DNA from: Gimesia aquarii
GTDB lineage: Bacteria > Planctomycetota > Planctomycetia > Planctomycetales > Planctomycetaceae
NCBI RefSeq assembly: GCF_007748175.1
Contig: NZ_CP037422.1
Span: 4,666,334-4,730,333, forward strand
DNA length: 64,000 bases
Direction of reading: 5' to 3'
Shown: positions 1-64,000 of the stretch, in pieces
How positions within the stretch are numbered: the first letter of the stretch is position 1
How the letters are laid out: the number at the start of each line of letters is the position of its first letter
Position numbers and translations under genes: made by a program
The notes under the pieces: model-generated
Told to the model about the DNA's origin: nothing
The model's database searches: none
What the model saw: the letters and a program-made list of their open reading frames with translations, nothing else

Positions 1-336
1 GAAACACGTCCCTGGTTAACTTATGGAGAAGGGCCCAGCGTGACCATCGAAGGGGAAAAACAGGAAGAGAAAAACAAGGGATTTACTGCCCAGGATATTC
101 GCTTCACCACTCGAGGCGATACTCTCTATGCCATAATTCTTGGTTGGCCAGAAGAACGACAGGTTTTGATCAAATCTTTGGCGAAGAATGATAATGGTAC
201 TCTGAAGAAAGTCAGAAGGATTAAGCTGCTTGGCTCTGAAGATTCGGTGAAGTGGAAGCAAACCAGCACTTCTTTGAAAGTGACCTTACCTGAAAAAAGT
301 CCTTGTGATTTTGCTGTGGTACTAAAAATTGAATAG
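1..336 (+). CDS. Alpha-L-fucosidase (GH29), C-terminal part
   Basis: The reading frame is open from the window edge and begins with ETRPWLTYGEGP, close to the conserved GH29 fucosidase segment that follows the catalytic barrel. The remainder is a beta-rich C-terminal domain that ends in AVVLKIE. GH29 enzymes hydrolyse alpha-L-fucosyl linkages, and in planctomycetes they are usually exported and act on algal or host glycans. The catalytic residues lie outside the window, so activity cannot be judged. Only the last 111 residues are present; the 5' end is missing because of the window edge, not because of a break in the gene. Confidence 0.8.
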   Translation, partial: ETRPWLTYGEGPSVTIEGEKQEEKNKGFTAQDIRFTTRGDTLYAIILGWPEERQVLIKSLAKNDNGTLKKVRRIKLLGSEDSVKWKQTSTSLKVTLPEKSPCDFAVVLKIE

Positions 337-534
337 AGATTGACCATAAAGGCAACCAGAGTGAATCAAAGTCGTGATGGGTACGACTCATGTCATTAAC
401 CATTATACTGAATATCTTCGATGACATGACAACAGCAAAACTTTGGCAATTCCATCACTGAATTTTTAGCTTCATCACAAGAAGCGTCAAAGAACTGTCT
501 CGTGTTTTGATCGAGACGGCGTCTCATATTTTTG

Positions 535-1707
535 CTATGGTTCCGAAGTGTCATACTTTCGCTTTCGGGCCTCTTCCCGGATCGCACGTCGATTCGCTTT
601 TGTCATGGGGACGTTCTTCCGAACCTGTGGCTGTGAAGATGTCAAAGGTTGAACAACCAAGGTAACTGTGTCCTGTGGTGGATGACCCATACGAGTTAGG
701 AGTTCAACCAGATCTTCCTCGAATCTTTTGCGCCACAAGTCCTCGTAGGTTCGTTGGCTAAAGGCTACGATCTCATCGGCAGGTATATTGTTCAGCGATT
801 CGAGCTTAAACCACTCCTCTCCGAGCTTGACTTCTGGTTGGGATTCCTGCCATCGCACTCCGGCGAAGGGAGATATCTTCGGATAGCCTTCACTGGTAAG
901 GTGAGAGGAGTTTGAAGTAATCGCCATGTTGATCATGTAAACCAGGAACAGCATGATGACCACAATAGTAAACAAGCCAATGGCTATTCTGGCCGGAGAA
1001 GTGCAAGACGTTGGAAGTCTGTCTTGCGCAAAGGGCAGCCCAGGCAAGCTGACACGATCATTTACGCCTTCAACGTTCGTTTCATCTCGGAGGCTTGTAA
1101 TCAAGGTCAATAGTTCCTGTCGTCTTGGTTCTAGCTGCAAATGTACGTATCTTTTATTTAGATAATAGATGAAAGAATATAATGCGAATAGAAAGATGGA
1201 GAGTCCGATGAAGAACATAAGAGCAGCCAACCAGCCTTCAGATCGTGACTCCCAGGAAACTTGGGCAAAAAAAGCCATGATTGAAATGCTGGGGGGGAGC
1301 AAATACCACCAGAAGACATTGCGGAGCAACCAGATTTGATCCTCCACCTCGGTTACTGAGCGTTTCACGCAAATAAGGAGTGGTTCATCCGGTTGACTGG
1401 GCTTTTGCTTGTGCCTCATTCGATATACCAGCATGAACCCGGCCATCCAAACGAGAACGGGGACTGTCAAATACCATGTCCATGGCGAAGATGTCACAGC
1501 TCCGAGATAGAACCATAACGGAATCATGAGCAATGCGATTCCTATTTCGCAAAAATCGCGCCAGAAGATCGCAGATCGGAAACTTAGCTGGTCATATTGT
1601 GCTTCTTTGCGTAGTAAATCGGCATCGATGATGACACGTGTCTGCGACGAATGCGCCTGCCAGGCTTGCTGATAATCGTCAGGATTCATATGGCTATCAG
1701 GGTTCAT
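535..1707 (-). CDS. Multi-pass membrane protein coupled to ECF sigma factor (putative anti-sigma partner)
   Basis: This 390-residue protein is not a family I recognise. It has about five hydrophobic segments (near residues 50-70, 76-95, 130-150, 158-183 and 243-265) and a charged C-terminal third ending in a basic Arg/Lys-rich tail. Its start overlaps the end of the ECF sigma gene by 11 bases, and an AAAGG Shine-Dalgarno sits eight bases before the ATG, inside the sigma gene. That places it where an anti-sigma factor normally lies. I see no HxxxCxxC zinc anti-sigma motif, so the anti-sigma role is inferred from position only. The soluble N-terminus of about 45 residues would be the region to contact sigma. 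Confidence 0.6.
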   Translation of the reverse strand: MNPDSHMNPDDYQQAWQAHSSQTRVIIDADLLRKEAQYDQLSFRSAIFWRDFCEIGIALLMIPLWFYLGAVTSSPWTWYLTVPVLVWMAGFMLVYRMRHKQKPSQPDEPLLICVKRSVTEVEDQIWLLRNVFWWYLLPPSISIMAFFAQVSWESRSEGWLAALMFFIGLSIFLFALYSFIYYLNKRYVHLQLEPRRQELLTLITSLRDETNVEGVNDRVSLPGLPFAQDRLPTSCTSPARIAIGLFTIVVIMLFLVYMINMAITSNSSHLTSEGYPKISPFAGVRWQESQPEVKLGEEWFKLESLNNIPADEIVAFSQRTYEDLWRKRFEEDLVELLTRMGHPPQDTVTLVVQPLTSSQPQVRKNVPMTKANRRAIREEARKRKYDTSEP

Positions 1708-2221
1708 GTGACTGGCCTTTCATCAGTTCGTTTAAAACTTTTTTTGCCCGGTTCAATTTCACACCCACATTGTTTTCAGAGATGCCTAACACTTCGGCCA
1801 TCTCTCGATAGCTGAGTTCATCAAGGTAAAGCAGTACCAACGCCGCGTCGGTTTTCGGTAACTGATTGATTGCTTTGTAGAGTTGTTCAACGGTATCTCG
1901 ATGCTGAGCTTGCTCTGCGCTGTCAACACAGTCAGTTGCTATGGCCTGAACCTCCAGTAACGGTTGTTGTCTTGATCGTCGCGGTTTGTCCTTTCTATTC
2001 CAATTCATAGCGGTTTGTAGTGCGACTCGATAAAACCACGTTGCAGGAGCAGCCTTACGCTCGAAGTTTGGTAGGGATTGCCAAGCTTGCAGCAGTATTT
2101 CCTGAGCCAGGTCCTGACATTCCTCACTAGTGAGGGTATAAGCACGCGCAACCTTTATTACAGTGGCGCCATTCTCGTCGAGCCAGTTTAAGAATAATGA
2201 CTTTTCATCATCGTTCAGCAA
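1697..2221 (-). CDS. RNA polymerase sigma factor, ECF (sigma-70 family)
   Basis: The protein has the two ECF helical domains. Region 2 carries SEECQDLAQEILLQAW followed by a WFYRVALQTAMNWNRK segment. Region 4 carries LPKTDAALVLLYLDELSYREMAEVLGIS followed by the DNA-recognition helix NNVGVKLNRAKKVL. The frame is open up to a TTG at 2284, but that codon has no Shine-Dalgarno. I chose the TTG at 2221 because AAGGAG lies eight bases before it, giving 174 residues, normal for ECF factors. It is translationally coupled to the membrane protein that follows. Its target promoters cannot be told from the window. Confidence 0.85.
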   Translation of the reverse strand: MLNDDEKSLFLNWLDENGATVIKVARAYTLTSEECQDLAQEILLQAWQSLPNFERKAAPATWFYRVALQTAMNWNRKDKPRRSRQQPLLEVQAIATDCVDSAEQAQHRDTVEQLYKAINQLPKTDAALVLLYLDELSYREMAEVLGISENNVGVKLNRAKKVLNELMKGQSHEP

Positions 2222-3163
2222 CGCAAAATCTCCTTTCAGAAGTATTGGTAGCTCCAACAAGCGTTGACTTACAGAAAAGTCCAAAATTACATAAAAATTC
2301 CTGATTATGAAGTGACCGAAATGGATCTAATAGCTCAGGTACGTGAATTAATCCTTTAAAAATTTCTATCTTACTAACTACAATTTTAGAAGATCGCCTA
2401 GCTCTATTCAGGAATGGATAGAGACAGAATATGAATCCATCCTGCTACGAACACTGGATTCGATAAGCGATAGTCTAAAGCCAATTATGTTATCATTCTC
2501 CAGCAGACATTCTCAGGTGAATCGAACTGATAAATTAGAGTTCCTATCAACATGCAGTGCTTTTCTTTGATGAAGATTCGACACTAGATTAGATTGAGGG
2601 AAAATAAATCAATTAAAATAGGTTCGTCTGAAAAAATTGGAATGAATGGATATTTAAGAGTTAATTTTTCAAAGTTAAAAATCTCATTTTGCGATCAAAT
2701 CGTTTTATACGGGCATTCAAAATAATGGAGAGCCGGGTTCTTCGCTGTTTTTAACATATTTTTTCAATACGATCTTTATTCAGAAAAAGTTGATCGTTAA
2801 CTCTCATGAGTTCTTATGGTATTTATCTGACCAATTCTGAAAGCGAGTTCTTTGGTGCATTCTGAGTCATCGCAAAATTTGAAAGTCACTTAAGTGGCGT
2901 TATTTATACTCTACTTTTGAGCATAATCATCTCTTACGAATATCATACTCTCTTCACACAATTTTTATATTGCCATATTAAAATCATCAAAAATTCTTAG
3001 CGAAATTAAGCTCTACCCAAAGATTCTGGTGATCATATCAGAACCAAATTCATTAGTAAGAAATGCTTCTATCTAATCATGAAACGGAAGAAATATACGT
3101 TGTCATAAGACAGTCATCTCTTAGTAACCTATTTATTTAAACTTATTCAAAGAAGAGGGAACG
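2222..3163. other. Long AT-rich non-coding stretch upstream of the DUF1559 gene
   Basis: About 0.9 kb without a credible reading frame on either strand. Its composition is clearly more AT-rich than the flanking genes. It must hold the divergent promoters of the sigma operon and the prepilin gene. I see a 10-base perfect palindrome, CACTTAAGTG, near 2888 but no repeat array, tRNA or riboswitch fold that I can name. An AAGAGGG Shine-Dalgarno lies just before the prepilin gene at 3164. Confidence 0.5.
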
Positions 3164-4114
3164 ATGAAGAATCAAAAAGGTTTTACTCTGATTGAACTCC
3201 TGGTTGTCATCGCAATTATCGCAATCTTGATTGCGTTATTGTTGCCAGCAGTCCAACAAGCTCGTGAGGCTGCTCGTCGTAGTAGTTGTAAAAATAATAT
3301 GAAACAAATTGGACTGGCGTTACATAATTATCACGACGTCTTTAGTTCATTACCGCCGGGTAGTATCACTTTGCTTAATTCATCCGGAACAACTTACAAT
3401 GGTCATGGTTGGACTTGGCATGCAAGTATTTTACCTTATATCGACCAAGCACCTCTTTATAATCAGATACAAGGACCTGATTCCAGTGGAATGGGCTCGG
3501 AGTCTGGTGGTTCAACCAGCACCAAGCAGCGCTTGGCGGGTAGAACAGCCATTCCTGTATTTCGCTGTCCTTCTCAGCCAGATGCTAGTCGGGGACCTCA
3601 GAAGGATTTGTATCAAACTTCAAACTACAACGGAAATATGGGAACCCTAATTGGTAGTTCTGGCGACAACTGCTACAGTGGCCCCATAACTACCGCGGCT
3701 CAAATGGCAGCACCGGGTGGGTGTATGAACGCCGACGGCGTGTTTTTCATAAGTAGTAACGTTACCTTTCGTGATGTTACTGATGGCCTCTCAAACACAA
3801 TCTTTGTCAGTGAGGTCATTGATTCAGGTGGAGACGCCAACATGCTCGGTGGTGCAGGTAGTGATCGTAAATATTGTTTTTCTGGTGGGGCTGATAGCAA
3901 TCCTCCGACTGAGATGACAGAGTACCTTATTGCCGCTGAAAATAATGACCCTATTAATTCATATGGTGAAGAAGCAGCGGGCAGCTACCATGTGGGGGGC
4001 GCACATTTTGTGCTTGGTGATGGTAGAGTGCGATTTCTTTCAGAGAACATCGATATGGCGACTTATCGAGCGCTCAGCACAAGAGCTAAAAGAGAAACAT
4101 TAGGTGAATTCTAA
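3164..4114 (+). CDS. DUF1559 domain protein with type IV pilin-like N-terminus
   Basis: The protein starts [39 protein letters not shown] in pattern: a short basic leader, the prepilin peptidase site G|FTLIE, a hydrophobic helix and then the AREAARR motif that marks the planctomycete DUF1559 family. Near the C-terminus it has the processing-associated H-X9-DG motif ([12 protein letters not shown]). Dozens of paralogues are common per planctomycete genome. They are thought to be pseudopilins or surface proteins, but no defined function is established. A good Shine-Dalgarno and a strong downstream terminator suggest a monocistronic or tightly punctuated unit with the lipoprotein that follows. 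Confidence 0.93.
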
Positions 4115-4132
4115 AATGACAATACCACAATC

Positions 4133-4166
4133 AAACTGCGTTGCGAAACAGCGATGCAGTTTTTTT
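4133..4166 (+). terminator. Intrinsic terminator after DUF1559 gene
   Basis: A 12-base-pair stem (AAACTGCGTTGC with GCGATGCAGTTT, two G-U pairs) with a GAAACA loop is followed directly by a run of seven T. It lies 18 bases after the DUF1559 stop codon and before the lipoprotein gene. Confidence 0.85.
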
Positions 4167-4200
4167 ATGAATCAGGGTTATGAAAAGGTTAGTAGAAATT

Positions 4201-4647
4201 ATGGAAATTAAGAAAACGGTTTTTTTAATGTTTACCTATTTGGTTCTCTATGTATGTGTCTTTGGCTGCGGCGGGCCAGCAAGTGATCAACCCGACCTGG
4301 GGTTGGTAAAAGGTGTTATCACATTTGATGGGGCACCACTTGCTAGAGCAACCGTCACCTTTCTTCCCGACTCTGGTCGCAGGGCGATTGCAACTACCGA
4401 TGCAGAGGGAAAATATGAATTAATCTACATCCGGGATACTCCGGGATGTAAAATAGGCCACAATAAAGTCGCCATTACTACTTTGACCGAAGGGGAAGAT
4501 GAAGTTGAACAGGAAGGTGACGATGCTCAGGTGGAGGTCGAATCAGTGAAGGAGAAGATTCCTGCAAAGTATAATACCAAGACTGAACTTGAGGCAGATG
4601 TCAAAGCAGGAGAGAACACGTTTGATTTCAACCTGACTGGCCTTTAA
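4201..4647 (+). CDS. Lipoprotein with carboxypeptidase-regulatory-like (transthyretin-like) domain
   Basis: A signal sequence ends in a lipobox-like VFGC, so the mature protein probably begins at that cysteine. The following domain reads VKGVITFDGAPLARATVTFLPDSGRRAIATTDAEGKYEL, the usual planctomycete beta-sandwich that sits directly downstream of DUF1559 genes. The function is unknown; surface attachment with the neighbouring pseudopilin is plausible but unproven. An acidic insert rich in Glu and Asp lies around residues 98-116. The start is uncertain: ATG at 4180 would add seven residues, while 4201 gives a cleaner signal peptide. Confidence 0.8.
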   Translation: MEIKKTVFLMFTYLVLYVCVFGCGGPASDQPDLGLVKGVITFDGAPLARATVTFLPDSGRRAIATTDAEGKYELIYIRDTPGCKIGHNKVAITTLTEGEDEVEQEGDDAQVEVESVKEKIPAKYNTKTELEADVKAGENTFDFNLTGL

Positions 4648-4791
4648 TTTCAATTGTCATGCTGGAGTTCTATTTGTGATTGACGAGAAAGAAATTCGAA
4701 GAAGAAAATGAGGTGAAATTTTTTCGTGGCTTTGGTAATCTGGATATGTAAATTAAATTATTTACTTAAAAATCCAGAAAAAGAGGCCATC

Positions 4792-6282
4792 ATGCGAATG
4801 AATTTGGTTATTAAGATTGTGCTGTCAGTTTTCTGTTTATTAGCGATCCGGGCGTCACAAATACAAAATAGCTGGGCTGATGAAGGACTATCTAACGGCT
4901 TGAGTTCATCTCAACGGACGGCTGTAGATGATGTCACTCATCGATCTGATGAATTGAAGGCCGTTAATCATGCGATCTGGAATTACGCGGAAATCGGTTT
5001 AGAGGAAACGAAATCGTCACAGTTGCTGATTGATAAATTAAAACAGGCGGGATTTCGTGTCAAAAGTGGTGTATCTGATATGCCGACGGCTTTTGTGGCC
5101 AGTTACGGCAGTGGTAAACCGATTATCGGAATTTTAGCTGAGTATGATGCCCTTCCTGGCTTGTCTCAAAAAACAGTGGCTTATCGCGAGCCCAAAGTGG
5201 AAGGGGGAGCAGGGCATGCTTGTGGGCATAGCGGTTTGGGAACAGCTGCTTTGGGAGCGGCTCTCGCGGTTAAAAAAGCGATCGATGAGCACAAGCTTAA
5301 AGGCACCATTCGATTATATGGAACACCGGCTGAGGAAACCGGTTTAGGCAAGGTTTATATGTTACTAGATGGGCAGTTTAAAGATCTGGATATTGCATTG
5401 CATTGGCATCCTTCTTCTAAAACGAACGTGCATTTAGGAAGTTCGAAAGCTTTGGTGTCCGTCAAATTTACATTCACCGGGCTGCCTGCACATGCTTCAG
5501 TTAGTCCGGAAAGTGGTGTGAGCGCCTTGGATGCCGTCGAGTTAATGAATACTGGTGTCAATTTTATGCGGGAGCATGTTAAAGAAGATGCGCGGATGCA
5601 CTATGTGATTATCGATGGAGGTGGTCAGCCAAATGTCGTTCCGGCGAAAGCGACTGTCTGGTATTATGTGCGGGCCAATTCTCACGAAGATCTGGAGAGA
5701 AACTATAAATGGGTGGTTGATATCGCCAAAGGTGCTGCACTCATGACGCGAACCAAACTCAAAGTACACGTCGATACCGATAATCATGAGTTGATTCCCA
5801 ACACGCCACTTTCAGAATTGATCCACAAAAAATTGACGGCAATTGGGCCTCCCGAATTTTCGGAAGAGGAAAAACAATTTGCTCGCCGGATTCAACAGCC
5901 ATTGATTGATAAATTTGGTCAGGACTTTTCTGTGGCGATTGATAACCGGATTCATTCACTACTCGAATCCAAAACCTCAACAAAAGGTTCTACCGATGTG
6001 GGAGATATCAGTTGGCATATTCCCACTGGTGGCTTGCGTACTACTTGCTTTGCGGCAGGGAATCCCGGTCATAGTTGGCAGAATGTGGCCTGCATCGGTT
6101 CTTCAATAGGTGATAAAGGAATTCTCTATGCTGCCCAGGCATTAGCTGCTACAACAGTCGAACTGATGGAGAATCCAGCTCTGGTAACAGCTGCCAAAGC
6201 AGACTTTGATCAACGGATGCAAAAACGGAAATACATCACTTTGATTCCGAAAGGACAAAAGCCGCCCGTTAAAATTAAATAG
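4792..6282 (+). CDS. Exported M20-family amidohydrolase (AbgB-like)
   Basis: This is a metal-dependent peptidase or amidohydrolase of the M20 family, closest in pattern to p-aminobenzoyl-glutamate hydrolase subunit B. Visible motifs are EYDALPGLSQ, GHACGHSGLGTAALGAAL with the metal-binding His and Cys, and the catalytic PAEETGLGK. A dimerisation-type lid domain follows around HASVSPESGVSALDAVELM. An N-terminal hydrophobic segment ending near NSWA suggests export. I chose ATG 4792 because AAAGAGG lies five bases before it; the frame is open from 4726. No AbgA-like partner is adjacent, so the substrate is not known. Confidence 0.85.
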   Translation: MRMNLVIKIVLSVFCLLAIRASQIQNSWADEGLSNGLSSSQRTAVDDVTHRSDELKAVNHAIWNYAEIGLEETKSSQLLIDKLKQAGFRVKSGVSDMPTAFVASYGSGKPIIGILAEYDALPGLSQKTVAYREPKVEGGAGHACGHSGLGTAALGAALAVKKAIDEHKLKGTIRLYGTPAEETGLGKVYMLLDGQFKDLDIALHWHPSSKTNVHLGSSKALVSVKFTFTGLPAHASVSPESGVSALDAVELMNTGVNFMREHVKEDARMHYVIIDGGGQPNVVPAKATVWYYVRANSHEDLERNYKWVVDIAKGAALMTRTKLKVHVDTDNHELIPNTPLSELIHKKLTAIGPPEFSEEEKQFARRIQQPLIDKFGQDFSVAIDNRIHSLLESKTSTKGSTDVGDISWHIPTGGLRTTCFAAGNPGHSWQNVACIGSSIGDKGILYAAQALAATTVELMENPALVTAAKADFDQRMQKRKYITLIPKGQKPPVKIK

Positions 6283-6294
6283 TGAGTGGCAATG

Positions 6295-6969
6295 TCAGAC
6301 AGGCCATCCATACTCTCCAATCAAGGGAACAAAAGCGAATGCTCCCAGGTTTTCCTCGGATAGTTTACCATTCTTTAACGTAAACCGATACATCGTTTGA
6401 CCGGCATGTTCTGTTCCGATGGGTATGATGATTCTACCTCCTTCCTTTAGCTGGTTGAGGTAGGGGGAGGGTAATGATTCTGCTCCCGCTGTTACAATGA
6501 TGGCATCAAAGGGAGCCGCTTCTGATACCCCTAATGTACCATCGTTAGAGTAGACGTGTACATTCAAAAAACCAAGACGACGTAGTCTTTCGAATGCCTG
6601 TTGTGCTAATTCTGGTATCCGTTCGATGGTATGAACCTCATGAGCCAGCAAAGATAAAACGGCAGCGCCGTATCCTGATCCACTACCAACTTCTAACACG
6701 CTTTCATCACCATTCAATTGAGCGGCTTCACACATAAAGGCAACGGTAAACGGTTGAGAAATCGTCTGGTTACAATCAATGGGTAAGGCACAATCGTTAT
6801 AGCTAAACGTCTTTTTTTCAGGTGAAACAAATTCCTCACGAGGAACCTGGCTCATTGCATCCAGGACACGACGATCGTTAATGCCCCGAGACACGAGTTG
6901 AGTTGCCACCATTTTTTGTCGTGCTTCATTCCATTGATTCGTGTTTTGCTTATATGTTGAATTTTCCAT
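6295..6969 (-). CDS. pcm: Protein-L-isoaspartate O-methyltransferase
   Basis: The enzyme uses S-adenosylmethionine to methylate isoaspartyl residues in damaged proteins and so starts their repair. The sequence shows the family signature VPREEFVSPE, the substrate-loop DCALPIDCNQTISQP and the SAM-binding motif VLEVGSGSGYGAAVLSLL, followed by DAIIVTAGA. Length (224 residues) is normal. It converges on the M20 gene with only 12 bases between the stop codons, and is followed upstream by the CBS gene in the same direction. Confidence 0.93.
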   Translation of the reverse strand: MENSTYKQNTNQWNEARQKMVATQLVSRGINDRRVLDAMSQVPREEFVSPEKKTFSYNDCALPIDCNQTISQPFTVAFMCEAAQLNGDESVLEVGSGSGYGAAVLSLLAHEVHTIERIPELAQQAFERLRRLGFLNVHVYSNDGTLGVSEAAPFDAIIVTAGAESLPSPYLNQLKEGGRIIIPIGTEHAGQTMYRFTLKNGKLSEENLGAFAFVPLIGEYGWPV

Positions 6970-6999
6970 GCTAAACGGACTCTATTAACGCATTGAATT

Positions 7000-7437
7000 T
7001 TAAGATTGAGCCAAACTTTCCGGGCTTTCCTTCCGAATCAAATTTCCAATATCCGTAAATTCAGAACAGAGTAGTTCCAGAATGTCATCTAGTGAGACAA
7101 CACCGATTAGCTTTCCTGCTGCATCTACAACAGGTAATCGACGAAATCCACCAGCCCGCATTTTTGAGAGTGCGATTTCAATCGAAGTTTCTTCAGTTAC
7201 ATTGTATGGAAATTGAGTCATGATCTCGGAGACGAGTGTTTGGATCGAATCGCGCCCTTTAGCGACAACACGGAGAGCCAGATCGCGATCTGTTATCATA
7301 CCGATCGGATGCGATTCTTGATCTAGAACGATAAGCGTTCCTACATTACGCGCATTCATTCGTTCTGCAGCTATCTGAACCGATTCGTGTGCATCTACTA
7401 AATCAACTTCCCGAGTGCAAATTCGTCCAACGGTCAT
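7000..7437 (-). CDS. Two-CBS-domain protein
   Basis: The 145-residue protein consists almost entirely of two CBS motifs, each with the pattern GTLIVLDQESHPIGMITDRDL and RRLPVVDAAGKLIGVVSLDD. CBS pairs bind adenine nucleotides and sense energy state. Proteins of this stand-alone type often sit with stress genes. The chosen ATG follows AAGGAG at a spacing of seven; the frame stays open to 7494 but that extension has no Shine-Dalgarno. It is divergent from the small acidic protein at 7753 and near a dehydrogenase gene, which is consistent with a low-energy or low-oxygen stress group. Confidence 0.88.
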   Translation of the reverse strand: MTVGRICTREVDLVDAHESVQIAAERMNARNVGTLIVLDQESHPIGMITDRDLALRVVAKGRDSIQTLVSEIMTQFPYNVTEETSIEIALSKMRAGGFRRLPVVDAAGKLIGVVSLDDILELLCSEFTDIGNLIRKESPESLAQS

Positions 7438-7658
7438 GGTTTTGCTCCTTAAATTCAATGTTGTTTCAAGCATTACACTGAAAATGTTAAACAAAAACTT
7501 CAGGTCCTTGTACGAGACTTCGCGAATATTTTCACTTCGTCATGACAGTGCCCCAGATTATTTCTTCAACATAACCAGAGGAATGAGGCGTGTAAATACC
7601 TTGGGCATAGTTTATGATCCGTGTCATGTCCTAGGGGATTTCCCTATTAAACTTTACC

Positions 7659-7682
7659 TCAACTCCTGATTACTTGAGTTGA
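7659..7682. repeat. Inverted repeat upstream of small stress-type gene
   Basis: TCAACTC and GAGTTGA form a seven-base inverted repeat separated by ten bases, about 70 bases before the gene at 7753. It is not followed by a T-run on either strand, so an operator is as likely as a terminator. Confidence 0.3.
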
Positions 7683-7752
7683 AAGAGAATTGTATTTTGA
7701 TGTCATTAGGAAAAGGGTGTAAGTCTTAAATTCGTAAAGAAAGGAACTGGAT

Positions 7753-8004
7753 ATGACCTTAACAGCAGAACAACAAATGGAGCACATTGGCGAAACAAAA
7801 GGATGTGCAGATCACGATCATGATGTAATACATGAACTCAGCAAGAGGTTAGATTCTCTTTGGCGTTGTGATCAATATATTGCCAACGCAAAGGGGCATT
7901 CCGAATTGGAAGGATTTTGGAAAGATATCAAAAGTCAGGAAGAAGAGAACATCAGTCGTATGAAAGAGATCTTGGCCGACCACATTGATAAAGGGTGTTT
8001 TTAA
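7753..8004 (+). CDS. Small acidic conserved-type protein, function unknown
   Basis: An 83-residue soluble protein with many Glu, Asp and His residues, predicted helical and without a signal peptide or membrane segment. I do not recognise the family. AAAGGA lies six to eight bases before the ATG, which supports real translation. The central part (LSKRLDSLWRCDQYIANAKG) and the C-terminal EEENISRMKEILADHI look like two amphipathic helices. It lies between a CBS-domain protein and an alcohol dehydrogenase, a neighbourhood seen in bacterial low-oxygen or general stress groups, but this role is only inferred. Confidence 0.7.
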   Translation: MTLTAEQQMEHIGETKGCADHDHDVIHELSKRLDSLWRCDQYIANAKGHSELEGFWKDIKSQEEENISRMKEILADHIDKGCF

Positions 8005-8171
8005 GTAAAATTCTGATTTCATGTCGTACAAATAAATAATGAATTACATGGGAGAAAGTACTCAAGCTCTCATAATGATTATTAATTGCGATTGGATGGC
8101 TAAAGAGATCGGAATATAAACAAGAACTTTAAAACTCATCAATTAGGATCGATGTTGGAGAATATCCTCCA

Positions 8172-9176
8172 ATGAAAGCCATGATATTAAGTCGGAGAGC
8201 TTCCATTAGTAGTTCCCCTCTTTCACTGGTAGACGTCCCTGTTCCTGAACCTGGTCTAAACGAGATATTGATCAGCGTAAAATGTTGCGCGATTTGTCGC
8301 ACTGATTTGCATGTAATTGAGGGTGATTTGCCAAAAGCGAAATCCCCTGTCATTCCTGGTCATCAAGTTGTTGGGACCGTGGTGAAAGTGGGGAGGAACA
8401 GTCAACGTTTTCAAGCTGGTGATCGTGTTGGAATTGCCTGGCTTCGTAGCACCTGTGGTATATGCTCGTTTTGTCAATCCGGAAGAGAGAACCTTTGTGA
8501 ATCGTCTTGTTTTACAGGTTATCATGCCGATGGCGGATTTGCTGAATTCGCTGTAATACATGAAGATTATGCCTATCCAATTCCTGAGGCGTTCAGCCAT
8601 TTCGAGGCGACTCCTTTACTTTGTGCAGGGATTATTGGTTATCGAGCTTTGCAACGGAGTGAATTAAAACCGGGTGAACGTCTGGGGATTTACGGGTTCG
8701 GTTCCAGTGCCCATGTGGTAATTCAGATTGCCTTACATCGTGATTGTGAAGTCTTTGTCGTGACGCGCGGAGAAAAACATCGTCAATTAGCGCGTGCTAT
8801 GGGTGCAGCCTGGGTGGGTGAAAGGGCGGATCAAATGCCTGTCAAAGTGCACTCTGCCATTGTTTTCGCTCCAGCAGGTGAACTGGTTCCCGTTGCATTG
8901 AAGTCTCTGGAAAAGGGAGGCACTCTCGCTTTAGCGGGAATTTATATGTCAGATATTCCTCAATTGAATTATGAGGAAACGTTGTTTTATGAACGAAACC
9001 TGCGATCAGTTACAGCGAATACGCGACTGGACGGACAAGCACTTTTGCGGGAAGCAGCCCAAATTCCAATACGACCTCATATTACAACTTATCCCTTGCA
9101 GGATGCTAACCGGGCATTAATGGATTTAAAAAATGATCAAATCAACGGAACCGGTGTTTTGGTAGTGGAATCGTAA
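8172..9176 (+). CDS. Zinc-dependent alcohol dehydrogenase family protein
   Basis: A 334-residue medium-chain dehydrogenase. The catalytic zinc site is CAICRTDLH with GHQVVG. The structural zinc lobe has four cysteines in CGICSFCQSGRENLC. The nucleotide-binding segment is LGIYGFGSSAHVVIQIAL; its first glycines are shifted compared with the textbook GxGxxG, as is common in the AdhA-like subgroup. It oxidises alcohols or reduces aldehydes with NAD(P). The gene stands alone downstream of the small acidic protein with a 167-base gap. The substrate cannot be told from the sequence. Confidence 0.9.
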   Translation: MKAMILSRRASISSSPLSLVDVPVPEPGLNEILISVKCCAICRTDLHVIEGDLPKAKSPVIPGHQVVGTVVKVGRNSQRFQAGDRVGIAWLRSTCGICSFCQSGRENLCESSCFTGYHADGGFAEFAVIHEDYAYPIPEAFSHFEATPLLCAGIIGYRALQRSELKPGERLGIYGFGSSAHVVIQIALHRDCEVFVVTRGEKHRQLARAMGAAWVGERADQMPVKVHSAIVFAPAGELVPVALKSLEKGGTLALAGIYMSDIPQLNYEETLFYERNLRSVTANTRLDGQALLREAAQIPIRPHITTYPLQDANRALMDLKNDQINGTGVLVVES

Positions 9177-9312
9177 GTCGTCTCAGTTTCTATCGCATTT
9201 TCAGGTTGATTTACTGTATACAAGACCCTGAGATCGTGTCAAACTCTTAATGAATATGTTTGTGATGTTTTAAATCAGTGAATTGTAATTCTTGTTTAAG
9301 ATTCCTCCTAAA

Positions 9313-10794
9313 ATGCTCTTTAAGAATATTCGTTTCTGTTTTCAGATTTTGGTTTTGATATTCCTTTATTTGGTCCTGTCTGTCGATGCACAAGAATCAA
9401 AGTCCGGGCAGCGTCCTAATATCCTGTTTATCGCCATTGATGATTTACGGACTGAACTGGGATGTTATGGGCTTCCCTATGTTCAGAGCCCATCGTTGGA
9501 TCAATTAGCTTCAGAAGGAGTCTTATTTACAAATCACTTTGTGCAAGTTCCTACCTGTGGCGCCTCGCGCTTTGCTTTATTGACGGGACGCAGTCCGATG
9601 CAATCAGGGGTGACTCGCAGTAATCAAGCATTTTATCATGGAAAATCAGCGCTTTCTACAAGTCAGACTGAAGGGGCGCAGACACTACCAGAACTGTTCC
9701 GTCGAAGTGGTTATCTCACGACATGTATCGGAAAAATTTCACATACGGCCGACGGTCGGGTCTTTGAATATAATGGAAGCGGGGATGGCCGTATTGAGTT
9801 ACCCTTTGCCTGGGATAAACTGGCTACTCCCTTTGGTTCCTGGAAAAGAGGTTGGGGAATATTTTTTGCTTATGCAAATGGCCAGAGCCGCGAAGATGGA
9901 AGCGGAATTCGTGACTTGATGGAATTCAACGTTGAGCATGATGAAGATCTTCCTGATGGTTTACTCGCTCGACAGGCAATCCAGGAGCTAAGAGCAATGA
10001 AACGACAGCAGAAGCCTTTCTTTATGGGGCTTGGTTTTTTCAAACCACATCTTCCATTCGTCGCACCCAAAAAAGATTGGGAGGCGATGTCTCGTGTGAA
10101 TATTCCACCTGCACCGCATCCGGAAAAGATCAGTTCTTCCTACTGGCACAAGAGTGGTGAATTTTATAATTACAATATGGAATTTGAAAAAACACGGCCT
10201 TTGATTGAACCGGCACGCCTTAAAACACGACGTGCTTACCTGGCATGTGTGCGTTATATTGATCGACAAGTGGGTAAGGTACTCAGGGAATTGGATGAAT
10301 TAGGACTAAGAGAGAACACAATTGTAGTTGTCTGGGGGGATCATGGATGGTTTCTGGGAGATTCCGCACTCTGGGCCAAGCATGCCCCATTTGAACGTGC
10401 TTTGAAAAGTACATTGATGATTCGTGCTCCTAGAGTTTCTCAGGCGGGGTTGAAATCAGCGGCATTAGTCGAAAGCATTGATCTCTATCCAACACTTATT
10501 GAGCTTTGTCAGCCTGCCTTTCAGAAGACTCAATATCCATTGGATGGTCTTAGTTTGAAACCGATCCTGACCGGATCTAAAACAGCAGTACGCGATGCTT
10601 CATTAAGTTATTGGAATTCGGCGATTAGCGTGCGTACAAAAACATATCGCTTAATCACCACTACCGAAAAAGGGAAGCCAACAAAAAATGAGCTTTATGA
10701 TATTTCAAAAACTCCTGACCCGATTGAGAATCTTGCAGACGAACAGCCAACTACTGTTGAGAGGTTATTAAAATTCATTCCTGCTAAGAAATAA
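9313..10794 (+). CDS. Exported sulfatase (iduronate-2-sulfatase-like)
   Basis: The N-terminus is a signal peptide that ends around VDA. The mature part starts RPNILFIAIDDLRTELGCYG, with the metal-binding Asp pair near residues 43-44. The active-site motif is C82-G-A-S-R86, the C-x-A-x-R form, in which Cys must be converted to formylglycine by a separate FGE enzyme. The second metal-site region is VVWGDHGWFLGD. The length and the KPHLPFVAPKKDW segment fit iduronate-2-sulfatase-type S1 sulfatases, which in planctomycetes act on sulfated polysaccharides. The frame is open from a TTG at 9292; ATG 9313 gives the better signal peptide, though neither has a clear Shine-Dalgarno. Confidence 0.9.
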   Translation: MLFKNIRFCFQILVLIFLYLVLSVDAQESKSGQRPNILFIAIDDLRTELGCYGLPYVQSPSLDQLASEGVLFTNHFVQVPTCGASRFALLTGRSPMQSGVTRSNQAFYHGKSALSTSQTEGAQTLPELFRRSGYLTTCIGKISHTADGRVFEYNGSGDGRIELPFAWDKLATPFGSWKRGWGIFFAYANGQSREDGSGIRDLMEFNVEHDEDLPDGLLARQAIQELRAMKRQQKPFFMGLGFFKPHLPFVAPKKDWEAMSRVNIPPAPHPEKISSSYWHKSGEFYNYNMEFEKTRPLIEPARLKTRRAYLACVRYIDRQVGKVLRELDELGLRENTIVVVWGDHGWFLGDSALWAKHAPFERALKSTLMIRAPRVSQAGLKSAALVESIDLYPTLIELCQPAFQKTQYPLDGLSLKPILTGSKTAVRDASLSYWNSAISVRTKTYRLITTTEKGKPTKNELYDISKTPDPIENLADEQPTTVERLLKFIPAKK

Positions 10795-10867
10795 ACTATT
10801 TGTCCCCAAGGTGGGTTTTTAGATATGGTTCAATTGCAATAAGCCTGTAGAGGTCTTGGTCATGGAT

Positions 10868-11755
10868 TTACATTAAATGCGTTTTCATCCACGTTAAATA
10901 CTCGCTAGCGTATGCATTCAGATTATCGAGACTACCCCCACCTCGGATGGGAGAACACATTTCGTAAGTTGCGGTGCCGTTGAACCCACCCTCTTTTAAC
11001 CCGTGAAAAAAAGCAGAATAATCAATAAAACCGGTGCCAAATTTGACTGCGCGGACCATATCTGGTTGTTGTCTTTGATAATTGATTAACTCTGGTTGGT
11101 ACGCAAAGCGGGGCATTTTGATGTAATCAGCACTGGTCGTGATTGCTGTATAAGGAGCCATTTTACGCGCCGCTTCGAACAGGTTTTCATTTCGCAGAGC
11201 AGGGGACCAGGCATCAAAGCCGAGTTTACAGTTTGGGCGGTCAATATCGTGGAACAGTTCCAGGAGGGCATCCGAGTGAACTCCGACATCGTGGTGGTTT
11301 TGGACAGCAATCGTGACATCGGATGTGGCAGCACGGTCGCAACATTCCTGAATAGCGGAGACTACCTGACCCCACAGAACGTGAGGCATTTGTAATCCAG
11401 CATCGTAAGCGGTAAAGAGACGCACTGTAGATGCTCCAAGTTGTTGTGCAAGATAAACCAGCTGTTGCACATACTGTATTTGCATTTCCAGAAAAGGGAC
11501 TTCGGCGGCTCCCGTTCCAGAAAAGTCGGTATAGCCACCAATGATTGAACATTTTATTTGATGCTCATGGAGCGCACCTTGAATCGACTCGATTTCTTCG
11601 GGTGTGACATCGAGTGGAGATAGATGAGGCCGCTTACCCATTAACATTACCGAATCATAGCCCAACTGAGCCGCTTGCACGATGAAGTCATTCACACTCA
11701 ATGTATGTTGACCCCAGAAACCGGCATAGCTTACGGAAAAGAGACACAGTTTCAT
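10868..11755 (-). CDS. Sugar phosphate isomerase/epimerase-like TIM-barrel protein
   Basis: A 295-residue protein of the xylose-isomerase-like TIM-barrel superfamily (AP-endonuclease 2 fold). The pattern of metal ligands is visible in TIAVQNHHDVG, KLGFDAWSP and GTATYEMCSP. GGAG lies seven bases before the ATG. It begins only 49 bases after the stop of the DAHP synthase gene, so the two probably share a transcript and its attenuator. Enzymes of this fold include sugar isomerases and also 3-dehydroshikimate dehydratases. The operon context makes a role near the shikimate pathway conceivable, but I see no signature that proves it. Confidence 0.8.
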   Translation of the reverse strand: MKLCLFSVSYAGFWGQHTLSVNDFIVQAAQLGYDSVMLMGKRPHLSPLDVTPEEIESIQGALHEHQIKCSIIGGYTDFSGTGAAEVPFLEMQIQYVQQLVYLAQQLGASTVRLFTAYDAGLQMPHVLWGQVVSAIQECCDRAATSDVTIAVQNHHDVGVHSDALLELFHDIDRPNCKLGFDAWSPALRNENLFEAARKMAPYTAITTSADYIKMPRFAYQPELINYQRQQPDMVRAVKFGTGFIDYSAFFHGLKEGGFNGTATYEMCSPIRGGGSLDNLNAYASEYLTWMKTHLM

Positions 11756-11804
11756 ATTCTGACTCCTTCAGTAAAGATGAATTCGAATCAATTCACGATT
11801 TCAA

Positions 11805-12821
11805 CTATCCTAGTTCTTTTCCAACAGCTTCCGCAACTTTGCGACAGGCTTGCATTGTTTCTGCGAACGCTTGTGGTGTGAGAGATTGGGCTCCATCACT
11901 CATTGCGCGAGAAGGATCAGGGTGTACTTCGAGAATTAATCCATCGCAGCCCGCCGCAATTGCAGCAGCACACATTGGGGGAACAAGACTTGCGATACCT
12001 GTACCATGGCTTGGGTCAATAACAACCGGTAGGTGGGTACGTTCATGTAAGTAGGGTACGGTTGCCAGGGGAAGTGTGAAACGAGTATGAGTTTCGAAGG
12101 TGCGAACCCCACGTTCACAAAGAATGACCTGTTTGTTTCCTTGATCAAGAATATATTCAGCGGCAAGCAGAAACTCTTCGATTGATGCCGATGGGCCTCG
12201 TTTTAACAAGACAGGGAGTCGAGTTTCACCGACTGCTTGCAAGAGATGATAGTTTTGCATATTGCGGGCACCGATCTGCAGTACATCCGCATATTGACTA
12301 AGCATTTCAACATGATGGGGGGTCATGACTTCAGTAACAACAGCCAACCCCGTTTCTTCTCTCGCCAGGGCTAAAAGTTTCAAGCCTTCTTCTTTCATTC
12401 CCTGAAAAGAGTAAGGGCTGGTTCGTGGTTTGAAAGCTCCCCCACGCAGTCCTGTCGCTCCTGCCGCTTTTACCTGATGAGCGACTTGCAGAATTTGTTT
12501 TTCACTTTCGACAGAACAGGGACCAGCAATCACTCCCACATGAGAGCCACCGATCTTCAGATTTCGAGTTGAGACAATTGTAGGTTCTGGTTTCGTTTCT
12601 TTACTGGCTACTTTATAGGGCGCGACGATCGGAACGACCTTTTCTACTTCTTCGCACGATTCGAGTTCCGTTTGGTGTCTGTCCCGTTTTACGCCAGCCG
12701 CTGCGATGACGGTGCGTTCTTCGCCAACGATCACATGGGCTTTCAGACCCATTTCTTCGACACGCCTGACCATCGCCTGTACCATCTCTTCGGTGGCATG
12801 CGGTTTCATTACTACAATCAT
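11805..12821 (-). CDS. aroF: 3-deoxy-7-phosphoheptulonate (DAHP) synthase, AroF/type I-beta
   Basis: This enzyme condenses phosphoenolpyruvate with erythrose 4-phosphate, the first step towards Phe, Tyr and Trp. After an N-terminal ferredoxin-like regulatory domain (about residues 1-70, MIVVMKPHATEEMVQAM) comes the catalytic barrel with VIAGPCSVES, RGGAFKPRTSPYSFQG, LQIGARNMQNY, LLKRG and VIDPSHGTG. This two-domain form is the Thermotoga/Bacillus-type enzyme, in which the N-terminal domain confers feedback inhibition. Transcription appears to be controlled by an attenuator with an aromatic leader peptide in the 280 bases before the gene. The gene probably forms an operon with the TIM-barrel gene that follows. 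Confidence 0.95.
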   Translation of the reverse strand: MIVVMKPHATEEMVQAMVRRVEEMGLKAHVIVGEERTVIAAAGVKRDRHQTELESCEEVEKVVPIVAPYKVASKETKPEPTIVSTRNLKIGGSHVGVIAGPCSVESEKQILQVAHQVKAAGATGLRGGAFKPRTSPYSFQGMKEEGLKLLALAREETGLAVVTEVMTPHHVEMLSQYADVLQIGARNMQNYHLLQAVGETRLPVLLKRGPSASIEEFLLAAEYILDQGNKQVILCERGVRTFETHTRFTLPLATVPYLHERTHLPVVIDPSHGTGIASLVPPMCAAAIAAGCDGLILEVHPDPSRAMSDGAQSLTPQAFAETMQACRKVAEAVGKELG

Positions 12822-12856
12822 GACATTGACTCTTTTCTATTTCAGTTTCAGGGAAT

Positions 12857-12890
12857 AAAAAAAGCCCTGTAACCAGTAAGGTTACAGGGC
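12857..12890 (-). terminator. Attenuator terminator in the aroF leader
   Basis: Read on the minus strand, an 11-base-pair perfect stem (GCCCTGTAACC with GGTTACAGGGC), a TTACT loop and seven T form a strong intrinsic terminator. It ends 35 bases before the aroF start codon and begins 20 bases after the stop codon of the leader peptide, so it lies inside the aroF transcript instead of ending a gene. Confidence 0.85.
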
Positions 12891-12910
12891 CAATCGAATT
12901 TTATGTTTGT

Positions 12911-13045
12911 TCAACTGCTATGAACGGTATATTTTCGATCGGTCAGGTAACCTGATGTGGTAAACCAATAGCCAAAAAAGTGCCAAGGTGAGTAAGAACT
13001 CAACTGCACAAAATTAAAGCTAAAAGTACCAGACCGATGTATCAC
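12911..13045 (-). CDS. Aromatic-rich leader peptide of the aroF attenuator (44 aa)
   Basis: A GTG start with GGAG seven bases upstream opens a frame of 44 codons that ends 20 bases before the terminator stem. Twelve of the 44 residues are Phe, Tyr or Trp. Residues 18-28 read YSPWHFFGYWF, seven aromatic residues out of eleven, and contain all three end products of the pathway begun by the next gene. This is the design of amino-acid biosynthetic leader peptides: scarcity of charged Phe, Tyr or Trp tRNA would stall the ribosome in this cluster. The peptide itself probably has no other function. The reading is my own translation; no other start in the region gives a comparable peptide. Confidence 0.75.
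   Translation of the reverse strand: MIHRSGTFSFNFVQLSSYSPWHFFGYWFTTSGYLTDRKYTVHSS
12941..12953 (-). promoter_or_regulatory. Candidate antiterminator segment in the aroF leader
   Basis: AGGTTACCTGACC, codons 31-35 of the leader peptide, can pair with GGCCCTGTAACCT (12879-12891), the 5' arm of the terminator: ten of 13 positions, seven of them consecutive. Pairing would prevent the terminator. The same bases also form a small self-hairpin (12943-12955). Confidence 0.5.
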
Positions 13046-13106
13046 GGAGAAACTCCAAAACAATTAAAAATATCAAATTCTAGAAAGATCTTCCTAGATA
13101 GAAATC

Positions 13107-13136
13107 ATAATACTCCCGTCTACTGACTCAAGTCAA
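13107..13136 (-). promoter_or_regulatory. Sigma-70-type promoter of aroF
   Basis: On the minus strand TTGACT is followed after 18 bases by TATTAT. Initiation a few bases downstream would give a leader of about 280 nucleotides that contains the leader peptide and the terminator. It lies just after the stop codon of the upstream gene. Confidence 0.65.
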
Positions 13137-13173
13137 CAGACATTCTGAAAAGAATTTTGATGTGTTTTTATTG

Positions 13174-14172
13174 TCAGGATGAAGACTCGTTGGGCTTTCG
13201 TTTTCTAAGTTTGGAAAAACTAACCGATTGATTGTTTAGGGATAAATGAGATTTTTTAGAGCTTTTGTCGAAGTTTGAGTTTAGAGACGTAGGCTCATGT
13301 ATATCAATTTCTAACGAAGAATCAAATAAGAACGAACTAAATTTATCGGGTAAACGATCCAGAGTCGTTTCCGGGTGAATTCCACTCCGTTCCAGTCGAA
13401 GTTGATGAATTGATTTCATGCTAGAAGAGTGATTGAAGCATTCAGAGGGGTAGCATGCCATAATAGCTCCCAGCATCAATTCCCATTGATTTCCTATTTT
13501 GCTCGAGTGGCTACCTGGAAAAGAGATCCGTAACCCCGCGGTAATCAAATCCCAGATTTGTATCGGATGATTGGCATTCAGATTTGTTGACTGGTCCTCG
13601 CCAAAATCCTGGGAGCGGGCACCATCATGAGCGAATTCTTCAAGTCCAAATCTTAAGACGAGCTGTCCCAGCAGCAGGTCTGTCCAGCGTTCGATAGAGC
13701 GTCTCGTGCGGTTGATTCGTTTTAAGGTCTCCAGACTCAAGTACTTCTCTGATACTAGAATAATCAAAGCCAATCGTTTAACTTCAAGAGATGCCAGAAA
13801 AAGATTTCTGGCAATTGGCTCTGCCTGACATTGATTCCGTCTCTTATCAGCTGCTGTTAGAATAGCAGTAGCAACTCGAATCAGCATTTCTTCGGCAAAG
13901 AATTCCGTGAGGATAACTTCCAACTCTTTTTCAGAGATTTCAGTATGATGATTATCGCTGGTCAAGGGAGTGAAGTATTTGCGTCTTTGCTTTAGGTGTT
14001 CCTGCCCATGAAACCAGAAATCATAGAGCGCCGTCGGAGGGAACGGTCTTATACCTTCTACCAGTGAAAGGCTTTGTGATGCAATTAAGGCAGTGACTTC
14101 GGCAGTTAATTGTGAGTTCAAGACGATACCATTTTGCTTAAAGAATTCAAAAATTGATGAATGAGAAATCAC
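13174..14172 (-). CDS. Hypothetical soluble protein, unknown family
   Basis: A 332-residue protein without signal peptide or membrane segments. Residues 1-210 are predicted mostly helical, with a basic TRRSIERWTDLLLGQLVLRFGLEEF segment that could be a helix-turn-helix or protein contact region. The last 90 residues are rich in Ser, Asn and Lys and look disordered. I do not recognise it. It is transcribed in the same direction as aroF, but the aroF promoter begins right after its stop codon, so the two units look separate. Confidence 0.65.
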   Translation of the reverse strand: MISHSSIFEFFKQNGIVLNSQLTAEVTALIASQSLSLVEGIRPFPPTALYDFWFHGQEHLKQRRKYFTPLTSDNHHTEISEKELEVILTEFFAEEMLIRVATAILTAADKRRNQCQAEPIARNLFLASLEVKRLALIILVSEKYLSLETLKRINRTRRSIERWTDLLLGQLVLRFGLEEFAHDGARSQDFGEDQSTNLNANHPIQIWDLITAGLRISFPGSHSSKIGNQWELMLGAIMACYPSECFNHSSSMKSIHQLRLERSGIHPETTLDRLPDKFSSFLFDSSLEIDIHEPTSLNSNFDKSSKKSHLSLNNQSVSFSKLRKRKPNESSS

Positions 14173-14324
14173 GCAAATTTCAATGCATTCGCAGAATCAA
14201 TAAACGCAAAAAAAGTACCAGTCGATTTCTGAATAAAGCTTGGTCTGTTAAATCGTTCCTATACAGGGATTTATGATGGGGTTTCTGTAACTCTAGACGT
14301 GCATTTTGGTGAATTAAACCATCG

Positions 14325-14348
14325 GTATGTTGATAAAAAACAACATAC
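14325..14348. terminator. Hairpin after DUF1080 gene
   Basis: GTATGTTG and CAACATAC form a perfect eight-base stem with an A/T loop, two bases after the DUF1080 stop codon. There is no T-run after the stem on the minus strand, so termination strength is uncertain. Confidence 0.4.
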
Positions 14349-14350
14349 GC

Positions 14351-15130
14351 TCACTTTCGAGGAGCCGTTTTATCAACTTCTTCTTTGGTGAGCTTGCGAA
14401 TTTTAATGTTTTTTAAAGCGGCTGTTGTAGAAAACGAAGTAATTCCAAATGGTTTTGAAAGCTCTACCTCGTGGCGTATTGAAATTTTACGATCTTTCAA
14501 ATTTTGATCGATGATTTGTTTTCCGTCTAACCAGGCTTGAATTTTATGATTAGTAACTTGCAAACGAATTTTATACCATTGTTTCTTTTTGAACGTTTGA
14601 AAGCTGGTAGTGCTATTTTGAGAAGCATCGTCTCCATCGATACTGGAAAGCCCGCAAAGACTGCCTCCCCAGCCACCTAAAATGATGGAACAGGGATCTT
14701 TTTTTACAGGAAATGTGAGTCCGCAAAAGAAGTCATTTCCGTCAACACGCATTGCCTCCAATTCCACTTCATAATTTGTGAGGGGCAGTTTTTTTGTATC
14801 AGTTATCGTGACACCAGTCAGATCGACTCCCATTTCCAGAATCAGGTTTCCATTCGCAACGTGTACTTCTCCTTCACCGCCAAACTGTGGAACTTTCCAG
14901 CCATCAAGGCTTTTTCCATTAAACAGAGAGACCCACTTTTGAGATTTCTTCTTTTTTGAGTCTGTTGGATTTTGGGTTTGAGTGGTTTTCGATTTTGTGT
15001 TTTTGTCGGTTTGATTATCTGCGGAAACAGGCCCTGTACTGACCGTAAAAATAGTCATAAGCATCAGTACGTAGATCTTTATGAAAATAATTCGGGACTT
15101 AGGAAAGGTGAGTGTACTGTGTTCATTCAT
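14351..15130 (-). CDS. Exported DUF1080 (3-keto-disaccharide hydrolase-like) protein
   Basis: The N-terminus is a signal peptide, followed by a Thr/Lys/Gln-rich linker and a single DUF1080 domain that begins WVSLFNGKSLDGWKVP. DUF1080 is a concanavalin-like beta sandwich; some members cleave 3-keto-glucosides and many planctomycete copies are uncharacterised. The domain shows the usual YEVELEAMRVDGNDFFCGLTFP and WYKIRLQVTNHKIQAWLDGK strands. It is divergent from the GGDEF gene, with about 280 bases between them. The substrate is unknown. Confidence 0.85.
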   Translation of the reverse strand: MNEHSTLTFPKSRIIFIKIYVLMLMTIFTVSTGPVSADNQTDKNTKSKTTQTQNPTDSKKKKSQKWVSLFNGKSLDGWKVPQFGGEGEVHVANGNLILEMGVDLTGVTITDTKKLPLTNYEVELEAMRVDGNDFFCGLTFPVKKDPCSIILGGWGGSLCGLSSIDGDDASQNSTTSFQTFKKKQWYKIRLQVTNHKIQAWLDGKQIIDQNLKDRKISIRHEVELSKPFGITSFSTTAALKNIKIRKLTKEEVDKTAPRK

Positions 15131-15409
15131 GATGGGCCTGCTATTTAAAAAAGAATTATATGTAGGAGGTTTAGAACCAATACCATTAGAAACAATCTTC
15201 GATTCGAACGGGAAGTGAAAAAAGTAATATTATTCGGATTATAACGAATTCAAGGCTATTTTGAACACAGTAGTAAATATCCCGATTCGTAAATGAAAAA
15301 TGAACGAATCGGTTCACGTTTTTGAGCTAAGTTTAATGGATACCACAATTATAAAAATATCTACAAATTTTAACTAAACGGCCTGTATGTTAGAAAGCGC
15401 AGGAGACTG

Positions 15410-17134
15410 TTGTCTTACATCATTGCATCAATCGTTGAAGTATTTACGAACAATGTTGCCCAAGGTGTGTCCAGCATCAGTGTTGTGGCAATCGCCGTCG
15501 TCTGCTTATTGCAATACGTGGTTTATACATGGAAGTTAAATGCGATTCATAAGGAGAATGAAGAGTACCAACGGAATATTTCTGCTGTTGAAGAAGAACT
15601 AAATGAAGTCCAGTCTGATCGCGCAATGACGCTGATTGAGAATCATATTCTGAGAGAATTTGTGACTCAATCAGAATTCGATCAAGCCATCGAATTGCTC
15701 TTAAAACGATATGTCCCTTCTTTGCGTGAGGGTTTTGGGATTTACCTCGATGAAATGGGAGGTCAATTCAAGCTTAGAGAGTCTAGAGGTATTACTAAGA
15801 ATTCGAAAGCAGTATACGAAATTGATGAGCATCTTCTAAAAAAATTACATACAGAAAATATTATTATTCTGCGTGGAAAGAAACTACGCGAATCAAAAAT
15901 ATATGCTTGTATTCATGATCAGGATAAGCCTCGAGTTCGAAAACTCATTCTGATGGCGGTTTATGAAAACGATAATATTTCTGGGATTTTCCTGACGACG
16001 GATCTCTATCCCAAGGGAGTCGATGAACAACAGCAAATCAAGCTGGCGAAACGGTTGTTGATATGTGTATCACGCAACATAGTGAAAAATCAAGATTTTG
16101 AGAACCACCGTTTTGAATTACGAGTTACCAGAGAACAACTTGAATTACGCTCTTTGGCTGATCAACAGTTTAAAACTCCTGTCAAAATGCTGGAGGAATT
16201 TTTAGATCGATTACGTCAATTCACTGAGTCTGGTAGAGCAGGCTTATTCCTATCTACCCCTGAAGAAGAAGAGCGCTGTAAAGCCATTGTTCAATGTGGA
16301 ATTACACTTCAGACAGGGGTCAAAGCACGTTGGCGAGAGCATGAAATTAAGCTAGTTCAGATAGGATTAACTTCAGGGGAGAATACTTCACTTTCAGGGG
16401 ATCAACTGGACAAACATGGAATTCGCTCGCTGATTGGGTCTAGTCTCGTCTCTCCGCTTGTTACAAATCGAAAGCGAATCGGTGCAATCTGTTTGTCACG
16501 GCAAGATAGCCAGCCCTATGATGAAAGATCGCTTCGATTGATTTCCTGGGCCTCTCAATTTCTTTCAAACACGCTACTCAAAGTACTCAGTCATGCTACG
16601 ATTGAAAGACAGGCCAAACAGGATGGCTTGACAGGATTGGTCAATCGGCGATCGTTTGATGAGTTTATTGAAGATGAATTTAACCGTGCTCAAAGTATGC
16701 AGATGGCATGTTCATTGGTCTTGATTGATTTGGATCATTTTAAAGCAGTTAATGATACTTACGGTCATCAGGCAGGAGATGAAGTCCTAAGGCGGGTAGC
16801 ACAAATTTTGAAAGATCGTATTACCGAGATACGGTCTTCAGATAATGTCATTGCTGCACGTTATGGTGGTGAAGAATTGGCGATTCTTTTACCAGATATT
16901 GGTTTAGCTGGTACTGAACGAATAGCTGAAGTCATACGCCATTCAATTGAATCTGCAGTAATCGAATTCAATGAAACACGGATCCCTGTCACTGCCAGTA
17001 TTGGAATTTCGACTTATAGTCAACATACAATGGAGAATGTCGAATCATTAGTTGCCGCTGCTGACAATGCCCTGTATCAGGCCAAAGCAGAAGGCCGAAA
17101 TCGAGTTTGCAGCTTGACCTCATCCACTGTGTGA
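15410..17134 (+). CDS. Membrane-anchored GAF-GGDEF diguanylate cyclase
   Basis: A TTG start with AGGAG upstream gives 574 residues. One N-terminal transmembrane helix (about 20-40) is followed by a coiled segment, a sensor region of about 300 residues with a GAF-like second half (ending RLISWASQFLSNTLL), and a C-terminal GGDEF domain. The active-site loop is RYGGEEL, a functional variant of GGDEF. RSSD lies seven residues before RY-GGEEL in the place of the inhibitory I-site, two residues further away than in PleD. It probably makes cyclic di-GMP in response to an unknown signal. A glycosyltransferase gene follows after about 200 bases. Confidence 0.9.
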   Translation: MSYIIASIVEVFTNNVAQGVSSISVVAIAVVCLLQYVVYTWKLNAIHKENEEYQRNISAVEEELNEVQSDRAMTLIENHILREFVTQSEFDQAIELLLKRYVPSLREGFGIYLDEMGGQFKLRESRGITKNSKAVYEIDEHLLKKLHTENIIILRGKKLRESKIYACIHDQDKPRVRKLILMAVYENDNISGIFLTTDLYPKGVDEQQQIKLAKRLLICVSRNIVKNQDFENHRFELRVTREQLELRSLADQQFKTPVKMLEEFLDRLRQFTESGRAGLFLSTPEEEERCKAIVQCGITLQTGVKARWREHEIKLVQIGLTSGENTSLSGDQLDKHGIRSLIGSSLVSPLVTNRKRIGAICLSRQDSQPYDERSLRLISWASQFLSNTLLKVLSHATIERQAKQDGLTGLVNRRSFDEFIEDEFNRAQSMQMACSLVLIDLDHFKAVNDTYGHQAGDEVLRRVAQILKDRITEIRSSDNVIAARYGGEELAILLPDIGLAGTERIAEVIRHSIESAVIEFNETRIPVTASIGISTYSQHTMENVESLVAAADNALYQAKAEGRNRVCSLTSSTV

Positions 17135-17330
17135 TAGTTTCTTCAAAACTTACGCTATTAGACTTGTTTACAGACTTCCTCTCGTAAACAATGCATGGCT
17201 GCTTTTGCTAAACTAAATTGGAATGCTCTGTGGATATTCGTATATTGCTAACGGATATTACAATACTTCCAACTTAAATTCGAAGAACATATTTCCGGCT
17301 GCAGCTCTTCATTTAGATCTTAATTATTTT

Positions 17331-18128
17331 ATGTCTACAAACTCCTCCCATCAGTCTGAATTAACCTCTCCTAAAGGGCGGGTTGTCGCTGTGATGCCAG
17401 CTTATAATGCAGCCAGTACTTTGGAAAGAACAGTCGCTGATATTCCCACAGGTTCTGTTGATGAAATTGTGCTCGTTGATGATTGCAGTAGCGACAATAC
17501 GGTAGAAGTAGCGAAGAGGCTGGGATTAACGGTCATTCAACATGAGCAAAATACTGGCTATGGCGGAAACCAAAAGACTTGTTATCGCTACGCGTTGGAA
17601 GCAGGTGCAGATTATGTGGTGATGATTCACCCAGATTATCAATATGACAGCCGAGTAGTGACCATTGCCGTTGAACTAATTCGATTAGGAATTTCCGACG
17701 TTATCCTGGGATCACGAATTCGAACCAGGGCAGAAGCGTTGGAAGGTGGAATGCCACTTTATAAATATATTGCAAATCGGATACTTACAATTGTTGAGAA
17801 CATGGCGTTAGGGCAGAACTTAGGAGATTTCCATAGTGGATTTCGCGCTTATCGTCGCGAGGTCTTGGAAAAGATTCCTTTTGAAAAGAACTCAGATGAC
17901 TTTGTGTTTGATAGTCAATTTCTCGCTCAGACGGTTCGATTTGGATTTAAGTTAGGTGACATTCCGGTACCAGTTCGATATTTTGAAGAAGCCTCCAGTA
18001 TCAATTTCAAGCGCAGTGCCCGCTATGGTTTACTGACATTGGGAGTGCTAGTTCAATATTGGGGAAACCGACTGGGTATTTTGAAGTCAGAAATATTCTC
18101 TGGGAACAATCAGTATCTTGTTGACTGA
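17331..18128 (+). CDS. Glycosyltransferase family 2 (polyprenyl-phosphate sugar transferase type)
   Basis: The GT-A fold begins [18 protein letters not shown], with nucleotide-sugar binding residues in [17 protein letters not shown] and a DxD-like motif in [16 protein letters not shown] and the [13 protein letters not shown] acceptor region fit the dolichyl/undecaprenyl-phosphate mannosyltransferase-like branch. No C-terminal membrane helices are present. The frame is open from 17223; I prefer ATG 17331, where the family normally begins, although it lacks a clear Shine-Dalgarno. It is a stand-alone gene, so the product may feed glycosylation or exopolysaccharide. Confidence 0.88.
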
Positions 18129-18136
18129 GATTGCGA

Positions 18137-18174
18137 CGAGCAAACTAACATAAGCTGTCTATTTATTTTGCTCG
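18137..18174. terminator. Possible shared terminator between convergent genes
   Basis: CGAGCAAA and TTTGCTCG form an eight-base stem around a 22-base loop, followed by CTTTGTTT on the plus strand. It overlaps the last codons of the LRR gene on the other strand. The long loop makes it a weak call. Confidence 0.3.
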
Positions 18175-19073
18175 CTTTGTTTGGCATCGTAGTCTTTCCA
18201 GAAAAGTTCTGCTGCTTTTACGTTGTCAAAAGATGTTCCGATACCTTGAATTGACTCGCTTTCGCGAATGATATCCAGGCCCTTTGTAATTTGGGAGGGA
18301 GTGAAAATCAGGCGTTGTAACGGCATGCCTTTGAGTGGAGTTAGATCGGTGACGGCTGAGTTGGCCAGGTTCAATCGTAGCAGCTGAATTCCTTTGATAG
18401 GGCTTAAATCTGTGACTTTCGTATCCTGAATATCCAGGCTTTCCAGCAACATTCCTTTGAGAGGAGTGATATCTGTGATTTGAGTCTTAGGAATCCATAA
18501 TGTTTTGAGTGGCAGGGTGTTAATAATACTGAGATTTTTGACTTTTGTACCAAAGAGATTTAGTTGATTGATGGGCATTTCTTCTAATGGAGAAATATCG
18601 GACACCGGGGCGTGCTCTAACCGTAAGATTTGTAAAGGCATCCCTTTCAGTGGCTCCAGGTCGCTGACATACGTTCCTTCAAGAAAGAGTTGTTGCAGCT
18701 TCATCCCCTTGAGAGGACTCAAATCAGATACAGGGCAATTGGTAAGATCCAGATATTCTAATTTCAATCCTTTGAGCGCGGTGATATCTTCCACATTCGT
18801 TTTGTGAAGATTTATCGAGATAATCTCTCCTTTCAACTTTCCAAATTCGGCGTTTCCCTTGTAGTCTGGATTATTTTTTAGCAGAAGCTCATGAATGTCT
18901 TCTTCAGTCAGAATTGCAGGTCCTTCTGGTGCTGTGGGAATAGGTGGGTCTTCTCGAACAGGAATCGTTGTAACTTGTTCATTGGAATTCTCAGTATTGC
19001 AACCTGACGAAATGAGGAGTACCGGAAGGAAACAAGCAAAGAGACCAAAAAAACTGAAATTGTGAAAGTTCAT
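18159..19073 (-). CDS. Leucine-rich-repeat lipoprotein
   Basis: A signal sequence ends in the lipobox ISSGC. Then come about eight consecutive repeats of roughly 22 residues with the pattern LTPLKGMPLQxLxLxxTxVSD. This short LRR type is widespread in planctomycetes, often fused to or near serine/threonine kinases; here it is a free lipoprotein of about 304 residues. A role in protein-protein contact on the cell surface or periplasmic face is likely, without a known partner. The frame is open to 19106, but ATG 19073 gives the proper signal peptide. Confidence 0.85.
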   Translation of the reverse strand: MNFHNFSFFGLFACFLPVLLISSGCNTENSNEQVTTIPVREDPPIPTAPEGPAILTEEDIHELLLKNNPDYKGNAEFGKLKGEIISINLHKTNVEDITALKGLKLEYLDLTNCPVSDLSPLKGMKLQQLFLEGTYVSDLEPLKGMPLQILRLEHAPVSDISPLEEMPINQLNLFGTKVKNLSIINTLPLKTLWIPKTQITDITPLKGMLLESLDIQDTKVTDLSPIKGIQLLRLNLANSAVTDLTPLKGMPLQRLIFTPSQITKGLDIIRESESIQGIGTSFDNVKAAELFWKDYDAKQSEQNK

Positions 19074-19221
19074 AGCTGTGAGTGCTTTCTGAGTCGGGAT
19101 AATCAATTTTAAAAGTTTATTTGGTTTAGACTGAATCTATGAGCATTGTAGCGTTGCTAGAGTCTACGGGCCAATAGTAATTGAATGTGGGCAGTTTCGC
19201 GATCCTTAGATGAGACCAGTG

Positions 19222-20259
19222 CTAGTGGATCAGCTTCAGTTTGTGTTCATCGAACGTGAGCCCAAAGCCTGGTTGATCTGAGAGTTCAATCATCCCATTT
19301 TCTATTGATGGTTGTCCTTCAACCCATGTCATCCAGGGACGCCCCGTTTCGGCCAGAGGATTGGGATCAAGGGCAGCAATTGCATGTAGAGCCCAAATTT
19401 CAGCTCCACGATGGGGACAAACACGTAATTCAGCCGCTGTTGCCATTTTGTAGATTTTGATCAATTCCGTCAAACCACCACACCAGCAGACATCAGGTTG
19501 TAGGACAGAGTGTAGTTTTTGTTGAATTAAAGGTCTAAATGCTGCTGCTGTAAATTCATGTTCGCCTCCCGCAATAGGAACAGCTGACTCTTCTTTTAGA
19601 GTTTCATAACCACTCAAATCGTCTGGAGACAGTGGCTCCTCAATCCATTCTATATTGAACGTTGCAATTTCTTTTGAAATGGCAATGGTAGAATCAACAT
19701 TCCACTTCATCCATGCGTCAACCATTAAGAGTCGGCCTGTTCCGATCAGTGACCGTGCCTGTTCAATGGCTGAAATCATTATTTCCTGCTGATCAGGAGC
19801 TGCCACCTTTCCAAGATGTAGTTTAAATCCCGCGTGTTCGGCAACAGACGATAAATCCTGAAAATCCCAGACGGTATGGTACGTCGGAATTTTTTCACCC
19901 GGATTTCCTCCCATCAAAGAAACGATTGGCAGTTTTTGGGATTTTCCACTAAGGTCCCACAAGGCTAGATCAACACCACTAATGGCCATTACCGCAATTC
20001 CCTTGCGACCGAAAGCCAAAGTTGCTTGGTACATTTCATTCCATAGCTGAGGAATTTTCTCCGGGTTTCGTCCAATTAGCAGATCTCTTAATACAGTTTT
20101 TACAACATGAATTCCTGACAGACCGCCTCCACCAACTCCATAGCCCGTCAGCCCGGCATCAGTATCTATGGCCACAAGAATTTGCCCTAAGGTTGTCCGC
20201 CAGTCTGAGGGAGAGTCTTTTCCAATGGGTTGTATCGCACGAACGTCTGTGATTTTCAT
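19222..20259 (-). CDS. Mandelate racemase/muconate-lactonizing enzyme family protein
   Basis: A 345-residue enolase-superfamily enzyme. The N-terminal capping domain starts MKITDVRAIQP. The barrel carries the metal ligands in LLMVDAWMKWN, EWIEEPLSPDD and IAGGEHEFT, and a catalytic His candidate in CPHRGAEIWALHA. Members remove a proton next to a carboxylate, commonly dehydrating sugar acids such as galactonate or gluconate. The exact substrate cannot be assigned. The frame is open from a TTG at 20298, which adds 13 residues not seen in the family. Confidence 0.88.
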   Translation of the reverse strand: MKITDVRAIQPIGKDSPSDWRTTLGQILVAIDTDAGLTGYGVGGGGLSGIHVVKTVLRDLLIGRNPEKIPQLWNEMYQATLAFGRKGIAVMAISGVDLALWDLSGKSQKLPIVSLMGGNPGEKIPTYHTVWDFQDLSSVAEHAGFKLHLGKVAAPDQQEIMISAIEQARSLIGTGRLLMVDAWMKWNVDSTIAISKEIATFNIEWIEEPLSPDDLSGYETLKEESAVPIAGGEHEFTAAAFRPLIQQKLHSVLQPDVCWCGGLTELIKIYKMATAAELRVCPHRGAEIWALHAIAALDPNPLAETGRPWMTWVEGQPSIENGMIELSDQPGFGLTFDEHKLKLIH

Positions 20260-20401
20260 GGGAGATACTTTACATGAACAGGAAGAAATAAGCAGCAAAT
20301 GCTTTTAAACCAGACGTATGAATTTTGTCGTGTTTTAGGTAAGTACTAGAAGAAACCGGGATGGCATTCAAGTTGTGCTACTTGAACTAAATCACACGAG
20401 A

Positions 20402-21766
20402 TTAGCTACCTTCAGCGACTTTCTGGTTTGGAGGCTTAACTTGACCGGGGGCGACTCGAAAGTTTTTAGGGAGATTTTTTTTCAACCAGTCATCCATAGC
20501 TTTTGTGACATTTGCAGGAATTTTTGGAGTTGGTCCAGGTTGGAGTATTATAGCAGCGGGCTTGATGATTTGCTTGTAAGCATCATTGACTACCGTTTGA
20601 TTGACTTGTTTTTTGAACAAACCATTATTTTGATTGGCGAATTCGGGTTTGAAAGCGAGATAAACATTCCAAAAGCAACGTTTCCAGAAGCGGGCATTAT
20701 TATTTTGATTATATGCTGCGACCATTTTGCGGGTTAGATCTACGATAGAATACGTGATCAGTTTGATATCAGAGTTCGCTTTGAGTGGTAGTTTACCAAG
20801 ATTATAGGCTGCAGCCGAACGAACTCCCCAAGTGCGTTTCGGATCGCTCATGGTTTTCAATAAAGCATTCACAACAACAGGGCGTCGTGCCAGATTGTCT
20901 GTAATATCCAACGAACCCAATGCATCGACCAGGCTTCGTTGATACCAGGAATGTTCCTTTTGTGATTGTTCTAGTTCAGGAATGATCGCCTCTACGATTT
21001 TGATTCGCAAGGCATTCGTGGGGTCACCCATTCTTCCAATGCGACCCAGGCCATTTGCAGCGATAATTTTCAATTCAACGGGTTGAGTTTTTGAACTGAT
21101 GATTTTTACCAGTGGAGCATAAGCCAGAGTGTAAGCAGTTCGTTTTACTTTCTTGCGCCTGTCTTCATCTTTCAGGTCCAGCTGTGACAGTAGGACGACG
21201 GCATTGAAACGAACGAGACGGTGATTATTAAACAGGTCTTCAGCGCGCTTGGTCAACTCTGCCAGGTAAAGTTCTCTCGCTTGACTGTTGCCTGAGACAC
21301 GGCCAGAGAACTGAATGTCACGTAGAATATTTAACCGGAGCTTTTTAAGATCCGTTTTTTCTGCGGGCTTATGTGGATTCTGTTTCATTGTCATTAGGTA
21401 CAGTTCGTAACGGGCTCCTTCGGCGATAAGTTTCTTATCTGCATTGCCACTGATCTTTCCGCTACGAAGCAAATCGTCGAATTTTCTCAATTTTGTTTTG
21501 CGAAAGTTTACCGCCTCTTCAGGCTTCATTAATTCCTTAATTTTATCAAGAGCGTCATCCTTGGGTGGATCAGCTGGATTTGCGTTTGGTTGGTCAGCAG
21601 CCGGTTTAGCAGGAGGAGCGGGCTGTTGGCCGAGAAGCGACGAATTGGACGAAAAAAGCAACCCAACCACCAGCAGAGAAAACCCTGCAGGCCTGGCAAT
21701 CAGTGTTCCAACTCGTGAAATGACCTGAGACGAGCATATGGATTGTCGCACGGAAAGTTCCTTCAT
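20402..21766 (-). CDS. Exported HEAT-repeat-like protein
   Basis: The N-terminus has a signal-type hydrophobic segment (about residues 28-46) followed by a Pro/Ala-rich linker. The rest is helical, with HEAT-like repeats, for example LKIIAANGLGRIGRMG and VRSAAAYNLGKLPL. These resemble scaffold or binding modules more than an enzyme. I do not recognise a specific family. The gene is monocistronic as far as can be seen. Confidence 0.7.
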   Translation of the reverse strand: MKELSVRQSICSSQVISRVGTLIARPAGFSLLVVGLLFSSNSSLLGQQPAPPAKPAADQPNANPADPPKDDALDKIKELMKPEEAVNFRKTKLRKFDDLLRSGKISGNADKKLIAEGARYELYLMTMKQNPHKPAEKTDLKKLRLNILRDIQFSGRVSGNSQARELYLAELTKRAEDLFNNHRLVRFNAVVLLSQLDLKDEDRRKKVKRTAYTLAYAPLVKIISSKTQPVELKIIAANGLGRIGRMGDPTNALRIKIVEAIIPELEQSQKEHSWYQRSLVDALGSLDITDNLARRPVVVNALLKTMSDPKRTWGVRSAAAYNLGKLPLKANSDIKLITYSIVDLTRKMVAAYNQNNNARFWKRCFWNVYLAFKPEFANQNNGLFKKQVNQTVVNDAYKQIIKPAAIILQPGPTPKIPANVTKAMDDWLKKNLPKNFRVAPGQVKPPNQKVAEGS

Positions 21767-22401
21767 TCAACGTTCTGCTCGAACCCCGTTTCTATATCGA
21801 AAACGTGTGGGGCACTCTCGACTACAATAGGGAGCTTAACATTCAAGAAAAATATTACACTAATAAGGCAAAAAACTCTATGGCAGTCGATTAGATTTCC
21901 TGTGATTAAATACCGACCACAATACTAGTTCCGAACGATGCGGAATGAGGAGATGATATACTAATAATAATACGATAAATATCAGGCTGTTACCAATTAA
22001 ATATGCCAATTAATATCAGCAGATACAAGGAATTACTCCTGAATTCACATTTGATATAAGAAAATCTTCATTACTCTAATGATAATTGTCTCAGTCAATC
22101 TTAATATTTCCAGATATTGTTTATCTTAAGTTATCGCCTTACCTTACGAACTGTCAAGAATTATCTGATTTAACTGACTGGTTTTCACTTTAGAATCGCT
22201 TTTGGATACTATGTTCGAGCGAAGAATTATAAAAGATTGGTACTTTTCATTAAGAAATTTCTTTTTGAAGTGCTCTGCTTTTGAGAAACAAATATGTTGT
22301 TGGAATGTTCAGTTTAAACTGAATCTTTTATTCCTTTTATACGGGACAATCAATTTATATCAGCTTAGAAGTTGATTATTTCAAGCTCAAATGGGTTTTT
22401 C
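21767..22401. other. AT-rich intergenic region without visible gene
   Basis: About 0.63 kb between divergent genes. I find no credible reading frame, tRNA or strong hairpin. It should contain the promoters of the HEAT-like and deacetylase genes. Confidence 0.5.
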
Positions 22402-23334
22402 ATGACTGTTTTTTTTCAGAGTCATTTTTTTTTGCAGCATGAGACAGGTAACCATCCTGAATGTTCGGATCGTTTAAAAAACATTTTCGACCTTCTCTCA
22501 ACAGAAATAATATCGGATCTAATAAGAATTGATAATCAAAGAAACGCAACTATCCAGGAAATACAGCTTGTACATTCTCCAGAATACTTGAATGAGATAA
22601 AGCAGTTCTGTACTGAAGGGGGAGGCAGAGTCGAGTCAGATACTGTTGTTTCATTACACTCTTACGAAGTTGCTTGTCATGCAGCGGGCTGCGCACTTGA
22701 AGCTGTAAAACAAGTTCTTGAGGGGCAAACACAAAGAGCATTTTGTGCAATTCGACCACCGGGCCATCATGCATTGATAGATCAGGCAATGGGTTTTTGT
22801 TTGTTGAACAACGTTGCTATCGCAGCGCGGCATGCTATAGAACGATATCAGTTGCGTCGGGTTCTTATTGTTGATTGGGATGTCCATCACGGTAATGGAA
22901 CACAGGATATTTTCTATGAAGATGAAAACGTTCATTTCTTCTCCGTCCACCGCGCTCCATTTTATCCTGGTACTGGTGCAGCAAATGAAACAGGGGTAGG
23001 CAAGGGGCTGGGTACAATCTGGAACCTTCCTCTTGCTTTTGGAATTTCTCGAGATGACTATTTCTCTCGATTTGAGCGGATGTTAGTCGATGCTGCCCAG
23101 AGATGTCGTCCGGAATTGATTCTTATCAGTGCAGGCTTTGACGCGCATCGCGAGGACCCGGTTGGTTCACTAGGATTAGAAAGCGATGATTTTGGAGAAT
23201 TAACCAGGATTGTTTTGAGTACAGCGAATGAATACTGTGAAGGAAGAGTAGTCAGTTTACTCGAAGGAGGCTACAACCCTCAAAAGTTAGCAGAGTCAAC
23301 CGTCAGTCATCTAACAATATTAAGCGATGCATAA
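22402..23334 (+). CDS. Histone-deacetylase-family (acetylpolyamine/acetoin-type) deacetylase
   Basis: A zinc amidohydrolase of the arginase/HDAC fold, 310 residues. Visible motifs are RPPGHH (118-123), the catalytic DWDVHHGNGTQ (158-168), FFSVHRAPFYPGTGAANE and ISAGFDAHREDP, with the zinc ligands Asp and His in place, and LEGGYN near the end. Bacterial members deacetylate polyamines or act on acetoin-related or protein substrates. A TTG at 22372 would extend the frame by ten residues. The neighbouring cyclase-repeat gene converges on it, so there is no operon clue to the substrate. Confidence 0.93.
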   Translation: MTVFFQSHFFLQHETGNHPECSDRLKNIFDLLSTEIISDLIRIDNQRNATIQEIQLVHSPEYLNEIKQFCTEGGGRVESDTVVSLHSYEVACHAAGCALEAVKQVLEGQTQRAFCAIRPPGHHALIDQAMGFCLLNNVAIAARHAIERYQLRRVLIVDWDVHHGNGTQDIFYEDENVHFFSVHRAPFYPGTGAANETGVGKGLGTIWNLPLAFGISRDDYFSRFERMLVDAAQRCRPELILISAGFDAHREDPVGSLGLESDDFGELTRIVLSTANEYCEGRVVSLLEGGYNPQKLAESTVSHLTILSDA

Positions 23335-23345
23335 AGGGATCGAAA

Positions 23346-24374
23346 CTACTTCTGGTAAATGGGTAGGTAACCATTATCCAATTGAAGTATGGTTGCATTA
23401 ATCGCAGTAGTATAAACGGGACCAACATGGCCTTCCATCCAGGCTCCAGAGGCTGATTGTTTGCGGATGATTTGTTGGCCAATATCCTTAATATACTTTT
23501 CCCAATTTTTAGTATCTCCTCGGTACATCACCTGGGCATAGTAAAAGTGCGCGTAATGCCAGTGACCAAAATACCGATTCGAACTACCGCCGGGCCAAAT
23601 GTTCTTTCGACTGTATTCTAACATATTTTTCAGTTGATCTGAGTCATATTCGCCGGCATTAAATAAGGCAGCACAAGCAGCAGCAGTAATGGCAGGTCTC
23701 GCTCCACCACCACGAATACTATATTGAACGCCACCTTCTGGAGTAGTGCAGTCGGCAATATATTTTTTTGCACGATCAATAATTTTTTTATCGACCGGGA
23801 TACCCGCATTGCGACAGGCTCTTAATCCCTGGACTTGTGTTATACAGGTTGAGCCTTCGTCAAAATCGTTCCCATCTTTCGCTGAAACATAGCCCCAACC
23901 GCCGCGAGTCGTTTGCGCACTGGCACAGAAGCCGACTGCTTTCATCAGTGCCGTTTTCAATTCTTTACGTCGCACTGAGTCTTCTTCTTCACCATAAACT
24001 TGCGACAAAAAGACCATCGAATAACCATGACCATAGGTGTAATGGTAGTCGTTCTTATAACCAATTAATCCATTTGGCTGGCTCATTTCAAGAAGATAAT
24101 CTACCGCGTTTTTAATGTTTTTTGCATATTTTCCACGCGTTGTTGTAGAGCCTTCTGCCAAAAGTGCGTTCCCGGCCAGTGCGGTCATGGCAACGCGATA
24201 TTGACCGCCATTCGCTTCCCAGTATCCCTGTCGACGTTGTTCTCTTGCCAGGTATTCTAAAGCATTGGTGATTGCTTTTTGAACTTTCGGGTCTCGATTT
24301 TTAGCAGACAAGATCCCGGCGTCAGAGAGGCATAGCCAACCGAATATCAAAAGAAAAGTCAGAACTTTTTGCAT
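23346..24374 (-). CDS. Exported prenyltransferase/squalene-oxidase repeat protein
   Basis: After a signal peptide that ends near ILSAK, the 342-residue protein is built of alpha-toroid repeats: ALEYLAREQRRQGYW, AVDYLLEMSQPNGLIG, TRGGWGYVSAKDGNDF and KQSASGAWMEG. These match the QW-type repeats of squalene-hopene cyclases and complement C3-like proteins. The DxDD catalytic motif of cyclases is not seen, so this is probably not a terpene cyclase. Planctomycetes have many such secreted proteins with no known function. Confidence 0.8.
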   Translation of the reverse strand: MQKVLTFLLIFGWLCLSDAGILSAKNRDPKVQKAITNALEYLAREQRRQGYWEANGGQYRVAMTALAGNALLAEGSTTTRGKYAKNIKNAVDYLLEMSQPNGLIGYKNDYHYTYGHGYSMVFLSQVYGEEEDSVRRKELKTALMKAVGFCASAQTTRGGWGYVSAKDGNDFDEGSTCITQVQGLRACRNAGIPVDKKIIDRAKKYIADCTTPEGGVQYSIRGGGARPAITAAACAALFNAGEYDSDQLKNMLEYSRKNIWPGGSSNRYFGHWHYAHFYYAQVMYRGDTKNWEKYIKDIGQQIIRKQSASGAWMEGHVGPVYTTAINATILQLDNGYLPIYQK

Positions 24375-24486
24375 GAGGTTTTCCCTCTCTCAATAAGAAT
24401 CGATTCTTAAAAAACGATAAGAATTGATTTGAAGAAGTTCTGAATTGTGAGCAGTCATTACTGAGTATCAGAAATCTTCAAGTAAA

Positions 24487-24846
24487 TTACTTGTCAGTCC
24501 ATTCGACAGGTTGTGGTTCAATATCGTCTTTAGGTCTGTTACCGGCATCAGCTCGACCACTTCCTTCTAGGCGGCTTATTACACGGACAGTCATATCATG
24601 ATCGCAAAGAATTTGACAACTTAATCGGCAATCAGATACTTCACGGGCTTCAAGGGTGTTTTTCTCGGCTACGGTCATTTGACCTGGCTCACCTTCAACG
24701 AACTCAACTCGACATGTCGTACAGCGACTTGCTCCACCACAAGCATGTAATTGATCAATATGGGCATCATCGGTTAAGGCTAGTACGAGCCGCTTACCTG
24801 CTTCCACATCAAATTCTCCTACATTTTCCACAGTCAGTTTTGGCAT
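24487..24846 (-). CDS. [2Fe-2S] ferredoxin
   Basis: A 119-residue protein. The cluster-binding pattern is C36-x5-C42-x2-C45 (CGGASRCTTC) and C77 in DCRLSCQIL, the plant/adrenodoxin-like arrangement. The C-terminal 30 residues are a polar extension. It transfers electrons to an unidentified partner; no reductase lies nearby. A universal stress protein gene precedes it in the same direction after a gap of about 120 bases. Confidence 0.9.
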   Translation of the reverse strand: MPKLTVENVGEFDVEAGKRLVLALTDDAHIDQLHACGGASRCTTCRVEFVEGEPGQMTVAEKNTLEAREVSDCRLSCQILCDHDMTVRVISRLEGSGRADAGNRPKDDIEPQPVEWTDK

Positions 24847-24966
24847 TGTTCCCTCAAATTTAAGTTCAGAGAAAGGTCATAAAATTTTTAATCGAGATAC
24901 TATGGTACTATCATCGATTCCTAAATATTGTATACGGCTATCGGTAAAGTGACTATGGCAAATTAT

Positions 24967-25437
24967 TTAAGTGGGCATCACAAATTCACGTTCTGGGTGA
25001 GAAACCGTTAGTACAGGGCAGGGTGCTTTTCGAACCACTTTTTCCGCAACACTTCCCAGTAGCATGTGTTTGATGCCAGTACGACCATGAGTTCCAATGA
25101 CAATCAAGTCGATTTCTGCTTTGTTTGCATAACGTATAATTTCCAGAAACGCGGGACCTACTCGAACTTCACGTACGACCTTGATTTCTTCCATTCCGGG
25201 AAAATCAGGCATTTCTGCCAATTGTTTTTGTGCTAAATGCTGCATATCGGCAACCAGATCATTCATGGACGTTCCCATCATGTTTGGTTCCGGGAACATA
25301 GCAACCGCGTCCTGTACTACATTGAGCAGGTGTAACTCAGCACCAAATCGTTTCGCAAACTCGCAACCATATACAAGAGCTTGTTCGCCAAATTCACTGA
25401 AGTCAGTGGGGACGAGAATTTTTTTCATATCTATCAT
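24967..25437 (-). CDS. Universal stress protein (UspA family)
   Basis: The UspA fold is clear from MKKILVPTDFSEFGEQALVYG at the start and the ATP-binding loop GTHGRTGIKHMLLGSVAEKVV near the end (G-x2-G-x9-G pattern), so it probably binds ATP. GGGAG lies seven bases before the ATG, which supports the start with MIDMKK. The length (156 residues) is usual for a single-domain member. It fits with the other stress-linked genes of the window but is not in an operon with them. Confidence 0.92.
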   Translation of the reverse strand: MIDMKKILVPTDFSEFGEQALVYGCEFAKRFGAELHLLNVVQDAVAMFPEPNMMGTSMNDLVADMQHLAQKQLAEMPDFPGMEEIKVVREVRVGPAFLEIIRYANKAEIDLIVIGTHGRTGIKHMLLGSVAEKVVRKAPCPVLTVSHPEREFVMPT

Positions 25438-25931
25438 GTGTGCACTCCCGACTTTTAAAACGATATAAAATCCATCTCTTTATTGTAGAAAAAACCAGAT
25501 TTCATTCCGATCCCTTGACCCTTGACTTCTCCAACAATTGTAGAGATATCTGGACTGAGTTTTGATAACAATCATTCAAAAATGAATAATCGATAAATTT
25601 TAACTGATTCCTGTTTTGATAAAAATCTTCAAAGCTGTTTTTTTAGTGATATTTCCTATTAGGTGAGCAGGTACAAATACTACGACCGTTAGAGACTGAA
25701 AAACAGAATTATCAATCACGACACTTGCATTTATGAGAAATCGTTTTAGCAAGAATAAACGGATGGTTGTTGAACTTATTCTAACTGATTCATCGCTTTC
25801 ATATATTACAGAGCGGCAGAATTGACCGATTTTTATTTCGTGTGACATACCACATTTTATTACTTTGTCAAACTCAAAAGTGGTATTTTATATACGGTGC
25901 CTAATGCACGACATGGAATTAGGAAATGAAA
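25438..25931. other. Intergenic region; one doubtful small frame
   Basis: About 0.5 kb. A minus-strand frame at 25600-25848 (82 residues) has no Shine-Dalgarno and no recognised motif, so I do not call it a gene. ATACCAC (25847-25853) and GTGGTAT (25880-25886) form an inverted repeat 26 bases apart upstream of the lipoprotein gene and could be an operator. Confidence 0.35.
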
Positions 25932-26975
25932 ATGTCAATGCCATATTCAAAAATTGTCTCGTTGTCTGCCTGCTTGCTAACTTTCACGGGAATCTATGGC
26001 TGTCAATATGCTCAACAGAAAGTATACCAACAGGCTGCGAATGCTAGTGTTGAGCACAATGTCATTCCCGATAGCGAAATAATATCATCGCCTTCACAAT
26101 ATGAATTTCCTCCTGAACCTGCTCCAGCGCCAGTTGAAAATAACTTTCCACCACCGGCTCCGCCAAGTTTACTCCTGCCAACTCCTGACAACGGCAGTAA
26201 CGAAAATGTTTCATGGATTCGAAAAATCTCACAACAATTTGTATCCAGCGAAGATTCATCATTTTCTGAGGAAATACGCGAGTCAGAAGAACCCGCTCAG
26301 AACTACCTTGGTTTAGTTCCCCACCATTCGTCAGTTTCTCAGAAAATGAAACAGATGAACGGAAAGGTGAAAAGTTTCTATAGCATCATAAAGTCAAAAA
26401 TGAAAACACCTCAGTGGATTCGAAATATTTCTGACAATCAGGAAATCGTTCAAGAATCAGAGATCGTGCATGAGGAACTTTCTTGTATTGACTCCACACC
26501 TTTTTTCCAGGAGTTGCCGCTTAAGTCTGAAACTAATCACCTCCAGCCAATACCAGTGATTCCAGAGCCTGAAGTGGATAAACAGGATCTCCCTCGATTA
26601 CCTCCTCCAGGAGAAACAACATACTGGGAAAATTCCTGGAAGGTATCAGCTACTTTTGAGCAGCAGCCAGCCAAGGATTATTCAACCACCGATGATGAAA
26701 TCGAATGGTGGCCCTATTCTAAACAGAAAATGCAGCAACAGACTGCAGATCATCGGATCGAGCTGGTAACACCTCAGGCTGCTACTCGTTTTTTGAAGAA
26801 TCAGGAAACATTGAACTCATCAGGTAAATCAACCGTTCCTGCTGTGTTATCTCAAAATCAGCCGGTACCGATTCGAAAAATCAGTATGCAAAGATCGAAA
26901 GCGATTCAAAAAACCATGGCTTCGGAAACCTTGAATGATTCACCTGTGATCATTACCCCCAGAAGTAGCTATTAA
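25932..26975 (+). CDS. Proline-rich putative lipoprotein, unknown function
   Basis: The signal sequence reads SLSACLLTFTGIYGC and would give a lipidated Cys if the GIYGC lipobox is used. The mature part of about 320 residues is rich in Pro, Gln, Ser and Glu, with stretches such as PEPAPAPVENNFPPPAPPS, and lacks a recognisable domain. It looks largely disordered. AGGA lies seven bases before the ATG chosen; a second ATG six bases upstream is too close to it. The gene converges on yidD with 12 bases between. Confidence 0.65.
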   Translation: MSMPYSKIVSLSACLLTFTGIYGCQYAQQKVYQQAANASVEHNVIPDSEIISSPSQYEFPPEPAPAPVENNFPPPAPPSLLLPTPDNGSNENVSWIRKISQQFVSSEDSSFSEEIRESEEPAQNYLGLVPHHSSVSQKMKQMNGKVKSFYSIIKSKMKTPQWIRNISDNQEIVQESEIVHEELSCIDSTPFFQELPLKSETNHLQPIPVIPEPEVDKQDLPRLPPPGETTYWENSWKVSATFEQQPAKDYSTTDDEIEWWPYSKQKMQQQTADHRIELVTPQAATRFLKNQETLNSSGKSTVPAVLSQNQPVPIRKISMQRSKAIQKTMASETLNDSPVIITPRSSY

Positions 26976-26987
26976 ACTAGGAGAAGC

Positions 26988-27239
26988 TTAGGGAGGGTCG
27001 AATCCGCCTGGATGAAAGGGATGGCATCGACAAATACGTAAGATGCCTTTAAAAGCTCCTTTTACGGCTCCATATTTCCTAACTGCCTGAATGAAATATT
27101 CACTGCAAGTTGGGTGAAATCGACATTGTCCTCCGATGAAATGGCTTAACGTCATCTGATAAAGTCGGACCAGGCCTATCAGGATCAAACTGGGGATCTG
27201 ATACAGCAAGCGGGCGATTTGCAAAGCCATCCGTTTCAT
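26988..27239 (-). CDS. yidD: Membrane protein insertion efficiency factor YidD
   Basis: A small amphipathic membrane-associated protein, 83 residues, with the family signature [33 protein letters not shown] and C-terminal [16 protein letters not shown]. It assists YidC-dependent insertion of membrane proteins. It overlaps rnpA by four bases (ATGA), the order found in most bacteria, but yidC is not next in this window. Confidence 0.95.
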
Positions 27240-27655
27240 CCGCTTTGCTTATGCTCCAGTCGTCGATAAAGTTTTTGCGTGAGTTGTTTCAATGAGTGCT
27301 GATACTGCTTTAAATTTGCCTCAACCTCAGGACGTGGGATAACAATCAGGTCCAATCCTTTCGGAAGTTGATGTTGTACTAGTCGAAATGCTTCCCGAAT
27401 CATTCTTTTTTTTCTAGCACGCATGACTGCATTTCCGTTTTTTTTGGAAACACTGACACCTAGTCTACATCGTTCGAGTTGATTTGTGATGGCAAATATT
27501 AATAAATTTTTGTCGCCTGCTCTCTGTCTTGCTGAGTAGACATCTGCAAAATCCTGCTGGCTGCGAATCCTGTCTGCTCTTGGAAAATCAAATTGATTCA
27601 CAGAGAACGATGCCTCCCATAGTGGCGATGTAAACCATTTATAGTTTTGACTCAT
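27236..27655 (-). CDS. rnpA: Ribonuclease P protein component
   Basis: RnpA binds the catalytic RNA of RNase P, which matures the 5' end of tRNA. The protein shows the hallmark arrangement [27 protein letters not shown]. The usual RNR core reads R79-A80-R81, so the conserved Asn is replaced. The N-terminus is about 20 residues longer than in E. coli. It starts 17 bases inside the preceding membrane-protein gene and shares four bases with yidD. The customary rpmH neighbour is absent. Confidence 0.92.
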
Positions 27656-28067
27656 CTTCTATTGGGTTCGATTCATCATTTTCATTAGAAGCTGGATTCA
27701 ATGAGGATTGCTGTTCAGAATCAGATTGTGTTGGATAAGGTCGTCTCACCATACTGCGTACTGAATGGCCAAATAGAGAGGTGAAGATAAGAATTCCTAC
27801 ACCTGTTCCCAATATTAGCCATACGATGATTAACATGACTCCTAACTCACGAGGCCGCTCATCTTTTTTTTCTTCTGAATCTTGATTTGCATGATCCAGA
27901 TCTGAATCAGAATCTGTGAGCGTCTTGGAATCAGATGTGACCGACCCCGCTTCTGTATTTTGAGCCTGTAATTGATTGACGGAGAAATTGAATAAAATTA
28001 AGTTGATGACCAGCAATCGAATCAGACCGCTTTTAAAGATAAGATGGATTTGCATTGACTTCACCAT
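27639..28067 (-). CDS. Small membrane protein between dnaJ-like and rnpA genes
   Basis: A 142-residue protein with an N-terminal signal-type segment ending near LQAQ, an acidic Ser/Asp-rich linker, one transmembrane helix (about 74-96, [21 protein letters not shown]) and a short polar tail. I do not recognise the family. It overlaps the dnaJ-like gene by seven bases and rnpA by 17, so all four genes of this operon should be translated together. An alternative ATG lies 12 bases downstream. Confidence 0.6.
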
Positions 28068-28975
28068 GCTTTCGACCGTGGATTTTCTTCATCCAATTGC
28101 TTTAGTTGCTCATACAGGCTACGTGCTTGATCACTGAGACTTTTAGGAGCGACTATTTTTATCGAGCAGATTTGATCACCCGTTTTTTTAAATTTCTGGT
28201 CAAGAATACCTTTTTCACGCAGGCGTAATTTTGCTCCGCTCGATGTTCCTGGTGGAATCGTGACTGTGACTTCACCTTCGGAAAGTGTGGGGACGTCAAC
28301 TTTGGAGCCTAGAGCGGCTTCGCTGAGGGTAATTGGTACTTCCAGGATCAGATTACTACCTTCCCTTTTGAAGTAAGGGTGGTTGCCTACCTTGATAGTA
28401 ATTAATAAATCTCCTGCCGGTCCTCCATGAATTCCAGGGTTTCCCTGACCACTGAGCCTGATGACCGATCCATTGTCCACACCTGGTGGAATTTTGACTG
28501 TCAGCCGCTCAGAAGCCCCCCCTTTTTGAAGACTGATCTCGTGCTCTCCTCCGACAGCAGCCAGATGAAAGGGAATTTCAATATGCAGGCGTTTTGATTC
28601 TCCTTTTTGTGGACGTGGTTGTGCGCGCTTTCCACCTCGAAATGCACCTCCGAACAGGTCACCCAAATCAATGCCACCTCCACCGAACAGGTCATCCAGA
28701 TCGACTGGACCTGCTCCTCCAGATTGATAATAACCTCCCCCAGGTCCTGCCTGTTGAAATGAGTGGCCAAATTGATCATATTGTTTGCGCTTCTCCTCAT
28801 CGCGCAAGACATCATATGCTTCTTGCACCTCTTTAAATTTCTGATCTGCTGATTTATCATCAGGAGCCATATCAGGGTGATATTTTCTGGATAGTTTCCG
28901 ATACGCCTTTTTAATTTCATCTGCGCTCGCGCTTCGAGAAATTTCCAGGATATCGTAATAATCGCGTTTGTTCAT
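28061..28975 (-). CDS. DnaJ-type co-chaperone without zinc finger (CbpA-like)
   Basis: The J domain at the N-terminus has the essential HPD tripeptide ([10 protein letters not shown]). A Gly-rich linker (about residues 70-115) leads directly into the two C-terminal beta domains ([16 protein letters not shown] onward). The four CxxCxGxG zinc-finger repeats of DnaJ are absent, so it belongs to the CbpA/DjlA-like type II group. It should stimulate DnaK ATPase and hold clients. It is the first gene of an overlapping operon with rnpA and yidD. Confidence 0.9.
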
Positions 28976-29333
28976 GGATTTAAAATTCGTTTTTTGTATT
29001 AAGCGTCAAATCATAAAATATGTTTTTAAAATGTCAGGCAAGCTGAAAACAACAAGCGCGTTCTGATGGGCGATAAAACTCAAGCAATAAAAACAAAAAT
29101 CGTCAGAGTTTAGTGGCTCTTCCATATTTCAAAGTCAGCTTTCCAATTGGAAGCATTCTACGTTTGAAATTAACTGGTTTTCAAGTTAGTGCAATTATAA
29201 CTCTATATAATCAGGTCTTTTATTTCGAGATTACGAAACAAATGGATTCTTTGCTGGATGTTATCAGCCTAGAATGACAATACTTCACTTTTTTTTAGAC
29301 CAGATTGACTCAACTGATTGGGAAACAGCCTAA
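28976..29333. other. Intergenic region without visible gene
   Basis: About 0.36 kb between divergent operons. I looked for a short rpmH-like frame, the usual neighbour of rnpA, and found none. Confidence 0.45.
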
Positions 29334-30686
29334 ATGCTAAAATTCGCGATACGCAATCTTCTGAGCCGCTCAGTTCGTTCATTGTTATGTCTAATGGGAT
29401 TGACGATCGCTATTGCAGGCATGGTAGGATTGTTTTCTATTGCAGGAGGACTGGAAGAGACTGTTTCCCAGACTTTTGGCAGAATCAAGGGAATTGTGGC
29501 CATGCAGCCTGGAGCGCCAATCCCATTATTCTCAAGAATTCCACGGTCATGGGGAGAAGAAATCAGCCAGATTTCAGGAATCGCGATTGTAAATCCTGAA
29601 ATCTGGTCTCGAGTTAATATGATTGAAGATAAACCCGTTATCAGTCCTCCTCGGTTTTTGTTTGGAACCGAGCTTTCTTCACGATTGCAATTAAAACATG
29701 GAGTTTATCGTGATGCGATTTATGCGGGACGGTTTTTATCTCTGGAAGATCTGGGGACTCTGAATACAGTTGTTAGTCGACAAATTGCTGAACAGCATGA
29801 CAAACAGGTGGGTGACACGATTAGCGTCAATGGTCAGGAGATGACAATTATCGGGCTTTATGAATGCGGTTCATTGCTGCTCGATGTCGCCATCATCCTG
29901 GATATTGATGTGGTTCGTGATATCACGCGATTTGATCCCAATAGTGTGAGTTGTTTTTATCTCGAACAATCGGGAGCGGTCGACAACGATACGCTTGTGA
30001 AACAAATCAAAGATCATTTTCGAGGTCGTGAATTGGCTTCCTGGCAACCAGCATCATTAGCACTTGCCAATACTTCACAGTCCAACATTCTTAAAGATTT
30101 TGTGGATGCCATTGACCAGAGTTTGAAGGGGATTTCAGACCAGAATTCTTCGCCAGACATTACCAATGTCAAAGCAGGACAAAAACCGAAAAATGATCCT
30201 GATAAAACGTTGACAGAATCTGATCAAGAAGAAAGTGCGTTAGAGGTGAGGGCTGCTGCAGACTGGGGAGAACGATTGGAAACGTTCACTGCTGATTTGG
30301 ATATCTTTCTCAGTTTAATGACGGGCATTGGTGTTTTGATTGCCATGCTGAGCATCATCAACACAATGTTAATGAGTGTCATGGAACGAATTGTGGACTT
30401 CGGAATTCTGAAAGCAAATGGATGGTCTAATCGGGATGTGATGCTATTGATTACAGCTGAAAGTTCCTTACTTGGTGTATTGGGTGGTATTCTTGGAGGC
30501 ATTTTAGGGCTCGTGGCAATTTCGATTGTAAACTGGAATTTTGCAAATCAGATTCATCTTTATGCCAGCCCAGGTTTACTGTTATTCGGAGTTCTATTTA
30601 GTACTCTACTGGGAGTTTTAGGTGGATTGTATCCTGCCTGGTGGACCACTCGCATGACTCCCATTGATGCCATCCGTCGTGGTTAA
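29334..30686 (+). CDS. ABC transporter permease, MacB/FtsX type
   Basis: A 450-residue permease with one N-terminal transmembrane helix (SLLCLMGLTIAIAGMVGLFSIAGGLEE), a large periplasmic MacB-type domain and three C-terminal helices, including MTGIGVLIAMLSIINTMLMSVMERIVDFGILKANGW. FtsX-family transporters usually move lipids, lipoproteins or peptides or transmit force; they rarely import. An unusual acidic stretch near residues 270-300 interrupts the periplasmic domain. The ATPase gene follows immediately, which makes a two-gene transporter. Confidence 0.9.
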   Translation: MLKFAIRNLLSRSVRSLLCLMGLTIAIAGMVGLFSIAGGLEETVSQTFGRIKGIVAMQPGAPIPLFSRIPRSWGEEISQISGIAIVNPEIWSRVNMIEDKPVISPPRFLFGTELSSRLQLKHGVYRDAIYAGRFLSLEDLGTLNTVVSRQIAEQHDKQVGDTISVNGQEMTIIGLYECGSLLLDVAIILDIDVVRDITRFDPNSVSCFYLEQSGAVDNDTLVKQIKDHFRGRELASWQPASLALANTSQSNILKDFVDAIDQSLKGISDQNSSPDITNVKAGQKPKNDPDKTLTESDQEESALEVRAAADWGERLETFTADLDIFLSLMTGIGVLIAMLSIINTMLMSVMERIVDFGILKANGWSNRDVMLLITAESSLLGVLGGILGGILGLVAISIVNWNFANQIHLYASPGLLLFGVLFSTLLGVLGGLYPAWWTTRMTPIDAIRRG

Positions 30687-30735
30687 GAATTTTGAGAATG
30701 TCAAATCTGAAATCTTCGCAGAAAGTGACTGTTTT

Positions 30736-31413
30736 ATGATTGAAGTTCGTGATGTAGCGAAAATTCATCAGAGTGGTGAGACTGAAGTACGTGCACTGCA
30801 GGGGGTCAGCTGTCATTTTCCCGGTCAGAGATTTTCATTTATTTTGGGTCCATCGGGAAGTGGTAAGAGTACCTTGCTTTATTTGTTGGGCGCGCTTGAT
30901 GTACCTTCTGCAGGCGAGATCTTTGTACAAAATCGGTCTCTATCTACATTAAACAATAATGAACGTGATACATATCGCCGTGAAAAAGTTGGTTTTGTCT
31001 TTCAGAATTTTAATCTGTTAAAAAATCTCAATGCCCTGGAGAACGTTCTGGCTCCCTTTTTACCGTTGGGGGTTTCTATTGAGCAGAAGAAAGAAGCGAA
31101 AGAATTACTGGAACAAGTTGGGTTAGGGCACCGCATCACACATCGTCCCAGCCAGTTGTCAGGCGGAGAGCAACAACGAGTGGCGATTGCACGTGCTTTA
31201 TTAAAGCGGCCCCTACTTATCCTCGCTGACGAACCAACGGGCGAGCTAGATACGAGAACAGGCGAAGAAATTTTCCATTGTTTGCGAGATATGAGTGAGC
31301 AATATAAGACCACTGTCGTCATTGTAACGCATGACGAACGTTATATTCGAGAAACTGATCATATTCTCAGACTACGTGATGGGAAAATCGCAGCGGCAGA
31401 TCAACCGCTCTGA
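30736..31413 (+). CDS. ABC transporter ATP-binding protein (LolD/MacB type)
   Basis: The nucleotide-binding domain has Walker A GPSGSGKST, the signature LSGGEQQRVAIARAL, Walker B LLILADEPTGELD and the H-loop VTHD. Its size (225 residues) fits the LolD/MacB group. The frame is open from 30664 and overlaps the permease end, but MIEVRDVAKIHQSG at 30736 is the usual start of the family. It pairs with the FtsX-like permease just upstream. Confidence 0.92.
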   Translation: MIEVRDVAKIHQSGETEVRALQGVSCHFPGQRFSFILGPSGSGKSTLLYLLGALDVPSAGEIFVQNRSLSTLNNNERDTYRREKVGFVFQNFNLLKNLNALENVLAPFLPLGVSIEQKKEAKELLEQVGLGHRITHRPSQLSGGEQQRVAIARALLKRPLLILADEPTGELDTRTGEEIFHCLRDMSEQYKTTVVIVTHDERYIRETDHILRLRDGKIAAADQPL

Positions 31414-31476
31414 AATTTATGTTTTAATGAATTCGGGCAGCGGTTGTTTTATAGATATTACCATCAATGCGAATCC

Positions 31477-31510
31477 AGCTCCGATCCGCGTTTTGTGGCG
31501 AATCGGAGCT
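31477..31510. terminator. Hairpin between convergent genes
   Basis: AGCTCCGATCCGC and GGCGAATCGGAGCT form a stem with mismatches around a GTTTTGT loop in the gap between the ABC gene and a minus-strand gene. No clear T-run follows on either strand. Confidence 0.35.
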
Positions 31511-31588
31511 GAGCTGGAAAAGTGAGGGAAAGGTGTACCACGAAGCAGGCGATGTAGGTAAAGTTAGTTCGTTCAATGTGAGTGGGGA

Positions 31589-32086
31589 TCAAACGGTGTC
31601 TATTGTGCCATTATGAGATTTGCGAAAGCCTGGTCCTGCCTCGGTTGGAGGAGTAGCATATACGTTCAAACGTACCAGCTCCAGGTCAGCGAGATGTCCT
31701 TCAACTGTAATATAGGCGGACGATGGATCGCAGGCATCGATTGCCTCTGCTTCTTCCACATAATTAAAATGAAATCGGTTAACTGATTCAAATCGGTCAA
31801 GAAGTTGCAATAAGTCGAATTGAAAGCTGGCAGCAACATGTTGACCGTCACGTTGTCCACCAACAATCTCCGTGCTTCCCAGGAAGAGGCCCACTTCCCA
31901 GTATTCTTCGGTGAACTGACAGTCAAAACCAACTCGTCCGACTTCTTCTAATGGATTGAAAATTTCTGCAACTTCGTCAACAAAACTATTGAGCCAGGCA
32001 GGGCGACAGTTTAAGTTCATCTGTTCTGAGGAATAGTGTTCCATTTGTTTCATCAGGTGTTGAATCGGCAAGTGTGAATGGGCCAA
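31589..32086 (-). CDS. Conserved-type hypothetical protein
   Basis: A 165-residue soluble acidic protein without a signal peptide. A strand-rich centre (GRVGFDCQFTEEYWEVGLFLGSTEIVGGQRDG) is followed by RFHFNYVEEAEAIDA and a C-terminal beta part (SAYITVEGHLADLELVRLNVYATPP). I do not recognise it. It lies between the MacB-like operon and argB, and converges with the ABC gene. Confidence 0.6.
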   Translation of the reverse strand: MAHSHLPIQHLMKQMEHYSSEQMNLNCRPAWLNSFVDEVAEIFNPLEEVGRVGFDCQFTEEYWEVGLFLGSTEIVGGQRDGQHVAASFQFDLLQLLDRFESVNRFHFNYVEEAEAIDACDPSSAYITVEGHLADLELVRLNVYATPPTEAGPGFRKSHNGTIDTV

Positions 32087-32640
32087 CTTAGTATCTCCAT
32101 CTCAATCTTTAAAATCTCTTAGTGGTTGTAAAGTTATGTAAGGGGCGAGTGAGTTCTACCTTGTTATGTAGAGTTAAGTATCGGGGGATTCCCCTGAAAT
32201 ACCACACACCAATTCTCTGGTTCTCAGTAGATGGATTGCATCTGATGTATGTGAGTGCAAAATTGCCGAAGCGGACTGTCGCACCATTCCCACTATATGC
32301 CGGGGCCGTAGAGGTCAGTCCGATTTTATTGCCTATGGGGGAGGCGATTTAAGTTGGGTTATGACAGATCGACAGGTCAAATTGTTGCTGAATTCCTGTT
32401 TTGAGGCATTTGGAATTGAAGTTGAGCCAAATATACGAATTCGTGAGAAAAAAATGGAGATCTTCGGTGAAAGCATAATTAAAGGGGTATTAGAACCACT
32501 CGTTTGACAGTTCAAGGAGGGCGCTTACAATGAGTTTTTGAATTATACAATTTCAAATCTGGAGCGATTTATCCCAGATTCAATGATTTCAATAATCGCG
32601 ATTGACTTTAAAGTTTCTACCAAAAAATGAAAGATTCATA
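32087..32640. other. Unresolved intergenic region before argB
   Basis: Two overlapping plus-strand open frames are present: one at 32122-32352 from a GTG, and another open from 32178 to 32507 whose only normal start is an ATG at 32361 (48 residues). Neither has a good Shine-Dalgarno or a motif I know. They could be remnants of a gene, an unusual small gene or chance. The argB promoter should lie here too. Confidence 0.25.
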
Positions 32641-33516
32641 GTGGAAGACGCTGTTCGGAAAGCTGCTGTATTAATCGAAGCATTGAGCTGGATTCGAAGA
32701 TTCCGTGGACGTTATGTTGTCATTAAGCTAGGAGGAAGTGCCCTTGAAGAGGAAGCAGCCGTCAAAAGCTTTTTGACTGATGTGATCTTTATGAGAACAG
32801 TGGGGATGCATCCTATTCTTGTTCACGGCGGTGGGAAAGCCATCAGTCAGGCAATGAATTCAGCGGGAATTGAATCACGATTTGTGCATGGACGGCGTTA
32901 TACCGATGAAAAAACATTGGAAATCGCCACTAACGTACTCGCCAATCAGATTAGTGAATCATTGGCTCAAGAAATCAAATCTCAAGGAGCGAAAGCAGAA
33001 CCACTTCATTTTGGAACGCGGAACTGTCTCCAGGGTGAACAATTAACACTCCAGGCTGAGGATGGTTCATCGATCGATTTGGGACGTGTTGGTTATGTAA
33101 CTGACGTAGATGAAAGCCTGTTAGCAGAAGTTTGTGAGTCAGATGCAATACCTGTCATTCCTTCAGTCGCACTGGATAAATCAGGCCAGAAACTGAACGT
33201 GAACGCGGATACCGCTGCAGCAGCGTTAGCGCGGATTCTAAAGGCGGAAAAGCTAGTGTTTCTCAGTGATGTGCCAGGAATCTTTCTCGATAAAAATGAT
33301 CCACAGACATTAGTTTCACATCTGGAAACGGAACGCTGTCGATCATTAATTGCAGACGGAACGATCGATTCCGGTATGGTCCCTAAAGTAGATGCGGCAC
33401 TGGAAGCGTTGGCAAGTGGCGTTGGGAAAGTCCATATTGTTGATGCAAGACTCCCTCATTCCATCCTGTTGGAAATTTATTCCGATAAGGGAATTGGGAC
33501 AGAGATCGTGAAATAA
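32641..33516 (+). CDS. argB: N-acetylglutamate kinase
   Basis: ArgB phosphorylates N-acetyl-L-glutamate, the second step of arginine synthesis. The amino-acid-kinase fold is clear: [12 protein letters not shown] for phosphate binding, [37 protein letters not shown] for substrate binding and [13 protein letters not shown]. The length of 291 residues is normal. I chose GTG 32641, which fits the family start ([14 protein letters not shown]); a TTG at 32602 would add 13 residues. No other arg genes are adjacent. Confidence 0.92.
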
Positions 33517-33520
33517 GAGA

Positions 33521-34009
33521 TTATTCAGTAGCTTGCTGCTGTTTTGATTTTTCAATCGGTTTTGATACCGAATACTGAATTTCTGGGTGCCGAATCAAAC
33601 CTCCCCAATGAGCGACGACTCCCCAAAAAATGGAAAGTAGTAGTATACTGATCAGAATAACCCATCGTTGCCAGCCAGGGATTTTTTCTCCCTGAAATCC
33701 CTGTACCAAGGCATTACCGACTACCATCGACAACACTACCATTGCCAGCAGACCGGAACGAGCCAGAATCGCATGAAATTCGACAGTCTCTGTCGTGATA
33801 CTATAATTGTCTTTTAAAAGATCATATGCGGGAGGTCCTGAGAAGTATGCGATGGTGGCCGCTAATAAAAGTGTCAAGAAAAGCCAACAGCTGATTTTGA
33901 ACAGTCTGTCATCTCGAAGATATTGTGCCAGAAGAAAGAGGATTGACAGCCCCCAGCAGCCAATAACGGGTATGTGTACCGTTAATAGATGAACTTGAGC
34001 GGCGTTCAT
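33521..34009 (-). CDS. Four-helix membrane protein, DUF2231-like
   Basis: A 162-residue protein with about four hydrophobic helices (VHLLTVHIPVIGCWGLSILFLL, CWLFLTLLLAATIAYFSGP, GLLAMVVLSMVVGNAL, WVILISILLLSIFWGVVAHWGGLI). His residues in the first and third helices recall DUF2231-type proteins, which may bind haem, but the match is by eye. It overlaps the preceding gene by four bases, so the two are probably co-translated. The function is unknown. Confidence 0.6.
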   Translation of the reverse strand: MNAAQVHLLTVHIPVIGCWGLSILFLLAQYLRDDRLFKISCWLFLTLLLAATIAYFSGPPAYDLLKDNYSITTETVEFHAILARSGLLAMVVLSMVVGNALVQGFQGEKIPGWQRWVILISILLLSIFWGVVAHWGGLIRHPEIQYSVSKPIEKSKQQQATE

Positions 34010-34971
34010 TGTCGACCTGTCTTGATTGCTTCACTCGGATCAATTCCCTGATCGACCTGACTGTAGTCTAACTCGCTACCTCCCATACTATGGGGAATGA
34101 GATAACAGACCGTCATCACAATCGCGGCCAAGAACACGACAGTTCGTCCTGTCGCTGTTGGTTTTTTGAATGGGTTTAAGCCAATGACAGAGCAGGCAAA
34201 GACCCAGGCCAGAAACATGAAGAGCATCTTATTATCGGTCCAGTCACCGCCTAATGGAAATCCAGTCCAGTATTCCCCAAAGGCGTATTTTTGCACAAGA
34301 GGTCCTAGAATCATGCCTCCTACAGTCATACCACATAAGGTAACCCAGGCTAGTTGACGCATATTGTATGGAGCAAATAACGCGGCGAGTCCTGATCGCA
34401 TTCCTAACAAAATCGAAAAAATCATTAACATGATATGGGGAAACAAAACGCCATCCGGAACAGGATCCTTAAATCGAATGAGAATATAGTCATCTGCTTG
34501 ATCTGGAAAACGACGTTTTTGACCTTCAATCGTCGCATCAATATAGTATTCCAGCTTGCCAGCCGCAGGCTGTTTGGGCAGAGCCGCCTCAAGTATGTAA
34601 TGAGAATCTTCCTCAACGGCCTTCATTGGGACAGAGGTAAATTCATCAGAAGTCCGGTACCGTTTATAGTACAGACTAGCGGAAGGCTTGTTCTCTTTGT
34701 TGCCGGGAGCCGGTAGTTCGACGATCGCATCAGCTGTTGATTCATGTGTACGAATGAGTTCCGCAGTGATTCCATCTTCCACCCGGATTTTCATGGGATA
34801 AGTCGGCCCCGTTTCTCGCTGGTAATTCATCGCTGAGGCAGCTAATAAAAAAGCCAGAAACCAGAGAACACTCCGTTTAAAGAGTCCGGGTTTGATGATG
34901 GGAGTTGTTTCGACGGTAACTTCTTTCGATGGCTCAGTTTCCGACGACGCCGAGTTTGTATTTTCTTCCAT
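34006..34971 (-). CDS. Membrane protein with large extracytoplasmic domain, unknown family
   Basis: About 321 residues. An N-terminal anchor helix (FKRSVLWFLAFLLAASAMNY) leads to an extracytoplasmic region with a beta-sheet pattern (YPMKIRVEDGITAELIRTH to YYIDATIEGQKRRFPD), then about four C-terminal helices. I do not recognise the family. The ATG at 34971 has AAGGG six bases upstream; an earlier ATG at 34998 lacks one. It is the first gene of a two-gene unit that is divergent from the metal-transporter operon and shares a regulatory gap with it. Confidence 0.6.
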   Translation of the reverse strand: MEENTNSASSETEPSKEVTVETTPIIKPGLFKRSVLWFLAFLLAASAMNYQRETGPTYPMKIRVEDGITAELIRTHESTADAIVELPAPGNKENKPSASLYYKRYRTSDEFTSVPMKAVEEDSHYILEAALPKQPAAGKLEYYIDATIEGQKRRFPDQADDYILIRFKDPVPDGVLFPHIMLMIFSILLGMRSGLAALFAPYNMRQLAWVTLCGMTVGGMILGPLVQKYAFGEYWTGFPLGGDWTDNKMLFMFLAWVFACSVIGLNPFKKPTATGRTVVFLAAIVMTVCYLIPHSMGGSELDYSQVDQGIDPSEAIKTGRQ

Positions 34972-35040
34972 GGGATGCCCTTTTTTCTCAATCATCATGA
35001 ATTCATTATTCGTAGTGTCTTATAAGCGGACCTCGATTGC

Positions 35041-35082
35041 AATTCTATACAGTTTATCGGTACGATCAAATAGTATAGAAAT
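35041..35082. promoter_or_regulatory. Inverted repeat in the divergent promoter region (possible operator)
   Basis: AATTCTATAC (35041-35050) and GTATAGAAAT (35073-35082) form an inverted repeat, nine of ten bases matching, with a 22-base spacer, so the arm centres are about three helical turns apart. It lies between two divergent operons, one of them a putative zinc transporter. Confidence 0.35.
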
Positions 35083-35152
35083 GTGAGGAATCCTGCCTGT
35101 TTATGACTTTCCTGCCAGTTTGGTCCGTGTTTTCCTAGTTCAAAATCTTAAT

Positions 35153-37120
35153 ATGAATCAGCCAGCTAAAACCTCACTTTATGAATTGCAAGCATTAGCT
35201 GGTCGTCGTTCTATTCCGAGATTTCGACCCCGTCTGATTATTTTGTCCTGTTTCATCGTTTCGACAGGTCTGTTTTTTCCTGTGATTAGTGAAGCACATC
35301 CCATATCAGTCAGTCAGGAAAATGTCTACGTCACGAGTGAGAAAGTCATGGTTTCGATGCAGATCTATGTTGAAGATCTCTATTTTTTTCAGAAGCTGGA
35401 ACCAGATAAAGAGAATATTATTTCGACAGAGAAAATTAAGAAAGCCATTGAAAAACACAAACAATTTCTCTTAGATCGCCTGCATGTGCGAGATATCAAC
35501 GGAGAAAAGCTGATTGGAAAAGTCGTTTCTGTGGATGATTCCTCAATCAAACCACAAGGCGTCGCGATGAGCGATTTGATGTTATTCACACTTGTTTTTC
35601 AGATTGAGTATAAACTTACTTCTCCCCCCGAATTTCTCACGTTCAGTCAACAGCTTGTCGATTCAAACGCCGGTTTTCCAGCAATGGTGCAATTTAATCT
35701 GAAACAGGAAGGTTCGGAAACTCCTTACGCTGTCTCTATGAAACCTCGCGAGCCACAGACCATTCGCTTTAATTGGGAGCATCCACCATTGGCTCCCGAT
35801 GCTTCCGAAGAAGCCTGGCAGAAGTGGCTCAAAGAGCGCCGCGAAGAGACTTTGGGAATTACCAGTTATGGAACAATTTATTCCTTTCTGTATATCGAAG
35901 ACTTTGAAGTACGACACGAAATCTTAATTCCCCTGGCAACATTGGAATCGTTCTTTTCAATAGATCGAAAAGAGGCTGATTTTTTATCTGTCGAAGAGCA
36001 GGAAGCGTCGCGGGAATCTATCGAGCAATTTTTCGCCAAGGCAAATCCAATTGAGATTGATGGTATTGCAGTGAAGCCAGTGATCTCTCGGCTTGATTTT
36101 TATGGCCTTGATTTCAAAGACTTTGCAAAGCCAGCAGAGAAAAAACGGGTGAGTACAGCCAATGCCCGAGTGGGAATTATTTTATCATATAGCACCAAAG
36201 GGACACCCGATAAAGTTAAAGTAACCTGGGATATGTTTAACCGTAGTGTCTGGAGTGTGGAATCTGTTTGTTTTGCCTTTGATCAGTCTTACCGACCCGT
36301 ATTTTCGAAATTAGAGCGAAATAGTATCTTTGAATGGGAGAATCCCGGGCACAAGGTTAGTTTGGAAGTGAATCCGGTTGAAGTCAGTTTACAACCCCGA
36401 TCTATTTGGTCTGTTCCTCTTGTCAGTTCAGGATGTTTGTTATTAGGTTTTATTTTGAGCTTTAGCCTTTTTGGAAAAAAAGAATCATACAAAAAGAGAT
36501 TAGCGGCTGTCGTTATCTTATTGGTAACTGGTCTTTTGTGTTGGCCACTAACACGAGTGACATTTGCGAGTCCAATGGAACCGATTCCCAAAGTGGCAAC
36601 TGACAAAGCAGAAGCTGTTTTTAAAACGCTTCATAAAAACATTTATCGAGCATTTGATTATCATGCAGATAGTGATATCTATGATGCATTGGCCAAAAGT
36701 GCCGATGGTGCTTTTTTAGAAACACTCTATCGTCAAATTAATCAGAGCTTGAAAATGCAAGAACAAGGCGGTGCGATTTCTCGAGTGACTGGTGTGAATT
36801 GGGAGACCGTGAATTCCGAGACACTTTTTGATTCACAAGATCAAATCACGCAGGATGAACGTAGCTTCGCAGTTCAGTCTACCTGGACGGTCGAAGGTAC
36901 TGTTGAGCATTGGGGACACATTCATACTCGCACGAATCAGTATCAGGCAGTTTTTTATCTTGAGCCAATTGAAGGTAACTGGAAACTGACTGGTATGAAC
37001 CTACTCGATGAACAGCGTTTGCGATTTCAAACAAGTCTGAGGGAAGTAGAACCGGGAGAGACCGATCAATCTGAAAATAATCAGTCCGAAACGAAGTCAG
37101 TAAATTCGAGTTCGTCATGA
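35153..37120 (+). CDS. Exported membrane protein, first gene of metal-transport-like operon
   Basis: A 655-residue protein that I do not recognise. A signal/anchor segment (RLIILSCFIVSTGLFFPVISEAHP) precedes a beta-rich extracytoplasmic domain of about 370 residues. Two membrane helices (VSSGCLLLGFILSFSLF and AAVVILLVTGLLCWPLTRV) follow, then a C-terminal soluble domain of about 180 residues. The stop codon overlaps the ATPase start by four bases, and a permease and a ZnuA-like lipoprotein complete the operon. It could be an accessory or receptor subunit of that transporter. The start is uncertain: the frame opens at a TTG at 35120, with ATG at 35153. Confidence 0.6.
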   Translation: MNQPAKTSLYELQALAGRRSIPRFRPRLIILSCFIVSTGLFFPVISEAHPISVSQENVYVTSEKVMVSMQIYVEDLYFFQKLEPDKENIISTEKIKKAIEKHKQFLLDRLHVRDINGEKLIGKVVSVDDSSIKPQGVAMSDLMLFTLVFQIEYKLTSPPEFLTFSQQLVDSNAGFPAMVQFNLKQEGSETPYAVSMKPREPQTIRFNWEHPPLAPDASEEAWQKWLKERREETLGITSYGTIYSFLYIEDFEVRHEILIPLATLESFFSIDRKEADFLSVEEQEASRESIEQFFAKANPIEIDGIAVKPVISRLDFYGLDFKDFAKPAEKKRVSTANARVGIILSYSTKGTPDKVKVTWDMFNRSVWSVESVCFAFDQSYRPVFSKLERNSIFEWENPGHKVSLEVNPVEVSLQPRSIWSVPLVSSGCLLLGFILSFSLFGKKESYKKRLAAVVILLVTGLLCWPLTRVTFASPMEPIPKVATDKAEAVFKTLHKNIYRAFDYHADSDIYDALAKSADGAFLETLYRQINQSLKMQEQGGAISRVTGVNWETVNSETLFDSQDQITQDERSFAVQSTWTVEGTVEHWGHIHTRTNQYQAVFYLEPIEGNWKLTGMNLLDEQRLRFQTSLREVEPGETDQSENNQSETKSVNSSSS

Positions 37121-37788
37121 TCGAGATACACCAACTGAAATTCAGTTATCCTCAGTCGAAATTTCGATTACACATTCTTGAGTTGGTCATTCAGGCGGCT
37201 GAGAAAGTTGCGGTCATTGGTCCGAGTGGATGTGGGAAAACGACACTTTTGAACTTGATTTCGGGAATTTTGGTTCCAGATCAGGGGACTTTAACCTCCT
37301 ATGGAATGGATCTGAAAGCGTTGAATGATCATCAGCGTCGTGCTTATCGTATTTCTCAAATCGGTTTTGTCTTTCAGGAATTTGAATTAATTGATTACCT
37401 GAATGTACGTGAAAATATCCTGCTTCCTTATTTTATCAACGGTGCATTACTATTGGATGCAGGTGTGCATGAGCGTGCACAGGAGCTCGCAGCTTCCATG
37501 CAGGTCGATCAGTATTTTAACTCTCACATCGATCAAATTTCCCAAGGTGAGCGACAGCGGGTTGCTATTTGCCGCGCATTATTACCTCAGCCTCAAATAT
37601 TATTAGCGGATGAACCTACAGGCAATCTTGATCGGGTCAATAAAGAGTTGATACGAGATTTACTGCTTGAGCATGCCACACGTACAAACGCCACTTTGAT
37701 CATGGTGACGCATGATGACAGTCTCCTGGATCGATTTGAGCGTACCGTTGATATCGAACGTTTTCATGAAGTGGTGGAAACGGTATGA
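37117..37788 (+). CDS. ABC transporter ATPase (LolD-like) of the metal-transport-like operon
   Basis: A 223-residue nucleotide-binding subunit with Walker A GPSGCGKTT, signature ISQGERQRVAICRAL, Walker B ILLADEPTGNLD and the H-loop VTHDD. It overlaps both neighbours by four bases (ATGA-type junctions), so it is made together with the exported protein before it and the permease after it. By family it belongs to the FtsX/Lol/Mac group of ATPases and not to the ZnuC group, although a ZnuA-like protein is in the operon. Confidence 0.9.
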   Translation: MIEIHQLKFSYPQSKFRLHILELVIQAAEKVAVIGPSGCGKTTLLNLISGILVPDQGTLTSYGMDLKALNDHQRRAYRISQIGFVFQEFELIDYLNVRENILLPYFINGALLLDAGVHERAQELAASMQVDQYFNSHIDQISQGERQRVAICRALLPQPQILLADEPTGNLDRVNKELIRDLLLEHATRTNATLIMVTHDDSLLDRFERTVDIERFHEVVETV

Positions 37789-38963
37789 ATGGTATTTTTA
37801 GGCTGACGGTACGTTATTTACTCTATAACAAATTCAAAACGATCACTCTGATTTTGTGTGTGACTCTGTCTCTCTTATTACCGGTTGTATTACAATTTGG
37901 CGTCACTCAATTTGAACAAGAACTGCAATTCAGGGCACGCTCCACTCCATTAATTGCCGGAGCCAAAGGGAGCCGATTTGATCTGGTACTGGAGTCAATG
38001 TATTTCAGTCAGGGAGAACTAGAGTCCATATCGATGAAAGAAGTGGAATTCATTGAAGAAACTGGCTATGCATTGCCGATTCCACTGGCAGTTCATTTCA
38101 CGGCTCAAGGATCTCCTATTGTGGGGACCACATTAGATTATTTCGAGTTTCGAGATCTATCAGTTGCAGTGGGAACCAGCCTGAAACGTCTGGGAGACTG
38201 TGTAATCGGCGCCAACGTAGCTGAAAAGCTACAACTAAAACCTGGTGATCGAGTTATTTCGGACCCTTTGAATGTTTTTGATCTTTCCGGAAATTATCCA
38301 CTGAAAATGCTTGTGGTGGGTGTGTTGGAAGAATCAAACTCTCCAGACGATGACGCCGTATTTGTGGATTTAAAGACCGAATGGATTATCGCAGGCATCG
38401 GTCATGGCCATCAGAAGATCAATGTGGAGACAGATAAAGACCTTTTGTTAAAACGGGATCCTCAGCGAACAGTTGCAAATGCGGCCGTTCCACAATTCAA
38501 TGAAGTGACGGAAGAAAATCTGGCATCGTTTCATTTTCATGGTCAAGCAGAGACATTTCCAATTTCATCGATCATTGTGGTTCCGTTTGATGAAAAATCG
38601 GAAGTCCTGCTACTTGGAATCTATGACGTAGAACAATCGACACTTCAACTTGTCCGCCCAGTCGTCACTGTCAATGAATTGTTAGCGATGGTGTTTCGCG
38701 TCAAAAAGTTGTTTGACGTGAATACGTTATTGGTTGCGATTTCAACGGCTTTATTACTGGCTCTCGTTTTTCTACTTTCTTTGCGCCTTCGAAAACGAGA
38801 GCGGCAAACGATGTTCCAATTGGGGTGCAGCCGGGCAACTATCTGGAAATTACAATTCACAGAAGTCCTCTTCATCCTGGGAGCCAGTTTGGTGTTGGTT
38901 CTGATGGTTGCTATTGTGTTTCAAATGTATGCATCGCAAGTGATGCGTTTTTTGTTTTTTTAG
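37785..38963 (+). CDS. FtsX-like ABC permease with shortened C-terminus
   Basis: A 392-residue FtsX-type permease. TM1 lies at about residues 18-40 (ITLILCVTLSLLLPVVLQFG). The extracytoplasmic domain has the usual GTSLKRLGDCVIGANVAEKLQLKPGDRV segment and a GHGH motif near residues 205-208. Only two further helices are visible at the C-terminus (VAISTALLLALVFLLSLRL and ILGASLVLVLMVAIVFQM); the fourth helix normal for the family is missing. Similar permeases occur in zinc-regulated Zrg-type operons, as I recall them. The neighbours support a metal-linked role. Confidence 0.8.
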   Translation: MNGIFRLTVRYLLYNKFKTITLILCVTLSLLLPVVLQFGVTQFEQELQFRARSTPLIAGAKGSRFDLVLESMYFSQGELESISMKEVEFIEETGYALPIPLAVHFTAQGSPIVGTTLDYFEFRDLSVAVGTSLKRLGDCVIGANVAEKLQLKPGDRVISDPLNVFDLSGNYPLKMLVVGVLEESNSPDDDAVFVDLKTEWIIAGIGHGHQKINVETDKDLLLKRDPQRTVANAAVPQFNEVTEENLASFHFHGQAETFPISSIIVVPFDEKSEVLLLGIYDVEQSTLQLVRPVVTVNELLAMVFRVKKLFDVNTLLVAISTALLLALVFLLSLRLRKRERQTMFQLGCSRATIWKLQFTEVLFILGASLVLVLMVAIVFQMYASQVMRFLFF

Positions 38964-38974
38964 TGATTTAGATT

Positions 38975-39928
38975 ATGCAACGTATTTATCTATTTGTCGC
39001 TTTATTTTTCTTGATGATGTCATGTGCATGTCAGCAAGATCCCCAACGGGAAAACAATAACGCAAGAAATAAGCAGACTCCTGTAGTTGTCGTAGTGAAT
39101 TATCCTCTCGAATTTATTGTCGAATTTCTTGTCGGTCCTGAAATCAGGGTTATTAATCCTGTTTCGCCTGACGCCGATCCTGAAACATGGTTACCCAATG
39201 ATGCCATGATTCAGACAATTCAGGAGTCAGATTTAATTATTACCAATGGTGCTGACTTTGCTGACTGGGTGAAAAAATTATCGCTTCCTCGTTCCAAGGT
39301 ATTGAGAACGTCACTTTATTTGAAAGACTCACTAATTACTGTTCCTGATTTTGAAGTGCACAGCCATGGCGCTAAGGGGGCGCATTCTCATGCGGGAACT
39401 GTGGCTTTTTTCTGGCTAGATCCCGCTTTAATGATCAAACAGGCAGAAGCGGTTGCCCAAAAGCTGATGGTGTTGTTTCCTCAAGAGAAAAAGACGGTCA
39501 CTGTCAACTTGAAGAAACTTAAGGGTTCTCTAGAAGTGTTAAAACAAAAACTGGATCAGCTTAAAACTGAATATGCTGGTCTTCAATGGTTTTCTCAACG
39601 TCCCGTTTATCAATATCTGGCTCGGCGTGCTGATTGGTCAGTGCATCATTTGCATTGGAAGAGACATTTAAATCCTGATGATAATGATTGGAAAAAACTA
39701 AAAAAGGTTCAAGAAGAGCATCAGATTCCATTTATGTTGTGGGAACAGAAGCCCGACGAAAAACTGGTCAAGGAATTACAGCAACGAGGTGTGGCTTCGA
39801 TTGTTTTTGACCCACTGACAGTCAAACCCGTTCAAGGAGACTATATCTCTGAAATGAAACGGCAATTGAATCAACTGGAACAGTTTCTAAAACAACATTC
39901 TATAGCGCGGGATACTTCGAAAAAGTAA
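38975..39928 (+). CDS. ZnuA-like metal-binding lipoprotein, non-canonical ligands
   Basis: The signal sequence LFVALFFLMMSCAC gives a lipoprotein. The 317-residue protein follows the cluster A-I zinc/manganese binding-protein plan: VVVVNYPLEFIVEFLVG, DADPETWLPNDAMIQTIQESDLIITNGADFADWV, FFWLDPALM and VFDPL near the end. Several standard His ligands are changed: DPETW for DPHTW, FFWLDP without the preceding His, and SQRPVYQYLARR for the FHDAY-type site. A His-rich loop (HSHGAKGAHSHAG) and HHLHWKRH may supply metal binding instead. It ends the operon and lies 11 bases after the permease. Confidence 0.85.
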   Translation: MQRIYLFVALFFLMMSCACQQDPQRENNNARNKQTPVVVVVNYPLEFIVEFLVGPEIRVINPVSPDADPETWLPNDAMIQTIQESDLIITNGADFADWVKKLSLPRSKVLRTSLYLKDSLITVPDFEVHSHGAKGAHSHAGTVAFFWLDPALMIKQAEAVAQKLMVLFPQEKKTVTVNLKKLKGSLEVLKQKLDQLKTEYAGLQWFSQRPVYQYLARRADWSVHHLHWKRHLNPDDNDWKKLKKVQEEHQIPFMLWEQKPDEKLVKELQQRGVASIVFDPLTVKPVQGDYISEMKRQLNQLEQFLKQHSIARDTSKK

Positions 39929-40324
39929 ACTTGTTGCAAATCCATAGCGAAGAACCAAGTGATACTTCTTCCATTCGGCAATTCATGAATTTGCTTTTGG
40001 TCAGCTAGTCGAAGTAGAACTGGTAGATCGGCTAAGGACCTCATGTCCTATGAATTCCATTGGAATAATCCGAAGTGTTTTGATCCATCTCCTGAATAGG
40101 TAGGGATTTCAGCCAAAAGCACGATTAGTCCACTATCCCCCTGATTTTTCTTTATTTAGCTAGTACAACTAATTCATTTATACTGAATTTCTGTTAAGAG
40201 TTGGCTGAATTTGAGTTGAATTCAGTTGAGACAGTAGGAAGTGCCGATGTAAGGTATATAATGAAAATGGATATGATTTTTTCATGATGGAGCTTTTCTA
40301 AACGGAACAATCCGAAAGGTTTTA
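39929..40324. other. Intergenic region without visible gene
   Basis: About 0.4 kb. CTGAATT and AATTCAG form a small inverted repeat at 40205-40225. I see no reading frame or clear terminator. AAAGG lies just before the small gene at 40325. Confidence 0.4.
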
Positions 40325-40564
40325 ATGATGCAAACAGCTTTACAGGTTTTGGATCGAGAGTATCTCGAAGCCCGCTGTGCTCTCCTGGAACTTGCTGCGG
40401 CTTTGGATCGCATTGACCGTGCCCATGATCACGAGGGAGGGACAGGTGATTTTAATGATTCCCGGCTGGAATTATTAAATCAAGCAATTGGTACTTTGAG
40501 CGAGGAGAGTCATATTCCCAATCGGTCAGAGCGCTTATTATTGCTCTTTTCTGATCTGGACTAA
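40325..40564 (+). CDS. Small helical protein upstream of TatD-family hydrolase
   Basis: A 79-residue soluble acidic protein predicted to be two or three helices (TALQVLDREYLEARCALLELAAALDRIDRA). I do not recognise it. A Shine-Dalgarno (GAAAGG) precedes tandem ATG codons. It ends 53 bases before the TatD-like gene and is probably co-transcribed with it, so a partner role is possible. Confidence 0.65.
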   Translation: MMQTALQVLDREYLEARCALLELAAALDRIDRAHDHEGGTGDFNDSRLELLNQAIGTLSEESHIPNRSERLLLLFSDLD

Positions 40565-40617
40565 AATTTAAAACCCCTTTCCCGACAGCTTATACTTGAT
40601 AATTCAGTGAGACGATC

Positions 40618-41457
40618 ATGCAAATTATTCAACCACACTATCATGCCATTGCACGTACAGCACAAGATTACGAACGTATGGCGATGTCAGGCGTTGTCGC
40701 AGTTGCCGAGCCTGCGTTCTGGGCTGGTTTTGACCGCTTATATCCAGAAACATTTATTGATTACTTTCATCAGATCAGCGAATTTGAACCGACACGTGCA
40801 GCCGAGTATGGGATAAAGCATTACTGTTGGGTTGCCGTAAATCCCAAAGAAGCAGAAAATCCCAAACTGAGTCACGAAGTGATAAAGCACATGCCAGAGT
40901 TTTACAAAAAACCGACTGTGCTGGGTGTCGGAGAAATCGGCTTTCATAAAACGACCAAAAATGAAGAAGAGATCTTCGAAGCCCAGGTCGAGCAGGCCAT
41001 TAAGTATGATCAACTGATTCTGATTCATACCCCTCACCTGCAAGATAAAGTGCGTGGTACAAAACGCACCCTAGAAGTTTTATCGCACATGAACGTGAAC
41101 CCGGAACGGGTTTGGATTGATCATGTTGAAGAGCATACAATTCGCGAACCTTTGGAGGCAGGATATTGGGTTGGGTTTACTCTGTACCCCATCACAAAGT
41201 GCTCTCCCAAACGAGCCGTTGATATGCTTGAAATGTATGGACACGAGCGGATTTTAGTCAACTCATCTGCTGACTGGGGACCGAGTGATCCCTTCACTCT
41301 GCAGCAATGTGTTGTGCAATTCCGTGCCAGAGGATACTCAGTGCAGGATGCGATTGAAATCTTCCATAATAATCCAGCACGTTTCCTGGGACAGAATCCC
41401 AAATTTGATATCAAGCCAATTCGACTGGAAGCTATTGAGGAAAATGTACCAGTTTGA
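40618..41457 (+). CDS. TatD-family metal-dependent hydrolase
   Basis: A 279-residue TIM-barrel hydrolase of the amidohydrolase superfamily. Visible features are the short HYHAIART start in place of the usual HxH, the VGEIGFHKTTKNEEE strand, LILIHTP for a metal-site His, WIDHVEEH and VNSSADWGPSDP. The sequence resembles TatD but lacks a classical DxHxH at the N-terminus, so nuclease activity is not assured. EboB-type TatD proteins of other bacteria are distantly similar, without the rest of that operon here. Confidence 0.82.
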   Translation: MQIIQPHYHAIARTAQDYERMAMSGVVAVAEPAFWAGFDRLYPETFIDYFHQISEFEPTRAAEYGIKHYCWVAVNPKEAENPKLSHEVIKHMPEFYKKPTVLGVGEIGFHKTTKNEEEIFEAQVEQAIKYDQLILIHTPHLQDKVRGTKRTLEVLSHMNVNPERVWIDHVEEHTIREPLEAGYWVGFTLYPITKCSPKRAVDMLEMYGHERILVNSSADWGPSDPFTLQQCVVQFRARGYSVQDAIEIFHNNPARFLGQNPKFDIKPIRLEAIEENVPV

Positions 41458-41487
41458 TTAAAAACTAAACTCACTTACAAAAGAACG

Positions 41488-41523
41488 AACAGGAGCAGTA
41501 ATACAAATTATTGCTCCTGTTTT
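41488..41523. terminator. Bidirectional terminator between TatD-like and mogA/moaB genes
   Basis: AACAGGAGCA pairs perfectly with TGCTCCTGTT, extended by G-U and A-T pairs to a 15-pair stem around an ACAA loop. T-rich bases follow on the plus strand and a shorter T-rich run on the minus strand. The two flanking genes converge here. Confidence 0.8.
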
Positions 41524-41530
41524 GCTGTGT

Positions 41531-42073
41531 TTATTTCTTTTTGGGACGGAATGCCACAAGTCGTTCTTCATTGGTTTTCAAAAATGGGCCTTCAAGCAAG
41601 TCGATACAGTACGGTATTGCAGGAAAAACCGCGTCCAGACACTCCTGAATCGCCTTGGGTTGCCCTGGTAGATTGACGATCAATGTCCCTCCGCGAATGA
41701 CGGCTGTTTGCCGGGAAAGAATGGCAGTTGCGACTTTTTCCAGAGAAACCTTACGCATTAATTCACCGAATCCCGGCATTTCTTTCTCTGCCACCGCCAA
41801 TGTTGCTTCGGGAGTGATATCTCGTTTGGCAGGTCCAGTCCCACCTGTTGTGACGACCAGACAACATTGTTTCTGGTCACAGAGTTCTTTCAGAGTTTCC
41901 GTGATCGTAGAAAGCTCATCGGGAATGATTCGTGTGACGGGTTTCCATTCGCTGGTCAGAATTTCCGAAAGATAGCCCTGAATTGCAGGGCCTCCTTGAT
42001 CTTCATACTCACCCCGACTGGCACGGTCTGAAACCGTTACGATTCCTATTTTAGCAACAGCTAAATTTGACAC
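41531..42073 (-). CDS. Molybdopterin adenylyltransferase (MogA/MoaB family)
   Basis: The protein activates molybdopterin by adenylation before metal insertion. It has the conserved KIGIVTVSDRASRGEYEDQGGPAI start, the TTGGTGPAKRDITPEA loop and INLPGQPKAIQE-type C-terminal segment (seen as VNLPGQPKAIQECLDAV). The start is GTG. It ends the minus-strand run with the formylmethanofuran gene, whose archaeal counterparts belong to a molybdenum or tungsten enzyme. That may be chance or a link. Confidence 0.9.
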   Translation of the reverse strand: MSNLAVAKIGIVTVSDRASRGEYEDQGGPAIQGYLSEILTSEWKPVTRIIPDELSTITETLKELCDQKQCCLVVTTGGTGPAKRDITPEATLAVAEKEMPGFGELMRKVSLEKVATAILSRQTAVIRGGTLIVNLPGQPKAIQECLDAVFPAIPYCIDLLEGPFLKTNEERLVAFRPKKK

Positions 42074-42118
42074 GGACTTTCTTTCTCAATAATAAGGAGA
42101 TTCATGAGCAGATTTCGA

Positions 42119-42811
42119 TTATAGGTCGATGTGTTTCCTGCTCTCGATGGTCATGTAGTCTTCAAAACCCGCATCTGTATTGATACGAATGCTTCCCAGT
42201 AACAATATTCGTTTACAGGAGAACTCCTTAATCGTTGCATCAATAATTTGATCGACTTGATCCTGAATGATTTCATAACTGACCTGGGTGGCTTCCTTGA
42301 TAGGAGAGTCAGCATCTAAAATTCGATCTCGGGAAGGCGTCAGCATTTTGACGATTTGGGGTAACTGAAAGTCGTCATTGGAGCTTTCTAAGGAATTACC
42401 GGTTTCCAATACGCCAACAGCACCTACCAGCGCACCACAGGCGGTGGTGCATCTGGACTGACCGGGGCGTAGGACTTTTCCAATATCTCCGTCAGCGGTA
42501 ACTCCGATGTGGGGACCATATAAGATAAAGGCGGTTCCTCCATCGGGAATATGATGAGAATACGCAGTCATGCCTGTTCTGCCCGTGAATGGAAACCCTG
42601 CCAGACCTCCCAGTTGAAAAGGATCGCTCAAGTATTCACTAAAGGTTTTTCTGGTCGAAACAAGGTCGTCTGCGCAACGGGATTTTGCTAATAACGTTTT
42701 TGTTCTGTCGCCACCTAGCTCATCTTCTAGAAACTTGATATTTTCGTCCACAGCCTGTGAACAAGTGAGTGCACCAGGGTAGTGTTTGTGAACAATTTGA
42801 TCCCAACTCAT
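42119..42811 (-). CDS. LCIB-type (theta-class) carbonic anhydrase homologue
   Basis: From residue 40 the sequence follows the limiting-CO2-inducible B/C pattern: SRCADDL (C46, D48), FQLGGLAGFPFTGRTG, SHHIPDGG (H86/H87), YGPHIGVTADGDIGKVLRPGQ and TACGAL (C125). In this family the two Cys and one His bind zinc and the Asp/Arg pair serves catalysis, as in beta-type enzymes. The assignment is from memory of the family pattern. AAGGA eight bases before ATG 42811 supports the start; the frame is open from 42844. It lies 29 bases after the FhcA-like gene. Hydration of CO2 is the expected reaction. Confidence 0.7.
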   Translation of the reverse strand: MSWDQIVHKHYPGALTCSQAVDENIKFLEDELGGDRTKTLLAKSRCADDLVSTRKTFSEYLSDPFQLGGLAGFPFTGRTGMTAYSHHIPDGGTAFILYGPHIGVTADGDIGKVLRPGQSRCTTACGALVGAVGVLETGNSLESSNDDFQLPQIVKMLTPSRDRILDADSPIKEATQVSYEIIQDQVDQIIDATIKEFSCKRILLLGSIRINTDAGFEDYMTIESRKHIDL

Positions 42812-42840
42812 ATTCATCTTCCTTTCTATACTCGGGGCAG

Positions 42841-44505
42841 TCAAGGCAGTTTACAAGTAACTTCCTCCGCTTGAGGAATATCATTTTTTTCAATGTGGTA
42901 ATTGCGAAAACGAATGGTATAGTGATCGTTAAACCAGTCTTCGATATGTGGTAAAAATTCTCGATCAAATTCAGGGGCGGCATAATAGGTTCTGCCGAAC
43001 TCATGCGCCCGGATTTCTCCATCTTCGACAACAGGCAAGCCATCCTTAAAAACCCAGCGAGGACGTTCAAACATTTCCTGACGATTTTGTTGTGGTGCAT
43101 AGATGGTAATATCAGCGTGTGCCCCCACGCCGAGGTGTCCCTTGTCTTTCATTCCCAACACGCGAGCTGGAGCCGCACGGGTGATAATAGCGATTTCATA
43201 TAACGAGTATTCTCGCTGCAGATCTGCAAGGACACTTCTCTTGCGAATTTCTTCAGGCATTTGAGAGAGAAATTCCTGACGAAAGTTTTTATCCATCAGC
43301 AAATAAATTATTTCTGGATAATGATAAAAGGCGCCACCGTTGGGGTGATCACTGGTCATAATCACGCGCCAGGGATCTTCCATCAGCAGATACCATTCCA
43401 AAGCAATGGCCCATTGCACCGCATGAATCAAGCTCTTCTGCAGTCGATATTCAATTGGAATGACTCCACAACTGCTTTCCAGTTCACAATCTGCAGTATA
43501 CCATTTATTCTTGTTAATATTATGCAGAAACTGACTGAATGGGGTATCACCTGTCATCGAAAGTGTTGTGCCGGGATTGATGTGTCCAACGTCGACCGTA
43601 ATGTTTTCATGAGAATGGACATAGTCTACAAGTTTTTGTGTAGCAGACGAAAAACTTGTGGGATCATTAGGATCGCCATCATACGAGTGAAATTGAACAT
43701 GTGCGAGATGCCCCCGATGTCCTTCCAGCGATTCCATTGTCTTTAAGGTGGTTTCCCAGTTTCCGGGAATTCCCAGATTATTACAGTGAATATGTACAGA
43801 ATGAGGTAGCTTCAAGCGGTCTGCGGTTCCAGCCAGCCCACGTACAATTTGTCGTGGCGTCACTCCAAAATTATGTACTTTTGAATCCAGTTCTTTAATC
43901 GACTTACGGCTGATCTGTTTCCAGTCTTCAACTCCTCCAGGATTCACAATTTTGATTGTATAACCTTTTGCTGATTCCAAGAGCCAGGCACAATACGCGT
44001 CGAGTGCATTTTGATCCTGGTTTCGCAAATGTTTCATTACGAAATGATTGTTCCCGAACAGTAAATAAAAACCTTTGTCGAGAATCGGTGTGTCCTGCAG
44101 TTCTTCATGAGCATGTCGTGCGTGTAGGCCGGGAATTGCTGCATCCATGGCCGTCGTATAACCGATGCTCGCGAACAGATATCCTGTGGCAAACGTACTG
44201 GGAACAACACCACCTGTTCCAGAACGCGTATGTTCACTTCGGTAGATGGGTGGGGCCTTGCGTTTCATCTCGGGCGTCATTTTACGGCCCGCGTTCACTT
44301 TGGGACCGGCGATATGGCAGTGCATGTCAATACCACCGGGCATTACTACATAACCTGTGGCATCCAGAGTCTTTCCTGAATAAGAATCTGCATCTTTTGG
44401 TCTCGAAATAATCTTTCCATCTTGAATCCACAGGTCGCGCACTTCCCCGTTGACGTCGTTTGCAGGATCATAGATCGTTCCATTTTTGATACAGAAAACA
44501 GACAC
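42841..44505 (-). CDS. fhcA: Formylmethanofuran dehydrogenase/formyltransferase-hydrolase subunit A
   Basis: A 554-residue amidohydrolase-type subunit. The N-terminal metal site is GGIDMHCHIAG (H62, H64), and the carbamylated-lysine position fits YTIKIVNPGG. A later segment TADCELESSCGVIPIEYRL and VIMTSDHPNGGAFYHYPEII carries the family-specific substrate site. In methylotrophs and planctomycetes this subunit is part of the Fhc complex, which hydrolyses formyl-methanofuran to formate. A GTG start with AAAGG upstream is used. Subunits B, C and D are not in the window, so this is a single gene away from its usual partners. Confidence 0.9.
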   Translation of the reverse strand: MSVFCIKNGTIYDPANDVNGEVRDLWIQDGKIISRPKDADSYSGKTLDATGYVVMPGGIDMHCHIAGPKVNAGRKMTPEMKRKAPPIYRSEHTRSGTGGVVPSTFATGYLFASIGYTTAMDAAIPGLHARHAHEELQDTPILDKGFYLLFGNNHFVMKHLRNQDQNALDAYCAWLLESAKGYTIKIVNPGGVEDWKQISRKSIKELDSKVHNFGVTPRQIVRGLAGTADRLKLPHSVHIHCNNLGIPGNWETTLKTMESLEGHRGHLAHVQFHSYDGDPNDPTSFSSATQKLVDYVHSHENITVDVGHINPGTTLSMTGDTPFSQFLHNINKNKWYTADCELESSCGVIPIEYRLQKSLIHAVQWAIALEWYLLMEDPWRVIMTSDHPNGGAFYHYPEIIYLLMDKNFRQEFLSQMPEEIRKRSVLADLQREYSLYEIAIITRAAPARVLGMKDKGHLGVGAHADITIYAPQQNRQEMFERPRWVFKDGLPVVEDGEIRAHEFGRTYYAAPEFDREFLPHIEDWFNDHYTIRFRNYHIEKNDIPQAEEVTCKLP

Positions 44506-44567
44506 AGTAGACCTTTAAAACAATAGAAGTGTGAACGAGTCGCTAAGTGTTCAGGATAAGACTTAAT

Positions 44568-44822
44568 TCAGTGGCGACAGCAGTTTGAGCGACCACAACC
44601 AGCGTCAGCAATGGGAAGGTCCGACTTTTTGCTGGAACTTTCACCTTTAAATAAGAGTCCTCCCGAAATTAATCGTTCGACGGAGGCCGATGCTGAAGTG
44701 TCTTCTAAGGCGATCTCAGCTTTTTCGCAAAGCTCTCCCCAAGTTTTGATGGATTCTTGCATTTTGTGACTGACTTCAATCGTTTTGCCGTTGGTTTCGC
44801 AAAAATATTCATAAGTGATCAT
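44568..44822 (-). CDS. FmdB-like small protein
   Basis: An 84-residue protein that starts ITYEYFCETNGKTIEVSHKM, close to the FmdB regulatory-type N-terminus, and continues to VERLISGGLLFKGES, which matches the end of that domain. The normal zinc ribbon (two CxxC knuckles) is reduced here: Cys 8 and 32, then a C-terminal GCGRSNCC group. It lies 30 bases after an ABC permease and 62 bases before the fhcA-like gene. A zinc-linked or regulatory role is inferred. Confidence 0.7.
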   Translation of the reverse strand: MITYEYFCETNGKTIEVSHKMQESIKTWGELCEKAEIALEDTSASASVERLISGGLLFKGESSSKKSDLPIADAGCGRSNCCRH

Positions 44823-44852
44823 ATCAGGTTTTCCATAAATTACTGAGAGAAA

Positions 44853-45845
44853 CTATCCGGAGGTCTGTTTGGCTTGCTGGAGTGCCCTGCGTTTTTGGGC
44901 ATAGTTCTTTACAAGCTCATCGGTGATCACTCCTATTAATATTACGACTCCAATGATAGCAAATTCCAGTTGGGAAGGAATACCTAACATTGTAATCGAA
45001 TTACGGAGCACTCGCATCAATGCGGCACCAATGATGACGCCTAAAATCGATCCTTCCCCTCCCCGAATACTACAGCCTCCTAAAACGGCTGCTGCAATGG
45101 CGTATAATTCATAAAAATTACCGATTCCCTCAGGTTGTACTGAATTGATATCGAGGGCAAATAATACCCCACCCACTCCTGCCAGAAAAGAACAGATGAC
45201 ATAAGCCATAATGACCACACGATCCGTTTTGATCCCCGAATAGCGAGCGGCGACTTCGTTATTTCCAATTGCTTTCAGATAGCGGCCAAAAATCGTTTTA
45301 TTCAAAAAGAACGCAGCAATCAGTGCCAGGCCAAGCATAATCAGAAAAGGCACGGGAAGTTTGAATCCTTCAATGAACGGAAGATCGATCTTCCCGATAG
45401 CCAAGTATCGTAATCCGGCATAAGCTGTGCCAAATCCTTGCGTTTCATCTTGTGTGATGCCTCTGGCAATCCCTCTGTATATGAGAAGCCCACAGAGAGT
45501 CACAACAAATGGTTGGAGCTTTAGTTTCGTAATCAGTAAACCATGAAATAAACCAATGGCAATCGAAACGGTACTTACTAACAATAACGCTGACGTGATG
45601 GAAAACCCTTTTTCCACGAGAACAAAGGGTAATAAACTTCCTACCAGACAGATGACTGAACCAATAGAAAGATCAATGCCTCCTGAAATGATCACAAAAG
45701 CTACACCGATACTGATGATCCCGAATAAAGACGTTAATCGAATCACGTTTTGCATATTGTAAGCAGAGAAAAAATTCTCATTAGAAATTGCAGTGATAAT
45801 ACACACAACAATCAATAAGATTAGAATGCCCAATACTTTCTTCAT
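44853..45845 (-). CDS. Sugar-type ABC transporter permease (RbsC-like)
   Basis: A 330-residue protein with about nine to ten hydrophobic helices. FVVTLCGLLIYRGIARGIT and the family loop NNEVAARYSGIKTDRVVIMAYVICSFLAGVGGVLF are typical for the ribose/xylose permeases. It sits downstream of the ATPase and binding protein in one operon. The substrate is not known: the usual sugar-pathway genes are not beside it. Confidence 0.9.
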   Translation of the reverse strand: MKKVLGILILLIVVCIITAISNENFFSAYNMQNVIRLTSLFGIISIGVAFVIISGGIDLSIGSVICLVGSLLPFVLVEKGFSITSALLLVSTVSIAIGLFHGLLITKLKLQPFVVTLCGLLIYRGIARGITQDETQGFGTAYAGLRYLAIGKIDLPFIEGFKLPVPFLIMLGLALIAAFFLNKTIFGRYLKAIGNNEVAARYSGIKTDRVVIMAYVICSFLAGVGGVLFALDINSVQPEGIGNFYELYAIAAAVLGGCSIRGGEGSILGVIIGAALMRVLRNSITMLGIPSQLEFAIIGVVILIGVITDELVKNYAQKRRALQQAKQTSG

Positions 45846-45891
45846 GATTCAAATTCTTAAGATAAGTTTTGTATTTGATAATAAAACAAGA

Positions 45892-47424
45892 TCAAGTTTT
45901 GACGGGTTCCCTGATTTGGCCGGTGGCAAGTTGCATAATCGACTCTTCACTCATTTCTTTGCGAGAGAGTTCTCCCGTTAGTTGTCCTTCATGCATTACC
46001 AGCACACGATCAGAAATACCCAGAATCTCTTCCAGGTCACTGCTCACAAACAAGATGGCCATTCCTTTTGACGCCAGCTCGACCATCAGATGATAGATTT
46101 CTTCTTTGGCTCCCACATCGACACCGCGTGTTGGTTCATCCAACAGCAACACGGCAGGACTCATTGCGAGCCATTTTCCTAACACGACTTTTTGCTGGTT
46201 TCCCCCGGATAAGAACTGAATGATTTGTCGATCATTCGGTGTCTTGATCTTCATCGCGGAGATCATCTCTTCCGTGAGATTACGTTCCTGAGCAAAGTTA
46301 ATGATACCAAGAGTTTTCTGATCTCGAGAGACACTCGCCAGACTCATATTCTCTCGCACCGCCATTTCCAGAATTAATCCCTGCAGTTTTCGATCTTCGG
46401 GAACTAATGCCAAACCGGCTCGAATGGCATCTTTGGGAGAATGGATATTTACTTCCTGCCCATTGACGATAATGGTTCCTTCGCGGGGGGCGTCTATTCC
46501 AAACAAGACCTGCATTAATTCAGTTCGACCAGCTCCGACCAGACCCGAAATTCCCACAATCTCATTTTTTTTGAGTGAAAAGTTGATTTTATGCGCGGGA
46601 TTTGCAGGTGTGCGAATATTTTTTACCTCAAGTACGACATCACCTGTCTGGCGAGAACGATGAGGGAAAAACTGTGAGACATTGCGACCGACCATCATTT
46701 GTACCATTTGATCATGTGAGATCGAAGCACGGTCCAGATCACCGGCATTTTCACCATCTCGCAGAACAACCACGCGATCTGCAAGTTCATTCACTTCACC
46801 TAATCGGTGTGAAATATAAATAATGCTGACCCCTTGTGCCTTCAATTCGCGAATGACAGCAAACAGGGCTTCCGACTCATGAAGCGACAGAGAGGATGTG
46901 GGTTCATCCATAATGAGGATCCGAGCATTGATTGAAAGCGCTTTTGCGATTTCGACCATTTGTTGCTGTCCGACTGTGAGAAGCCCCACAAGTGTCTGTG
47001 GAGCGAGATTCAATCCAACTCGTTTCAGCAACTTTTCTGACTCGATATCAGTTTGTGATCGATTGATGATGCCCCAGGAGTTTGGTTCGCGACCTAGAAA
47101 AATATTAGCTGCGATATCCAGATTTTCTGAAAGGTTTAATTCCTGATGGATGAGTGCGATTCCGAAATCGAGTGCTTCTTCCACAGTCGAAATCGAAACG
47201 GTTTTCCCATCTATGATGAGAGAACCAGAGTCAGGTGTTTGCACTCCCGCCAGGATTTTCATCAAGGTACTTTTGCCAGCACCGTTCTCACCAATGACTG
47301 CCAGTACTTCACCATGATTTAAAGTCAGGCTAACTTGATTCAGTGCTTTAACACCAGGGAATTGCTTTGCGATGTTACGTACTTCCAGCAAAGCTGCCGG
47401 TGAGGCGGGACTACTATTACTCAT
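45892..47424 (-). CDS. Sugar-type ABC transporter ATPase with two nucleotide-binding domains (RbsA-like)
   Basis: A 510-residue double ATPase. The first domain has GENGAGKST and [17 protein letters not shown] with [11 protein letters not shown]. The second has the degenerate GLVGAGRTE Walker A and [14 protein letters not shown] with [12 protein letters not shown], as is normal for RbsA/MglA. The start overlaps the preceding binding-protein gene by eight bases, so they are translated together. Confidence 0.93.
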
Positions 47425-48553
47425 CCGCCTTGGTTTCTTTCTGCTTTTCTGTCGATTCGTTTTTTTTCTCAGTATTTTTCTTGGTGCTGGAATTAGTCTT
47501 GGTTGTTTTGGGTAGCTTTTCTCCAGTTTGATTTGAATCGCCTAAGATCGATTTTAACTCAGCCCAGAACTCTTTTACATTGTCTTTTCTGATCGTTCGG
47601 GCGGGAATGAGAATCGCTTTACTTTCTGGAATGACCGATTGGTCACCATTCGCAAGTGCATTCAGAATGCGGACTGATTCATAACCATAACGGTAAGGAT
47701 TTTGAACAACCGTTCCGACTACTGTTCCATCAACAATCCCTTGTAGACTGATTTCATCTTCATCGAACGAAACCACTTTAATCTGATTCAGTTTTCCAGC
47801 ATCTTTAATTGCTTCCAGGCACAGTGGTGGGTTGTAGGCAAACAGTCCGACCATACACTTCAAGTTAGAATACTTGGCGATAGCGTCTTGAGCATTCGCT
47901 TTGGCCTGAGGAAAATCAAAGTCATCCAGTCGCGTGTCCAATATTGTATATTTGTCATTTTTGACGACTTTGTCCGGTTCGTCATACCGCGTGTTATCGT
48001 AGGAACGATCCATCAATTCATCAATCACTCCCTGTCGACGATGACGTGCGTTTGCCTGACCTAAACGTCCGACGAAAAGCATAACCTCACCTCCTTCGGG
48101 CAACGCTTCCTTAACCAGTTCTCCACACATGCGTCCGGCCTTGTAATTATCCATTCCAACATAACATAGGCGTGGGCTGTTGGGCGCATCCGAATCCTGA
48201 GTGATCAGAATCGAGTTATCAGCAACTTCCTGTAAAAGTTCACTTTGGTTGTCAGGATCAATGGGACTGATGGCAATTCCGTCGATGCCTTGTGCCAGGA
48301 GTTCCTGTACCATCCGTTTCTGGTCTGCTACTCCTTGGGGGGGCATCCTTACTTCCACATTGACATCAAGATCTTCTCCTGCTTTTTCTGCTCCCTTTTG
48401 AGCAATCACCCAAAAAGATGCAATCCCGTTTGTCACGAAAGAAACAGTCTTCTTTCCATCTTCCTTTCCCTGATTGCAGCCGACTATAGCAATTGAAATA
48501 CTTAATATTGTTGTGAAAAGAATGCAATTCCGAATCAATTCGCGACAGCTCAT
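47417..48553 (-). CDS. Periplasmic sugar-binding protein, LacI-like fold, lipoprotein
   Basis: The signal segment IAIVGC gives a lipobox. The mature part follows the ribose-binding plan: [60 protein letters not shown] and [14 protein letters not shown]. The C-terminal 50 residues are Lys/Thr/Glu-rich and probably disordered. AAGGAG precedes ATG 48553. It is the first gene of the importer operon that leads into the C1 genes. Confidence 0.92.
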
Positions 48554-48903
48554 CAAGCGAGGCTCCTTGTTTGTGTGTTGTGCGGAAGATCAGTTTATGG
48601 ACTAGAAAAAAACAGGATTTCTTCACTTATATGATGCAATGATTTCGTAGAAATATCGACCTTAGTTGCTGAAAATCAAAAAAATAAAAATGAATACCGT
48701 CCAGTTTTCAATGGGTCATGCACCTGTTATCATGGAAAACAGATAATTTCTGTGAGCTGGTTTAGCATCACTTATGACTTTTCTAATTTTACGGACTGGA
48801 GTGAAAAGGCTTTTCGTTTTTTCAGTTTGATTGGACAGATACCGTAAATTCCTTCCTATTTAGTATTACCTTATCCATTTGACATCAGAGCAGGGGCAAC
48901 AAC
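48554..48903. other. Divergent promoter region
   Basis: About 0.35 kb between the importer operon and the large haem protein gene. A short AT-rich hairpin followed by six T lies at 48803-48822 but its loop is only three bases. I see no gene. AGGGG precedes the GTG of the next gene. Confidence 0.4.
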
Positions 48904-51819
48904 GTGATTCAAGCTTTCAAAACTTTGTCTGTGATTGTTAGTGCAGTATTGATCTCACACCCCTTACTGGCGGACGATGCTCATAAATCCCAAACATGGA
49001 CTTTTACTGACAAGGATCATGGTTGGATAGCCTATCGCGATTGCAGTCTCTCTCTGAAAGATAATTCTCTGCAGGTGAAGAGTACCGGTAAAGATCCTCA
49101 TTTTGGTCGTGATTTAAAGGCATCCGGCGGCTGGAAGAAAATCAGAATTCGACTTCGCTCTCCTCAGCGACTGAGAGGAGAACTATACTGGAAAACGCAA
49201 AAAAATAACTCATATGCTGACAAGCGCTCTCAAAAATTCGATACTCGGATGGCACCGAAAAAGTGGCAAGATCTGGTATTAGTCTTTAAGGCGGATTCTG
49301 ATCTGACGGGTTTACGCATTGATCCCGCCAGCCGTAAAGCTTTGATCGAAATAGAATCCATTTCTTTGGAGAACTCAGAAGCCCCGCGTTCTGCTTCAGC
49401 GACTCCCGTTGATCAGATTAAACTATTGAAAGACTTCAAAATAGAACTTTTGTATTCCGTACCAACTGATGAGCAGGGGTCCTGGGTTAGTATGACCATT
49501 GATCCCAAGGGGCGATTGATTGCCTCAGATCAATATGGCGCTCTCTATCGAATTACACCTGCAAAAATCGGATCCAACACGAACGACACTCAGGTAGAAA
49601 AATTACCCGTCGATATGGGAATGGCGCATGGTTTGTTATATGCTTTTGATAGTTTGTACGCAGTGGTGAATGGAGGGAAAGAGCGTCCTTCTGGCTTGTA
49701 TCGTTTGAAGGACACGAATGGCGATGATCAGTTTGACGAAGTGAAGTTCTTGAGAGAAATCAAAGGAGCAGGGGAACATGGACCGCATGCCATCATTCTT
49801 TCGCCTGATAAGAAGTCACTTTATATCGCTGCGGGAAATCATACCGATCTACCCAAACCTGAAAAATCCTTAGTCCCACGCAATTGGGATGAAGATCTGC
49901 TTTTACCACGATTATGGGACGCCCGTGGTCATGCTGCCGGCAAACTGGCTCCTGGTGGTTGGATTTGTCGTACCGACCCTGATGGAAAAGAATTTGAAGT
50001 TGTCAGCATTGGGTTTCGGAATGAGTATGATATCGCCTTCAATCCAGAAGGAGAACTATTTACTTACGATGCTGATATGGAATGGGATGTCGGGTCTCCC
50101 TGGTATCGTCCCACACGTGTCAATCATGCGACCAGCGGTAGTGAATTTGGTTGGCGCTCCGGAACTGGTAAATGGCCTGATTACTATCCCGATAGTCTAC
50201 CTGCTGTTGTGAATATCGGTCAGGGTTCACCCACCGGTATCGTTTTTGGAACAGGTGCAAAATTTCCGGCAAAGTATCAAGATGCCTTGTTTATTTCTGA
50301 CTGGAGCTACGGCATCATTTACGCAGTACATATGAAACCACAAGGGGCCTCTTATGTTGCGACATATGAAAAATTTGCCTCAGCCACACCATTGCCAGTG
50401 ACAGATTTAGTTGTCAATCCGGTCGATGGTGCGTTTTATTTCACGATCGGTGGTAGAAGGACTCAATCTGGTCTGTACCGTATTACTTATACCGGAAACG
50501 AGTCGACAGCTCCTGTTGAGCCTACACCAGATGCTCTGGCAGGTTTGCGAGAATTGCGACGTGATCTGGAAGAATTCCATGGTCAGCAGGGAGAAAACAT
50601 TGTCTATTCCGTATGGCCTTATTTAGGGCATCAAGACCGGCATATTCGCTATGCAGCGCGAATTGCCCTGGAGCATCAGCCAGTTGAGCAATGGCAAAAT
50701 TGTGTACTTCTGGAAAAAGACCCAGCGAAGTTGATTACAGCAGGTATTGCTTTAGCTCGGAATGGAAAGCCAAGCTTCAAAACGCCGTTACTGAATCGAT
50801 TGAAAAGCTTAGACTGGAACGCACTCACTGCAAACCAGAAAATGGATTTGTTACGTCTTTACCAATTAGTGTTTGTTCGCTTGGGTGAACCAACGGAATC
50901 AGAACGTAAAAACGTTCTCGCTCAAATTAATAAAGCTTATCCAGCTCAGAACTCATTTATGAATCGAGAGTTGAGCCGGGTTTTGGTTTATTTAAATGCC
51001 CCCAAGGTCATTGAGCGAACTTTGGAACTTCAAAACAAAGCATTGACGCAAGAAGAACAGATTCATTATGCCAAAGTGCTCAGCAGCCTTGCTGCTGGTT
51101 GGAATGATGACTTGCGAAAGAAATATTTTAATTGGTATGTAAAATCGACAGCCCACAAAGGGGGGATGTCATTTAATAAGTTCCTGGTTAATATTCGAGC
51201 AGAAGCAATCAAAACGCTCAGTGACCAGGAGAAAGAAATGCTCAAGCCGATCCTGGAAGTGAATCTGGAAAAATCAGCACCTGTTGTGAAAGGACCCCCG
51301 CGTCCATTTGTCAAAAAGTGGACTGTGAGCGAGTTATTAGACGCTGCCAATAATGATAAGATACAGCGCAATTTTGAGCGTGGACGAGAAATGTTTGCCG
51401 CGACGTCCTGTTTCAAATGCCACCGCTTCGCAGGAGAAGGAGGAACTATCGGCCCTGATCTTACTGGAGCAGGGGGGCGTTTTAATGCTCAGAATTTATT
51501 GGAATCAATCATTGAACCATCTAAAGTCATTTCAGATCAATATGCATCGACCATGTTTATTTTGGATGATGGACGTGTTGTCAATGGGCGCGTGATTAAC
51601 TTGAGTGGCAAGAACTTGATGGTACTCACAGATATGACGAACCCCAGTAATTTGACCGTAGTAAACCGTGATACCATTGATGAAATGCTACCTTCCAAAT
51701 CTTCGATGATGCCAACAGGACTCATCGATACATTGACTAAAGAAGAAGCATTGGACTTATTAGCGTATCTGCGATCAGGTGGCAAAACCGATCATGAACT
51801 GTTTCAAAAAAAGAAATAG
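48904..51819 (+). CDS. Exported PVC-type haem-binding protein with sorbosone-dehydrogenase-like propeller
   Basis: A 971-residue exported protein (signal peptide ending near LLADD). Residues about 25-160 form a beta-sandwich reminiscent of carbohydrate-binding modules. Residues about 175-550 form a glucose/sorbosone-dehydrogenase-like beta propeller (GMAHGLLYAFDSLYAVVNGG, GEHGPHAIILSPDKKSLYIAAGNHTD). A helical repeat region follows, then a C-terminal cytochrome c part with CFKCH at 836-840 (TIGR02603-type domain). A GTG start follows AGGGG. In planctomycetes such proteins are linked to oxidative polysaccharide use; the exact reaction is unknown. Confidence 0.88.
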   Translation: MIQAFKTLSVIVSAVLISHPLLADDAHKSQTWTFTDKDHGWIAYRDCSLSLKDNSLQVKSTGKDPHFGRDLKASGGWKKIRIRLRSPQRLRGELYWKTQKNNSYADKRSQKFDTRMAPKKWQDLVLVFKADSDLTGLRIDPASRKALIEIESISLENSEAPRSASATPVDQIKLLKDFKIELLYSVPTDEQGSWVSMTIDPKGRLIASDQYGALYRITPAKIGSNTNDTQVEKLPVDMGMAHGLLYAFDSLYAVVNGGKERPSGLYRLKDTNGDDQFDEVKFLREIKGAGEHGPHAIILSPDKKSLYIAAGNHTDLPKPEKSLVPRNWDEDLLLPRLWDARGHAAGKLAPGGWICRTDPDGKEFEVVSIGFRNEYDIAFNPEGELFTYDADMEWDVGSPWYRPTRVNHATSGSEFGWRSGTGKWPDYYPDSLPAVVNIGQGSPTGIVFGTGAKFPAKYQDALFISDWSYGIIYAVHMKPQGASYVATYEKFASATPLPVTDLVVNPVDGAFYFTIGGRRTQSGLYRITYTGNESTAPVEPTPDALAGLRELRRDLEEFHGQQGENIVYSVWPYLGHQDRHIRYAARIALEHQPVEQWQNCVLLEKDPAKLITAGIALARNGKPSFKTPLLNRLKSLDWNALTANQKMDLLRLYQLVFVRLGEPTESERKNVLAQINKAYPAQNSFMNRELSRVLVYLNAPKVIERTLELQNKALTQEEQIHYAKVLSSLAAGWNDDLRKKYFNWYVKSTAHKGGMSFNKFLVNIRAEAIKTLSDQEKEMLKPILEVNLEKSAPVVKGPPRPFVKKWTVSELLDAANNDKIQRNFERGREMFAATSCFKCHRFAGEGGTIGPDLTGAGGRFNAQNLLESIIEPSKVISDQYASTMFILDDGRVVNGRVINLSGKNLMVLTDMTNPSNLTVVNRDTIDEMLPSKSSMMPTGLIDTLTKEEALDLLAYLRSGGKTDHELFQKKK

Positions 51820-52085
51820 CTTCTTGACGTAGAAGATTCTACCTCATTGAATACTTTTGTATTCGTTGCTGGGATTAATCTGGGGTGCCAGAGGTGAATT
51901 CATATTTATCGCCTTCGAAAATCTAATCCATGTGTATGATCTATAGACAACGATTCTTCACTTACTCTGCATGGATCAAGAGTATCTCACGTTTGCCTAC
52001 CAGGGACTTCTTCATTGACTAACAGGCATATATGGAAAACTCATCCCAGGACTATTGGCTTAAGACGAATTGAAATCACAATACT

Positions 52086-53357
52086 ATGCTGAAAACTTCG
52101 AATCTTATTACTCGCCGAGACTGGCTTGCTAATACGGCGGCCATCGCCTGTGGTTCAGTTGCTCATCAGGCGATTGCCAATTCAGCAAAGCCGGTCAAGA
52201 CGAAATCGGTTGCTGCCATCGTCTCGATCTATGAACAGGGGACTCACGCTGATGTTCTGATTGGAAAAATTCTGGAGGGTTGGAAACAAGATGGCGGAGC
52301 TGGCCCGGCACTAAAACTGGCATCGCTGTACGTCGATCAGTTTACCGATAAGGATATGTCTCGCAAGATGGCTGCCAGGTACAATGTGCCGATATTCGAT
52401 TCGATCGAAAACGCCGTCACTGTTGGTAGCGATCGTATACCTGTCGATGGTGTGATCAGTATTGGAGAGCATGGTGACTATCCCTTCAATGAAAAAGAGC
52501 AGCAGCTCTATCCTCGTCGCCGTTTCTTTAAAGAGATTACTGATACTTTTAAAAAGTACGGCCGCGTTGTTCCTGTGTTTAATGACAAGCACCTTGGGCC
52601 AGTTTGGTCAGATGCAAAATGGATTTACAATCGTGCACAGAAGATGAATGTTCCTTTTATGGCTGGGTCGTCTCTACCTCTGACGTATCGAAAGCCTGAA
52701 CTCAAAGTCCCGATGGGATCTGAAATCGAGGCAGCGGTAGGGATCGGGTACTCTGGTCTTGACATCTATGGTATTCATGCACTTGAAAGTTATCAGTGTT
52801 TGGTTGAGCGACGTCGTGGTGCCGAAAAAGGCGTTAAATGGGCGCAATGTTTGCAGGGGGATGAGATGTGGAATACCCTTGATTCTGGCATTGTTCCCAA
52901 AGATGTATTCAATACAGCACTCGCGGCAGTACCGAAAAGAGGCAATGTGAATGTTCGTGAAGACTCAGATGCTGCCCTGTTTCTTTTCAAGTACAACGAT
53001 GGATTTTTAGGAGTCCAGTTTATGCTGCAGTCGGTGAACCGAACGTCGGTGGCGCTGAAGCTTAAGGGACAGAAACCCATTGCCACGCAATTTGAAGAGC
53101 GACCGGAACCCTCTCATCCACATTTTGCTTATCTATTGAAAGCAATTGAAGGGATGATCCATACAGGACGTCCGAGCTATCCTGTTGAGCGAACATTTTT
53201 AACCGGGGGGATTCTTGATCGAGCACTTACGTCACGAGTTCTCAACGGCAAAAAATTGATGACTCCCGAATTGTCGATTCAGTATCAACCAGTCGACTAT
53301 CCACACGCACCCGTGCCTGAATTGACCTCTTATGATACCCGCTCTTCAGTAGAATAG
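52086..53357 (+). CDS. Tat-exported protein, Gfo/Idh-like, unknown function
   Basis: A 423-residue protein with a twin-arginine leader (TRRDWLANTAAIACGSVAHQAIA). The mature part repeats a nucleotide-fold-like pattern (VAAIVSIYEQGTHADVLIGKILEGW, DGVISIGEHGDYPFN). Its centre resembles the C-terminal domain of Gfo/Idh/MocA proteins only weakly. It follows the haem protein gene by about 270 bases in the same direction. I would not assign a reaction. Confidence 0.65.
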   Translation: MLKTSNLITRRDWLANTAAIACGSVAHQAIANSAKPVKTKSVAAIVSIYEQGTHADVLIGKILEGWKQDGGAGPALKLASLYVDQFTDKDMSRKMAARYNVPIFDSIENAVTVGSDRIPVDGVISIGEHGDYPFNEKEQQLYPRRRFFKEITDTFKKYGRVVPVFNDKHLGPVWSDAKWIYNRAQKMNVPFMAGSSLPLTYRKPELKVPMGSEIEAAVGIGYSGLDIYGIHALESYQCLVERRRGAEKGVKWAQCLQGDEMWNTLDSGIVPKDVFNTALAAVPKRGNVNVREDSDAALFLFKYNDGFLGVQFMLQSVNRTSVALKLKGQKPIATQFEERPEPSHPHFAYLLKAIEGMIHTGRPSYPVERTFLTGGILDRALTSRVLNGKKLMTPELSIQYQPVDYPHAPVPELTSYDTRSSVE

Positions 53358-53425
53358 GGGAATATCAATCTGCTCTTTTCTTAGCGATTTTACTTTGACT
53401 CACTCAGAATATTTGCGAGTCTGAA

Positions 53426-56317
53426 CTACTGAGTTTTAGATGCCAAGTTCTCTTTGTGCCTTACATGCAGCAGTACAGGGATGGATGTTTGCCTGCCTTC
53501 TTGTGCCGCTTGAATGTGGAACAGCCGCGTTGTTTCCGGAACCCATTTCGCCGCAGTCAGATAAAACGTTCGTTCGTTTTGATCATCCAGCAGTAACAGC
53601 CCATTCAAGCCGATGTTATCGACATAAACTCCATGGGGTAGATTTCGTCCCGCATACTCGCGACCAAACCCAACGACACCTTTATATCCGTCTCGTAAAA
53701 GCAGGACCTTAGCCGCGATCGTTTCACCAGGATGAATTGTGAGCTCCAAAGGTTTTTCTGGAATCTCTATAAAATTTAATCCCGCGCCACTTTTTGTATT
53801 TGTATCCATTGCTGCGATTCGAATAATTAATCTCGGGCTTTTCAATAACTGAATGGTACCCAATGAATTTACCGGATGTGTTTGCTTTTTACCAGCAATC
53901 ATTGCAGAGGCCGTGACTTTGATTGGGTGATATTTTTTATCTGTCGGTCTGGGAGCTACAAGAGGCCCAGGGAGATCTGTTACTGGGTCTGCAGAAATGA
54001 CACCATATGCACGATCATGTCCTGCCTGGATAATAATCGGGCTGGTAACATGAAATCCGGGAGGTACATCTGAAATGTCAACTTGAATCGGGCCATCGAA
54101 CCCATCCATACGCTGTGCGACGACTTCAATTTCTTTCCCGCTACCTGCGTTGATTTTTGGATTTGCTCCTTTCAGTGTCACCTTGAAGTCCGGTTTTCTG
54201 GGGCGAACGGTCAACTCATAATGAAAGTCTTTTCCCTGGAATCCCCGAACATCAGAAACACGTACGTAGTAAGTACCGTCCTTTGGGGCCTTAAATATCA
54301 GTCGGGAATCGTCGCCCAGTTCTCGTCTACCATCATCATTATTTTCATAATAGATTGTGAACACCGGAAGACCGTTGGGAGGTAACTCCGTTCCTACAGG
54401 ATGAGGCTCTACAATATAACAGGGTTCATGCAGTGCGTGAGTAATGGGGCTGGTCCCAAAATAAGTGTAACGTTTCCCACCACTGCCGGGGTAGACGTTA
54501 AATCCTGAATCTGGACCACGTGGATACAGCCAGAGTTTTACCACTTCGCCGTTGGCATACAGGTATTCGTTCAATTCCATTTCCTGCCAATTATGGATCC
54601 GGAAGTCATTTAAGATATTGGAATCTTTGCCTCGGAATGTGAAATATGAATCCCGGACAGCCCGCAGTAAAACTCTGGGGATCTGTTTTCCCTCCGCATC
54701 GAGCACTTCGATTTTTGAGTCAAGCTTGGATTTTTTGCGTGCCGCATTGGTTTCAATGAGCCATTCTTCACCTGCCTTGGATTCAAATCGATATAAGTCC
54801 AGATCGGAATGATCTTGTTGAGAGGAATGAATCATACCACTGGCGACAACGGAAGGTGATGTCAGAACAGTCGCTTCTTTCGGGTGGTTATTGGGCTCCT
54901 GCTCTTTTAATTTGACCGCTTTGATCATTTTTTTGTTATGTAGATTTGGTTTCGTTCTGGTGACTGTATGATTTTGTTTTTTCTTGGGAGAGATTGAGTT
55001 TGATAGAAGTGGATACTGTTCTACAAGACCATTGCTAAATCCGACCAGAGCGATTTTCGAATCTGGCGAAAAAGTAACCGAAGTAGGAATTGCAGGTAAA
55101 TCGTCTACTACATCTAACAGAACTAACTGCTCAGCATCCCAGATTTTCAATGAGCGGTCATCGGAAATAGAGGCCAGGAGTTTGTTGTCAGGGGAATAAA
55201 CAAATTGGATTACCGGACTTTCATGTGCGAAGCGCGCTGTAATCAATGGATTGATTTTTGCTGAGTTTCGCGAAACAAATTTCCATTTTCGAATACGGTT
55301 ATCTGCACCTGCTGCAAGAATAAATCTTCCATCTGGACTGAATGAGACGGCAAATTGTTCTTTGAGAGGCTGGCTGAGAGTATCCAGACGGTTACCCGTT
55401 GAAACCTGCCAGACTTTTACTGTAGAGTCAGCGGAGGCACTGGCGAGTGTTGTGCTGTCAGGACTGAATGCCAGATCAAAAATGGCCCCATTGTGCCCTG
55501 TTAACTCCCGTATTTTTTTCCCGGATTCGACATCCCAAAGAATAATGTTTCGATCATAGCTGCCGGTAGCGAGCCATTTTTTATTCGGGCTGATCTGGGA
55601 AGCATACAATACATCTCTATGACCCGAAAATTCTTTTAACTTTTTACCAGTCGAAACGTCCCAGATGATGGATTTCCCAAACAGGCCTGTTGTTCCCGAA
55701 GAAGTGATCAACCACTTTCCGTCAGGGCTATATCGTACTGAATTTACTTTACCGGGAAGATCTTTCAACTTATGAACCGTTTTACCAGAGCTGAGTGATA
55801 AAATTTCTAATTCTGCAAAACGGGCGATAGCGAGCATGCCACTTTGGGAAGAAGCAAGAGAGGTAATCGGTCTTTTAAGCGATTTCGCAGGAGCAATTTG
55901 GGGAATTAATAATTGAGTGCGCGTTGGTTCTTTTCCGGATGGTCCTTTAGCTCCCTGGCCGATCCACTCTTCCAGAAGTTGAATCTCTTGTGAAGTGAGT
56001 TTCTCACCACTGTCTTCAGGGGGCATTACTGGCTTGGCTTCGCCTTTGATCATCCGCATCAGGCGACTGCTGTTACTGTCGCCGGGAAGAATCGCAGGTC
56101 CATGTGTGCCGCCTTTAAGCAGCCCCTTGTATGTGTCGATTGCGAATTTTCCTTCGGGGTCATCAACACTATGACAACTTTCGCAATACTTTCGAAACAA
56201 CGGGGCGATCTGTTTTTGATAATCAATTTGTGCTTCTTCTGCCTGTAAAGAGTTCGCAGAAGCGAATACAAGAGCGATTGAAAAAGCCAGAATTGTTTTT
56301 GTCAAAATGTGTGACAT
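53426..56317 (-). CDS. Exported cytochrome c / WD40 / pre-peptidase domain fusion
   Basis: A 963-residue exported protein. A cytochrome-like domain with CESCH (45-49) and the planctomycete MPPEDSGEKLTSQEIQLLEEWI end is followed by about six to seven WD40 repeats (for example WLITSSGTTGLFGKSIIWDVSTGKKLKEF; TLASASADSTVKVWQV). Then come a pre-peptidase C-terminal-like beta domain and a C-terminal beta region. Such fusions are a planctomycete speciality. The ATG follows GAGG. It is probably in one operon with the two genes upstream. Confidence 0.85.
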   Translation of the reverse strand: MSHILTKTILAFSIALVFASANSLQAEEAQIDYQKQIAPLFRKYCESCHSVDDPEGKFAIDTYKGLLKGGTHGPAILPGDSNSSRLMRMIKGEAKPVMPPEDSGEKLTSQEIQLLEEWIGQGAKGPSGKEPTRTQLLIPQIAPAKSLKRPITSLASSQSGMLAIARFAELEILSLSSGKTVHKLKDLPGKVNSVRYSPDGKWLITSSGTTGLFGKSIIWDVSTGKKLKEFSGHRDVLYASQISPNKKWLATGSYDRNIILWDVESGKKIRELTGHNGAIFDLAFSPDSTTLASASADSTVKVWQVSTGNRLDTLSQPLKEQFAVSFSPDGRFILAAGADNRIRKWKFVSRNSAKINPLITARFAHESPVIQFVYSPDNKLLASISDDRSLKIWDAEQLVLLDVVDDLPAIPTSVTFSPDSKIALVGFSNGLVEQYPLLSNSISPKKKQNHTVTRTKPNLHNKKMIKAVKLKEQEPNNHPKEATVLTSPSVVASGMIHSSQQDHSDLDLYRFESKAGEEWLIETNAARKKSKLDSKIEVLDAEGKQIPRVLLRAVRDSYFTFRGKDSNILNDFRIHNWQEMELNEYLYANGEVVKLWLYPRGPDSGFNVYPGSGGKRYTYFGTSPITHALHEPCYIVEPHPVGTELPPNGLPVFTIYYENNDDGRRELGDDSRLIFKAPKDGTYYVRVSDVRGFQGKDFHYELTVRPRKPDFKVTLKGANPKINAGSGKEIEVVAQRMDGFDGPIQVDISDVPPGFHVTSPIIIQAGHDRAYGVISADPVTDLPGPLVAPRPTDKKYHPIKVTASAMIAGKKQTHPVNSLGTIQLLKSPRLIIRIAAMDTNTKSGAGLNFIEIPEKPLELTIHPGETIAAKVLLLRDGYKGVVGFGREYAGRNLPHGVYVDNIGLNGLLLLDDQNERTFYLTAAKWVPETTRLFHIQAAQEGRQTSIPVLLHVRHKENLASKTQ

Positions 56318-56370
56318 CGATGACCTCAAGTCAGCTATATAAAGTATTTAAATTAGCTAGTGCTATCAAT

Positions 56371-58884
56371 TTAATGATTAAACAGAAACTCGCGGCTACT
56401 TAAGATACCCCAGAAGAGATCTTCGACAGCTTGGCGTTTTTCTGCTTTTGGTGTTTCAGAGAGCAATTTTGCGAGTTTGGTTTCTTCTTCAGTTGTCGGT
56501 TTACGCGAGAGACATAGCATGTAAATATCTGCTACGAGTTCCTTGTCTGCTTTCTTAGCCGCCATTAATTTCGTAACGCGGCTTTCTTTGGCTTTGAGTT
56601 TATTGTTGATGGTATCCCCATTGGAAATATGAAGTACTTGAACCATCGTGGGTTCTTCGGTTCGTTCACATTCACATGTGATCATTCGCTCGTTACGGCC
56701 AAACGTTTTCAGGAAGTAAGAGATCACAGAAGAGTCGTATAGCTGAATCGCTCTGGTACCTTTGGGATAGAAGTCGGTCTTTTGAGGGTTCGGTTCGTAG
56801 AATTTGGTGAATTCGTCGGGGACTTCAGTGACTTGTGAAATCGAGTCTAAGAGAACTTCAGCCATCATGCGTCTGGGGTAGTATCGGGAATAAAACCGCT
56901 TTTCATCTTTATTTTCAGGTAGCGGTTGGCTGCTCCTCTGGTAGGCAGCAGATTGAAGAATGATCTTCATCAATGCTTTTAAGTCGAAGTTATTTTTGAC
57001 AAGATAATTAGAGGCCGCGTTTAGTAATTCTTCGTTGCTGGCAGGATTCGATTCCCGCATGTCATCAACCGATTCGACCAGCCCCACACCAAAGAAGTTA
57101 GCCCAGACACGATTGGTAATGGAACGACTAAAAAAATGGTTCTGTTTCGAAGTCAACCAGTTTGCCAGATAAATGCGACGATCTTCCGGGGCATTGATGT
57201 CAATAGGTTCTCCATCCAGTGGAGTAGGGGGTTGTGGCTTACCCGTTAACGGCTGAACCAAATCTCCTTCGGTGGCTACGAAGAGAGTTCGAATACCATC
57301 GCCTGAACCTTTACTGCCTCCCCAACCTTTCGCACGGACACGAGAAAAGAAATTCGCCATCGCGTAATATTGATTATTCGTCCATTTTTCCAAGGGATGA
57401 TTATGACACTTGGCACAGGCAATTGACAGACCCAGAAATGCCTGACTCACGTTCTCTGTCATTGATTCAGGATCCTGGTGAATGGCATAAAAATTGGTAG
57501 CGCCATTTTCAATACTGCTACCTTGCGCGGTAATCAGTTCGCGCACCATCTGATCCCAGGGGGTATTACTTTTTACATGCCCCTTGATCCACTCATGGTA
57601 TTTTTTGACGGCTTGGGGACGAATGAGTGCTCCATTGACCAATAAGAGATCCGACCATTTGTAAGTCCAATAGTCGATAAATTCAGGACGGTTTAAGAGC
57701 TGCTCAATGAGTTTGTTTCGCTTGTCAGGAGATTGATCAGAAAGAAATGTTTCTGTTTCCTGGGGAGTAGGAAGTGTGCCAATTGTGTCGATGTAGATTC
57801 TGCGAATGAAGTCCGCATCGTTTGACTGGGGCGAGGGAGGCAGGTTTAAGCGTTTTAATTGTTTAATAACCAGTTCATCAATGAAATTATATTGTGGTGA
57901 TTTTGCATAGACAGCAGGATCAATCTTTTGTGGATAGGGTGACGTGATTTTTGAAATTGCAATTTTACTGGAAAAGATGCAGACGATAGCTCCTTCACCG
58001 AAACCTGTGACCTTGACAGATCCTTTTGCATCTACCTGAGCGACACTTTCATTCACTGAAGAGAATGTGGTCCATTGGGTTACATCACGAACTGACTGAT
58101 CAGAGTAGTGAGCCTGCACCAGCAGATGTTGTGTTTGTCCTTTAACGAGAATAGATCGGGAAGGGAGTACTTCGATCCGTTCAATGATCGGATCTTTTGC
58201 GCTTGGAGGAGTGGCTCCCTGCGCGATCCAACTAGAGAGAATACGGTATTCTGGCGAATCGGTTTCGAAACGAACGCCCCCTTTGTGAGGAACCGCTCCC
58301 GTTGGTTTGATCAATATCAGACTGCGGGCGGGATCAGACAATTCAATACGGCGTCCGCGTGACTGTTTTGCGATCGTATGAAAATCACCTTGATCATCAA
58401 ACGCTTTCAAGGATAGGCGAAATCCACCTTTTCCAGCAAGCGCTCCATGGCAGGCGCCGGTATTACAACTGGCTTTGGTTAAGATTGGCTGTACATCGTT
58501 ACGAAAGCTCCATTGGTGTGGTTTGCTATAGTTTGTGACGACGACAGAGCTTTTTGACTGAAGTGTTCCCGTGGTTGCTGTAATTGTCGCCCTGCCATTA
58601 CTCACAGGTATCAGCGTGTCATCTATAATTTTAACAACAGAAGGATCACTCGATGAGAGCTTATACTCTGTCGAAACTGGTCCCACGATATTACCGCCAG
58701 AGATCTTCTGAAATGAGATACGATGCCGTGCTTCTTTACCGGAGAGTTGAACCTTCTTCGGTAGCAGTACCACACTTTCTTCCGATTCAGACGCGAGAAG
58801 AGAACTGGTGTTGATACTGGAAATCAACAATCCTGTGAAGGTCAAAAATAGAATCAATGATTTGATTGGTTTTGCAGGAGACAT
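56371..58884 (-). CDS. DUF1549/DUF1553 protein with Big-like domain and haem-type motifs
   Basis: An 837-residue exported protein. An Ig-like Big domain (about 45-115) precedes a first Cys/His motif CNTGACH (140-146, CxxxxCH spacing). A second Ig-like segment follows, then DUF1549 with CAKCHNHP near residue 485, and DUF1553 to the end (FFSRSITNRVWANFFGVGLVESVDDMRESNP). These large proteins belong to the planctomycete PSD family. Likely roles are in surface redox or carbohydrate breakdown, not proven. It is next to the cytochrome/WD40 gene and the DUF1501 gene. Confidence 0.9.
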   Translation of the reverse strand: MSPAKPIKSLILFLTFTGLLISSINTSSLLASESEESVVLLPKKVQLSGKEARHRISFQKISGGNIVGPVSTEYKLSSSDPSVVKIIDDTLIPVSNGRATITATTGTLQSKSSVVVTNYSKPHQWSFRNDVQPILTKASCNTGACHGALAGKGGFRLSLKAFDDQGDFHTIAKQSRGRRIELSDPARSLILIKPTGAVPHKGGVRFETDSPEYRILSSWIAQGATPPSAKDPIIERIEVLPSRSILVKGQTQHLLVQAHYSDQSVRDVTQWTTFSSVNESVAQVDAKGSVKVTGFGEGAIVCIFSSKIAISKITSPYPQKIDPAVYAKSPQYNFIDELVIKQLKRLNLPPSPQSNDADFIRRIYIDTIGTLPTPQETETFLSDQSPDKRNKLIEQLLNRPEFIDYWTYKWSDLLLVNGALIRPQAVKKYHEWIKGHVKSNTPWDQMVRELITAQGSSIENGATNFYAIHQDPESMTENVSQAFLGLSIACAKCHNHPLEKWTNNQYYAMANFFSRVRAKGWGGSKGSGDGIRTLFVATEGDLVQPLTGKPQPPTPLDGEPIDINAPEDRRIYLANWLTSKQNHFFSRSITNRVWANFFGVGLVESVDDMRESNPASNEELLNAASNYLVKNNFDLKALMKIILQSAAYQRSSQPLPENKDEKRFYSRYYPRRMMAEVLLDSISQVTEVPDEFTKFYEPNPQKTDFYPKGTRAIQLYDSSVISYFLKTFGRNERMITCECERTEEPTMVQVLHISNGDTINNKLKAKESRVTKLMAAKKADKELVADIYMLCLSRKPTTEEETKLAKLLSETPKAEKRQAVEDLFWGILSSREFLFNH

Positions 58885-59036
58885 CGAACACTTCTCTTTA
58901 TGTTTGCATTGTCTTGAAGGATTTTATGACGTACAAGGAGAGATCTTTATCAATGAGCTGGGGGCCCATCATACGATTTGCTTTAAATCGCAACTTATCT
59001 TTAACATCAGTTTTTGATCGAAACTGAATTCAATTT

Positions 59037-60413
59037 TTAAAACAACTCACGAATTTCATGTTTACCCACATCAACGATTGGGAAAGGACGGCCTGAGGGA
59101 CCTGGTAAAATCGTATGCAGGTCGAAACCGAGGCTGTGATAAACGGTCGCTGCCAAATCACCAGGCGAAACAGGTCGATCTGCAGGTACACCGCCAATCG
59201 GGTCACTACTACCGACGACACGACCGCCTTGAACGCCGCCACCGGCAAAATAGCAGGTAAAACACTGTGGCCAGTGATCTCGACCTCCTGCGGGATTCAC
59301 TTTGGGAGTTCTACCGAACTCGGCAACATTGCATACCAGTGTTTCATCCAGCATCCCTCGATCATAGAGATCTTCAATCAGGGCACTATAGCCCTGGTCA
59401 TACATGGGAGCCACAATATTCTTCATTCCTTCAATTGAAGTGAAGGGCTTAGAACCATGGATATCCCATGTAATTTCATTGAAGACGGTCAGGAATGTAT
59501 TGATGGTGACAAAGCGAACTCCCGATTCCACCAGACGGCGTGCCAATAAACAGCATTGACCAAATCGATTCATTCCGTAACGTTCTCGCACTTTCTTCGG
59601 CTCCTTCGCGAGATCAAAGGCTTCACGAGCCTGTTTGCTTGTCATCAAGCGATAAGCAGAATGGAAATTACCGTTCAAGAGTTTGGCGTCTTCTGTTGAT
59701 TCAAAATAGTCAATTGTGTTATCGACTACTTCACGAATCTTTTTACGACGTTCCAGTCGGGCTGTTCCGATTTCTTTCGGGGGCAGCAAGTCAGGAACTT
59801 TGAAATCCGGCTTGGATGGATCAGCCATCAGTGCAAACGGGTCATGCGCTTTTCCCAGGAAACCGCCGGCTTGACCGTTGGGAAGATTCCCACCACCCCG
59901 GCCCATGGTTTCAGGTAACACAACGTTTGCTGGTAGATCTGTTTTACGACCACGGAGATAATCAACGACGGATCCGATGTGGGGGGTGTTAATCCCACCT
60001 GTAAAAATTCGACCGGTCTGCATCATTTGCCATCCGGCATCATGTACCGCAGCAGCGGTGTGATAGCAGGAACGAACGAGCGAAAATTTATCAGCTACTT
60101 TAGCATGCAGAGGTAAAATTTCTGAGATGTCAATTTCAGGTGAAGCGGTATGGATAGGTTTGAAGGGGCCGCGAATTTCAGCGGGTGCATCCGGTTTCAT
60201 GTCGAATGTATCCAACTGACTGGGAGCACCGAGATTGAAGATCATGATCGCCGAACGGTTGTCATTTTTTTTATCGACCAGACCTTGATCTTTCGCTTCC
60301 AGGTATTGAGGTAACGACAGCCCCATAGCGCCCAATGTTCCGACTTGGAGAAAGTCTCTGCGAGTAACTCCACTACAGGTATGTGCCGCTCCCTGACCAG
60401 TAAACTTCAGCAT
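59037..60413 (-). CDS. DUF1501 protein, Tat-exported
   Basis: A 458-residue alkaline-phosphatase-fold protein with a Tat leader (TRRDFLQVGTLGAMG). Family segments include IMIFNLGAPSQLDTFDMKPDAP, SCYHTAAAVHDAGWQMMQTGR and VAEFGRTPKVNPAGGRDHWPQCF. GGGG six bases before ATG 60413 supports the start. DUF1501 proteins almost always accompany DUF1549/DUF1553 proteins; their reaction is unknown, although the fold suggests sulfatase- or phosphatase-like chemistry. Confidence 0.9.
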   Translation of the reverse strand: MLKFTGQGAAHTCSGVTRRDFLQVGTLGAMGLSLPQYLEAKDQGLVDKKNDNRSAIMIFNLGAPSQLDTFDMKPDAPAEIRGPFKPIHTASPEIDISEILPLHAKVADKFSLVRSCYHTAAAVHDAGWQMMQTGRIFTGGINTPHIGSVVDYLRGRKTDLPANVVLPETMGRGGGNLPNGQAGGFLGKAHDPFALMADPSKPDFKVPDLLPPKEIGTARLERRKKIREVVDNTIDYFESTEDAKLLNGNFHSAYRLMTSKQAREAFDLAKEPKKVRERYGMNRFGQCCLLARRLVESGVRFVTINTFLTVFNEITWDIHGSKPFTSIEGMKNIVAPMYDQGYSALIEDLYDRGMLDETLVCNVAEFGRTPKVNPAGGRDHWPQCFTCYFAGGGVQGGRVVGSSDPIGGVPADRPVSPGDLAATVYHSLGFDLHTILPGPSGRPFPIVDVGKHEIRELF

Positions 60414-60614
60414 AATGCGCCCCAATAGAATGGATCTGAAACAAACTTAATCGTTTAAAATTGGTCTTGTATTTATTTGTCATCACCTAATAAAGAATGC
60501 TTGTACTTTCATTATATGCGCAAGAAATTCCTTATTCGTTTATTTTTGCATATCGTAGATGCTAAGATCAACGGTGTCTTGTAGAAAACACGCATAAATT
60601 TGTATTATTTACGC

Positions 60615-61376
60615 ATGGTGAATCCTCAGACATTTCGTGATCAGTTCTTGAAACGACTTGATAACAAACTCCATTTGGAAGAGTTATTTAATTATATTCC
60701 TGATGCGCACTTTTTTGCGAAAGACGCACAGGGACGATTTATAAATATCAGTCAAACTTGGATGGATGTTCGTGCGATTTCCAAAGAAGAAGATATCATC
60801 GGAAAGACTGATTTTGATATTCATCCGAAGGACCTCGCTCAACAGTATGTCGCTGAAGATCAGCGAGTGATGCAGTCTGCCAAACCACTTCCTAATCAGG
60901 TTTGGTTAGTCCCCGATCGGCATGGAAATCTAAAGTGGTATCTTTGTAGTAAAATCCCCTTATTTGGTGATGGTGGTAAAGTCATTGGGGTTGCTGGTGT
61001 GTTACGAGATATCAAAGTGGCTGGCTCCGAATTTCAGTCTTATCAGGAGTTAGACAAAGTTATCGCTTATGTGCTCGAACATTATCGCGAACGGATTCAA
61101 ATTTCGGATCTGGCAGATCTCATCTTTTTGTCTGTCAGTCAATTTGATCGCAAATTCAAAAAGCTATATCAGATTACGCCACAGAAATATATTTTACGTG
61201 TCAGAATCAATGCCGCCTGTCAGTCGTTAACCCGAACTGAAAAACGAATTTCTGAAATTGCGTTGGAGTCCGGATTTTATGATCAGAGTTATTTTACTAA
61301 ACAGTTTGTGAATCTAATGGGGATTTCACCGTCGGAGTATCGGAAAAAGTTTAAACAGTCCGAAACCATTTCTTAA
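60615..61376 (+). CDS. AraC-family transcription regulator with PAS domain
   Basis: The 253-residue protein has an N-terminal PAS domain (about 25-130, LFNYIPDAHFFAKDAQGRFINIS) and a C-terminal AraC DNA-binding domain with two helix-turn-helix units (ISDLADLIFLSVSQFDRKFKKLYQITPQKYILRVRI; ISEIALESGFYDQSYFTKQF). PAS-AraC proteins probably sense a small molecule or redox state. It lies between two DUF1501/DUF1553 modules and is divergent from one of them, so it is a candidate regulator of these. Confidence 0.9.
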   Translation: MVNPQTFRDQFLKRLDNKLHLEELFNYIPDAHFFAKDAQGRFINISQTWMDVRAISKEEDIIGKTDFDIHPKDLAQQYVAEDQRVMQSAKPLPNQVWLVPDRHGNLKWYLCSKIPLFGDGGKVIGVAGVLRDIKVAGSEFQSYQELDKVIAYVLEHYRERIQISDLADLIFLSVSQFDRKFKKLYQITPQKYILRVRINAACQSLTRTEKRISEIALESGFYDQSYFTKQFVNLMGISPSEYRKKFKQSETIS

Positions 61377-61404
61377 GTGCATTACGATTTTGTTGAGTTC
61401 CTCT

Positions 61405-62895
61405 TTACGCAATAATTTTATCGATGACATGGCCTCCGACATCAGTGAGTCGGAAACGTCTTCCACTATATAGATACGTAAGTTTTTCGTGGTCCATTCC
61501 CAATAATCGCAGAATCGTGGCATGCAGATCATTCACGTGCACTTTATCTTCTGCGGCTTTAAATCCAATTTCGTCGGTGGCTCCGTAGCTGGTTCCTGCT
61601 TTGATGCCACCTCCTGCTAACCATGTTGTAAACGCATGTGGGTTATGGTCTCGTCCGGGAGTGGCTCCTTTTTGGGCGATCGGCAGACGACCGAATTCAC
61701 CCCCCCAGACCACGAGTGTTTCGTCAAGTAAACCACGTGAAGCCAAATCAGCCAGCAATGCGGCGATGGGCTGGTCCGTTTCCCCAGCGAAACCACTGTG
61801 GTTGCCTTTAATATCGGAGTGACCATCCCAGCTACGCTGGTTTTCCATGCCACCCGAATAGATCTGCACAAAACGGGTACCACGTTCAACCATACGTCGT
61901 GCGATTAGACATTGTTTGGCAAAGTGCTCACATTTTTTGTTACCGATGCCGTATTGCTCCTGAAGATATTTGGGTTCGCGAGAGATATCCAATGCTTCCG
62001 GCGCTGCACTCTGCATTCGATAAGCAAGCTCAAAACTTTCTATCCTCGCTGCCAGTTCCTGATCGCCTTCATTCTGTTGAAGATGTTGACGGTTTAAAGA
62101 TTTTAGTAAGTCGAGTTGAGAGCGCTGTCGTCCTTTTTCAGTGAGTGCCGTTGGTGGCTTCAGGTTATCAATTGGTTCACCGCTTGGTTTCAGATATGTA
62201 CCCTGAAATACGCTCGGCAAAAAACCGGCCCCCCAGTTCAAACTTTGTCCTTTGGGAAGACCTCTTCCTAAGGGGTCTGACATGACCACAAACGAGGGGA
62301 GGCTGTTACTTTCGGAACCCAATCCATAAGTCACCCAGGAACCGACGCAGGGATATCCCATTTTAGGAACGCCGCAATTCATCATAAATAGAGCCGGACT
62401 ATGGTTGTTCGATTCTGTATGACCTGAGTGAATGAACGCCATCTTGTCAACGTGCTGAGACAGATGGGGAAAGAGATCGGAGACCCATTTTCCTGACTCT
62501 CCATACTGTTTAAATTTGAAGGGGCTTTTCATTAAAGGCCCCACAGCGTTCTGAAAGAACCCGGTTTTGTTATCAAAGCCCTCTAAAGCGACGCCATCTC
62601 GTTTTTCAAGCTCGGGTTTATAGTCCCAGGTATCAACGTGACTCGGTCCCCCGTTGATGAATAACCAGATTACGGATTTTGCTTTTGTAGGGAAATGCGA
62701 CTTTTTGGGAGCCAGCGGATTCGTCGACTTAATAGCAGGAGCAGCGCCGGCTGCTTCCAGAACCCCCTCCTGTTGTAATAAGCTAAGCAGTCCCAATGTT
62801 CCTAAGCCATTACCGGCCCGCTTGAGCAATTGACGTCTTGCCAGAAGTCGATTCAATGAGATCGTCGGTAATTCCGATGTTGATTGTAACATCAT
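61405..62895 (-). CDS. DUF1501 protein, second copy
   Basis: A 496-residue DUF1501 protein. The leader ARRQLLKRAGNGLGTLGLLSLL looks Tat-like with RR at the start. Motifs are SVIWLFINGGPSHVDTWDYKPEL, HTESNNHSPALFMMNCG and VVWGGEFGRLPIAQKG. It follows a DUF1553 gene in the same direction. GAGG lies four or seven bases before tandem ATG codons. It shares the family with the copy at 59037, but the two are clearly diverged. Confidence 0.9.
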   Translation of the reverse strand: MMLQSTSELPTISLNRLLARRQLLKRAGNGLGTLGLLSLLQQEGVLEAAGAAPAIKSTNPLAPKKSHFPTKAKSVIWLFINGGPSHVDTWDYKPELEKRDGVALEGFDNKTGFFQNAVGPLMKSPFKFKQYGESGKWVSDLFPHLSQHVDKMAFIHSGHTESNNHSPALFMMNCGVPKMGYPCVGSWVTYGLGSESNSLPSFVVMSDPLGRGLPKGQSLNWGAGFLPSVFQGTYLKPSGEPIDNLKPPTALTEKGRQRSQLDLLKSLNRQHLQQNEGDQELAARIESFELAYRMQSAAPEALDISREPKYLQEQYGIGNKKCEHFAKQCLIARRMVERGTRFVQIYSGGMENQRSWDGHSDIKGNHSGFAGETDQPIAALLADLASRGLLDETLVVWGGEFGRLPIAQKGATPGRDHNPHAFTTWLAGGGIKAGTSYGATDEIGFKAAEDKVHVNDLHATILRLLGMDHEKLTYLYSGRRFRLTDVGGHVIDKIIA

Positions 62896-62959
62896 ATTTC
62901 CTCAGAGAAAAAAGTGTTGTGGAATCTGTTCCGTCCTGATTTTATTTAAATGCTATCGA

Positions 62960-64000
62960 TCAATTCGGATAGATAAATTCATTTGTGCTTAGTAACGCAT
63001 GTGTGAAATCGGTCAGTGCCAGAAGCGTCGCCTGCGGTTTTTTTTCTGACTCATATGATTTTTTATGTTGTTGAATGAAGTCCAGCGAAACTGCTGCTTC
63101 ATTTTTTGATGGTTCTCTTCCCAGCGCGATTTGATAGGCGCTCTCGACTGCTTTTTCGAGGGAAGCCGGATTGGCTGCGTGGATTCGTTTGGCAAACGAT
63201 TGCGCACTTTCGCGAATGAACTTTGCATTCATGAATAAAAGTGCCTGTGGTGCGATCGTAGTGCTGGGACGCTGTCCAATGCTGACCAGTGCTTCAGGAG
63301 CATCAAACAGTTGCATCATGGGAATTAACTTGCTGCGTTTGATCTTGAAATAGATACTACGGCGTTGATTGTTTTGTTGTAGAGTCCCCGGTCCATACAT
63401 GGTTTTGTCGAGTCGATTTCCGATACAGAGAATGGAATCGCGTATCGCTTCACCCTCCAGTCTCTGAGGAGAACGACGCCAATACAGTTGATTTTCCGGA
63501 TCAACTTTTGACTTTTCTGGATCGAAACTGGTCGACTGTCGATATGTTGCACTGAGCATGATTTTTTTGTGCAAAGGCTTCAGACGCCAATGGTGATGTA
63601 TGAGTTGGTTGGCCAGATATTCAAGTAATTCAGGATGTGTGGGCCGGTCTCCCTGGAGACCAAAATCGTTGGGGGAAGAAACAATTCCACTACCAAAGTG
63701 GTGTTGCCAGATTCGATTCACCATCACACGAGCCAATAAAGCACCTGCCCCCTGATTTGTATCAGTGATCCAGTTAGCCAGAGACGTTCGACGATACGAA
63801 GTGCTGGCGGTTTTGGGAGGGGCAACAATCCACTCTTTTTCCTGGTCAGGAGATCGCATCAGAACTTGCAGGAAGCTCTGCTTCGCGACTGCTCCTTTTT
63901 GTGCGGTATCGCCACGTGTGAGATAGTATGTTTCCTCAAAGAAGTCTTTACCTTGTGAATGATGGCGAACGGGTTTAATCTTTGGACCCTCACTACAGAT
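62960..64000 (-). CDS. DUF1549/DUF1553 protein, C-terminal part
   Basis: The frame is open to the window edge (the upstream sequence reads GDTAQKGAVAKQSFLQVLM before the first in-frame ATG) and therefore continues beyond. The visible part is DUF1553: RTSLANWITDTNQGAGALLARVMVNRIWQHHFGSGIV, QGDRPTHPELLEYLANQLIHH and LFMNAKFIRESAQSF. It is the partner of the DUF1501 gene that follows after 64 bases. Confidence 0.88.
   Translation of the reverse strand: MCSEGPKIKPVRHHSQGKDFFEETYYLTRGDTAQKGAVAKQSFLQVLMRSPDQEKEWIVAPPKTASTSYRRTSLANWITDTNQGAGALLARVMVNRIWQHHFGSGIVSSPNDFGLQGDRPTHPELLEYLANQLIHHHWRLKPLHKKIMLSATYRQSTSFDPEKSKVDPENQLYWRRSPQRLEGEAIRDSILCIGNRLDKTMYGPGTLQQNNQRRSIYFKIKRSKLIPMMQLFDAPEALVSIGQRPSTTIAPQALLFMNAKFIRESAQSFAKRIHAANPASLEKAVESAYQIALGREPSKNEAAVSLDFIQQHKKSYESEKKPQATLLALTDFTHALLSTNEFIYPN

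Follow-up and report, generated by a model that had tools for sequence, protein, structure and literature searches.

A Phe/Tyr/Trp leader peptide upstream of the DAHP synthase gene aroF in Gimesia aquarii and other Planctomycetota probably controls a trp-type attenuator

In Gimesia aquarii, a short reading frame rich in aromatic codons and a terminator-like hairpin lie between a promoter-like site and aroF, the gene for DAHP (3-deoxy-7-phosphoheptulonate) synthase. Does this leader sense the end products of the pathway that aroF opens? The window analyzed here is a stretch of 64,000 nucleotides on contig NZ_CP037422.1. An earlier note on it had proposed ribosome-mediated attenuation at this locus. 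The sequence and its comparison with relatives revealed the anatomy of the leader, its conservation and its co-variation. They indicate that the leader is very probably a trp-type ribosome-mediated transcription attenuator, which would sense Phe, Tyr and Trp at the entry to the pathway. The leader elements (12857-13136) and the two genes downstream are listed here in the order of transcription.

13107..13136, minus strand: promoter-like site TTGACT-18-TATTAT, from a sequence scan
13053..13056, minus strand: Shine-Dalgarno GGAG, 7 bases 5' of the GTG, read from the sequence
12911..13045, minus strand: leader peptide ORF with GTG start, 44 residues (12 aromatic) and TGA stop
13025..13036, minus strand: segment 1, putative 5' half of a 1:2 hairpin with segment 2 (duplex -13.4 kcal/mol)
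12962..12985, minus strand: aromatic codon core WHFFGYWF, kept in the genus
12941..12952, minus strand: segment 2, putative antiterminator half, within the ORF and 9 nt 3' of the core, from pairing tests
12880..12891, minus strand: segment 3, the terminator 5' arm, from a hairpin search
12857..12874, minus strand: segment 4, the terminator 3' arm plus a run of seven T, from a hairpin search
11805..12821, minus strand: aroF, DAHP synthase with a ferredoxin-like domain, 338 residues (NF006421, PF00793, PF18152)
10868..11755, minus strand: xylose-isomerase-like TIM barrel protein, directly 3' of aroF (PF01261)

The letters were rechecked against the earlier description. The promoter-like site, the GTG frame preceded by a Shine-Dalgarno, the 44 residues with 12 aromatic ones, the seven T and the 35 bases separating the T run from the aroF ATG (12821) are all present. 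The terminator had been given as 11-bp. The hairpin and its seven T (12863-12857) were borne out; it counts 12 pairs, 7 of them G-C (12891-12863). A segment had been said to pair with the terminator arm at 10 of 13 bases. This is close to what we found: 9 of 12 bases of segment 2 (12952-12941) pair with the 5' arm in a duplex, and 11 pairs form when the fold ends before segment 4. The leader RNA folds better than 200/200 dinucleotide shuffles (z -4.55). Promoter-like sites in the region number 4 against 6.3 expected by chance and terminator-like sites 1 against 4.1, no excess in either case, so the argument against chance rests on relatives.

The aroF product scores 488 bits against NF006421 (cut-off 335). 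The TIM barrel gene follows aroF after 49 bases and is perhaps in one transcript with it. Just upstream of the promoter, a 332-residue ORF (13174-14172, minus strand) matches nothing in Pfam or NCBIfam. The leader peptide likewise has no matching family in either collection. An Rfam search of 12500-13500 gave sub-threshold matches only. The trpB motif RF04312, likewise a hairpin plus terminator, reached 30.1 bits where its gathering threshold is 59, and no T-box model is among the 10 matches (E up to 10).

Within the genus, the locus hardly changes. aroF is found in all 17 searched genomes (partial in G005). The promoter-like site TTGACT-18-TAT[TG]AT, the GGAG seven bases 5' of the GTG, the core W-H-[FL]-[FL]-[GS]-Y-W-F-T and the terminator are each kept in 17/17, and W21, H22, Y26, W27 and F28 of the peptide are invariant. 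The terminator and antiterminator stems hardly vary among genus members. The pN/pS ratio is 0.89 across the leader ORF and 0.78 in the core, values in which coding constraint is not separable from RNA-level constraint. The leader sequence is conserved as RNA too, which prevents a demonstration of codon constraint inside the genus.

Escherichia coli trp-type leaders follow a scheme of 1:2, 2:3 and 3:4 helices. The segments of the aroF leader suggest the same course of events. RNA polymerase would start near 13100, and a ribosome would trail it along the leader ORF. When any one of the three charged tRNAs (Phe, Tyr or Trp) is scarce, the ribosome would stall in the aromatic codons, leaving segment 2 free. 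Free segment 2 would capture segment 3 while segment 4 is still to be transcribed, and the polymerase would continue into aroF. When all three are plentiful, the ribosome would reach the stop codon and cover segment 2, the 3:4 terminator would form, and transcription would end before aroF. If there is no translation, segment 1 would pair with segment 2, and the terminator would form too. Judged by ribosome footprint sizes, a ribosome stalled in the core should leave most of segment 2 free, and one at the stop codon should cover it. One peptide would in this way read three end products where the shared pathway begins. From this arrangement we infer where transcription starts, that the ribosome stalls, that the terminator works and how each amino acid acts.

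The earlier note expected conserved aromatic codons in relatives, and took their absence, or that of the terminator, as evidence against attenuation. We searched with a strict detector, which looks for an ORF with at least five F/Y/W per 14 codons whose stop is at most 110 nt before a folded hairpin plus T run. A start codon was not required in the runs on the 49-genome set and the phylum sample; it was required for database loci, for controls and in a looser detector. The leaders of the 49-genome set also satisfy the start-codon requirement (36/36). A close aroF orthologue is present in 49 of 59 searched genomes. The leader lies 5' of aroF in 36 of these 49, G. aquarii included: 17/17 in the genus, again with its own genome, and 19/32 elsewhere. 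The aromatic codons thus do recur in relatives, their order and identity drifting, and 36/49 genomes keep the layout. Among the 13 strict-negative genomes, G024 has a leader by the looser detector and G031 by eye, G028 is cut by a contig end, and 10 are without leader.

Further samples extended this spread. In a phylum sample, 23/159 genomes pass E 1e-120 for aroF, and 17 of these were new to the survey. The leader is found in 9/17, six by the strict detector and three (G169, G149 and G131) by eye and then by the looser detector; 6/17 are without leader and 2/17 cannot be judged. Contig ends leave only a terminator, whole or partial, in G028 and G088, and no aroF start was located in G111. A named collection held at least 591 loci, of which the 80 best were taken. 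By the strict detector, 28 of these 80 are positive, three of them on contigs already covered by the genome searches. By title, 26/49 planctomycete loci are positive and 23/49 negative, 2/6 loci with no group name are positive, and none of 25 from other groups is. The positive titles, for bins that can be mislabelled, include Rhodopirellula, Blastopirellula, Bythopirellula, Pirellula, Planctomicrobium, Roseimaritima sediminicola, Thermoguttaceae, Isosphaeraceae, Phycisphaerales and Phycisphaeraceae. The leader of L121 was also met by the looser detector. One match outside the phylum, L145 (labelled Nitrospinales), is a weak looser-detector match with a poor-looking hairpin and was dropped; L107 and L137 were left out of the counts on the same grounds. 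Since the loci compared were the top 80 out of 591 or more, absence of the leader outside the phylum is only indicated.

Two observations concern the surroundings of aroF in relatives. In G020 (G020:C1:1007560-1010874), the gene immediately 5' of the aroF leader, in the same orientation, is ilvB. In family f2 genomes (L046, L048, L049), a recurring GGAGGTGATCGCGTG-like stretch, followed by CCAGAGG.GGCT and CGACGGGTTGCC, lies 5' of aroF; it is perhaps another small ORF or element. Separately, records titled Candidatus Kuenenia stuttgartiensis (L093 and L103) carry an aroF 80% and 67% identical to that of the window, and L093 at least looks like a mislabelled bin.

Controls of the strict detector were empty. 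None of 112 dinucleotide shuffles is positive, nor is any of the 28 reverse strands taken from loci with a leader. The other aroF type, a paralogue about 46-51% identical, has the leader in 0/27 upstream regions (21 + 6).

A set of 56 leaders was used to compare peptides and RNA. It holds one leader for the genus of G. aquarii and was deduplicated for that genus and the three identical contigs alone. G031 and L116, leader-like by eye with four aromatic residues, lie outside it. Phe, Tyr and Trp all occur in the last 30 residues of 50/56 leaders; five have Phe and Tyr, and one has Phe and Trp. Trp is present in 51/56. Both Phe codons and both Tyr codons are used. The best stretch has 7.1 of 14 codons aromatic, compared to 1.4 and 2.2 when it is read in its two other frames, the stretch being chosen for its frame. 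Phe, Tyr and Trp interchange at each aligned position. The alignment indicates that the peptide is conserved as an aromatic stretch and not as a sequence, as codon sensing predicts.

Such peptides could also act through nascent-chain arrest: the aromatic peptide itself would stall the ribosome when it senses a metabolite or free amino acid, and the stall would set the RNA switch. A nascent-peptide stall responding to tryptophan is found in tnaC. Several features of the 56 leaders would suit an arrest peptide: their aromatic-rich content, their narrow distance to segment 2, the string [FWY][FWY][TS], which occurs anywhere in frame in 33/56, and Phe as the final aromatic residue ahead of segment 2 in 39/56. 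However, to our knowledge arrest peptides need fixed residues, and the three aromatic residues replace one another at every aligned position. We regard arrest as improbable.

Codon sensing by attenuation also makes a demand on the RNA, that segment 2 compete with the terminator. In the 56 leaders, segment 2 starts at a median of 9 nt past the core (0-30 nt in 44/56) and ends at a median of 16 nt upstream of the stop codon's last base. When the RNA is folded before segment 4 exists, 2:3 is formed in 53/56; in the full-length fold, the terminator (3:4) is formed in 50/56. In 47/56, the terminator hairpin on its own has no energy advantage over the segment 2-3 fold; which of the two prevails must then depend on kinetics and on the ribosome.

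The earlier note had also called for compensatory base changes. The terminator and the competitor segment do change together, both in stem columns and in arm swaps. With 50/56 leaders anchored, up to six pair types are seen per stem column in the 3:4 and 2:3 helices. In the arm-swap test, which draws on nothing selected by the detector, the 105 nt 5' of each hairpin were searched for their strongest pairing with its 5' arm, and arms were exchanged between leaders. Own pairs in the 56 leaders average -16.9 kcal/mol and swapped pairs -13.7. After removal of row and column means, 0/20000 permutations were as good as own pairing, as in a first run on 22 leaders (0/20000); for 1:2 pairing in the 56 leaders the count was 9/20000, weaker than for 2:3; the leaders share descent, so these counts are inflated and are not probabilities. 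The window pairing itself was mediocre in the 22-leader run: of the 22 arms tried with the window's segment 2, its own came 11th, and of the 22 segments tried with its arm, its own came 20th.

These results bear on a simpler explanation, that the 5' UTR holds nothing more than a terminator or a processing hairpin, and the ORF is there by chance. The terminator is strong and the in-genus pN/pS is near 1, as this explanation would have it. It leaves unexplained that the aromatic ORF and the competitor segment recur across genera despite diverged sequence, and it is opposed by the detector controls (0/112 shuffles) and the arm swaps (0/20000). We consider it even less likely than arrest. That the leader ORF mainly serves translational reinitiation into aroF, and not transcription termination, is the least credible of all: short leader genes near structural genes are common, Planctomycetes included, as the account in PMC4833913 has it, but the leader stop in the window is 89 bases from the aroF start, with the terminator and T run between. 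Recurring aromatic codons and a co-varying competitor and terminator instead argue for ribosome-mediated attenuation, as the earlier note had read the locus. An ORF of end-product codons with its Shine-Dalgarno, a terminator before the gene, a co-varying 2:3 pairing and a 1:2 hairpin are all present in the sequence.

Is aroF the only gene in the phylum with such a leader? In a 19-genome panel, the strict detector found none before trpE (30 loci of 36 matches, 17 of them over the family cut-off), hisG (19 loci) or the prephenate dehydratase gene pheA (18 loci). None was found before ilvB (19 of 20 loci examined). These zeros are not proof of absence, because the strict detector, with its demand for a T run, missed several leuA leaders that a later detector picked up, and the genes may not head operons.

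A Leu version of the strict detector found leaders before leuA in 7/17 genomes, with 1/102 shuffles and 0/17 reverse strands positive; one, G045, is doubtful, since its hairpin is more than 500 nt from the gene. Without the T-run rule, a Leu-rich peptide plus hairpin was detected in 12/17 planctomycete genomes, G045 not included. The 12 loci are L245 (G000), L246, L248, L251, L252, L253, L255, L256, L257, L258, L259 and L260. This version was positive in 0/17 ilvB upstream regions and 1/17 reverse strands. When arms were permuted, 1/20000 permutations were as good as own pairing. Four of the 12 leaders belong to family f3, which has six genomes. In f3, termination before leuA is less certain, because the hairpins other than the one in G053 end in poorer T runs. 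The Leu-rich leuA leader appears to be another attenuator of the phylum.

An attenuator of the DAHP synthase gene, aroR-aroF of Corynebacterium glutamicum, was reportedly described by Neshat et al. 2014. It is the closest known system. Its peptide contains Phe-Tyr-Phe, and the attenuator is described for Phe limitation (PMC11802643, PMC4046766). Both systems place an aromatic-codon leader before a DAHP synthase gene, and they probably share ribosome-mediated attenuation. The planctomycete leaders are set apart by their Trp (51/56) and their phylum, as far as the description of aroR in these sources extends. E. coli trpL and pheL have the same leader ORF, competing helices and terminator before the gene; they respond to one amino acid each and act on a branch, whereas the planctomycete leader is located on the shared first step, a comparison limited to the account in PMC11802643. 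A Shewanella study deals with RNA upstream of aroF and cites a tyrosine-tRNA attenuator from a 1980 E. coli paper (PMC2659441). This is DAHP synthase attenuation too, with one amino acid and, in that account, no leader peptide.

The earlier note knew of no such leader before an aroF-type gene in planctomycetes. Its remark holds in part: a DAHP synthase attenuator is already known from C. glutamicum, and the phylum looks new. Among the matches listed from the open-access literature, with the leader-gene tables of PMC4833913 outside its scope, no amino-acid attenuator in planctomycetes was found. What appears to be new is the phylum, the recurring mixture of Phe, Tyr and Trp, and the breadth; the mechanism is ordinary.

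It is conceivable, and we suggest it tentatively, that an old, phylum-wide attenuation guards pathway entries: an any-of-three Phe/Tyr/Trp alarm on DAHP synthase and a Leu leader on leuA, the latter in family f3 too. A leader for three amino acids at the shared entry contrasts with the single-amino-acid leaders on branches. The switch needs a ribosome right behind the polymerase. If the attenuator operates as proposed, transcription and translation would be coupled in bacteria for which a spatial separation of the two has been proposed. Such coupling is said to have been questioned for Gemmata obscuriglobus by Gottshall et al. 2014. The aroF leader is thus relevant to the question of transcription-translation coupling in Planctomycetota.
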